Positions 1-40,253 of a DNA stretch of 40,253 nt are shown here, piece by piece. Location: contig CAMOBD010000007.1 of the NCBI GenBank assembly GCA_946578345.1, forward strand, positions 1-40,253. The letters run 5' to 3'. The translations under genes and the position numbers were made by a program. Every line of letters begins with the position of its first letter. Position 1 is the stretch's first letter. The notes under the pieces are model-generated. The model searched no databases. It was given only the letters and a program-made list of their open reading frames with translations, and was not told where the DNA came from. This stretch comes from an uncultured Clostridium sp. (GTDB taxonomy: Bacteria > Bacillota > Clostridia > TANB77 > CAG-508).

Positions 1-659
1 TCAGCAACAATCTCTTTTTGACTTTCTTGTTTAGCTTCTTTTTTGTTTTCTTTATTATCCTCAGCTTTTTTCTCGATAACCTTTTCTTCTTGTTTAGGCT
101 CTTCCTTTTTCTCCTCTTTTGGTTTTAATCCGAAGAGCTCACTAACAGTAAGAGGTTTAGTTTGTTTGTTTCTATATACAATGTTGTAATCTTTTTTATT
201 GCTTCTTTCCACAAATCCAACATCTTTTTGCTTTTGCTCTTGCTTCTTTTTATTTTCTTTTTCTATTTCTTCTTCCTCTGAAATTATAACCTCTCTTCTA
301 ATAATAACAGGTGTTTCGCTTTTCTTAGCATTTGAAGAAGTAGTTTCTTTTTTTGAAGTTTTGGTAGTTGTAGATTTTGTCTCAGATTTATTGGCCTTTT
401 CATTTTTATTTTCAGCCCTTTTTGCATCTTTATCTTTAGATTTTTTTGCATCATTTTTAGAAGATGCTTTTTCCTCTTTTTTAGCACCTTTTTCTTCTTT
501 TACTTGTCCCTTTACACTCTTTTTTATTGCATCTGCTTGTTCATCATCAACAGCACTTAAATGACTTGTTACTCCAATTCCTAAGTCATTTGCTATTTTT
601 AGTACCTCTTTACTTGTTAAACCTACTTCTTTTGCTATTTCATGTATCTTCTTACCCAA
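1..659 (-). CDS. infB: Translation initiation factor IF-2, N-terminal part (runs off the window)
   Basis: IF-2 is the GTPase that brings initiator tRNA to the 30S subunit. Only about 219 N-terminal residues are here; the GTPase domains lie beyond the left edge. The start shows an IF2_N motif (KKIHEIAKEVGLTSKEVLK), followed by a long Lys/Glu/Ser-rich linker, which is normal for this part of the protein. Three starts are in frame: ATG at 674, GTG at 668 and TTG at 659. I prefer TTG because GGGGGTGA (672-665) sits 5 nt before it, while the other two lack a ribosome binding site. With that start it overlaps ylxQ by 8 nt, as expected for translational coupling at the end of the rimP-nusA-ylxR-ylxQ-infB operon. 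The gene identity is firm; the start is less so. Confidence 0.88.
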   Translation of the reverse strand, partial: MGKKIHEIAKEVGLTSKEVLKIANDLGIGVTSHLSAVDDEQADAIKKSVKGQVKEEKGAKKEEKASSKNDAKKSKDKDAKRAENKNEKANKSETKSTTTKTSKKETTSSNAKKSETPVIIRREVIISEEEEIEKENKKKQEQKQKDVGFVERSNKKDYNIVYRNKQTKPLTVSELFGLKPKEEKKEEPKQEEKVIEKKAEDNKENKKEAKQESQKEIVA

Positions 660-972
660 TAGCTTCACCCCCATTAATAATTTTTATAATTTCATTAGAG
701 AAATTTGTATCTTTAATTCCTACTACTGCTTTATTATTTTGACCTATAGATTTGCTTAGTTCATCAGAGCTTAAGTATTCTATAATAGGCACATTAGATT
801 TACTACAAATATTTTTAAAATTCATTTTTGTCCTTTCTGCTGCATCTGTTGCAATAATTAATAATTTTATTTTTTTCTTTTCTATAGCTTGCATACACGC
901 CTCTGTTCCAAACACAGTCTTTCCTGCGCGTGTTGCTAATCCTAATAGTCCACACACTCTATTATTTATCAA
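652..972 (-). CDS. ylxQ: L7Ae/L30e-family ribosomal-type RNA-binding protein YlxQ
   Basis: A 106-residue protein of the L7Ae/L30e/Gadd45 fold, recognised by its opening LLGLATRAGKTVFG and its place between ylxR and infB. Family members bind kink-turn-like RNA; the precise cellular role of YlxQ is not settled. Its start overlaps the end of ylxR by 11 nt and its end overlaps the infB start, so the three genes are very probably translationally coupled. Length is normal for the family (about 100 residues). Confidence 0.9.
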   Translation of the reverse strand: MINNRVCGLLGLATRAGKTVFGTEACMQAIEKKKIKLLIIATDAAERTKMNFKNICSKSNVPIIEYLSSDELSKSIGQNNKAVVGIKDTNFSNEIIKIINGGEAIG

Positions 973-1222
973 TAATTACACCTCTTAGATTTTCATAAAT
1001 TTCATCTGATATTTTAGTTTCGAATGTTCTTTCTAATCTTTTTGATTTAATTGCCTTTTCCAAACATTCTATACTATCACAAATGTATGCCCCTCTGCCG
1101 CTTGCTTTTCCTGTTCTATCTATGCTGATATTTCCATCTTTGTTTTTTACTATTCTAATAAGCTCATTTTTATTTTTCTTAGAATTGCATCCTATGCATG
1201 TTCTTTGTGGTAAGCTTTTCAA
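962..1222 (-). CDS. rnpM: YlxR / RnpM, DUF448 RNA-binding protein (RNase P modulator)
   Basis: An 86-residue member of the YlxR (DUF448) family. The signature RTCIGC near residue 8 and the GRGAY motif near residue 43 are both present. In Bacillus the homologue has been described as binding the RNase P RNA and modulating its activity; that role is carried over by homology only. It follows nusA by about 40 nt in the same operon and overlaps ylxQ. Confidence 0.92.
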   Translation of the reverse strand: MKSLPQRTCIGCNSKKNKNELIRIVKNKDGNISIDRTGKASGRGAYICDSIECLEKAIKSKRLERTFETKISDEIYENLRGVIIDK

Positions 1223-1263
1223 CTTCTAATCCCTCTCCTTTATTGTATTCAGGCTTGTTTAAT

Positions 1264-2430
1264 TTATTCTTCTGCATTTTCTTGGTTAGTTTCCTCTTCT
1301 TCTATTTCATCACTAGATTCTGCTTCTTCTTGCATTTTTGCAAGCATTTCTCTAAATTGAGACTCGCTCTTTATATCTATTTTCCAATCTGTAAGTCTTG
1401 CAGCAAGTCTTGCATTTTGTCCACCTTTTCCTATAGCTAGTGATAATTGGTCATCCCTAACAATAACTTGTGCAAATTTTTCCTCTGGTTTAACATCAAC
1501 TGCCATAACCTCTGCTGGAAGTAATGCTGCAGAAATATATATTGCTGGATCTTCTGACCATTCTATAACATCTATTTTTTCTCCATTTAGCTCATTTATG
1601 ATGTTTTGTATACGAATTCCTTTTTGCCCAACACATGAACCAACAGGATCAATATTCTCATTTGGAGAATAAACTGCGACTTTACATCTATTACCTGGAT
1701 CTCTAGAAACACTTTTTATTTCAATTACACCCTCATAAATTTCTGGTATTTCTAATTCAAATAATTTTCTAACAAAGTCCACATGAGCCCTTGAAACAAT
1801 AACTTGTGGAGCTCCTTTTGCACCTTTTTCTACGTCTAAAATATATCCTCTAATTTTATCATTAACCTTATATTTTTCTGTTGGTATTTGCTCTTTAACA
1901 GGCATAATTCCTTCTAGTCTTCCTAAATCTAGAACAACAATTCCTCCATCAGCTTTTTGAACTATACCAGAAACAATTTCTCCTTTTCTTTCATTGAACT
2001 CATCAAACAAAAAGTTTCTTGTCTCTTCTCTAATTTTTTGTACAATAACTTGCTTTGCAGTTTGAGCTGCAATTCTACCAAAATTCTTTGGAACTTGCTC
2101 TATTTCTGCCTTATCTCCAACTTCTAATTTTTTATTTATTTTTCTTGCATCATCTAAACAAATTTGCAATTTATCGTTTTCAACATCTTCTGGTTTTTCT
2201 ACTACATCTTTTTCTGCATAAACATGAATTTCACCTGTCTCTCTATCCATTGTAATTCTCACATTCTCTGCAGAATCAAAATTTCTTTTATATGCTGTAA
2301 CTAATGCTGTTTCTATTGCTTCTAACAAAACGTCTTTCTTTATCCCATTTTCCTTTTCTAGTTCATCCATTGCTATTATTAATTCACTACTATCAATTGC
2401 TTGATTATTTATTTTAGATGTTTTCTTCAT
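1264..2430 (-). CDS. nusA: Transcription termination/antitermination factor NusA
   Basis: A 388-residue NusA, which binds RNA polymerase and nascent RNA to control pausing, termination and antitermination. Visible domains in order: N-terminal RNAP-binding domain (about 1-135), S1 domain (about 140-210), then two KH domains, the second containing LSLAIGKGGQNARLAARLT near residue 330. An acidic, Glu-rich tail follows. As in other Gram-positive bacteria it lacks the extra C-terminal acidic repeats of E. coli NusA. The start ATG is preceded by AAAGGAATGA at a good distance. It follows rimP by 112 nt. Confidence 0.97.
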   Translation of the reverse strand: MKKTSKINNQAIDSSELIIAMDELEKENGIKKDVLLEAIETALVTAYKRNFDSAENVRITMDRETGEIHVYAEKDVVEKPEDVENDKLQICLDDARKINKKLEVGDKAEIEQVPKNFGRIAAQTAKQVIVQKIREETRNFLFDEFNERKGEIVSGIVQKADGGIVVLDLGRLEGIMPVKEQIPTEKYKVNDKIRGYILDVEKGAKGAPQVIVSRAHVDFVRKLFELEIPEIYEGVIEIKSVSRDPGNRCKVAVYSPNENIDPVGSCVGQKGIRIQNIINELNGEKIDVIEWSEDPAIYISAALLPAEVMAVDVKPEEKFAQVIVRDDQLSLAIGKGGQNARLAARLTDWKIDIKSESQFREMLAKMQEEAESSDEIEEEETNQENAEE

Positions 2431-2542
2431 TTTTCTTAATCATTCCTTTCATTAATTTATTATAATATTTTTTTGTGAAGTTTTTATCTTCCTATGTAAT
2501 TCTACGTGTCAAACATCAACAATCTATAACTATTTTTCGTAT

Positions 2543-3172
2543 TTACGCTAAGCTGTCCCAGTCAAAAACTAACTTCATTTGGGAAATATTACTTCTTTCT
2601 AAATCAATCGTTTTTTCATCTTCCCGCCTTAACGTAACTTTGTCTTTGTCAAAACTTTCTAATATTCCTATTATTTCCTTTTGTTTACTATTTTTACTCT
2701 TTTTTTGTTTTTTATTCTTCTTATTTTGTTTAGACTTATTATTTTCTTCTAAACTTGTTTCTACATTGTTGCTATCTTCATCAGTTTGCTGCATATTACT
2801 TTTGCTTGCATCATTTTCAATATTTTCTGTATTACTTTCTAAATCAATCGCTTTAAAAAGTTTCACTTCAACTTCTTTGCCAATATTTTGTTCCAAATGC
2901 TCATCTCTTCGCAAAACCTTTTCAAGACCTGTAGAAGATACCTCTAAAAAATATTGTTCTTTAATATAGTCTGCTTTATCTAGTAAATCATTAATACCAT
3001 CATTTACTTTTTCACAATCATTTAAATCTATAGTTCCATTTGGCTTTTCTATGAATATACGTAAATAATAGTCTTGTCCTTCTTTTACATATTGTACATC
3101 ATATAGACTATACCCCAAATCTTCAATTGGCTTTTTTACTAGTTTTTCTACCTTTTCTTCTATATTTGACAT
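2543..3172 (-). CDS. rimP: Ribosome maturation factor RimP with a low-complexity insertion
   Basis: RimP helps assemble the 30S subunit. The N-terminal domain is normal (IEDLGYSLYDVQYVKEG; FLEVSSTGLEKVL). The C-terminal Sm-like domain starts at about residue 98 (GKEVEVKLFKAID) but is then interrupted by about 50 residues rich in Asn, Ser, Glu and Lys before resuming with IIGILESFDKDKVTL. This makes the protein 209 residues long against a usual 150-160. Codon 183 (2624-2626) is CGG, one of only two in-frame CGG codons in the window read without a frame change. First gene of the operon; ribosome binding site AGAAAGGAAAG. Confidence 0.93.
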   Translation of the reverse strand: MSNIEEKVEKLVKKPIEDLGYSLYDVQYVKEGQDYYLRIFIEKPNGTIDLNDCEKVNDGINDLLDKADYIKEQYFLEVSSTGLEKVLRRDEHLEQNIGKEVEVKLFKAIDLESNTENIENDASKSNMQQTDEDSNNVETSLEENNKSKQNKKNKKQKKSKNSKQKEIIGILESFDKDKVTLRREDEKTIDLERSNISQMKLVFDWDSLA

Positions 3173-3182
3173 ATTGCTTTCC

Positions 3183-3376
3183 TTTCTTAACTCTCTCTAG
3201 TAATAAGAAAAGTGGCTTCGCCACATGTGCATTTCGCTTCGCGAATATGCACGGTTCAAGGAAACTTAACCTTGTTGCTTTGGAAATTTCTGACGAAATT
3301 CCCTGCGCAATAAAAAAGAATTTGTGTTTTTTATTACTTATTACGTATAGAAGAGTGGAATCTGCTTCCACTCTTC
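3183..3376 (-). ncRNA. Candidate structured 5' leader RNA of the rimP-nusA operon
   Basis: Between a promoter at 3398-3426 and the rimP start lies a stretch packed with hairpins. A perfect 11-bp stem is at 3350-3376 (loop TCTGC). After it, AGTAATAA/TTATTACT (3199-3206 with 3331-3338) closes a junction holding four further hairpins at 3282-3302, 3253-3271, 3227-3252 and 3212-3224. The stems are directly visible; a regulatory function is inference. I know of no named RNA family matching it. It could instead be a composite intergenic repeat. Confidence 0.5.
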
Positions 3377-3397
3377 TGCTCTCCTTATGTCTATTTA

Positions 3398-3426
3398 ATT
3401 ATACTGCATATTTTTTCCAATTGCAA
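3398..3426 (-). promoter_or_regulatory. Probable sigma-A promoter of the rimP-nusA-infB operon
   Basis: On the minus strand, -35 TTGCAA (3421-3426), 17-nt spacer and perfect -10 TATAAT (3398-3403). Transcription would start near 3391 and give a leader of about 215 nt before rimP. Confidence 0.7.
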
Positions 3427-3445
3427 GTATTTTTAGGAATTTTTT

Positions 3446-5899
3446 CTATTTTCTAAGTTCTGCCCCTATTTTCTTTTCTAGCATTTCTATTATTTTGCTC
3501 AAGCTATTGTTTATCTCTTCATCTGTTAAAGTTCTGTCCATTCTCTCAAATGTTAGAGAATATGCAATACTCTTCTTGTTTTCCTCTATACCTTTTCCAG
3601 TGTATACATCAAAAATATCAATCTTGTCTAAGTTTGAGCCTGCTGCTTTCTTAATAAGAGTAGCTACTTCTTCTGATGTGACATCTCTATCAACGACTAC
3701 TGCTAAATCTTTCTTTACACTTGGGAATTTTGAAACTTCTTTATACTTCATCTTTCCTACTTTTTTGCTTAGCAATTTGTCTAAATCAATTTCAAATACA
3801 TAAACCGCTTCTTTCTCCAAAGATGGATGCACTCTTCCTATTAATCCCACAATGTCATTGTTTACTGATATTAAAGCAGATTGTCCTGGATGTAGTTCGT
3901 CTGGCATTTGTCCATCTCTTATCACAAAGCTGTATCTTCTTTCATATCCTAAGTAGTCTAATAACTCTTCTACAATTCCTTTTATAATATAGAAGTTAAC
4001 TTGTTTTCTGTTATCTACTCCTAAATAGAAGTCGCCTGTCATAAGTGCTGCTATTTTATTTATTTCTCCATATTCTTCACCCTTTTTGTAGAAAGCTTTT
4101 CCTATTTCAAATACAGATACATCTTTATTACTTCTTGCTTTGTTGTATTCATATATTTTCAAAAGTGATGGAAGTATGCTATGTCTTAATGTATTTCGAT
4201 CTTCGCTCATTGGGTCTAATAGTTTTACTAGTTCTGTATCATCCTTTGTAAAGTATTTTGCTTCTTTATCATTTACTAATATATATGATAATGTTTCATT
4301 TAATCCTAAGTCTACCATTTTATTTCTTATGCCTCTTGTAACTTTATCGTAACTACCAGCTTTCATTGGCATTTCTGGCAATCTCCCAACTATGTTGTCA
4401 ACACCATATATACGTCCAACTTCTTCTATTAAATCTTCTTTGATAGAAATATCTCCTCTTCTTCTAGGTACAGAAACAGTTATTTCTTCTACATTTTCTA
4501 AGTCTGTCTCTGTAAAATCAGATTTCTTTCCATCTATAATTACATCAAATCCAAGTCTTCTAAATACATCTAGCACATCTTTTTTAGCTATAGTCATTCC
4601 AAGCACATCATTTATTTTTTGGAAAGTAATTTCTATATCTCTATTTGCCAAATTGCTATTGTCATATTTTGCAGTTCCGCGGGCTACTTCTCCATCTGCA
4701 TATTCTTCTAATAGTTTGCATGCTCTTTCCATAGCCATATATGTTCTATTTGGATCCAATCCCTTTTCAAATCTTGAACTAGCTTCACTCCTTAAAATTT
4801 CTTTAGAAGTTTTTCTAATTTTTACTCCATCAAATATAGCCGCTTCTATAAGAACATTCTTTGTATTATCTGTAATTTCTGTGTCTAGTCCTCCCATTAC
4901 ACCAGCTAAGCCAATTGCTTTTTCTCCATCAGAAATTACAATATCCTCACGTGATAAAGTTCTTTCCTTTCCATCAAGTGTATATAGCTTTTCTCCTTCA
5001 GTTGCCATTCTAACTTCTATCTTGTCTTTCAAAGTATCAGCATCATAGAAGTGAAGTGGTTGACCAGTTTCAAGCATTACATAGTTACTAATATCAACAA
5101 CATTATTTATAGGTCTTATTCCAGATGCAATAAGTCTGTTTTTTATAAATATTGGACTTTCATGAATGTGTATATTCTTAACTTTTCTTGCTAAGAATAT
5201 AGAACAATTCTCTGTATTTACTTCTACTTTAAAACTATCATTTATATCTTCGCCATTTTCGCCATGTGATAAATCAATATCTTTTACTTTCTTATCATAT
5301 ATAGCTCCTAATTCATATGCCATTCCAAGAATGCTAAGCAAATCTCCTCTATTTGCTGTCAAATCAAAATCCACAACCTCGTCATCCATTTGCAAATATT
5401 TGATAGCATCCTCTCCAACTGGAGCATCAGCTGGAAGTTCATGTATTCCAGTTTTATCTACTTCATCTACATATTTATGCTCAATTCCAAGTTCCAATAA
5501 TGAGCAAAGCATTCCATTAGACTCCTGACCTCTAATTGCACCTTTCTTTATAACTCTTGGCTTGTCATCATGTTCTATCACTCCACCTGCTTTAAAAGTA
5601 ATACCAGGAAGCACCGCACCATCTAGAGCAACAATAACTTTTAGTCCTTCCCTTACATTTGGAGCACCACATACAATATCCAAAACTTCACTACCAATAT
5701 CTACTTTGCATACATGTAAATGGTCTGAATCCGGATGCATCTTGCACTCCTTGACCTCTCCAATAACAAGCTTTGTGGCATCAACAAGCTTACCAGCTTC
5801 ATCATATTCATTACCAACTCTTGTCATATCTTCAGCAAGAGTTTTTACATCAACATCTATATCTATGTAATCTTTAACAAAATTTGTACTTAACTTCAT
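3446..5899 (-). CDS. pheT: Phenylalanine--tRNA ligase beta subunit
   Basis: An 817-residue PheT, the large subunit of the alpha2-beta2 phenylalanyl-tRNA synthetase. Domains in order: N-terminal tRNA-binding (EMAP-like) domain with HPDSDHLHVCKVD near residue 57, the B3/4 editing region (about 210-400), the B5 domain (about 410-480), the catalytic-like core, and a C-terminal anticodon-binding FDX-ACB domain (KFPSVKKDLAVVVD). Length is normal. It lies 79 nt downstream of pheS; the gap contains a GGACACTCC-type palindrome. Expression is presumably controlled with pheS by the T-box. Confidence 0.97.
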   Translation of the reverse strand: MKLSTNFVKDYIDIDVDVKTLAEDMTRVGNEYDEAGKLVDATKLVIGEVKECKMHPDSDHLHVCKVDIGSEVLDIVCGAPNVREGLKVIVALDGAVLPGITFKAGGVIEHDDKPRVIKKGAIRGQESNGMLCSLLELGIEHKYVDEVDKTGIHELPADAPVGEDAIKYLQMDDEVVDFDLTANRGDLLSILGMAYELGAIYDKKVKDIDLSHGENGEDINDSFKVEVNTENCSIFLARKVKNIHIHESPIFIKNRLIASGIRPINNVVDISNYVMLETGQPLHFYDADTLKDKIEVRMATEGEKLYTLDGKERTLSREDIVISDGEKAIGLAGVMGGLDTEITDNTKNVLIEAAIFDGVKIRKTSKEILRSEASSRFEKGLDPNRTYMAMERACKLLEEYADGEVARGTAKYDNSNLANRDIEITFQKINDVLGMTIAKKDVLDVFRRLGFDVIIDGKKSDFTETDLENVEEITVSVPRRRGDISIKEDLIEEVGRIYGVDNIVGRLPEMPMKAGSYDKVTRGIRNKMVDLGLNETLSYILVNDKEAKYFTKDDTELVKLLDPMSEDRNTLRHSILPSLLKIYEYNKARSNKDVSVFEIGKAFYKKGEEYGEINKIAALMTGDFYLGVDNRKQVNFYIIKGIVEELLDYLGYERRYSFVIRDGQMPDELHPGQSALISVNNDIVGLIGRVHPSLEKEAVYVFEIDLDKLLSKKVGKMKYKEVSKFPSVKKDLAVVVDRDVTSEEVATLIKKAAGSNLDKIDIFDVYTGKGIEENKKSIAYSLTFERMDRTLTDEEINNSLSKIIEMLEKKIGAELRK

Positions 5900-5917
5900 T
5901 TTCCTTACCTTCTTTCT

Positions 5918-5946
5918 TTGACAAAAAGGACACTCCTTTTTGTCAA
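5918..5946. repeat. Palindrome of the GGACACTCC-core family between pheS and pheT
   Basis: A perfect 13-bp stem (TTGACAAAAAGGA / TCCTTTTTGTCAA) with a 3-nt centre CAC. A second, degenerate core (GGGACACTCC) follows at about 5961. It lies inside the pheS-pheT transcript, where a strong terminator would not be expected. Confidence 0.8.
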
Positions 5947-5978
5947 TTTTTCTTTACACTCTGGGACACTCCTCCCTT

Positions 5979-7016
5979 TTATCTGTCCAACTTATCAAAT
6001 TGTTTTAAAAATCTCACATCGTTTTGATATAGCAAACGTATATCTGTAATTCCATATTTGAACATTGCTAATCTGTCTAATCCAGTTCCAAATGCAAATC
6101 CACTATACACATCTGGGTCATATCCTCCCATTTTTAATACATTTGGATGTACTATGCCTGAACCTAGTACTTCAATCCATCCAGTATGCTTACACAAGTT
6201 GCAGCCTTTGCCACCACACTTAAAACAACTAACGTCAACCTCGTATGAAGGTTCTGTGAATGGGAAATAACTTGGTCTAAAACGAAGCTCTAGATTTTCT
6301 CCAAGCAATTTTCTAACAAAAACTTCTAGTGTTCCTTTTAAATCTGCCAAAGATATATTTTTGTCTACAACTAATCCCTCAACTTGGCTAAATTGATGAG
6401 AATGTGTTGCATCATCATCTCTTCTGTAAGTCTTACCTGGGCAGATAACTCTTATTGGAGTTTTCTCCTCATTTGCCATCATTGTTCTTGCTTGAACAGC
6501 TGATGTTTGAGTTCTTAATAAATATTCAGATGTAATATAGAAGCTATCTTGCATATCTCTTGCAGGATGTCCTTTTGGAAGATTTAATCTTTCAAAACAA
6601 TACTCATCTGTTTCAAGTTCTGGACCTGTAACAACATCATATCCCATTGAAACGAATAAATCTTCTACCTCTTCTATAATTCTATTCAAAGGATGCTTGC
6701 TTCCCCTTTTTACTTTTGTACTAGGAAGAGTAATATCAATTCTCTCCTCTTTTAATTTTCTCTCAAGTTCTAGTTTAGCAAACTTTTCCTCTCCATCTTT
6801 AATCATACTTTCAAGTTCATCTCTAGCCTCATTAACCTTGCTACCTATTATAGGTCTCTCTTCTGGAGATAGACTCCCCATACCTCTTAAAATACTAGTT
6901 AATTCACCCTTTTTTCCTAAGTATTTTACTCTTACATCATCTAACTCTTTTGCAGTAGTGGCCTTTTTTATTTCTTCAACAGCCACTTCCTTAATTTTGC
7001 TAATTTGCTCTTCCAT
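5979..7016 (-). CDS. pheS: Phenylalanine--tRNA ligase alpha subunit
   Basis: A 345-residue PheS, the catalytic subunit that charges tRNA-Phe. The N-terminal coiled coil (about 1-85) is followed by the class II catalytic core. Motif 2 region: [15 protein letters not shown] near residue 204. The substrate-binding C-terminal part contains [16 protein letters not shown] and [12 protein letters not shown] (motif 3). Length is typical. First gene of the pheS-pheT operon, downstream of a T-box leader that starts near 7549. Confidence 0.97.
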
Positions 7017-7169
7017 ACTTTCTCCTCCTTATGATAATTTAGGGACAGGCCTAATTTTCCCATTTACGAGAATTTTGGACAGACCTCTTTGTAACATTTT
7101 GCCCCTCACTTATTTTTTAGTTAAATTTAGGCTTGTGAAAATCTTTATAAATTTTAACAACGCAAGACG

Positions 7170-7548
7170 CAGTTTATTTTTTTATCTAAAATAAAAAAGC
7201 TAATCTTCCCATATACTAATAGGACGACTAGCTTCTTTAACCGTGGTACCACCTAAATTTATTAATTAGATAAAATAATTAACCTCTTTATTGCTATAAC
7301 GGGCTTCCCGTCTTTTTCTACTTTTTTATATTATTTTAATTTATTATATTTTATAAATTGCATTTTAATGTATTCTAACTCTATGAAACACAATGCATAA
7401 ATCAAAATAATATTATTTTCAAAAAAGAACCTAAAAAGTGAAATTTCAGTTTAAAAAATATTAGTAAATTCCCAGCCACGATTTACCTCTCTTTAAATAT
7501 TTGCACTTTAAACTTACTTTGCTTTTTCAATGGTTTTGTATTTTTCAA
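7170..7548 (-). promoter_or_regulatory. T-box riboswitch leader (tRNA-Phe) of pheST
   Basis: Read on the minus strand. Stem I is formed by AAAGTG...TTTAAA pairing with TTTAAA...CACTTT, which places the codon TTC (7440-7442), followed by A, in the specifier loop. This fits tRNA-Phe and the downstream genes. A stem III-like segment CGGGAAGCCCG TTATAG follows near 7300. The T-box core AGGTGGTACCACGG is at 7254-7241. The terminator stem AGCTAGTC/GATTAGCT with a T-run is at 7233-7192. Uncharged tRNA-Phe should favour the antiterminator and switch on pheST. Confidence 0.92.
7192..7235 (-). terminator. T-box-controlled intrinsic terminator
   Basis: On the minus strand a stem AAGCTAGTC / GATTAGCTT is followed by a T-rich run. 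It lies just after the T-box core, as expected for the competing terminator. Confidence 0.8.
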
Positions 7549-7555
7549 TGTAAAT

Positions 7556-7583
7556 ATTATACCACAAATTTTACTAAATGCAA
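7556..7583 (-). promoter_or_regulatory. Probable promoter of the pheST leader
   Basis: On the minus strand, -35 TTGCAT (7578-7583), 16-nt spacer and -10 TATAAT (7556-7561). Start near 7549. Confidence 0.65.
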
Positions 7584-7620
7584 GTAGTAAAAGTGATTTT
7601 TTGTTTATGTAACCTCAGAA

Positions 7621-7647
7621 TGCAATTGGGGTCTGTCCCCAATTGCA
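7621..7647. repeat. GGTCTGTCC-core palindrome
   Basis: Perfect 11-bp stem TGCAATTGGGG / CCCCAATTGCA around TCTGT. Nearly the same element occurs at 31338-31374 and, with the core on the other strand, at 30648-30676. It lies between the divergent pheST and mutS2 promoters. Confidence 0.85.
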
Positions 7648-7665
7648 CAAATTTACAAACTTTTA

Positions 7666-7694
7666 TTGACTTTTCTTTATTACGCCTATATAAT
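7666..7694 (+). promoter_or_regulatory. Probable sigma-A promoter of mutS2
   Basis: -35 TTGACT (7666-7671), 17-nt spacer, -10 TATAAT (7689-7694). Transcription would begin near 7701, at the first base of the repeat element that forms the mutS2 5' leader. Confidence 0.7.
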
Positions 7695-7701
7695 TTCTTT
7701 A

Positions 7702-7757
7702 AGGTGTGTCCCTTTTGTTCGAATTTTCGAACAAATGCTCCGTCCCCTTTGTTCGAG
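7702..7757. repeat. GTGTGTCCC / CTCCGTCCCC repeat element in the mutS2 leader
   Basis: It has the same layout as 18745-18799: a GGTGTGTCCC block, an arm (GTTCGAA), its complement, a GCTCCGTCCCC block and the arm again. The arm sequence differs from that copy (GTTTCA there), yet all three arm positions change together. Confidence 0.75.
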
Positions 7758-7779
7758 ACAGAAAGGAATGAAATTTATC

Positions 7780-10095
7780 ATGAAAAACAAATATTTAAAA
7801 ACTTTAGAATTTGATAAAATAACGCAAATATTAAGCACATATTGCAAAACATATATAGGTAAAGAAAATATAGTTTCTTTGTTACCTAGCTTTGAGCAAT
7901 CTGAGGTAGCAAACCAATTAAAGTATACTACAGAAGCTATTAGCTTGATTTATAGGAAGGGTAACATTCCATTATCTGATATACCAAACATTTCTTTAAG
8001 TATTAAAGGATTGGAAAGTAACTCCACCCTATTTAGCCTAGCTCTGCTAAATATTGCTAGATTTTTGCAAATATCAAGAGAAGTAAAAGGGTACTTCTTT
8101 TCTTCTGATGAAATTGATTTAACTGAATATGCGAAATTGTATGATTTGTTTGATTTGATTTACACAAACAAAAATATCGAAGAAAAAATTTTTTCTGTTA
8201 TATTAGATGAAAACACTATTGCAGATGATGCATCACCTAAACTAAAAGGGCTAAGACGTCAAAGTAAAAAATTGGAGCAAGATATTAGAGATAAGTTAAA
8301 TTCGTTTTTACATTCAAATACTTACTCAAAGTATATTATGGAGCCAATTGTAACAATTAGAGAAAATAGATATGTTGTGCCTATAAAAGAGGAATACAAA
8401 TCACAGATAAAAGGGTTTATACACGATGTGTCTAGCAGTGGCTCAACTGTATTTATAGAGCCTTTATCTGTATTTGAGCTCAACAATGAAATTAACAACT
8501 TAAAAGTCGAGGAAGATATTGAGATAGAAAGAATATTAGCAGATTTGTCTAGTATGCTATATGGTTACACTGCAAATTTGCAAAACAATATCACTATATT
8601 AGGAGATTTAGATTTAATATTTGCGAAAGCAACATATTCAATCGATATTGATGGTGTTTTACCTAGCATAAATAACGAAAAATATATAAATCTAGTATCT
8701 GCTAGACATCCATTAATTGATAAAGACAAAGTTGTGCCAATTGACATCTCTATTGGCAAAGACTACACTTCTTTAGTTATAACTGGTCCAAATACTGGTG
8801 GTAAAACAGTTGCGCTAAAAACTACTGGATTACTTCTTCTTATGGCTTATTCTGGCATATATATACCAGCTAAAGAAAGTAGCTCTATATATGCTTTTGA
8901 TGACATATATGCCGATATTGGAGATGAACAAAGCATACAAGAAAACTTGAGTACATTTTCTTCACATATTTCTAATATAGTGGAGATAACTAAAAAAGCT
9001 ACAGCAAGCAGTCTAGTTCTTGTTGATGAGCTTGGCTCTGGAACAGACCCTATTGAAGGTGCTAACCTTGCAATTAGTATATTAAAATACTTTTTCGATT
9101 TAGGAGCTACTGTTCTTTCAACAACACATTATCAGGAACTTAAAAATTATTGTTTAGTTACTAAAGGTTTCAAAAACGCAAGCTTTGAATTTGATTTAGA
9201 AAATCTAAAACCAACATATAAATTGCTAATTGGTATTCCTGGAAAAAGTAATGCTTTCGCAATCAGCAAAAAGCTTGGACTTAATGATAAAATTCTAAGC
9301 TATGCTAATTCTCTAATGAAAAATGATGATGTTAGTATAGAAGAAGTTATGAAAAATATATATGATAACAAAATTGCTATTGACAAAGAAAAGGAAGAAA
9401 TCGAAAAGAATTTGAAACAAGTAGAAATGTTACGTAAATCTTTGGAAAGAGACAATAATTTGCAAAAAGAAAAGCAAGATAAGATTATTGAAACTGCTAA
9501 AAAAGAAGCAAGACAGATTTTGCAAGACGCTAAAGATGAAGCAAATACTGTTATAAAAGAATTGAATAAACTGGACAAAGGAGATATTGCTACTGCAAAT
9601 AATTTGAGAAATAAATTGAATGATGATATAAAGGGCATTGCTCCCGACACTTCTAATGGATTAAATTTAGATGCTTTAAAAGCATTAAATGATAAATTTA
9701 GCTTGAAGAATAGCTCTTTTGAAAATAGTGTTAAGAAAAGCAGTTCAGGCTCAATTAACTCTGTAGAAAATTCATATACACCTGCAAATAAAAAGTCTGG
9801 GCATAATTCTTCTGTTACATTTACAAAAAATGCAAAATTCAAATCACAAAATATCTCAAGCGAAATAAATGTAATAGGAATGAATGTTGATGAAGCAACT
9901 TTTGTGATAGACAAATACTTAGATGACTGTGCAATTGCCAAACTTTCACCAGTTAGAATTGTACATGGAAAAGGTACCGGCAAATTAAGAGAAGGAATTC
10001 ACAAATTCCTCAAAACTAATCCTCACGTAAAATCCTTTAGGCTTGGCACTTTTGGAGAAGGCGAAATGGGAGTTACTGTAGTGGAGTTAAAGTAA
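7780..10095 (+). CDS. mutS2: MutS2-family ATPase / endonuclease (ribosome rescue or anti-recombination)
   Basis: About 771 residues. It has the MutS2 core and clamp, then an ABC-type ATPase with Walker A GPNTGGKT near residue 336 and signature/Walker B LVLVDELGSGTDP near residue 413. A coiled-coil segment follows (about 520-610), then a linker rich in Ser and Asn, and a C-terminal Smr nuclease domain (VRIVHGKGTGKLREGI). MutS2 proteins suppress recombination in some bacteria and act on collided ribosomes in Bacillus; I cannot say which applies. I chose ATG 7780 (MKNKYLKTLEFDKI), which matches the family start and has GAAAGGA 12 nt upstream. A longer frame opening at 7666 begins inside the promoter and repeat. 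Confidence 0.95.
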   Translation: MKNKYLKTLEFDKITQILSTYCKTYIGKENIVSLLPSFEQSEVANQLKYTTEAISLIYRKGNIPLSDIPNISLSIKGLESNSTLFSLALLNIARFLQISREVKGYFFSSDEIDLTEYAKLYDLFDLIYTNKNIEEKIFSVILDENTIADDASPKLKGLRRQSKKLEQDIRDKLNSFLHSNTYSKYIMEPIVTIRENRYVVPIKEEYKSQIKGFIHDVSSSGSTVFIEPLSVFELNNEINNLKVEEDIEIERILADLSSMLYGYTANLQNNITILGDLDLIFAKATYSIDIDGVLPSINNEKYINLVSARHPLIDKDKVVPIDISIGKDYTSLVITGPNTGGKTVALKTTGLLLLMAYSGIYIPAKESSSIYAFDDIYADIGDEQSIQENLSTFSSHISNIVEITKKATASSLVLVDELGSGTDPIEGANLAISILKYFFDLGATVLSTTHYQELKNYCLVTKGFKNASFEFDLENLKPTYKLLIGIPGKSNAFAISKKLGLNDKILSYANSLMKNDDVSIEEVMKNIYDNKIAIDKEKEEIEKNLKQVEMLRKSLERDNNLQKEKQDKIIETAKKEARQILQDAKDEANTVIKELNKLDKGDIATANNLRNKLNDDIKGIAPDTSNGLNLDALKALNDKFSLKNSSFENSVKKSSSGSINSVENSYTPANKKSGHNSSVTFTKNAKFKSQNISSEINVIGMNVDEATFVIDKYLDDCAIAKLSPVRIVHGKGTGKLREGIHKFLKTNPHVKSFRLGTFGEGEMGVTVVELK

Positions 10096-10097
10096 AC

Positions 10098-10165
10098 CTT
10101 GGATAAAAAGGACACTCAAAAACGTCCATAAATTTGGACAAAAAAGAGTGTCCCTTTTATCCAAG
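10098..10165. terminator. Long inverted repeat, likely mutS2 terminator, GGACACTC-core family
   Basis: CTTGGATAAAAAGGACACTC (10098-10117) pairs with its complement at 10146-10165 with one mismatch. A further GGACACTCC core follows at about 10180. It lies between the convergent mutS2 and GLUG-protein genes. Termination is inferred from position. Confidence 0.6.
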
Positions 10166-10196
10166 TTTATGAACGTTTTGGACACTCCTTCCTCTT

Positions 10197-12974
10197 TTAT
10201 TGCCAACTTAAAATTACAAATCCATTGTTTATATTATTGCTATCTAATTTCCAAATAGTTTCTCCCCCAATTAAGTTTATAAATTCTATTGTTTTCATAT
10301 CATCCTCTGTTCTAGATGAATCCGAAGTTGTATCTCCTAAATAATAGCAGTTTGTAACTTCTGTATCAATTTCTTCAAAACCTACTAGACTTGATGTTGT
10401 ATCACTTTCTTGAATACTATATATGTTATATGAATTCCTTATTATACTGTTTTCTTTAGCAAATCCTATTATTCCTCCAACATCTCTATAATTACATAGA
10501 ATTTTTCCTGTATTATAACAATATTCGGTCCTAGAATTGTTATATGTCTCACCAGCAATTCCTCCTATGGCAGAATCCCCATTCACATTAGGCTTCTCTG
10601 ATATTATATCTCCTTTGTTATAGCAATTGCTGACATAAGTCCCAGATGTTCCAGCAATGCCTCCTACTGCTGATATTCCTTTTATCTCTCCACTATTCCA
10701 ACATTTTAAAATATTTCCCTTGTTGCCTCCAGCAATTCCTCCACTAAAACTATTTACTTGTTCAGATGAAATTGCAATTCCTTTTGCCTCTATTTTGCCT
10801 GTATTATAGCAGTTTTCTATGTTAGCTAGTTCACCATTTTCAGCCTGAAACACATCGCCAGCAATTCCTCCTACTATTCCAGTCTCTGAAATTATATTTC
10901 CTGCATTGTATGAATTACTTATGCTTCCTCCTATGATAACAGATGCAACTCCTGCAACATGGTCACCTTTTCCATATATTGTACCAATATTATAGCAGTT
11001 TTCTATCTTAGCATCTGTATAGCTGTTATCTATCTGCCCTACAATTCCACCTACACATGAGTTGTTGTTATTATCCTTATCATTTTCAATATTACCTTCA
11101 TTGTGACAATTTTCAATTTTGCAATTACTAGTTCCAGCTATTCCTCCAACGTATGAGCCATTAGAATTTATTTCTCCTTTATTTATACAATCTATAATTT
11201 CTCCATTAATACTATGACCTGCAATTCCTCCTGCCCAAATAATACCTTCACTGTCTCCTTTTGAATTAATTGCTAATTTACCTTCATTCGTACAGTCTTC
11301 TATTTTACCTTTATTAGTAAACAAGCCAACTATTCCTCCTACTATATATCCATTATTTTGAGTAATAACTGCCATATTACTACAATTACTAATATTCGTA
11401 TTAACTGTAATGCCACTAATTCCTCCTACTCCATTTCCTTCTGATTCAACAGGTCCATTATTATCACAGTCACTTATGTTTCCATTTGCTACATATCCAA
11501 TTACTCCTCCTATTGTAGCATCTCCATTTACGTTTTGCCCTGTAACAGTAACTTTACCTGCATTATTACAATTATTCACTGTTCCATATGTTATACCAGC
11601 TACTCCTCCTGTTGCAGAATATACACTAGTTATATTTCCAGCATTTTCACTGTTTGATATATTTCCTTCCAAATATCCTATAACTCCTCCAATAAATGTA
11701 TCTTTTACATCATTTGTATATTCTTGACTAGAAACATCTCCACTATTAGAGCATCCTTCTACTGTACTTGTTCCTAGAGCCTTTCCAATCACTCCTCCTG
11801 CATTTCCCCTTTGTGCTATAATCTGTGCTCCATTTTTACAATTTATTATTTGTGTGTTTTTTGCATTGCCTACTATTCCTCCAACAAATTCTGCTCCTTC
11901 TACTTTTCCACTCTCTATTGTTATATTTTGCATTGTTGCATTCTCTGCATATCCAATTATCCCTTGGCTGTTTGATGTTGTATCTCTATTATATAAATTT
12001 GTTATTTTATGGTTGTTTCCCTCTAACGTTCCTGAAAACGGATGACTTTCACTTCCTATTGCTATCCAATTTTGGTTTGTTTTACTTCCTCCTAAATCAA
12101 TGTCGTTTGCTATTCGTATTCTTTTCCCTTCAAAAGTTTCTCCTCCTTCAACTCTGCTTCTAAATTTGTCAAAATCCTCAGTAGTCTTTATTACATAGTT
12201 ATCTACATTTACATTGTTTGACACATATATCTCTCCTGAAGTTCCTCTGCCTTGTACTGTACATTCCAATGTTTCAAATCCATATTCTGTCACTTCTATT
12301 TCTACTGTTTTTGCATTTGTATTTATTTCTTTATACTTCTCATTATTTATATAAAATGTGTATCTACTAATACTTCCTGTATCTTCTAAACTTGCAATCA
12401 ACTTAAATCCTTGCTCCGTCTCCTCTGCCTCTAATTTTATTGGCATTATCTCTTTTGCTTCTAAAATATATATTTTTCCTTCATGCAACTGAATACCTTC
12501 ATTTACGAATACCATATTCGTACTTATATCCATAAAATATCTTTTCTCTTTAATTCCTGTCAAGTTCAATTTTCCTAAATCCAAATAATATAGATTTGAA
12601 AAATTTATATTTTCTATGCTATCTACTCCGTATTGGTATTCTACTATAGTCTCTAATGTCTTATTATCTGTAATATCATCTTTTAGTACTTGCTCACCTA
12701 TTGGGTCCTCATATTCTTCACGCAAACTATTTCCTAAATAATACATGTTTAGTGATTCTTTTATAACAGCAACCTCAGACTCATTTTTGGCTATCTGTGC
12801 CATTGTAATCAAACCATTGTCCCCAAATATTGCATTTATAGATACTGTTGATAAAATAATAATAATTATTATCGTAATTACTAATGCGACTAAAGTTATT
12901 CCTCTTCGATCTTGCACTTTAAAAAGGATAGACTTATTATGTAAATGCTCATTATTGTAAATAGCATTTCTCAT
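10197..12974 (-). CDS. GLUG-repeat surface protein with pilin-like N-terminus
   Basis: 925 residues. The N-terminus has RRGITLVALVITIIIIIIL (about 23-41), a type IV pilin-like hydrophobic segment preceded by basic residues. It lacks the usual Glu at position 5 after the cleavage-type Gly, so processing by a prepilin peptidase is uncertain. After a stalk region (about 45-260) there are roughly twenty GLUG-type repeats such as GGIVGQIDN and IENCYNIGTIYGKG, ending in a WKLDSNNINNGFVILSW tail. Such proteins are predicted to be long extracellular beta-helix adhesins. Start ATG 12974 has AGAAGGA upstream, and a TATAAT lies at 13002-13007. A (GA)n tract is 60 nt upstream. The ligand is unknown. Confidence 0.85.
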   Translation of the reverse strand: MRNAIYNNEHLHNKSILFKVQDRRGITLVALVITIIIIIILSTVSINAIFGDNGLITMAQIAKNESEVAVIKESLNMYYLGNSLREEYEDPIGEQVLKDDITDNKTLETIVEYQYGVDSIENINFSNLYYLDLGKLNLTGIKEKRYFMDISTNMVFVNEGIQLHEGKIYILEAKEIMPIKLEAEETEQGFKLIASLEDTGSISRYTFYINNEKYKEINTNAKTVEIEVTEYGFETLECTVQGRGTSGEIYVSNNVNVDNYVIKTTEDFDKFRSRVEGGETFEGKRIRIANDIDLGGSKTNQNWIAIGSESHPFSGTLEGNNHKITNLYNRDTTSNSQGIIGYAENATMQNITIESGKVEGAEFVGGIVGNAKNTQIINCKNGAQIIAQRGNAGGVIGKALGTSTVEGCSNSGDVSSQEYTNDVKDTFIGGVIGYLEGNISNSENAGNITSVYSATGGVAGITYGTVNNCNNAGKVTVTGQNVNGDATIGGVIGYVANGNISDCDNNGPVESEGNGVGGISGITVNTNISNCSNMAVITQNNGYIVGGIVGLFTNKGKIEDCTNEGKLAINSKGDSEGIIWAGGIAGHSINGEIIDCINKGEINSNGSYVGGIAGTSNCKIENCHNEGNIENDKDNNNNSCVGGIVGQIDNSYTDAKIENCYNIGTIYGKGDHVAGVASVIIGGSISNSYNAGNIISETGIVGGIAGDVFQAENGELANIENCYNTGKIEAKGIAISSEQVNSFSGGIAGGNKGNILKCWNSGEIKGISAVGGIAGTSGTYVSNCYNKGDIISEKPNVNGDSAIGGIAGETYNNSRTEYCYNTGKILCNYRDVGGIIGFAKENSIIRNSYNIYSIQESDTTSSLVGFEEIDTEVTNCYYLGDTTSDSSRTEDDMKTIEFINLIGGETIWKLDSNNINNGFVILSWQ

Positions 12975-13033
12975 ACAATCTATCCTTCTATGTTTTTTTG
13001 CATTATAAATAAAGTCTGTTTCTCCTAGACTAT

Positions 13034-13059
13034 TGCTCTCTCTCTCTCTCTCTCTCTCT
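13034..13059. repeat. (TC/GA)n microsatellite upstream of the GLUG-protein gene
   Basis: About thirteen uninterrupted dinucleotide units. On the coding (minus) strand it is a GA tract lying 25-30 nt upstream of the probable -10 box TATAAT (13002-13007), beside the expected -35 region. Confidence 0.95.
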
Positions 13060-13200
13060 TACAACCTCAATGGTTTTAGCTTTTTCATTATTTTTCATGT
13101 GTACATTTCTCCTTTGCTTTTTATTTTTTACTTCACACTATAAATATAACTTTATTCTATATCATTCGTAAAATTTTGGCAAGTATTTTTTACAATTTTC

Positions 13201-13680
13201 TTATTTATATTTCAAACATTTTTCTTCTAATAAATTAAAATTACAGCACCTATCTAAAATATTTTTCTTTAAAAATCCTCCTCTATATTTGTTTTGGAAG
13301 TAAGTTACCTTTTTGTATAGTATCTCTCTTTTAGAGTTAATATAACTCAATTGGTTTTCTAGCAATTTTTTATATTTAACATCATTAATGTTTTTTATTG
13401 CTTCTGTCAACACTTCCTTTGGACAAGGTATCATATTATTAAGATTAATCACTCCTAATTTTCCTTCTTGAATTTTGAAAACATCTATTACACTATTTGC
13501 CATGGTCAAATGTTTTGGTTTTGGAGAACTTAATGGAGCAAAATATAAAAAGCCATTATACTCATATACTACTCCTACATAAGGTCTATTAGGCACTTTG
13601 TTATATGCTACTTTCTTATCATATTTTCTTAAATAATTTATGTATTTGCTATCAATAAAATATAATTTTAATTTTTTCAA
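13201..13680 (-). CDS. toxN: Type III toxin-antitoxin system toxin, ToxN/AbiQ-family endoribonuclease
   Basis: A 159-residue homologue of ToxN (Pectobacterium) and AbiQ (Lactococcus), sequence-dependent endoribonucleases that cut A-rich mRNA and are held inactive by a repeat RNA. Family motifs: YVGVVYEYNGFLYFAPLSS (about 34-52) ending in the SSPK loop, which matches the catalytic TSPK region of ToxN; LNNMIPCP (80-87); and the C-terminal CNFNLLEEKC (146-155). The start is TTG at 13680 with AAGGTGA 5 nt upstream; no ATG is available before residue 60. A weak start and an upstream terminator fit low toxin dosage. Directly upstream are four 35-nt repeats, the expected antitoxin RNA. The biological role, perhaps phage defence, is inferred from the family. 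Confidence 0.9.
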   Translation of the reverse strand: MKKLKLYFIDSKYINYLRKYDKKVAYNKVPNRPYVGVVYEYNGFLYFAPLSSPKPKHLTMANSVIDVFKIQEGKLGVINLNNMIPCPKEVLTEAIKNINDVKYKKLLENQLSYINSKREILYKKVTYFQNKYRGGFLKKNILDRCCNFNLLEEKCLKYK

Positions 13681-13690
13681 ACTTTCACCT

Positions 13691-13728
13691 TCTTAAAAAA
13701 ATTTAGGGAGCTCAAATATATGAACCCC
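13691..13728 (-). terminator. Terminator between the antitoxin RNA and toxN
   Basis: On the minus strand GGGGGTTCA pairs imperfectly with TTGAGCTCCC, followed by TAAATTTTTTT. In known toxIN loci a leaky terminator at this position sets the antitoxin:toxin ratio. Confidence 0.75.
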
Positions 13729-13740
13729 CTATTCTTTTTG

Positions 13741-13880
13741 ATTCCCACTACGGCTTGGGTACTCCGACTTTTTTAATTCCTACTACGGCTTAGGTACTCC
13801 ATCTTTTTTAATTCCCACTACGGCTTGGGTACTCCATCTTTTTTAATTCCCACTACGGCTTGGGTACTCCATCTTTTTTT
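13741..13880 (-). ncRNA. toxI: Type III antitoxin RNA: four tandem 35-nt repeats
   Basis: Four head-to-tail units of exactly 35 nt (13846-13880, 13811-13845, 13776-13810, 13741-13775 in order of transcription). Each RNA unit reads GGAGTACCCAAGCCGTAGTG then GGAAT and an A-rich linker. CCCA and TGGG can pair. In the third unit both arms change together (CCTA/TAGG), so the pairing is kept. The A-rich linker is a plausible site for processing by ToxN. Position, unit length, promoter and terminator all match toxI. Confidence 0.9.
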
Positions 13881-13911
13881 GATAAATTGCTTTATCTCTT
13901 ATAGTATATTC

Positions 13912-13940
13912 ATTATATTATTTTTTATAACTTTTGTCAA
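13912..13940 (-). promoter_or_regulatory. Consensus sigma-A promoter for the antitoxin RNA
   Basis: On the minus strand, perfect -35 TTGACA (13935-13940), 17-nt spacer and perfect -10 TATAAT (13912-13917). It is one of the strongest-looking promoters in the window, consistent with antitoxin in excess. The start would be near 13905. Confidence 0.88.
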
Positions 13941-13953
13941 TATTTTTACATAA

Positions 13954-15352
13954 TTATTTTGCATAATTTTCCCCCACTAGTTCAAGTCCATCCAAGCCAA
14001 CTACTCTCACTTTCTCTAAACGGTTTTCCAACTCCTCTTCTGTCTCCATCTTCACCACCAAATAATTCGTCGTATGTCCTTTCATAAACCTTTTTCCATT
14101 TTCCATATGTGGCTCCTCAAATAGAACTTCTACTTCTTTTCCAATATATCCTTTGTTATATTCCATCTCATTTTTATCTGATAGCTCTATTAATTTTCTA
14201 CTTCTTTCCTCTTTTATATTACCATCTATTTGATTAGGCATCACTGCTGCTCTTGTTCCTTTTCTTTGAGAATATTTAAACACATGCATTTTATAGAATT
14301 TTATTCGTTTTAAGAATTCATAAGTCGCATTAAATTCTTCCTCTGTCTCTCCTGGAAAACCTACAATAATGTCAGTAGTAAGTGCTACATTGGGATATGT
14401 TTTCCTTAATAATTGTACACCTTTCTCAAATTCTTCTGTGGTATATCTTCTATTCATTCTTTTTAAAGTTTCATTACATCCACTTTGGAGTGATAGATGA
14501 AAATGGTCACATATTTTTTCTAGCTTTGATAATCTTTCTACAAAATCTTCTGTAATAAGTGTTGGCTCTAATGACCCGCAAACGAATTCGTTTAATCCCA
14601 TCAATTTTATTTATTTCTTCAAGTAAGTCAATTAGTCTATATTCGCTCTCTGTAAAATCTCTACCATAAGATGCCAAATGTATACCAGTTATAACAACTT
14701 CTTTTATACCTTCGTCTGCTATTTTAGTTATTTCGCTTACAACACTTTCTGGCTTTCTACTTCTAATATGACCTCTAGCAAATGGAATAATGCAATATGA
14801 ACAAAATCTGTCGCATCCATCTTGCACTTTTATAACTGCTCTTGTCTTTTCTGTAAAAGTCACATCTCCAAAATCGACATACTCTTCACAATGCATTACA
14901 TCTGTTATGCTTGATTGTTTTTCTATTGAATTGAACTTTGAATTTTCTGTTTCAAGATTTTTGCTCTGGTCTTGCCCAACATTTGCTGTATCACCTTGTT
15001 TTGTATTTAACATCTTTTCTACATAAGAAACTATATCTTTCTTCTCATTTGTCCCCAAAATCAAATCTATTTCAGGAATCTTTTCTAATTCTTCTTTTGC
15101 AACTTGTGCATAACATCCCACAGCAACTAAAATAGCTTCTGGATTTAACTCTTTCACTTTTCTTAACATCTGACGCGATTTTCTATCAGCCATATTTGTT
15201 ACTGTGCAAGTATTTACTATGTATATATCTGCAACTTCATCAAATTCTACTATGTCGTATCCACATTTCTTGAACTCCTGTATCATTGCATTTGTTTCAT
15301 ACTGATTAACTTTACAACCTAATGTACAAAATGCTACTTTTCTATTTTTCAC
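13954..15352 (-). CDS. mtaB: MtaB, tRNA t6A37 methylthiotransferase, with an internal +1 frame change at CGG
   Basis: Radical-SAM enzyme that adds a methylthio group to t6A37 in tRNA. The N-terminal UPF0004 domain (FCTLGCKVNQYETNAM, VNTCTVTNMADRKSR, VGCYAQ), the radical-SAM motif CDRFCSYC (near residue 178) and a C-terminal TRAM domain are all present. The frame is open from GTG 15352 to TTG 14579, where codon CGG (14578-14576) follows. Dropping that C gives GGG TCA, restoring the family sequence LGSLEPTLI, and the frame stays open to 13954 (about 465 residues). No other defect is seen. The GTG start has AAAGGATGA upstream. A terminator-like hairpin separates it from the small gene upstream. 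Confidence 0.9.
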
Positions 15353-15376
15353 TTTATTTCATCCTTTCATTTATTT

Positions 15377-15400
15377 AAAGGACGGAAAAGCCGTCCTTTT
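15377..15400. terminator. Hairpin between the small gene and mtaB
   Basis: AAAGGACGG / CCGTCCTTT stem with an AAAAG loop. The T-run is strong on the plus strand and short on the minus strand (TTTAAAT), so termination of the minus-strand transcript may be partial. Confidence 0.6.
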
Positions 15401-15419
15401 TTCTTTTTTTCAGAAGAGT

Positions 15420-15710
15420 TTATTTCATAAAGAAGTACACCTGCGTTGTTGCATTATAATACAAGTGTTTTTTTGTCACGAATTCTTCGAGTCGTGACAT
15501 AATCAGATGCTGTAATCCAGCTCTTTCAATGTCAAAAACTGTTCCCTTTACTTTTGCAGAAACCTCACTTAAAATCACATCTGCAGTAAAACCATTGCAC
15601 TGCCTATTTATGCAGTTGTCTATGATTTCTTCAAGTGAATGGAGCAATGTTTCTTTTTCTACCTTAGCACTGTCTGTGCTAAAGAAATTCCGAATAGCTG
15701 CAAATAACAT
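15420..15710 (-). CDS. Conserved-looking small protein of unknown function
   Basis: 96 residues, starting at ATG 15710 with AAAGGAG 8 nt upstream (MLFAAIRNFFSTDSAKVEK). I do not recognise it. The sequence looks soluble, with predicted helices (LLHSLEEIIDNCI, VFDIERAGLQHLIMSRLEEFV) and an aromatic end (VYFFMK). It lies 94 nt downstream of groEL on the same strand. Codon 7 is CGG (15692-15690), one of two in-frame CGG codons read here without a frame change; a +1 shift there would stop within ten codons. A longer open frame extends into groEL but has no supported start. Confidence 0.65.
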   Translation of the reverse strand: MLFAAIRNFFSTDSAKVEKETLLHSLEEIIDNCINRQCNGFTADVILSEVSAKVKGTVFDIERAGLQHLIMSRLEEFVTKKHLYYNATTQVYFFMK

Positions 15711-15804
15711 ATAGATTTCTCCTTTCAAGCCACAACTCTTCTTTACATAAAAAATATGTGCATATATTATACACACATATTTTATGTTTGTCAATTTTTT
15801 TCTA

Positions 15805-17445
<1,641 letters not shown>

Positions 17446-17479
17446 TTACCTCCTAAAATTATATATAATATTCTAAATA

Positions 17480-17552
17480 GTTCCACGTGTCACATATATT
17501 TTTTACTCGAATTCTTGGAGAGTACAAAATATATGTGACAGCAAGATGGAAC
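17480..17552 (+). repeat. 73-nt hairpin repeat, copy 1, inside the groES-groEL gap
   Basis: It starts GTTCCACGTG and ends CAGCAAGATGGAAC. The outer stem is GTTCCA/TGGAAC, then an asymmetric internal loop, a long inner stem and a loop GAATTCTTGGA. The inner stem differs from other copies on both arms (TCACATATA / TATATGTGA instead of GGTAGATATA / TATATCTACC), so pairing is preserved. Confidence 0.9.
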
Positions 17553-17595
17553 GGATTTTAGTTAATATCTTTTAACTATAAATTGCATAGTTATC

Positions 17596-17892
<297 letters not shown>

Positions 17893-17937
17893 TTAAAATT
17901 GTTACCATTAGCTATATATATTAATATGAAAGTCTTC

Positions 17938-17991
17938 GCCAATTTATTATACTTACATACCATATTTGGTATGCAATAAATGTACTTTGGC
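17938..17991 (-). other. Three-segment hairpin in the groES 5' leader
   Basis: Three nested stems, GCCAA/TTGGC, ATTTATT/AATAAAT and CATACCA/TGGTATG, with a 4-nt loop. It lies in the transcribed leader between CIRCE and the groES ribosome binding site. No known thermometer motif is recognised. Confidence 0.55.
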
Positions 17992-18011
17992 AACTTCCTA
18001 TTAACGTATTT

Positions 18012-18038
18012 TTAGCAGTCGCTTCAATCGACTGCTAA
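18012..18038. promoter_or_regulatory. CIRCE-like HrcA operator with a symmetric substitution
   Basis: TTAGCAGTC-N9-GACTGCTAA. The consensus is TTAGCACTC-N9-GAGTGCTAA; position 7 is changed on both arms, so the inverted repeat stays perfect. It starts just after the -10 box of the groES promoter, the usual place for HrcA repression. Confidence 0.88.
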
Positions 18039-18039
18039 A

Positions 18040-18068
18040 AATATATACCCTTTTTATTCAATTGTCAA
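18040..18068 (-). promoter_or_regulatory. groESL promoter
   Basis: On the minus strand, -35 TTGACA (18063-18068), 17-nt spacer, -10 TATATT (18040-18045), immediately followed by the CIRCE-like operator. Confidence 0.85.
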
Positions 18069-18108
18069 TACCCTATTTTTAAATTTCACAAAATGTTCAC
18101 ATTTTTCT

Positions 18109-18162
18109 GAAACAAAGGGGACGGAGCATTTGTTTCATTTTTGCAACAATAGGGACACACCT
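18109..18162. repeat. Left member of an inverted pair of GGACGGAGC / GGGACACACC repeats
   Basis: It begins GAAACAAAGGGGACGGAGC and ends AGGGACACACCT. The near-identical copy at 18745-18799 is in opposite orientation; the two flank the DUF4190-like gene. Confidence 0.8.
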
Positions 18163-18185
18163 CACACTTTTGATAAATTGACCAT

Positions 18186-18491
18186 TTATCTGTACCAGCT
18201 AGGTATCATGAATAATGATACATCTAATACTTGTAAAAATAAAAATAGTAAAAATGTAATTATAATTGATATAGAGCCTAATATTAGGCCTGTTTTTCCT
18301 AATCCTTTGTCACCTTTCTTTAATGCTATTGAGCCAAATATAATGGCCAATACAGCTGATAATACAGAAATAATAATATAGTAAATAAATACAATTGAAA
18401 TAATACCTAATATTAATGCTGCAATCCCCCAACCGATAGATGCATTATCCTGATTCTTTTGTGGTTCATTATTTTGTACTTCTGTTTCCAT
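18186..18491 (-). CDS. Small membrane protein, DUF4190-like
   Basis: About 101 residues. A polar N-terminus (METEVQNNEPQKN) is followed by two hydrophobic segments: ALILGIISIVFIYYIIISVLS-type (two halves, about 23-50) and LILGSISIIITFLLFLFLQV (about 68-87). Between them is the small loop IFGSIALKKGDKGLGKTGL, a pattern typical of DUF4190 proteins. The function is unknown. ATG 18491 is preferred because AGGAAGGA sits 9 nt upstream; an ATG three codons earlier directly abuts the binding site. The gene is enclosed by an inverted pair of ~55-bp repeats. Confidence 0.7.
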   Translation of the reverse strand: METEVQNNEPQKNQDNASIGWGIAALILGIISIVFIYYIIISVLSAVLAIIFGSIALKKGDKGLGKTGLILGSISIIITFLLFLFLQVLDVSLFMIPSWYR

Positions 18492-18744
18492 TATTCTCAT
18501 TCCTTCCTTGAGGCACAAATTTGGTTAGATGCATCTGTCTCAAAATTTGAAAATAATAGCAATATTTCTATTAATATAAAAAGCTATTTTTTGCACTAAC
18601 CTTCCCCTCTCTGCCAATATTATGCCATGCTTCGTAAAATCTGTCAAGAGCAGTATTATTTTTTTACACTTAGGGACACTCCTATCTGTCAAATTTTTTT
18701 TACACTTTAAGAGTGTCCCCAACTGTAAAGAAAAATTTACAAAA

Positions 18745-18799
18745 AGGTGTGTCCCTTTTGTTTCAAAAATGAAACAAATGCTCCGTCCCCTTTGTTTCA
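18745..18799. repeat. Right member of the inverted repeat pair
   Basis: It begins AGGTGTGTCCC and ends CCCCTTTGTTTCAC, the reverse complement of 18109-18162 with few differences. Further GGGACACTCC and GAGTGTCCCC cores lie just left, at about 18672-18722. Confidence 0.8.
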
Positions 18800-18871
18800 C
18801 CCTTTGTTTCACTTGATTTTATTTTGTATATAATATAAAATAAGTATCATAATAAAATTAGGAGGTGCTGT

Positions 18872-19582
18872 ATGTCTATACATTGTAATGCAAAAAAGGA
18901 AGATATTGAAAAAACTGTTCTTATGCCGGGAGATCCATTAAGAGCCAAATATATTGCTGAGAACTTTTTAGAAAACCCAAGGCTTGTGAACACCGTTCGT
19001 AACATGCTTGCCTATACTGGAACATATAAAGGAAAACCTGTTACTGTGTTTTCTTCTGGAATGGGAATGCCTAGCATGGGAATTTACTCGTATGAGCTTT
19101 TCAAGTTTTATGGCGTTGAGAAGATAATTAGAATAGGCTCTTGTGGTGCATATAGTGAAGATTTAAATTTATTTGATACTATTTTAGTTGACAAAAGTTA
19201 TACTGAAGCAAATTTTGCATACTCTTGGAGTGAGAAAGAAGAGCATATTGCTGAGGCAGATTTGGAACTAAATAATCAGTTAGAAGAAACTGCAAGAAAA
19301 CTAAACATTCCACTTATAAAAGGAAACTCTCTATGTAACGAAGTATTTGATGGATATTTGGATGATATAGATGGATTTATTGCTAGATTTCCAAAAGATT
19401 TGAATATCATCGCGTGTGAAATGGAGGCATTTGCCCTATTTTATATGGCAAAATATTTTAATAAACAGGCTGCTTGCTTGCTTACTGTTGTTGACTCTCA
19501 TTACAAAAATCAAGAAAGTACTTCAGAGGAAAGAGAACGTTCGCTAAATAATATGATAAAGATTGCTTTGGAAAGTGTGTAA
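18872..19582 (+). CDS. deoD: Purine nucleoside phosphorylase, DeoD type
   Basis: A 236-residue hexameric phosphorylase that splits purine (deoxy)nucleosides into base and (deoxy)ribose-1-phosphate. Seen: the N-terminal phosphate-binding stretch VLMPGDPLRAKYIA, the GMGMPSMGIYSYEL segment, RIGSCGAY, and the base-binding region ACEMEAFALF near residue 183. Length is normal. Ribosome binding site TTAGGAGGT lies 5 nt before the ATG. Nothing nearby belongs to the deo pathway, so it appears to be a single-gene unit. Confidence 0.97.
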   Translation: MSIHCNAKKEDIEKTVLMPGDPLRAKYIAENFLENPRLVNTVRNMLAYTGTYKGKPVTVFSSGMGMPSMGIYSYELFKFYGVEKIIRIGSCGAYSEDLNLFDTILVDKSYTEANFAYSWSEKEEHIAEADLELNNQLEETARKLNIPLIKGNSLCNEVFDGYLDDIDGFIARFPKDLNIIACEMEAFALFYMAKYFNKQAACLLTVVDSHYKNQESTSEERERSLNNMIKIALESV

Positions 19583-19620
19583 AAAAAGTATGACTTTTTT
19601 ATTTTTTGTTACTACTTAAA

Positions 19621-19746
19621 GGTTATAATAATTTTAAAGCCCGCGCAGGGAGTTTATAATTAAAATCGGCGAGCGGAGCAGGGAGCTCCGTCGGGACGTA
19701 GTGAGGCGATTTTAATTAAAACTACCGTTAACTATTTTTTATAACC
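19621..19746. repeat. Nested fold-back with a GC-rich core between deoD and mgtA
   Basis: Outer arms are GGTTATAA (19621-19628) and TTATAACC (19739-19746). Inner arms are AATTAAAATCG (19658-19668) and CGATTTTAATT (19707-19717). The 38-nt centre is strikingly GC-rich for this genome and contains GGAGC/GCTCC and CGTC/GACG mini-stems. It lies between convergent genes, so it may also act as a two-way terminator. Confidence 0.8.
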
Positions 19747-22318
19747 ACTCTCCATATTTTTTGATATATTTTCTTTTTATTACTGATGCTAGCAAGCAGT
19801 ATAATACTGGTACTAGTAGAATCATTGTAAAGTATTTTAATGGTATTGGTACTAAGCCAATATAGCTTCCTATAAATGTGAATGGTATTATTATTGCTAC
19901 TATACTTAGGATTATTGATGTTGTATACACTGCTTTTGATGCATTACTTTGTATAAATGGTCTTTTTGATGTTCTTATAACATGCAATCCTACAAGGTTT
20001 GATACTACTCCATATGAGAACCATATTGATTGGAATAGTGCTGCATCTGGCATTCTTAGTCCAAATCCAAACCATAATATTGCAAATATCATTAAGTCAA
20101 ATATTGAGCTTGTTGGTCCCATGTATAGCATAAATCTTTTCAAGCTTTTCATATCCCATACACGTGGTTTTTCTAAATATTCTTTATCTACATTATCATA
20201 TGGTATTGATAATTGTCCCATATCATAAATTAAACTTTGTACTAGTAACTGTATTGGTGTTATTGGGAAAAATGGCAATAGTACACTTGCTATTAGCACA
20301 GATAGAACTTCTCCAAAGTTGAAGCTGACTGCCATTTTTATATATTTCTGCAAGTTTCCAAATGTTTTTCTACCTTCCATCACTCCGTCTGTAAGTACAT
20401 CCAAGTCTTTTTCAAGAAGTATTATATCTGCAGTTTCTTTTGTTATATCAACTGCTGTATCTACAGATATTCCTACTTCTGCATTATGCATTGATGGAGC
20501 ATCATTTATTCCATCACCCATGTATCCTACTACATTTCCAGCATCTTTTAGCACTCGTATAATCCTTGCTTTTTGAATTGGTGAAAGTTTTGCAAATACA
20601 TTTGTCTTTTTCAAGTTTCTTCTTAATGCTGCATCAGATAATTTTTCTACTTTGCTTCCTAATATAATTTTGTCTGTGTTAATATTAACTTTATCGCATA
20701 TTGCTTTTGTTACATATTCATTATCTCCTGTAAGTACAATTACTCTTATTCCATCTCTGTTTAATCTTTCAATTGCTCCTTTTGCACTTTCTTTAGGTGG
20801 GTCTAAAAATCCTATAAATCCTATCAAGACCATTTTTGATTCATCTTTTACAGAAAAATCTTTTACATCTGCAATATCATTTTTCTGTGCAACTGCCACA
20901 ACTCTAAGTCCTTGCTTATTCAAATCTTTTGATATTTTCAAAATATTTTGCTTTATTTCTCTTGTTATTTCAGAAACTTCTCCTTTATAGTCCACCATTG
21001 TGCAAATGCTTAGAATTTCTTCGACTGCTCCTTTTGTAATAAGTTGCTTTTTCTTACCATCTGACACAACTACTGATAATCTTCTTCTAGTAAAGTCAAA
21101 AGGTATCTCATCTACTTTTTCATAGTTTTCTTCTATCCCTTTAAGTTCAGATTTTTTTACTCTTTTAATTACCGCTTCATCTATACTTCCTTCTAATCCT
21201 GTTTGGAAATATGAATTTAAGAATGCATGTTTTAAAACTCTTGTATCTTCTTCTCCTTTTATGTTCAAATACTTCTCTAGTACAATTCTATCTTCTGTAA
21301 GAGTTCCTGTTTTGTCTGTACAAAGAATATTCATAGCACCAAAGCTCTGTATACTGTCCAATTTTTTTACAATAGTTTTCTTCTTAGACATTCTGGTTGC
21401 ACCTTTTGCCAAACAAGATGATAAAATGACTGGCAAAAGAAGTGGTGTAATTCCAATAGCAATAGCAACAGCAAACGTAAATGCTGTAATAGTACCATGT
21501 TTAGCTGCATTAGCAATAAATGTTATAGGAATTAGAACTGCCATAAATCTAATTAAAAGCTTACTAACACTATCAATTCCTTTTTGAAACGCTGTTTTTG
21601 GCTTTTCATCTGTTATAGTATCTGCAATCTTTCCAAAATACGTACTATCGCCTACTTTTATTACAACACCTTTTCCAAATCCACTTACAACATTTGTCCC
21701 CATAAAGCTGATTGTATCTAAATCAGTTATATCTTCTATTTTATCCTTTTGTTCTGACTCAGAAACCTTTTTAACCGAATCACTCTCACCAGTCAAAGAA
21801 GATTGATTAACATACAAATCTCTTGACTCAATAATTCTCAAATCAGCTGGAATTAAGTCACCTGCATTTAACACTACCACATCTCCAACTGTAACCTCAG
21901 AAGATTGTATTTTTGTTTCCTTACTATTTCTTATAACATCAGTTTTAGCAGAAACTAAATTTTTAAGTTTCTCAGCAGCTTTATTGGACCTATACACTTC
22001 AAAAAACTCTAACAAAGTACTCGCAGTAATTAATATAAGAATAACTATAATATTAGCATAATTGGGTGGAGTTGAAAGTATAACATCAGTATAAATAAGA
22101 ACTACCACTATACCTAATAAAATCAAATTAAAAGTGCTGAACAAGCTCTCAAAAAAATAATTATACCACTGCTTCGGCTTCTTTTGTCTCATCATATTTA
22201 ATCCATATTTAGCCAAATTGTTCTTTGCCTCTGCAGAAGAGAGTCCTCTTTTCTTAAAATTATTCTCTTTTAAAAACTCATCAACACTACTTGTACACTC
22301 TTTCTCATACAAATTCAT
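19739..22318 (-). CDS. mgtA: P-type magnesium-importing ATPase (MgtA-like)
   Basis: 859 residues, P3-type ATPase. The N-terminal cation-ATPase domain is followed by TM1-2, the actuator domain with LTGES near residue 174, the phosphorylation motif DKTGTLT near residue 333, and GDGINDAP near residue 606. C-terminal TM segments follow. The overall pattern (NLQKYIKMAVSFNFGEVLSV; FFPITPIQLLVQSLIYDMGQ) is that of MgtA/MgtB Mg2+ importers, usually about 890 residues. The 117 nt upstream are too short for an M-box riboswitch and I see none. The specificity for Mg2+ is inferred from the family. Confidence 0.9.
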   Translation of the reverse strand: MNLYEKECTSSVDEFLKENNFKKRGLSSAEAKNNLAKYGLNMMRQKKPKQWYNYFFESLFSTFNLILLGIVVVLIYTDVILSTPPNYANIIVILILITASTLLEFFEVYRSNKAAEKLKNLVSAKTDVIRNSKETKIQSSEVTVGDVVVLNAGDLIPADLRIIESRDLYVNQSSLTGESDSVKKVSESEQKDKIEDITDLDTISFMGTNVVSGFGKGVVIKVGDSTYFGKIADTITDEKPKTAFQKGIDSVSKLLIRFMAVLIPITFIANAAKHGTITAFTFAVAIAIGITPLLLPVILSSCLAKGATRMSKKKTIVKKLDSIQSFGAMNILCTDKTGTLTEDRIVLEKYLNIKGEEDTRVLKHAFLNSYFQTGLEGSIDEAVIKRVKKSELKGIEENYEKVDEIPFDFTRRRLSVVVSDGKKKQLITKGAVEEILSICTMVDYKGEVSEITREIKQNILKISKDLNKQGLRVVAVAQKNDIADVKDFSVKDESKMVLIGFIGFLDPPKESAKGAIERLNRDGIRVIVLTGDNEYVTKAICDKVNINTDKIILGSKVEKLSDAALRRNLKKTNVFAKLSPIQKARIIRVLKDAGNVVGYMGDGINDAPSMHNAEVGISVDTAVDITKETADIILLEKDLDVLTDGVMEGRKTFGNLQKYIKMAVSFNFGEVLSVLIASVLLPFFPITPIQLLVQSLIYDMGQLSIPYDNVDKEYLEKPRVWDMKSLKRFMLYMGPTSSIFDLMIFAILWFGFGLRMPDAALFQSIWFSYGVVSNLVGLHVIRTSKRPFIQSNASKAVYTTSIILSIVAIIIPFTFIGSYIGLVPIPLKYFTMILLVPVLYCLLASVIKRKYIKKYGEWL

Positions 22319-22435
22319 TCTATTACCTTCTTTCGTTTTCCTTTGAAATTATACCATAATTATTTTATTTATAAACACTATTTATAAAATTTCTTAAATT
22401 TTCTGACACTACTCATATTTTACTAGAGAAGAATT

Positions 22436-23440
22436 TCAACTAAAATACACTATCTTATTATTAGGAAAATATTTTTCTAACAGCTTTCCTATGTGCTCTT
22501 CGCCTTTTTTCCTAAGTTCTTGTTTATATGTGTACTTTCCTTTTCCTCTTCCAGTCATCAAATCTTGGTTATATAAATTTATAGCACTTGGAAACGCCTC
22601 TTCATTAATCTTCCTATGAATAAAACTATATGTCATAAAAATAACCTCAAAAAACACATCTTGTTTTGCTTTTTCTGTTAAATTTTCCTTTAGATATATC
22701 ACCAATTCTTCATATAATTTTTCCCAATTATCCACAAATATTACAGGTGCTATTAATATCCCCACCTTATAACCCTCTTCTTTCAACTTATTTATTGCTT
22801 CAACCCTTTGCTCTAGCCTAGAGGTTCCTATTTCTACTTTTTGTATTACTTCTTTCGGGTTTACACTCATTCTAAAAATTACTCTCTCTTTTCCTTCTAT
22901 ATCTAGCAAATCATCAACCATATCAAATTTTGTTGGAAATGTTATATATCCTTTTTCTGCTTTTTTAAAATTTTCTATTGTCCACTTCAAATTTCCTGTA
23001 ATAGAATTTTCCAATACTAAATCACTATTACTTCCGATTTCAAATACCAACTCTTTTTCACTTTCATTTGCAGTTTTTATAATTTTATCTAACATCTCTT
23101 CTCGATTTACAAATAGTCTCAAATATGCACATTTGTTATAATTGCATACAAGATAGCAATATAAGCACATGGCAGTACATCCTGAAGATGTGTATGGAAC
23201 TAAATAATCAGATATCTTATTGTTAGGAACGAATTTATGTGTTTTCCTTATTCCTATTATCAAATTACGTTTCATCCTAGGAAACTCTTTATTTTCTCTT
23301 TTTCGCATTTCTTCAATATTATTATGATTTTCAATAATAATTTGCGGTACATCTTTATATTTTTCTAGTAGTTCTTTTCCAAGTTCATATTCCTTAGCCT
23401 TTTCTTCATAATATATTGCATCCGGAACAAATTTTCTCAT
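22436..23440 (-). CDS. splB: Spore photoproduct lyase-family radical SAM protein
   Basis: 334 residues. The radical-SAM cluster motif is GCTAMCLYC (C-X3-C-X2-C) near residue 88, followed by a YLVCNYNKCAYLRLFVN stretch like the PYIRVYVN of SplB. This CX3CX2C spacing and the overall length match SplB, which repairs UV-induced spore photoproduct during germination. It supports a spore-forming host. The C-terminal part (EVIFMTYSFIHRKINEEAFP) also fits. It is a single gene; upstream is an AT-rich gap. Confidence 0.88.
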   Translation of the reverse strand: MRKFVPDAIYYEEKAKEYELGKELLEKYKDVPQIIIENHNNIEEMRKRENKEFPRMKRNLIIGIRKTHKFVPNNKISDYLVPYTSSGCTAMCLYCYLVCNYNKCAYLRLFVNREEMLDKIIKTANESEKELVFEIGSNSDLVLENSITGNLKWTIENFKKAEKGYITFPTKFDMVDDLLDIEGKERVIFRMSVNPKEVIQKVEIGTSRLEQRVEAINKLKEEGYKVGILIAPVIFVDNWEKLYEELVIYLKENLTEKAKQDVFFEVIFMTYSFIHRKINEEAFPSAINLYNQDLMTGRGKGKYTYKQELRKKGEEHIGKLLEKYFPNNKIVYFS

Positions 23441-23636
23441 TTATTATCAATCCCTTTCCATTTTCTATTATGTACATTTCTTCTTTATTTATGCTAATAA
23501 CTTGAAGTAGAATATTTTTTTCATTCAGAGAGATGTATCATATTTTTTTAGTTAAACTCTATAATAAAAAATCGAAATTAATAATATACAACGCATAATT
23601 CAATACATACAGCAATAAGAATTATATAAGGAAATT

Positions 23637-23671
23637 TTTGTCGTTTTTAGACCTGTCCCCAAAACGACAAA
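23637..23671. repeat. GACCTGTCCCC-core palindrome upstream of ylbJ
   Basis: Arms TTTGTCGTTTT and AAAACGACAAA around TAGACCTGTCCCC. It belongs to the variable-arm palindrome family and lies 20 nt before the ylbJ ribosome binding site. The rest of 23441-23689 is AT-rich with no gene. Confidence 0.8.
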
Positions 23672-23689
23672 ACGAAAGAGGTAAAGTTT

Positions 23690-24958
23690 ATGAAATTTTT
23701 ATTTTTATCTTTTAGAAGAAATATTCTACCTATAATATTCGTAGTTATAACAATATACCTTGTTATCTTTTCCAAATCAAACCTTACAGCAGCAAAAAAT
23801 GGATTAACACTTTGGGCAACTTGTGTTGTTCCTTCTCTCTTTCCCTTTTTTGTTATTACAAATTTGCTTTCTCATACAAAGGTTGTAAGCTTTACGGGAA
23901 AATTGCTTGATAAATTTATGAGACCTCTTTTTAACGTTCCTGGCATTGGAGGATTTGTTTTTGTTATGGGGCTTATTAGTGGTTATCCTGTTGGTGCAAA
24001 GGTAGTATCTGATTTTAGGCAGGAAGATCTTGTAACTAAAGACGAGGGAGAAAGAATGCTTGCCTTTACAAATAATTCTGGCCCACTTTTTATTATAAGC
24101 AGTGTTGGTATAAGTCTTTTTGGAGATACCACAACTGGGTTGCTACTTCTTTGTACTCATGTACTTGCTTGCATAACTGTGGGAATTATATTAGGTAAAT
24201 TTTCTAAAAAATCTGATGAAGAGTTTAGGGCAAAAATTATTTTTTCTCAAAGAAATAGTACTCATTTTATAGAGAATAGCTTGCACAATAAAACTACTAA
24301 CAGAAATAATAGTGTTTCTAATTTTTCTGCCTCAAAATCTCAAAACGTCACTTTCAAAAATCTTGGAGAAGTATTAGGTAGTAGTATTAATAACAGTATA
24401 TCTACAATCCTAATGATAGGTGGGTTTGTAGTAATCTTTTCTGTTATTATCTCAATATTAAATCAAACTCATGCATTAGATTTTTTAAGCAAATTTTTCA
24501 ATCCTATTCTTGCATTTCTTGGATTTGATTTAAACTTTGCTAAACCTCTCCTTTCTGGAATTTTAGAGCTTACAAATGGCGTTAATCTCATTTCAGGTGT
24601 ACATATTAAGGCAATTTCTCAAAACGTTATACTTTGTGCTTTTTTACTTGGTTTTGGTGGTTTTTCTGTATTACTTCAAGTATTCAGTATTGTCGCTAAA
24701 ACAGATTTATCTATGAAAAAGTATTTTATTGGCAAATTTATGCAAGGTATTTTTGCTGCAATTTATACTTTCCTTGCCCTAAAATTTATACCATTCATTA
24801 ATTTAGATATTATCCAAACATCAAGCACAACTTCTAACAGCTTAGATACACTTACTAATGCTACCAACTCTTTGTACTCATACTTCTATGACCTTGGCAT
24901 TTTCGTAATCGGAGTTATTATAGTTTTCATAATATTGGTTTTATCTAAAAAGATATAA
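23690..24958 (+). CDS. ylbJ: Sporulation integral membrane protein YlbJ
   Basis: 422 residues with about eight hydrophobic segments and the nucleoside-recognition/GATE-type motif. Landmarks are the start FLSFRRNILPIIFVVITIYL, then LWATCVVPSLFPFFVITNLL, GLISGYPVGAKVVSDF and AFTNNSGPLFIISSVG. In Bacillus YlbJ is needed for spore development. A hydrophilic loop of about 50 residues rich in Asn and Ser (about 185-225) divides the two halves. Ribosome binding site AAAGAGGTAAAG. Strong evidence that the organism forms endospores. Confidence 0.92.
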   Translation: MKFLFLSFRRNILPIIFVVITIYLVIFSKSNLTAAKNGLTLWATCVVPSLFPFFVITNLLSHTKVVSFTGKLLDKFMRPLFNVPGIGGFVFVMGLISGYPVGAKVVSDFRQEDLVTKDEGERMLAFTNNSGPLFIISSVGISLFGDTTTGLLLLCTHVLACITVGIILGKFSKKSDEEFRAKIIFSQRNSTHFIENSLHNKTTNRNNSVSNFSASKSQNVTFKNLGEVLGSSINNSISTILMIGGFVVIFSVIISILNQTHALDFLSKFFNPILAFLGFDLNFAKPLLSGILELTNGVNLISGVHIKAISQNVILCAFLLGFGGFSVLLQVFSIVAKTDLSMKKYFIGKFMQGIFAAIYTFLALKFIPFINLDIIQTSSTTSNSLDTLTNATNSLYSYFYDLGIFVIGVIIVFIILVLSKKI

Positions 24959-24959
24959 T

Positions 24960-25127
24960 GTTACTGTTCAGTTAAATGTGCTTTAGATAATTAATCAAAC
25001 TCATTTTTATGCTTTATAGTTCCACGTGGTAGATATATATTTTGTTCGAATGCATGGAGAACACAATATATATCTACCAGCAAGATGGAACGGACTTTAT
25101 TTATCTATTTTTAAATTGAACAGTAAC
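24960..25127. mobile_element. MITE-like element, 168 bp, carrying hairpin copy 2
   Basis: It is bounded by GTTACTGTTCAG and its near-complement TTGAACAGTAAC. The internal 73-nt hairpin is at 25019-25091. The left half aligns (about 80% by eye) with the reverse complement of the right half of the element at 37609-37777. No transposase is inside. The target duplication is unclear because the flanks (TATAAT / ATTATA) extend the inverted repeat. Confidence 0.8.
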
Positions 25128-25232
25128 ATTATAATATTTTTTCATAAAACTATCAAACTAGCATATACATTAAATAGATTTTATTGTATATGAGGTTGAA
25201 TTTAAGTACCTCAGGAAAGGAATGATATACAC

Positions 25233-25463
25233 ATGGATAATACAAACAATTTTTATGGTATGCCACCATTTAATTATGATAATAATTTTGATGCTAATAT
25301 GGGAGAAAATCCTATGTTTAATCCAATGGTACAGTATGAGCAAGCATATATGTATTATAGGTATATGACACAGCAAATGGAATACAAAATCAAATGTAAG
25401 GAATATGATAAGTTGTGTAATATGTCTGGAAAAACTGAGAATGGAAGAAATTCAAGAGAATAA
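25233..25463 (+). CDS. Small Asn/Met/Tyr-rich protein of unknown function
   Basis: 76 residues, not recognised. The first half is rich in Asn, Phe, Met and Pro (NNFYGMPPFNYDNNFDANM), followed by YEQAYMYYRYMTQQMEYKIK and a charged tail with two Cys. ATG 25233 follows AGGAAAGGAATG at a good distance, which supports real translation. The composition recalls small spore-coat-type proteins, and ylbJ is the preceding gene on the same strand, but this is only a suggestion. Confidence 0.6.
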   Translation: MDNTNNFYGMPPFNYDNNFDANMGENPMFNPMVQYEQAYMYYRYMTQQMEYKIKCKEYDKLCNMSGKTENGRNSRE

Positions 25464-25468
25464 AAATA

Positions 25469-25490
25469 AGCAAGCCTTGTAATGCTTGCT
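25469..25490 (-). terminator. Terminator of tRNA-Met
   Basis: On the minus strand AGCAAGC / GCTTGCT stem followed by TATTTTTATT, immediately after the tRNA 3' end. Confidence 0.8.
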
Positions 25491-25495
25491 GTTAC

Positions 25496-25572
25496 TGGTA
25501 GCGAGAAATGGATTCGAACCATCGACCCACTGGGTATGAACCAGTTGCTCTAGCCAACTGAGCTATCTCGCC
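25496..25572 (-). tRNA. tRNA-Met (CAT), elongator type
   Basis: The full cloverleaf can be drawn: acceptor GGCGAGA/TCTCGCT, D-arm AGCTCAGTTGGCTAGAGC, anticodon arm ACTGG-TTCATAC-CCAGT, T-arm GGTTCGAATCC, and an encoded CCA. The G1-U72 pair and normal D-arm indicate elongator Met rather than initiator. A CAT anticodon could in principle be the lysidine-modified Ile tRNA, but the acceptor end resembles elongator Met. Confidence 0.95.
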
Positions 25573-25605
25573 ATGTATTAAATTGTGTCGTACGACGCGA
25601 TTAAC

Positions 25606-25634
25606 ATTATAATAGTTTTTTCGAATTTTGTCAA
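25606..25634 (-). promoter_or_regulatory. tRNA-Met promoter
   Basis: On the minus strand, perfect -35 TTGACA (25629-25634), 17-nt spacer, perfect -10 TATAAT (25606-25611). Confidence 0.85.
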
Positions 25635-25710
25635 GTAATGCACTTGATTTTTCTAGATTTTTTTCATTCTACAATTCACAGCAATATATTCTTAAAAGGA
25701 TATAATAGTA

Positions 25711-25783
25711 GTTCCACGTGGTAGATATATATTTTGTTCGAATGCTTGGAGAACACAATATATATCTACCAGCAAGATGGAAC
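25711..25783 (+). repeat. 73-nt hairpin repeat, copy 3
   Basis: Identical by eye to the hairpin at 37645-37717 (opposite orientation) and one base different from 25019-25091. It lacks the GTTACTGTTCAG outer ends. It sits between the tRNA promoter and the gene at 25846. Confidence 0.9.
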
Positions 25784-25845
25784 GAATTTTTAATAGTTTT
25801 TAACTGTAAATCGAAATTATCTCTTATATTATAAGTATTTTTTCA

Positions 25846-26217
25846 TTACCTAGTTTTATCATCTTCTTGTTCTATTTGTTCAGCATGCTCACTTCTTGTG
25901 CTGTTATTGCTTAATACCTTTGTACTATCAATGTCTTTAACTTTCCATTGTTTTCTTGATAGTTTAGCATTGTTCAACGCTTCTTTTCTATCCCTTTTTA
26001 TACTTTTTCCATACTTTGCATTTACCTTATCATCTACACTCTCTAAGCTTTCAGCCAATTCTTTTTCTGTCTTATTAGAAGAATTTAAATCCAGTTTCTT
26101 TTCATCATCTGCTACTTCATTTTCAGTTTTTACCATGCTCCAAAATGTTATAAAAGGAGCAAAAAGTATTTCTGTAAATTTCTGTTTTACTTCTCCATCT
26201 ATATTTGTTTTACTCAT
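25846..26217 (-). CDS. Hypothetical charged protein
   Basis: 123 residues, not recognised. A short semi-hydrophobic stretch near the start (FTEILFAPFITFWSMVK) is followed by a strongly charged, Lys/Glu/Asp/Ser-rich region predicted to be helical or disordered (KTEKELAESLESVDDKV; RKEALNNAKLSRKQWKVK). ATG 26217 has GAGGTGA 5-6 nt upstream. It lies downstream of rpoD on the same strand, with a 136-nt gap. Confidence 0.6.
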   Translation of the reverse strand: MSKTNIDGEVKQKFTEILFAPFITFWSMVKTENEVADDEKKLDLNSSNKTEKELAESLESVDDKVNAKYGKSIKRDRKEALNNAKLSRKQWKVKDIDSTKVLSNNSTRSEHAEQIEQEDDKTR

Positions 26218-26353
26218 TTTTTCACCTCATTTTTGAGTTTTTATATTATCTTTCTTATAATTTCTAAGTACTAATATTATTTTTATTTCCTATCAAAACT
26301 CAATTTTCAAACTACATATCTATATTAACATAATTTTACAGAAAAATCAAGTC

Positions 26354-27670
26354 CTAACCCATATAATCTCTTAATTTCTTGCTTCTGCTTGGATGTCTTA
26401 ACTTTCTTAATGCCTTTGCTTCGATTTGTCTAATTCTCTCTCTTGTAACATCAAATTGCTTTCCAACCTCTTCAAGTGTTCTTGCTTTTCCATCTTCTAA
26501 TCCGAATCTCAATTTTAAGACCATTGCCTCTCTTGGTGTTAGTGTGTCCATAACTTCTTCTAATTGCTCTCTTAAAAGTGTATGTGCTGCAGAATCTTGT
26601 GGTGCTGGGCTATCTTCATCTTGTATAAAATCTCCTAAGTGGCTATCGTCTTCCTCTCCTATAGGTGTTTCTAGTGATACTGGGTCTTGAGCTATTTTTT
26701 GTATTTCCATTACTTTTTCAACACTGATTTCCATTTCCTTTGCAATCTCTTCTGGTGTTGGCTCACGTCCATTTTGTTGTAATAATTGTCTTGATGTACG
26801 TATTAATTTATTTATTGTTTCTACCATGTGTACTGGTATTCTTATTGTTCTTGCTTGGTCTGCTATTGCCCTAGTTATTGCTTGTCTAATCCACCATGTT
26901 GCATAGGTACTAAATTTAAAGCCTTTGTTATAGTCGAATTTTTCTACAGCTTTTATTAATCCCATGTTTCCTTCTTGGATTAAATCTAAGAAAAGCATTC
27001 CTCTACCAACATATTTTTTTGCAATACTTACAACTAACCTTAAGTTTGACTCTGCTAGTTTTTGTTTTGCTTCTTCATCACCTTCAACAATTCTTTGAGC
27101 AAGTTCTGCCTCTTCTTCATATGTCAAAAGTGGTATTTTACCGATTTCTCTTAAATACATTCTTACAGGGTCATCTACACTAACTCCATCTAAGTTAGTT
27201 ATATCCATGTCTTCTAATTTTATTTCTTCAACATTTTCTAAATCTTCAATATCTGGCTCGTCTAAATCATCATTTAAATCAACACCCAAATCTTCAAAAG
27301 CATCAAAAACTTTATCTATTTCTTCTGGGTTAGTATCATCAAGCTCTGTTGCAAGCTCTCCATATGTGATTTTTCCACTTTCTTTTGCCTTTTTTATAAT
27401 TTTTTGTACTTTTTCTTCTGAAGATATTTCTTTTGGCTCTTCATCTAGTATTTCTTCTTTACTCTTTACTTCCTTATCTTTGCCCTTTTCATCTTTACCT
27501 TTTGCTGTATGTTTCTTTATATCTTTATTTTCTGCTTTTACTTCTTTAACATCTTCTTTTTTCTTTTCTGATTTTACTTTTGGCTTATTTTCATTCTCTT
27601 CTTGTTTTGCTACTTTTACTTCTTTTTTCTCATTTTCAACTATTACTTCATCTTTTTCTAACTTTTTCAT
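26354..27670 (-). CDS. rpoD: Primary sigma factor RpoD (SigA) with a Lys/Glu-rich N-terminal extension
   Basis: 438 residues, housekeeping sigma factor. After a Lys/Glu-rich tract of about 85 residues come region 1.1 ([18 protein letters not shown]), region 1.2 ([19 protein letters not shown]), region 2 ([34 protein letters not shown]), region 3, and region 4.2 ([19 protein letters not shown]). Bacillus SigA has 371 residues, so the extension is extra. ATG 27670 is chosen because GGAAGGAAA lies upstream; a TTG two codons earlier is less likely. It lies 93 nt downstream of dnaG, the classic dnaG-rpoD arrangement. Confidence 0.97.
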
Positions 27671-27731
27671 TATCAATTTCCTTCCTTTCCATTTTATCCA
27701 AATTCATATTTGAAAAAGAATTTTATGTTAG

Positions 27732-27759
27732 AATATATGTGTCCTGTAGCACATATATT
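27732..27759. other. Hairpin between dnaG and rpoD
   Basis: AATATATGTG / CACATATATT stem with an 8-nt loop, four bases after the dnaG stop codon. It could be an attenuator or RNA processing site between the two genes; there is no clear T-run. Confidence 0.6.
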
Positions 27760-27763
27760 TTCT

Positions 27764-29566
27764 CTAATCTGCCACTAGCTTTTTGACTTTTGCTATTTTT
27801 AATATAACATCATTTAGCCTTTTTACTAATTCATTTGACTCTTCCTGTGTTAAACTAGATGTATTTTCTAATTTCTTCAAAATATCATTTCTCTCATTTA
27901 CTAATCTTTCTTTATTATATATATTAAGCAAATCTTCTATACATTTATTTACATCAGTAACTCCAAAATCATCTGCCATTATACCAGACAAATAATTTAT
28001 TGTTTGCTCATCAGTAAATAAATCTAATATATTTCCTTCTTTCCCACTTGCATATTGTTCATAAATTTTTGAAATAATATCTTTATTCATCTCAGTTTTT
28101 ATTTCCTCAGTGGTTATAATATCTTTTATTCTTTCAAAACTTTCTTTTGGATAGTTCAATAATATATATATAACCATTTTTTCTCTTTTTATTATAGATT
28201 CGTCAATTTTTTCTGAATTTTCTTGTTTTATAAAGCTTTTTATTGGTGCTCTTTCTAAAACCTTTTTGTCAGATGTTTTAGCATATTTTAATTTATTAAC
28301 TTCACCATATATAGCTTCCTTAGAAACTCCATATTCGCTAGATATCCTGTCTATGTAGATTTCTTGTTCTATGCTGTTATCTACTTTAGCCAATATTTTT
28401 GCAGTTTCATTTAAAAATTTGATTTTGTCGTTAACGTTTTCAAGATTTAAATTTTGTTTTAAGATTTTTACTTTAAATTCTACCAATGATATTGCAGAGT
28501 CAACACATTTTTGAAATCTTTCAGGGCCATATTTTATAACAAACTCATCTGGGTCTTTCGCACCATAAATTTGAAGCACACGAATATCGCACCCCATATT
28601 TTGCAAAATTTCCATTCCTCTTAATGTAGCTGCTTGTCCAGCGCCATCAGCATCATATCCTATTATTATTTGCTCACTATTTTTTCTAAGGAGCCTTCCT
28701 TGCTGCTCAGTTAGTGCTGTTCCAAGTGATGCCACAACATTAGTAATACCTCTTTGATAAAGAGAAATTGCATCCATGTATCCTTCAACAATTATTATTT
28801 TTTTAGTGTCACCCTTTTTTGCTATATTTAATCCAAATAAATTTCTTCCCTTGCTGTATACAATATTTTCTGGCGAATTTATGTACTTTGGCTTACTATC
28901 ATCTAATACTCTTCCTCCAAATGCAATAAATTTACCTGTTGCATCTTGAATTGGTATCATAAGTCTTTTTCTAAATCTATCGATAAATGTACCATTGTCC
29001 GCTTTGTTAACTAGACTAGATGCTAGTATTTCTTCTTCTGTATAACCTTTTTGCTTTAATAATTTATATAGTTCATCAAATGTGCCAGAATATCCTATCA
29101 AAAATGATTTTAAAGTTCTATTATCTAACTTTCTCTTTTTTATATATTCTTGAGCCTCTTTTGATGTAGGTTTATATAAATTTTCATGATAAAATTTGGC
29201 AGCTATCTCATTTATTTCATATACCTTTGCTTTTAAAGCTGCTTTTTTATTGTCTTGGTAACTGTTATCAAGTGTTGGAAGATTGATATTTGCTCTATTT
29301 GCTAAAAGTTGCAATGTTTCTATAAAGTTCAAATTCTCAATTTTGCTCACAAAATGAATAACATTTCCTCCTACACCGCAACCAAAGCAGTGAAAGATTT
29401 GTTTATCTGGTGAGACAGAAAAAGAAGGTGATTTTTCTTTATGGAATGGACATAATCCAAAAAAGTTTCTACCGCTTCTTTTCAATATTACATATTGTGA
29501 TATTACATCTACTATATCATTACTACTTCTAATCTCTTCAATTAACTCATCACTATACCTTACCAA
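27764..29566 (-). CDS. dnaG: DNA primase DnaG
   Basis: 600 residues. It makes RNA primers at the replication fork. An N-terminal CHC2 zinc ribbon (Cys39, His42, Cys60, Cys63; CPFHKEKSPSFSV) is followed by the catalytic core (FGGRVLDDSKPKYINSPE) and a Toprim domain (IIVEGYMDAISLYQRG; GYDADGAGQAA). A helicase-binding C-terminal region comes last. Length is normal. It is upstream of rpoD in the same direction. Confidence 0.97.
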   Translation of the reverse strand: MVRYSDELIEEIRSSNDIVDVISQYVILKRSGRNFFGLCPFHKEKSPSFSVSPDKQIFHCFGCGVGGNVIHFVSKIENLNFIETLQLLANRANINLPTLDNSYQDNKKAALKAKVYEINEIAAKFYHENLYKPTSKEAQEYIKKRKLDNRTLKSFLIGYSGTFDELYKLLKQKGYTEEEILASSLVNKADNGTFIDRFRKRLMIPIQDATGKFIAFGGRVLDDSKPKYINSPENIVYSKGRNLFGLNIAKKGDTKKIIIVEGYMDAISLYQRGITNVVASLGTALTEQQGRLLRKNSEQIIIGYDADGAGQAATLRGMEILQNMGCDIRVLQIYGAKDPDEFVIKYGPERFQKCVDSAISLVEFKVKILKQNLNLENVNDKIKFLNETAKILAKVDNSIEQEIYIDRISSEYGVSKEAIYGEVNKLKYAKTSDKKVLERAPIKSFIKQENSEKIDESIIKREKMVIYILLNYPKESFERIKDIITTEEIKTEMNKDIISKIYEQYASGKEGNILDLFTDEQTINYLSGIMADDFGVTDVNKCIEDLLNIYNKERLVNERNDILKKLENTSSLTQEESNELVKRLNDVILKIAKVKKLVAD

Positions 29567-29655
29567 TTTTTTCTACCCTTTCTATCATACACTTATTTTA
29601 TTCGACATAAAGTCTTTAATTCCTTCTTATGAGCTTACAATTTTTACCTACAACA

Positions 29656-29682
29656 AGGTCGCATCTTTTCTAGATACGACCT
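29656..29682. terminator. Hairpin between carD and dnaG
   Basis: AGGTCG-C-ATC / GAT-A-CGACCT stem with one mismatch. It lies in the 208-nt gap downstream of carD; the T-run on the minus strand is weak. Confidence 0.45.
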
Positions 29683-29774
29683 ACTTAATTTTTCCTTTGA
29701 TTTTATTTTTTAATAATTTTGCTTTTTTGCATTATCTAAGAGATATATTACTAATTTATCTCCTCTGTTTTGTT

Positions 29775-30353
29775 CTATAAGCTTTCACTTGTTCCTGTTC
29801 CATTATATGGAATAAATTTGTTTACGATGTTTTGATTTAAATCAATATTTTCTTGTGGTAGTTTATACTCATCAAATGAAATATTAATCTTATTCTCTAC
29901 TAATTGCTCAACTTCTTCTTGGGAAGCATGCTCTGCTAAAACCAATTCACTAACTAAAATTTGTTTAGCATTGTTAAGCATTTTCTTCTCTCCTGTAGAT
30001 AGACCTTTTTCTTTTTGTTTAAAGCTTAAATTTCTAACTACATCAGCTACTTCATATATATCTCCGCTTTTCATTTTGTCCATATTATCTCTATATCTCT
30101 TATTCCAGTTTTGAGACATTTCAGTCTCATTTTCTCCTAATACAGACATAACTTTAGCTGCTTCTTCTTTATTAATTATGTTTCTTACTCCAACTTCCTC
30201 TGCCTTCTCTGTTGGAACCATTACCTTTACTTCTCCTGGCATTTTAATTATATAATAATTATGTTTTTCTCCTAATATGTCCTTCTCCTCTATTGCATCA
30301 ATTGTACCTGCGCCATGCATTGGATACACTATTTTGTCACCTACGTTAAACAT
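29775..30353 (-). CDS. carD: CarD-family transcriptional regulator
   Basis: 192 residues. The N-terminal RNAP-interacting (CarD/TRCF) domain is clear: FNVGDKIVYPMHGAGTI, EEKDILGEKHNYYIIKM, VMVPTEKAEEVGVR. The C-terminal helical domain binds DNA near promoters (NWNKRYRDNMDKMKSGD; EKKMLNNAKQILVSEL). CarD proteins stabilise open promoter complexes. It is a single gene with its own consensus promoter. Confidence 0.93.
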   Translation of the reverse strand: MFNVGDKIVYPMHGAGTIDAIEEKDILGEKHNYYIIKMPGEVKVMVPTEKAEEVGVRNIINKEEAAKVMSVLGENETEMSQNWNKRYRDNMDKMKSGDIYEVADVVRNLSFKQKEKGLSTGEKKMLNNAKQILVSELVLAEHASQEEVEQLVENKINISFDEYKLPQENIDLNQNIVNKFIPYNGTGTSESL

Positions 30354-30436
30354 ATAGGTCCTCCTTTCTAAAGTAAAAATTTTATATATGAAGTTAAAGA
30401 AAGGGTTTTTGTTATCTCTTTTTCAACTACATTTCT

Positions 30437-30465
30437 ATTATACTACAAAAAATGGCAAAAGTCAA
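30437..30465 (-). promoter_or_regulatory. carD promoter
   Basis: On the minus strand, -35 TTGACT (30460-30465), 17-nt spacer, perfect -10 TATAAT (30437-30442). The remaining gap to 30647 is AT-rich with no gene that I can support. Confidence 0.8.
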
Positions 30466-30647
30466 AACTTTTACCATTACTTTTTATGTTGATTTTAGCT
30501 GAAATCCCTGAAACTAAACGACTACAAAAAATAAAATTTTTTTAGCACTTTTTTATGATTATCGCACATGGTTATGTATACCGTTTCAGGTAATTATTGG
30601 GTCTCAACCGATTTAATGATTTTTGTTTTTCTACTCGTTAGTCGAGT

Positions 30648-30676
30648 GTGCAATTGGGGACAGACCCCAATTGCAC
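30648..30676. repeat. GGGGACAGACCCC palindrome
   Basis: Perfect 12-bp arms GTGCAATTGGGG / CCCCAATTGCAC around ACAGA, just downstream of the dut stop codon. Possibly doubles as the dut terminator. Confidence 0.85.
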
Positions 30677-30690
30677 ATTTAGTTTACATA

Positions 30691-31152
30691 TTATTTGCTA
30701 GTAGAACCAAATCCTCCTACTCTTTCTCCTTCTGCCACATCATCATCTGACACAAAATATTTTTGGAATATTGCTTGTCCTATTGCTTCACCTTTTTTTA
30801 TAGTTATATCTTCATCTTTAATGTTATAAAAAGCAAACATTATATGACCATCATTATCTGGATTTCCATAGTAATCTTTATCTACAACTCCTACACTATT
30901 AGCTAAAATCAATCCCTTTTTCTTAGGATTTGAGCTACGATTATATAGCATTAAAACTTCATCATCTTGCATATATGCTTTAATTCCTGTTTTTATTAAT
31001 GTTGGGGCCATGCCTTTCTTAAAGCTTGGTACAACAGTATCTTCGGCAGCTTCCACATCATACCCTGCTGAATATTTTGTTTTTCTTACTGGCAAGTTTA
31101 TTTCCTTATCTTCCCATCCTTTTGCAATTTCAAATCCTCTTACTTTTTCCAT
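30691..31152 (-). CDS. dut: dUTP diphosphatase (dUTPase)
   Basis: 153 residues. It hydrolyses dUTP to dUMP, keeping uracil out of DNA. Trimeric dUTPase motifs in order: AGYDVEAAEDTVVP (motif 1), YNRSSNPKKKGLILANSVG (motif 2 and onward), GVVDKDYYGN (motif 3), and the C-terminal GGFGSTSK (motif 5). I chose ATG 31152, which follows AGGAGGAATTTTA; the frame is open further upstream but through a repeat. The gene stands alone between carD and feoA. Confidence 0.93.
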   Translation of the reverse strand: MEKVRGFEIAKGWEDKEINLPVRKTKYSAGYDVEAAEDTVVPSFKKGMAPTLIKTGIKAYMQDDEVLMLYNRSSNPKKKGLILANSVGVVDKDYYGNPDNDGHIMFAFYNIKDEDITIKKGEAIGQAIFQKYFVSDDDVAEGERVGGFGSTSK

Positions 31153-31337
31153 TAAAATTCCTCCTACTTGTTTCTTTTTGGACGTTTTGGGCACTCCTTT
31201 TTGTCCAAGTTCTTGGACATTTTTGGGACAGTCCTATAATTTTCCAAATATAACTTTTTATATTTCCTCGATTATTATATTATATTTCTACAGTTTGTCA
31301 ATACTAACTTTTATAGCTTATATAAAGAATATATTAA

Positions 31338-31374
31338 AATTGTGCAATTGGGGTCTGTCCCCAATTGCACAATT
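31338..31374. repeat. GGGGTCTGTCCCC palindrome upstream of feoA
   Basis: Perfect 16-bp arms AATTGTGCAATTGGGG / CCCCAATTGCACAATT around TCTGT, 38 nt before the feoA start. Another degraded core (GGGACAGTCC) is at about 31225. Confidence 0.88.
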
Positions 31375-31411
31375 TGTTTACATAAACCATAAGATATAAC
31401 GAGGTGACTTT

Positions 31412-31648
31412 ATGGAAAAGACTATGCCATTAACTAAATTAGAGCTAGGCACCGCAGGATATATAAAAGAAATTAATTGTAAAAATAGTATAAAAAGAAG
31501 ATTACTTGATTTAGGTTTAATTCCTAACACCGAAATTACCCCTATTATGAAAAGTGTTGCAGGAGACCCTATAGCGTATGAGGTTAGAAATATAATTCTT
31601 GCTATTCGAAAGCAAGATGCAGATAAAATCATTGTATTTGCTAAATGA
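31412..31648 (+). CDS. feoA: FeoA-like ferrous iron transport protein
   Basis: 78 residues, SH3-like FeoA domain: PLTKLELGTAGYIKEINC, RRLLDLGLIPNTEITPIM, and AYEVRNIILAIRKQDADKI. FeoA assists FeoB in Fe2+ uptake. Here it is separated from feoB by about 4 kb and lies on the other strand, which is unusual because the two are commonly adjacent. Ribosome binding site ACGAGGTGA. It is intact and contains no CGG. Confidence 0.9.
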   Translation: MEKTMPLTKLELGTAGYIKEINCKNSIKRRLLDLGLIPNTEITPIMKSVAGDPIAYEVRNIILAIRKQDADKIIVFAK

Positions 31649-31679
31649 ATATAATTGTACTATAATATTATTAAATCCC

Positions 31680-31758
31680 GTCCCATCTTGCTGGCACATA
31701 AATTTTATTTGCTCATTCTCCAAGTATTCGAATAAAAAATATATGTGCCACGTGGGAC
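31680..31758 (-). repeat. 79-nt hairpin repeat, copy 4, with a compensatory outer stem
   Basis: Reverse orientation. The outer stem is GTCCCA / TGGGAC rather than GTTCCA / TGGAAC, a paired change. The internal loop sequences CGT and AGCAAGA and the apical GAATACTTGGA are kept. It ends 24 nt before the ribosome binding site of the Sua5-type gene. Confidence 0.85.
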
Positions 31759-31795
31759 TACTTAGATATAACTTAAAAAATTGGAGGTAATATTT

Positions 31796-32812
31796 TTGTA
31801 CAAATACATTGATTTAAGAAATACAAATGATTACTCAGAATTAAAAAAAACAGCAAATGTTATAAAGTCTGGTGGGCTTGTTTTATTCCCTACCGAGACT
31901 GTTTATGGATTGGGAGCAAATGGATTAGATGAAAATGCTGTAAGGAAAATTTATATTGCTAAAGGTAGAAATTTTAATAACCCTATTAATTTATTGGTAA
32001 GCGATATGGAAATGATTGAAAACGTTGCAAAAGATATCTCTCCTCTGGAATACAAGTTAATGGAAACATTTTTTCCTGGTCCTTTTACTATTATTTTAAA
32101 AAAACATGAAATTGTACCTGATATAGTAACTGCAGGTCAAAGCTTTGTTGGAGTTCGTATGCCAAGTGGTACTATTGCGAAACGACTAGTAAAATATTCT
32201 GGTGTTCCTATTGCTGCGCCAAGTGCAAACATTTCTGGTAAACTTAGTGGTACAAGTTTTGAAGATATTTTAGATGATTTTAAAGATAAAGTGGACCTTG
32301 CTATTAACGGAGGTAACAGTGAAATTGGAATTGAGTCTACTATAGTTAAAGTTATTGATAATATTCCTCATATTTTGAGACCTGGAAGTATTACAGAAGA
32401 GCAGATATTACAGTTTGCGCCACAAGTTATAAGAGACTATGAAGATGAAAATTCAAATAATGTAAGTCATGCTAATCACTATACTCCAAATAGCAATTGT
32501 TTATTGGTTTATGGTAATGATAATAAAAAGATGGTTGAAAAAATAAAAGAAATTGCTAAAAAATATGCTAAACCATGCATACTAGCTTCACATGAGAATA
32601 TATCATTTTATGAAGACAATATAGTTATAGATATTGGCTCTAAAACAAATTTGAATGAGATTGCTAAAAATATTTTTGCAAATTTAAGAAAAGCTGATAA
32701 CTTAAACCCAGATATTATCATTATTGAAGGTATTCCAAAAGATGGAATTGGAACAGCTATAATGAACAGGCTTATGAGGGCTTGCAAGGGGAATTTTGTA
32801 GAAGTACTTTGA
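31796..32812 (+). CDS. ywlC: L-threonylcarbamoyladenylate synthase, Sua5/YwlC type
   Basis: 338 residues. It makes threonylcarbamoyl-AMP for t6A37 in tRNA, the substrate later modified by MtaB (also in this window). The YrdC domain (GLVLFPTETVYGLGANGL, PFTIILKK, GVRMPSGTIAKRL, PIAAPSANISGKLSGT) is followed by a Sua5 C-terminal domain ending in GIGTAIMNRLMRAC. TTG 31796 is chosen because GGAGGT lies 8 nt upstream; an earlier in-frame TTG overlaps the binding site itself. The TGA stop lies inside the first arm of the following terminator. Confidence 0.93.
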   Translation: MYKYIDLRNTNDYSELKKTANVIKSGGLVLFPTETVYGLGANGLDENAVRKIYIAKGRNFNNPINLLVSDMEMIENVAKDISPLEYKLMETFFPGPFTIILKKHEIVPDIVTAGQSFVGVRMPSGTIAKRLVKYSGVPIAAPSANISGKLSGTSFEDILDDFKDKVDLAINGGNSEIGIESTIVKVIDNIPHILRPGSITEEQILQFAPQVIRDYEDENSNNVSHANHYTPNSNCLLVYGNDNKKMVEKIKEIAKKYAKPCILASHENISFYEDNIVIDIGSKTNLNEIAKNIFANLRKADNLNPDIIIIEGIPKDGIGTAIMNRLMRACKGNFVEVL

Positions 32813-32876
32813 CAAAAGGGACTACTGCCTTTTGTCAATTTTTTTTGACACTTTAGGAGTGTCCCTTTTGTCAATT
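32809..32876. terminator. Terminator palindromes between the Sua5-type gene and the deacetylase gene
   Basis: TTGACAAAAGG / CCTTTTGTCAA (32809-32819, 32828-32838) followed by eight T: a clear terminator for the plus-strand gene, with the stop codon in its stem. A second arm TTGACACTTTAGGAGTGTCC then CTTTTGTCAA follows and carries the GGAGTGTCC core of the repeat family. Confidence 0.85.
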
Positions 32877-33653
32877 TTCTATTTCTTCTATTATCTTTTT
32901 TCCTGTCATCTCACAAGGAATATTAATTCTCTTAATAAAATTTCTGTCCAAATCCTTAAAATTATTTATTCCTATATCATATACTTGAAAATCTATTCCA
33001 TTATTTTTTAAAGTTCTTACTGTTTCATTTGTATATGCACCATACGGATAAGCAAATACTTTTAAATCTTGTTTTCCTAGATGTTCTTCTATTAATTCAT
33101 ATGATTCCATTACATCGTCTCGTAGTTCTCTTACTGGGAGCTTGTCATAAAACACATGCTTTTTGCTATGGCTGAATATTTCTACCAATCCGCTATTTTG
33201 CATTTTCAAGCATTCATCCCATCCCAAATATTTTATTCCATCAACTTCCTTCCCTATTTTATCTGTTACAATAAAAATTGAAGCCTTTACATTATATTTT
33301 TTCAAAATTGGATAGATATATTCATAATTACTGTAATATCCATCATCAAAAGTTATGATAATTGGTTTGCTAGGAAGCTCTGTTTTTCCGCTATCGCAAT
33401 CAGCTAAATCCTTCATAGATATTATTGTATATCCATTATCCAAAAAAGTTTTTATATTTTCTTCAAAACTCTCCGGAGTATTTATATAGTTGAAATTGTC
33501 AGGGTCACTTTCAGGAACTGTAGTTACAAAATTATGATACAACAATACTGGAACTTTCACATCTGCCCTTTTGCTAGTTTTATAATTTGCAAAAATGCAT
33601 CCTCCGATAATTACAGCAAGTACTAAACACACTATTACAATTATCTTTTTCAT
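32871..33653 (-). CDS. Secreted or membrane-anchored polysaccharide deacetylase
   Basis: 260 residues, NodB-type (CE4) deacetylase. An N-terminal hydrophobic segment (IIVIVCLVLAVIIGGCIFA, about 4-22) serves as signal or anchor; GGC could be a lipobox-like site. Motifs: LLYHNFV near residue 38; ITFDDGYYSN near residue 100 (metal-binding Asp); SHSKKH near residue 161 (metal-binding His pair); AYPYGAY near residue 200. The substrate is unknown, likely peptidoglycan or an exopolysaccharide. It is divergent from the glycosyltransferase at 33907, which suggests a joint role in surface polysaccharide. Confidence 0.9.
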   Translation of the reverse strand: MKKIIVIVCLVLAVIIGGCIFANYKTSKRADVKVPVLLYHNFVTTVPESDPDNFNYINTPESFEENIKTFLDNGYTIISMKDLADCDSGKTELPSKPIIITFDDGYYSNYEYIYPILKKYNVKASIFIVTDKIGKEVDGIKYLGWDECLKMQNSGLVEIFSHSKKHVFYDKLPVRELRDDVMESYELIEEHLGKQDLKVFAYPYGAYTNETVRTLKNNGIDFQVYDIGINNFKDLDRNFIKRINIPCEMTGKKIIEEIEN

Positions 33654-33685
33654 TCATAATCTCCTTCTTTCTTTACGGTACAGAA

Positions 33686-33814
33686 CTAGTTGGAAAAGAA
33701 TTGTGCTTTTGGCTAGGCGAACAAACGAGAAAACCGGAGACGTACTCTTTGTACGCCAAAGGATTTTCGATGTGTAGTTCAACAACGCCAAAACGCAATT
33801 ATTTTTTCAACCAG
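33686..33814. repeat. Fold-back element between the deacetylase and glycosyltransferase genes
   Basis: Imperfect outer arms at 33686-33713 and 33787-33814 (both carrying GTTG, AATTG/CAATT and TTTTGGC/GCCAAAA). An inner stem pairs CGAGAAAACC with GGATTTTCG (33726-33735, 33761-33769), capped by CGTAC-TCTTT-GTACG. It lies in the divergent promoter region. Confidence 0.65.
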
Positions 33815-33906
33815 CACACCTCTATTTATTTTATGTCATTTCGACATTCTTTGACACCAGTCAACAATTTTCTACAAACCTCATATGATACAATGAGGTG
33901 ATAAAA

Positions 33907-35182
33907 ATGTTTTTAATATCAATTATGTTTGCAATAATATTTCTTATTTTTGCTATATGTATAAATATTCCTTGGATTATTGATATAGCATGCTTTTTTG
34001 GATATTTCTTGGCTATTTATTTAGTAACATTTGTTGCTATTATTCCAGGATTCAACTATGTGTTCAACTTCGTTAGTTTATTATTAACAAAAAAGCAAAA
34101 GAAATCTTGTGAACAAAAAGAAAAAGATGTTACTATTTTAATACCAGTATATAACGCAAAAAACTCTATAAAAGATACTCTAGAATCAATTAAAAAGCAA
34201 AAATATTGTGGAAATATTTATATTAACATCATAGATGATGGCTCAACCGATGGAACTTTAGAATTGTTAAAATCAATGGATTTGACACCTAACACAACAA
34301 TTATAGAGGCAGAGCATTATCGGAAAGGCTACAGCTCTTAACAAAGGATTAGAAGAAGTCAAAACAGATTATACTATTACAATCGATGGCGATACTGTAT
34401 TGCACCCACTAGCAGTAAGAAATATCATGAACAAATTAGTAAACTCTAATGAAAAAACAGCAGCTACAGCAGGATGTTTGTTTGTAAAGAATGCTAGAAA
34501 AAGTTTTATTACGAAATTGCAGGAATGGGATTATACTTTAGGAATATTTGGAGTAAAACTTGTCCAAGGCAATTATAATTCGACATTAGTTGCCCAGGGT
34601 GCTTTTAGTGCTTATAAAACAAAAATCTTAAAAGAAATTGGTGGATGGAAAAATTGCATAGGGGAAGATATTGTTTTAACTTGGCAACTATTAAGCAAAG
34701 GCTATGAAACAAACTTTGCAAAAAATGCAATTGCATTTACTGAAGTTCCAGAAAAGCTAAAAGAATTAGGTAAACAAAGAAAAAGATGGGCTAGAGGAAT
34801 GATTGAAGCATTTAAAAATGTGAAAGTATTTAGCTCAAAAAAATTATGTGCGAAATCTAGATTTTTGATGTGCTTAAATATATTCTTCCCTTTTATCGAC
34901 TTAGCACTTCTTGTGTTTGTACCATTAGGCTTAATATTATTAGCTATGGGAAATCCTCTATTAATTAGCTGGATATCTCTACTTGTAATTCCTTTTGGCC
35001 TATTACTCTGCTTAGTAATAGAAATCAAGCGAAAAAACATGCTAAAAGAAATCGATTGCAAATTAGAAAAAAGAAGTATATTAGCATTCATTGTTTATAT
35101 CTTATTATATGCATTTATATTAGCACCTTTCTGTTTAATTGGATATATTTCAGAATTAATAAATTGCAAAAAGAAATGGTAG
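33907..35182 (+). CDS. GT2-family membrane glycosyltransferase with a +1 frame change at CGG
   Basis: About 424 residues after the frame change. Two N-terminal TM segments are followed by the GT2 domain: VTILIPVYNAKNSI, IDDGSTDGT, TITIDGDTVLH (DxD-like), AQGAFSAY, GEDIVLTWQLLSKGY and QRKRWARGM (QxxRW), with three C-terminal TM segments. This is the pattern of processive BcsA/HAS-like enzymes. The frame runs to TAT (34318-34320), then CGG (34321-34323) and soon a stop. Skipping C34321 reads GGA AAG and gives EHYGKATALNKGL, the expected conserved segment, open to 35182. ATG 33907 follows GAGGTGA. No other damage is seen. Confidence 0.88.
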
Positions 35183-35186
35183 CTGT

Positions 35187-35217
35187 AAAGGAAGAGCTTG
35201 CAAAAGCCCTTCCTTTT
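35187..35217. terminator. Bidirectional terminator between the glycosyltransferase and feoB
   Basis: AAAGGAAG-A-GCTT / AAGC-C-CTTCCTTT stem, flanked by A and T runs, in a 33-nt gap between convergent genes. Confidence 0.75.
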
Positions 35218-37557
35218 ATACAAATATATTCCACACTCCATTTGTTATCATACATATTACTACTCCACATACTGTTGGAAGCAGAAATGCAAGCACTGAC
35301 CACTTCCAGCTTCCAGTTTCTTTTTTTATTGTCATCAAGGTTGTTGTACATGGAAAATGCAAAAGTGTAAATATCATTACATTTATTGCTGTAATAAGTG
35401 TCCAGCCATTCTGAATTAGAATTTGCCCTATTGCAGATGTGCTTTCTAAATCTACTAATGTTCCGCTTCCCATATAGCACATGAGTATAATAGGTAGCAC
35501 TATTTCATTTGCTGGAATGCCTAGTATAAATGCTGTTAATATATATCCATCTAACCCCATCAATCGTGCAAATGGGTCAAAGAAATTTGCTATATATGTT
35601 AGAATACTTATATCTCCTATGTTTATATTTGCAAACAACCATATTACAAGACCAGCGGGTGCAGCAACAGCGACAGCTCTTCCTAGCACAAATAAAGTTC
35701 TATCAAATATTGACCTTATTAGCACTTGCCCAATTTGTGGCTTCCTATATGGTGGGAGTTCCAATACGAAAGATGAACTTGTTCCTTTTAATATTGTTTT
35801 TGATAAGATTTTAGAAACAAGCAATGTCATAAATATTCCTAGTAAAACTACCAAAAGTACTGTAATAGTTGCAATTATGGAAGAACCAATGTTCCCAGAA
35901 CTATTAACAACTAAATTTTCTGCAACTCCTGTGCCAACCTCTCCTGCATTTTGCACACTATTTCCACTTACAACTGCTCCTGCCATAAAAATGCTTGCAA
36001 CTGTTATTAAAAATGGAAATCTACCATTACAAGGTATAAATGCATTTGTAAGTATTGCAATTAGTTTTTCTCTTGGAGAGTCAATAATTCTGCAACCTGT
36101 TACCCCTGCTGCATTACACCCAAATCCCATGCACATAGTAAGAGCTTGTTTGCCGTGAACTTCCTGCCTTTCTAAAAAATTTATCCAGATTAAATGCAAT
36201 ACGTGGCAAAAATCCTAAATCTTCTAGTAATGTAAATAATGGAAAAAATATTGCCATTGGTGGTAGCATAACCGCTATAATCCACGTTAAAGTTTTATAC
36301 ACTCCATCAATCAGCATGCTCTTAAGCCATTCTGGAGCAGATAATATTTCAAATACATATTCAATTTTTCCTTGAAGCCATCCAAAAAACTGTGATAACC
36401 ATTCTGATGGATAGTTTGCCCCTGTTATGGTAATCCAGAAAATTACTCCTAAGAATAATATCATTATTGGAATTCCCCAAACTTTAGATGTAAGTACTTT
36501 GTCTATTTTTCTATCTCTTCTATTTCGTCTTGTGTCTTCAAAGCTCACAACATCTTTACATACATTTTCTGCTTGAAACACAATACTTGAAATAAGGTCA
36601 TTTTTTACATTTTCTTGTTTTACTCCATTATTTTCTAAAATGTCTTTTACTGTTTGTTTTACTGATTTACTATTATTTGTATCATTTCGTAATTTGCATT
36701 CTTCTGCCATTATAGTATCTTCTGCAGAATTTTCTTCGTTATTTTTTTCTATACATAGATTTGCACTTTTTTCTCTGTCTAGCCTTTGATTATTCCTACC
36801 ATCTATTTTTATATGTAAGTTATCTTCTATACTTTTAATAATTTTACTATCCCCGTCTATGCTTTTTAGGCAAATCCACCTACCAAGTCTTTTGTCCTTT
36901 TCTAAAAGCATATTTTCTACTTTTTCTTGTATGCTTTCCACACAATCCTCAACATATGGTAGATATCTTATCGTTTTAGGTTGTGGTTTTAGTTCTCCAC
37001 TTGCTACTTTATCTACTTTGTCCATTAATCTATTCAAAGTCTTTTTCTTTCTGGCTATTGTTCCAACAACTGGTACACCCAGTAATCTTTCCATTTCTTT
37101 TAAATCTATATTTATACCTTTTTTCTTAGCCTCATCTAATAAATTTACACAAACTACAACTTTGTCTGTTATCTCCATTATTTGATACACTAAATTCAAA
37201 TTTCTTTCTAAAGATGTAGCATCTAGAATTACCACTACCACATCTGAATTTCCAAAACAAATATAATTCCTTGCGATCTCTTCTTCTTCAGAGTTAGACA
37301 TTATAGAATATGTCCCTGGAATATCTACTAACAAAAACTTTTTTCCATTATATGTACACATTCCTGCTGCATTTGAAACTGTTTTGCCGAGGCCAATTCC
37401 CTGTATGTTGATGCATACCTGTAAGATTATTGAATATAGTAGACTTTCCAACATTAGGATTTCCAGCTATTGCAATTGTATAATCACATTCTTTTCTCAT
37501 GCTCTCAATATCTTCATTAAGTACACTTTTCCCTGTTGATGTATTTGTAAGTCCCAT
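35216..37557 (-). CDS. feoB: Ferrous iron transporter FeoB with two +1 frame changes at CGG
   Basis: About 779 residues after two frame changes. The N-terminal G domain has GNPNVGKST (residues 32-40) and VDIPGTYS; a charged linker of about 80 residues follows, then the Gate/membrane domains with [14 protein letters not shown]. Segment 1 is 37557-37390; codon CGG (37389-37387) follows CCT. Dropping the C gives [12 protein letters not shown]. Segment 2 is 37388-36156; codon CGG (36155-36153) follows TCA. Dropping the C gives [17 protein letters not shown], matching clostridial FeoB. Segment 3 runs to 35216. Both sites have the same form and no other lesion is visible. The ribosome binding site AGGAGGA is good. 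Confidence 0.9.
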
Positions 37558-37608
37558 ACAATCCTCCTATTATTTTATAATATTATTATATGAGACTACA
37601 TGCGTATA

Positions 37609-37777
37609 GTTACTGTTCAGTTTAGAAATAGATATGTAAAAACCGTTCCATCTTGCTGGTAGATATATATTGTGTTCTCCAAGCATTCGAACAAAATATA
37701 TATCTACCACGTGGAACTATAAATCATAAAAGTAAGCTTGATTAATTCTCCAAATCACATTATACTGAACAGTAACC
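37609..37777. mobile_element. MITE-like element, 169 bp, carrying hairpin copy 5
   Basis: Bounded by GTTACTGTTCAG and CTGAACAGTAAC, a perfect 12-bp terminal inverted repeat. The 73-nt hairpin is at 37645-37717, in reverse orientation relative to 24960-25127. It lies between feoB and the rubrerythrin promoter. There is no coding capacity. Confidence 0.85.
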
Positions 37778-37815
37778 TTATATACACTGTGGTAACTATT
37801 AAATTTGAAATTTAC

Positions 37816-37844
37816 TTGACTTTTTTTATCTGATAGTATATTAT
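37816..37844 (+). promoter_or_regulatory. Rubrerythrin promoter
   Basis: -35 TTGACT (37816-37821), 17-nt spacer, -10 TATTAT (37839-37844); an overlapping TATAAT at 37842 has a longer spacer. Confidence 0.65.
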
Positions 37845-37880
37845 AATTGACAGAAAAATAGAAATTTAGGAGGTATTATT

Positions 37881-38414
37881 ATGGAATTAAAAGGTTCAAA
37901 AACAGAAGCAAATTTAAGAGCTGCTTTCTCTGGAGAGTCAGAGGCAAGAAATAAATATACATATTTCGCAAGCGTTGCAAAAAAAGAAGGATATGAGCAA
38001 ATCGCTGCTATATTTTTAGAAACAGCTGAAAATGAAAAAGAACATGCTAAATTACATTTCAAATACTTAGAAGGAATTGGAGATACAAAATCTAACTTAG
38101 TAGATGCAGCTGCCGGAGAAAACTATGAATGGTCAGACATGTATCCAAAATTTGCTAAAGAAGCTGAAGAAGAAGGATTCATGGAAATAGCTGCTACATT
38201 TAGAGGAATTGCAGAAGTTGAAAAACATCATGAAGAAAGATATAAAAAATTATTAGAAAACGTTGAAAATGGAGAAGTTTTCAAAAAAGGAAGCATAGTT
38301 GTTTGGAAATGTAGAAATTGTGGACATATCCATGTTGGATTAGAAGCTCCTACTATTTGCCCAGTTTGCAAACATGCACAAAGTTTCTTTGAAGTAAATG
38401 CGGAGAATTATTAA
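37881..38414 (+). CDS. rbr: Rubrerythrin
   Basis: 177 residues. A non-haem iron peroxidase that protects anaerobes from hydrogen peroxide. The ferritin-like four-helix domain carries the di-iron ligands ([45 protein letters not shown] in two helices). The C-terminal rubredoxin-like domain has CRNCG and [12 protein letters not shown]. Ribosome binding site TAGGAGGT. It is a single gene with its own promoter and a strong terminator. Confidence 0.97.
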
Positions 38415-38421
38415 TACGTTG

Positions 38422-38456
38422 ATAGAGCAAATTCTTCCAGATTTGCTCTATTTTTG
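38422..38456 (+). terminator. Rubrerythrin terminator
   Basis: ATAGAGCAAAT / ATTTGCTCTAT perfect stem followed by TTTTTG. Confidence 0.92.
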
Positions 38457-38468
38457 AGCAAAAAAATA

Positions 38469-38496
38469 AGTATGTGCACTTCCAGATACACATACT
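38469..38496 (-). terminator. birA terminator
   Basis: On the minus strand AGTATGTG / CACATACT stem followed by TATTTTTTTG, downstream of the birA stop codon. Confidence 0.8.
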
Positions 38497-38558
38497 GTCT
38501 ACAAAATGTCCATCGGTCACAGACACATTTATTTTGTATTTAAATAATAACATATAAA

Positions 38559-39165
38559 TTAACTTTTGTCAAATAAATTTCCAAAAAATTTTTTCTCCAT
38601 ACAATACTCATCAAACTTATTGCAAAAAACTGCAATTATATCTTCCCTTGAAAATTCTTTTTTAAATTCAATTTTTAATGATGTAGCAATATTCTTTAAA
38701 TCCTCTGGAAAACTTTCCTCATTTACATTAAATCCAATACCAATTAGTAAATACTTTATGCTATTTCCGCAAAGTTGTAATTTGAGTTAAAATCCCCCCT
38801 ATTTTCTTTCCATTGCACATTAAGTCATTTGGCTTTTTTATATCCAATTTAGCTCCATATATTTCATAAACCGTGTCAACTATACATTTTGCAATATCCA
38901 CTGTAAGAGTATCTAATTCTGAAATAGCACATTTTGGATATATAATTAATGTAAAAGAAATGTTCTTTCCCTCTTCTGAATGCCATTTTCTTTCATGTGT
39001 TCCTATTCCATCTATTTGATTATTAGTTAAAACCATTGTGCCGTTTTCTATTCCTTCTTCTGCTAATTTTTTTGCATATTTTTGTGTTGAATCCAATTCA
39101 TCAAAATAAATTATATTTTTTGCAATTACTTCTGAAGTAATTTTTTCTTGTGTTTTTACTTTCAT
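38559..39165 (-). CDS. birA: Short biotin--[acetyl-CoA-carboxylase] ligase with a +1 frame change at CGG
   Basis: About 201 residues after the frame change. The catalytic domain is present: FDELDSTQKYAKKLAEEG, GIGTHERKWHSEEGKN (biotinyl-AMP loop, normally GRGR-like), KKPNDLMCNGKKIGGIL, and IGIGFNVNEE. The DNA-binding N-terminal domain is absent, as in monofunctional ligases, and the usual C-terminal SH3-like domain seems to be missing too. The first segment ends at TTG (38772-38770), then CGG (38769-38767) and a stop (TAG). Dropping the C gives TTG GGA AAT, i.e. LGNSIKYLLIGIGFNVN, open to TAA at 38559. Confidence 0.85.
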
Positions 39166-39406
39166 TTATTTGCCTCATCTTTCTTCCAAAATTTTACTTT
39201 TATCATTTTTTTACAATCTTTACAAGTCCCTATTTTTCAATAATTATAACATCAATATTCTTTTTTGTCTATTTAATACATAATTTTTTCAAATTTTCAC
39301 ATACTAATATTAAACGAATAAGCATGTATATTTTAACTATTTAGTTTCTGTAATTTATTTCGTATACATGCTATATTCATTGCAGATTTAGGAAGAGGTG
39401 AAATAG

Positions 39407-39730
39407 ATGGCATTAGATTACAATATTATTGGAGAAAGATTGAAAAAGGCAAGAACAGAAAGAGGTCTTACTCAAGAAAAGCTAGCTGAGAAAATGGATG
39501 TTTCAATTGCTTTTTTAAGTAGAATTGAAAGAGGAAGTTCTCATATTAGCTTAAAAAGATTAAGTCAAGTTTGCGATATTTTAGGAATTACAGAAGGCTC
39601 TATATTAAATGGCTCATCAAATAATTCTGAAACATATTTAACAAGTGAATTTGATGAACTTTTAAAGAATGTATCTTCTGAAAAGCAAAAATTGATTTAC
39701 AAAATTGCAAAAGTAATCAGTGAAGATTAA
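39407..39730 (+). CDS. XRE-family helix-turn-helix regulator
   Basis: 107 residues. A Cro/CI-type HTH fills the first 65 residues (IGERLKKARTERGLTQEKLA; VSIAFLSRIERGSSHIS; LKRLSQVCDILGI). The C-terminal 40 residues are helical and may dimerise (EFDELLKNVSSEKQKLIYKI). Ribosome binding site AAGAGGTGA. The target is unknown; its closest same-strand neighbour is pflB, which has its own promoter. A strong terminator follows. Confidence 0.88.
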   Translation: MALDYNIIGERLKKARTERGLTQEKLAEKMDVSIAFLSRIERGSSHISLKRLSQVCDILGITEGSILNGSSNNSETYLTSEFDELLKNVSSEKQKLIYKIAKVISED

Positions 39731-39755
39731 TTTTTCATTTGTATAATTTTTAAAA

Positions 39756-39794
39756 AACTATCTATAATATACTTATGTTATAGATAGTTTTTTT
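39756..39794 (+). terminator. Terminator of the XRE regulator gene
   Basis: AACTATCTATAA / TTATAGATAGTT perfect 12-bp stem followed by TTTTT. Confidence 0.92.
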
Positions 39795-39820
39795 ATAATG
39801 TAAATTTTTCGACACATATA

Positions 39821-39849
39821 TTGATATTTTCTACAAAATATGATATGAT
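39821..39849 (+). promoter_or_regulatory. pflB promoter
   Basis: -35 TTGATA (39821-39826), 17-nt spacer, -10 TATGAT (39844-39849). Confidence 0.6.
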
Positions 39850-39922
39850 AATGTATGCTGAACAAATTAGTTTAAAATAAAATTTATATAGACAATTTTT
39901 ATTGTCAGAATGGAGGTTTTTT

Positions 39923-40253
39923 ATGGATTGTAAACAATGGGAGGGCTTCAATAAAGCCGGAGAATGGACAAAGGAAATTGACGTAAGAGGCTTTATTCAA
40001 GCAAACTATACTCCTTATGAAGGAGATAGCAAATTCTTAGCAGGTGCTACAGAAAAAACAAAAAAATTATGGGATGAAGTTCTAGAACTTTACAAAAAAG
40101 AAAGAGAAAATGGTGGGGTTTTAGATGCTGACTGCAAAACACCTTCTTCAGTAAATGCATATGAAGCAGGATACATTAACAAAGACCTAGAAGAAATAGT
40201 TGGTCTTCAAACAGATGCTCCTTTAAAAAGAGCTATTATGCCAAATGGTGGTA
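39923..40253 (+). CDS. pflB: Pyruvate formate-lyase (formate acetyltransferase), N-terminal part
   Basis: The first 110 residues of PflB, the glycyl-radical enzyme that turns pyruvate and CoA into acetyl-CoA and formate during fermentation. Recognised by WEGFNKAGEWTKEIDVRGFI, NYTPYEGDSKFLAGATEKT, and EIVGLQTDAPLKRAIMPNGG. The active-site cysteines and the glycyl-radical loop lie beyond the right edge. Start ATG 39923 follows TGGAGGT. The gene supports an anaerobic lifestyle. Confidence 0.95.
   Translation, partial: MDCKQWEGFNKAGEWTKEIDVRGFIQANYTPYEGDSKFLAGATEKTKKLWDEVLELYKKERENGGVLDADCKTPSSVNAYEAGYINKDLEEIVGLQTDAPLKRAIMPNGG

Follow-up and report, generated by a model that had tools for sequence, protein, structure and literature searches.

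The best described counterpart of the leader studied here is rimP-leader, an attenuator family that ranked first among attenuated genes in the work of Naville & Gautheret (2010, PMC2965389), who proposed NusA as the protein acting on it. RNA-seq of S. agalactiae placed termination 31 nt after the start, and NusA autoregulation was proposed (PMC4448216). In B. subtilis, the accepted model, as given in a review that cites Mondal 2016 (PMC12288461), is that NusA autoregulates via NusA-stimulated termination in its own leader. Dispersed elements have also been described in this setting, as the "mobile attenuators" or BIME-derived attenuators of Naville & Gautheret (PMC2965389).

The window, that is, the whole 40,253-nucleotide stretch analysed here, belongs to an AT-rich draft genome of 1.8 Mb in 125 contigs. 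The order on the minus strand is pheST, a promoter and leader, and then rimP (2543..3172, minus; PF02576 and PF17384), nusA (1264..2430, minus; PF08529, PF13184 and PF00575), ylxR, an L7Ae-like gene and infB. The N and C domains of the RimP protein (window 2543-3172, minus) are separated by a Lys/Asn-rich insert of low complexity (approximately residues 112-160), whose length varies within the genus. Elsewhere in the window (10197-12974, minus), a 925-aa protein combines a type IV pilin-like N-terminus, GITLVALVITIIIIIILSTVSI, with GLUG repeats (PF07581). The leader consists of the promoter, a 12-bp hairpin, an A/T-only hairpin, four more hairpins, the ribosome-binding site and the rimP ATG. 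The whole leader folded better than its dinucleotide shuffles, with a z-score of -8.4 and none of 200 shuffles as good. A first-pass annotation had interpreted it as a multi-hairpin operon leader of no known RNA class. Our analysis indicates that the leader is very probably a composite, in which the native promoter and a conserved hairpin of the rimP-leader type are joined by a 107-bp dispersed repeat, inserted behind a T-tract in this species only among those examined.

The rimP-nusA operon starts from a sigma-70-type promoter, TTGCAA-17-TATAAT (3398..3426, minus), with a closely similar promoter at the equivalent place in same-genus genomes, which bears out the good promoter of the first-pass annotation. 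About 14 nt after the expected transcription start begins the promoter-proximal hairpin (3349..3377, minus), AGAAGAGTGGAA-GCAGA-TTCCACTCTTCT, with a predicted energy of -17.9 kcal/mol; the perfect hairpin annotated earlier is thus real, and has 12 perfect pairs, not 11. We read the rimP upstream regions of 30 genomes from five families of the order (this species, 17 genus relatives and 12 other genomes), all of them metagenome-assembled drafts, and found the hairpin upstream of rimP in every one. Within the genus, its sequence is nearly constant (GAAGAGTGGAAnCAnnTTCCACTCTTC). Across families, the arms change to GAGTGAGG/CCTCACTC, GAGTGGG/CCCACTC or GAGAGG/CCTCTC, with compensatory substitutions at several pairs of the stem. 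The pairs were counted by anchoring on GAG/CTC, because a cross-family MAFFT alignment placed one arm out of register.

The resemblance to the rimP-leader attenuator is considerable. In both cases a short, strong hairpin directly follows the promoter of the rimP-nusA-infB operon, the 5' arm is G-rich and the 3' arm C-rich, and there is no larger conserved structure. The rimP start codon lies 15-40 nt past the hairpin in most of the 30 genomes, inside the published range of 4-130 nt. The differences concern the core, the U-stretch and the spacing. The published core is GGGc/gCCC, whereas this genus has GTGGAA/TTCCAC, and several sister-family genomes have GTGGG/CCCAC. In the window the distance to rimP is 174-176 nt because of the inserted repeat. 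The U-tract is absent in this genus, where TTCTATACGTAA follows the hairpin, whereas sister families retain TTTNGTT; in the window copy, CTC is followed by TTCTATACGT, and the hairpin was not among the predicted terminator-like sites. Since the U-tract has been lost, we regard the first hairpin as orthologous to that of the rimP-leader attenuator minus this one feature, not as a canonical member of the family. The judgement that no known RNA class applied thus has to be revised, as rimP-leader is a described attenuator family (PMC2965389).

The first-pass annotation had also suggested NusA as a plausible effector, a function supported by the literature (PMC2965389, PMC4448216 and the review PMC12288461). 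The window has the operon and the early position of the hairpin in common with the NusA autoregulation of B. subtilis and that proposed for S. agalactiae; it differs from them in the missing U-tract. By extension from these other bacteria, NusA may repress its own operon soon after transcription start, by promoting a pause or termination at the first hairpin. Because the U-tract has decayed, termination in this genus can only be presumed, and the hairpin may cause a NusA-dependent pause or terminate transcription only weakly. The missing U-tract and the failure to score as a terminator also give some weight to a different reading, in which the hairpin no longer terminates in this genus and is merely a 5' mRNA-stabilising or pausing structure. 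We regard this as possible but doubtful. The stem occurs in all 30 genomes at a fixed distance from the start site and with compensatory changes, and within the genus it is followed by a TACGTAA-like motif. Moreover, NusA of B. subtilis is able to act at poor U-tracts.

The remaining four hairpins have a different history. When the whole leader was used as a query against its own genome and 29 relatives, query positions 1-104, covering the promoter and first hairpin, matched the rimP locus of genus members. This native match ended at position 103-104, and the matches to the repeat ran from about 107-116 to 228-234. The repeat part matched many other intergenic places, six of them in its own genome. 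In all 17 genus relatives searched, the leader query found between 1 and at least 30 matches per genome, mostly to the four-hairpin block. This dispersed repeat, designated element A, corresponds to a 107-bp unit, TGCGCAGGG...GCCACTTTTCTTAT (3203..3309, minus), with further copies in its own genome and in genomes searched with a covariance model, where the window copy scored an E-value of 6e-24. It was found before rimP in none of the 17 other genus members and none of the 12 other genomes, so that, among the genomes examined, only this species carries the four-hairpin block there.

The insertion target can be recognised in the leader. Immediately upstream of element A lies the arm of an A/T hairpin with its T-tract, AGTAATAAAAAA-cacaaattc-TTTTTTAT (3310..3338, minus), and the right arm of this hairpin resumes as TACT at 3202-3199. 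In-silico removal of 3309-3203 joined TTTTTTAT to TACT and re-formed a perfect 12-bp inverted repeat, AGTAATAAAAAA-cacaaattc-TTTTTTATTACT. The removed unit equals the 107-bp period of the tandem arrays of element A. The A/T hairpin is common to the window and its closest relative, G011, which has another repeat, element B, in the hairpin loop. A second site, behind era, lacks the element in G011, with flanks 97-99% identical, providing a clean empty site. Re-formation of a split hairpin as a general rule for the insertion sites was not supported on average; it was clear for the window copy and one further locus (L028). Element A lies precisely behind the T-tract (TTTTTTAT^TACT). It probably entered by a site-directed insertion favouring T-tracts behind intrinsic-terminator hairpins, and probably has no ancestral role in the rimP-nusA operon.

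The spacer between the first hairpin and rimP tolerates insertions, because five genus members have longer spacers of differing content: element A in the window, element B in G011 and G003, and unrelated sequence in G001 and G006. Element B is a second dispersed repeat of about 90 bp, GTTTTGGC...GTACACAAAGTACACCTC...GCCAAAAC, which entered the rimP leaders of G011 (L038) and G003 (L052) by independent insertions. We also observed it at L133, L185, L181, L084/L129, L121, L006 and L205; one relative, at L205 in another family, is situated near an IS200-type TnpA gene.

The four hairpins annotated earlier are present at 3310-3212, but the helix proposed to close them into a junction (3344-3337/3207-3200) was not predicted in the transcript. 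In the transcribed strand its pair probability was below 0.001 and it lay about 5 kcal/mol above the MFE; a complementary run as long occurred in 90 of 2000 shuffles (4.5%). The notion of a single new autoregulatory RNA spanning the entire multi-hairpin leader, with a ligand or protein binding the closed four-hairpin junction to control the operon, draws on the strong folding (z -8.4), the covarying hairpins and the position of the block between promoter and rimP. It is nevertheless scarcely credible, given that the block is missing before rimP in the 17 genus relatives and 12 other genomes, recurs at many unrelated sites with no strand preference, and lacks the predicted closing helix. Since the inserted repeat supplies the four other hairpins, the leader does not represent a new class of regulatory RNA. 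The first-pass annotation had named recurrence at unrelated sites, or lack of conservation upstream of rimP in relatives, as evidence that would tell against its reading. Recurrence was found for the four-hairpin block, which occupies seven sites in its own genome including the window copy, while the first hairpin is conserved before rimP. Of the supposed multi-hairpin operon leader, then, the promoter-proximal hairpin stands as a conserved feature, and the rest is a lineage-specific dispersed repeat found in both orientations.

Element A has a well-defined secondary structure. Hairpin 1 (3275..3310, minus), in which the T at 3310 takes part in the outer TTGC/GCAA pairs, showed covariation and falls into discrete length classes among copies. 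Hairpin 2, CAAGG-TTAAGTTT-CCTTG (3257..3274, minus), is the most conserved core, and its loop sequence CAACAAGGTTAAGTT was nearly invariant in 22 diverse copies. In hairpin 3, GTGCATATTCGCGAAGCGAAATGCAC (3227..3252, minus), six pairs were changed on both sides, and hairpin 4, GTGGCGAAGCCAC (3212..3224, minus), showed a compensatory GC to AT change. Hairpin 4 is weak (-5.6 kcal/mol); together with the TTTTCTTAT that follows it (3211-3203), it forms a predicted terminator-like end in the sense direction. Over the four hairpins, 89.7% of pairs were kept in the 22 diverse copies, and 14 pairs had changed on both sides, compared with 7.2 in shuffles (0 of 500 reaching this value) and at most 5 in slid controls. 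Because the covarying copies sit at unrelated loci, this covariation supports the repeat and not a function at rimP.

The left junction of element A is a variable host T-tract, and its right end is the constant TTTTCTTAT. The element accordingly has no terminal inverted repeats and no target duplication beyond TTAT. The features of classical MITEs were not found: the ends, TG...CTTTTCTTAT, are not inverted repeats, and at most TTAT occurs at both junctions. Tandem arrays with a period of 107 bp were present, for example on contig 56 of G009 at 7993, 8100 and 8207. In head-to-tail arrays (L067, L068, L069, L070, L198 and others), each copy starts in the T-tract of the preceding copy (...CCACTTTTCTTATTGTATAGG...). 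In variant ends, located in the left or right flanks at L074 (about 1331), L006 (about 612), L099, L106, L163 and L016, a longer stem such as TGTGCGTCGAAAGCTTTGCTTTCGNNAACGCACA plus TTTTCTTAT replaces hairpin 4, so that element A is modular at both ends. The copies at L115, L200, L134, L147 and L171 lack hairpin 1, and a host terminator leads straight into CTATACAACAAGG, as though a terminator and hairpin 1 could replace each other. We looked for a longer autonomous form with a gene inside hairpin 1, and the fetched loci gave just short loop variants.

Of 191 genomes of the order searched with the covariance model, 67 carry element A; they represent 22 of 39 genera. The carriers, with 1 to at least 20 copies each, belong nearly all to one family and are patchily distributed. 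The core was also found in gut Clostridia metagenome assemblies, including 'Candidatus Merdicola faecigallinarum', and no match was obtained in viral contigs, phages or plasmids. Rfam 15 gave no match for the window, at the gathering threshold or a permissive E-value, or for five element A loci. Element A is apparently an undescribed dispersed repeat family.

The copies showed a distinct preference for their insertion site. A hairpin of -7 kcal/mol or stronger stood just before the T-tract in 60 (56%) of the 107 non-tandem copies whose left end was clear. Among 321 control T-tracts, taken from intergenic parts of the same loci and matched for T content, the number was 35 (11%; odds ratio 10, p 4e-20). 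The downstream gene lay on the same strand in 56 of 111 cases, revealing no strand preference. The hairpin enrichment and the lack of strand preference imply that element A is not a leader element but prefers the T-tracts that follow intrinsic terminators; with the same-strand proportion just 56/111, a 5' leader regulon or riboswitch class was rejected. No recurrent gene was found beside element A beyond common families such as ABC ATPases. The covarying, RNA-like structure and the terminator-like hairpin at its end could also fit a multi-copy transcribed RNA family, such as a small RNA or an element for 3' processing, that had spread through duplication. This is improbable in view of the precise empty sites with a re-formed target palindrome, the tandem arrays with an exact 107-bp period, the patchy occurrence among genera (22/39) and the preference for terminator T-tracts as insertion sites.

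The empty sites and the distribution suggest that element A moves, and several known mobile elements offer comparisons. Like REP/BIME sequences with RAYT and non-autonomous IS200/IS605-type elements, element A is small, palindromic and intergenic, lacks terminal inverted repeats and forms tandem clusters. It differs in having four hairpins, a 107-bp unit and a target behind terminators, and several carriers are without any Y1 transposase. Y1 transposases are common in the order, and 250-310-aa proteins resembling them, of RAYT-like size, occur at 1-3 per genome in the genus (L208-L224; for instance on contigs 9, 63 and 83 of G000). In drafts judged 89-99% complete, however, PF01797 (Y1) had no match in the carriers G111 (14 copies), G070 (14), G078 (12), G012 (11), G114 (8) and G034 (7), and the Y1 genes examined had no copy within about 1.5 kb. 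On both grounds a Y1/RAYT transposase was rejected as the partner of element A. Group IIC introns insert behind terminator hairpins, and thus share with element A the preference for a T-tract in that position. The element, in contrast, is 107 bp long and has no Rfam intron structure, and the group II maturase PF08388 was absent in genus members, including those with at least 20 copies, so the group IIC intron machinery was discarded as well. The search among Y1 transposases, group II maturases and neighbouring genes thus found no enzyme moving element A. We tentatively consider that element A might be a distinct small mobile element that recognises a terminator hairpin plus T-tract and is moved by some enzyme other than a Y1 transposase or a group II maturase. 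Its own terminator-like end would make the element harmless there and would serve as the landing site for the next copy, hence the 107-bp tandem arrays.

Once in place, the copy in the rimP leader could secondarily affect the operon. Folding predicted base pairing between the probable Shine-Dalgarno region of rimP, AAGAAAGG (3181..3188, minus), and the T-rich end of element A; the predicted unpaired probability of this region was about 0.08 with the element and about 0.58 without it. By modelling, the terminator-like hairpin and T-rich end before the ribosome-binding site could therefore lower expression. It is conceivable, although rather unlikely, that the inserted copy has been exapted as a mobile attenuator, a second control point acting through its terminator-like end (3224-3212 plus TTTTCTTAT) and the Shine-Dalgarno pairing. 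The sense orientation of that end and the predicted drop in accessibility are in keeping with this, and there is precedent in the mobile attenuators (PMC2965389), which are likewise dispersed elements with a terminator-like end upstream of an unrelated cellular gene. Element A, however, is neither the end of a known IS nor a BIME. Furthermore, with one copy in one species no selection signal is measurable, a purine-rich Shine-Dalgarno can be expected from its composition to pair with a T-rich tract, and hairpin 4 is weak.

Taken together, these results show that a supposed new autoregulatory RNA was a false lead, and illustrate that a repeat insertion can make a leader resemble a complex riboswitch. 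They extend the known range of the rimP-leader hairpin by a gut Clostridia order, with 30 genomes, in which a genus that has kept the stem and dropped the U-tract offers a natural test of NusA action without a U-tract. They also reveal element A, a dispersed, structurally covarying repeat family that strongly favours positions behind transcription terminators. If the mover of element A is found, the family would represent a case of a safe-site insertion strategy.
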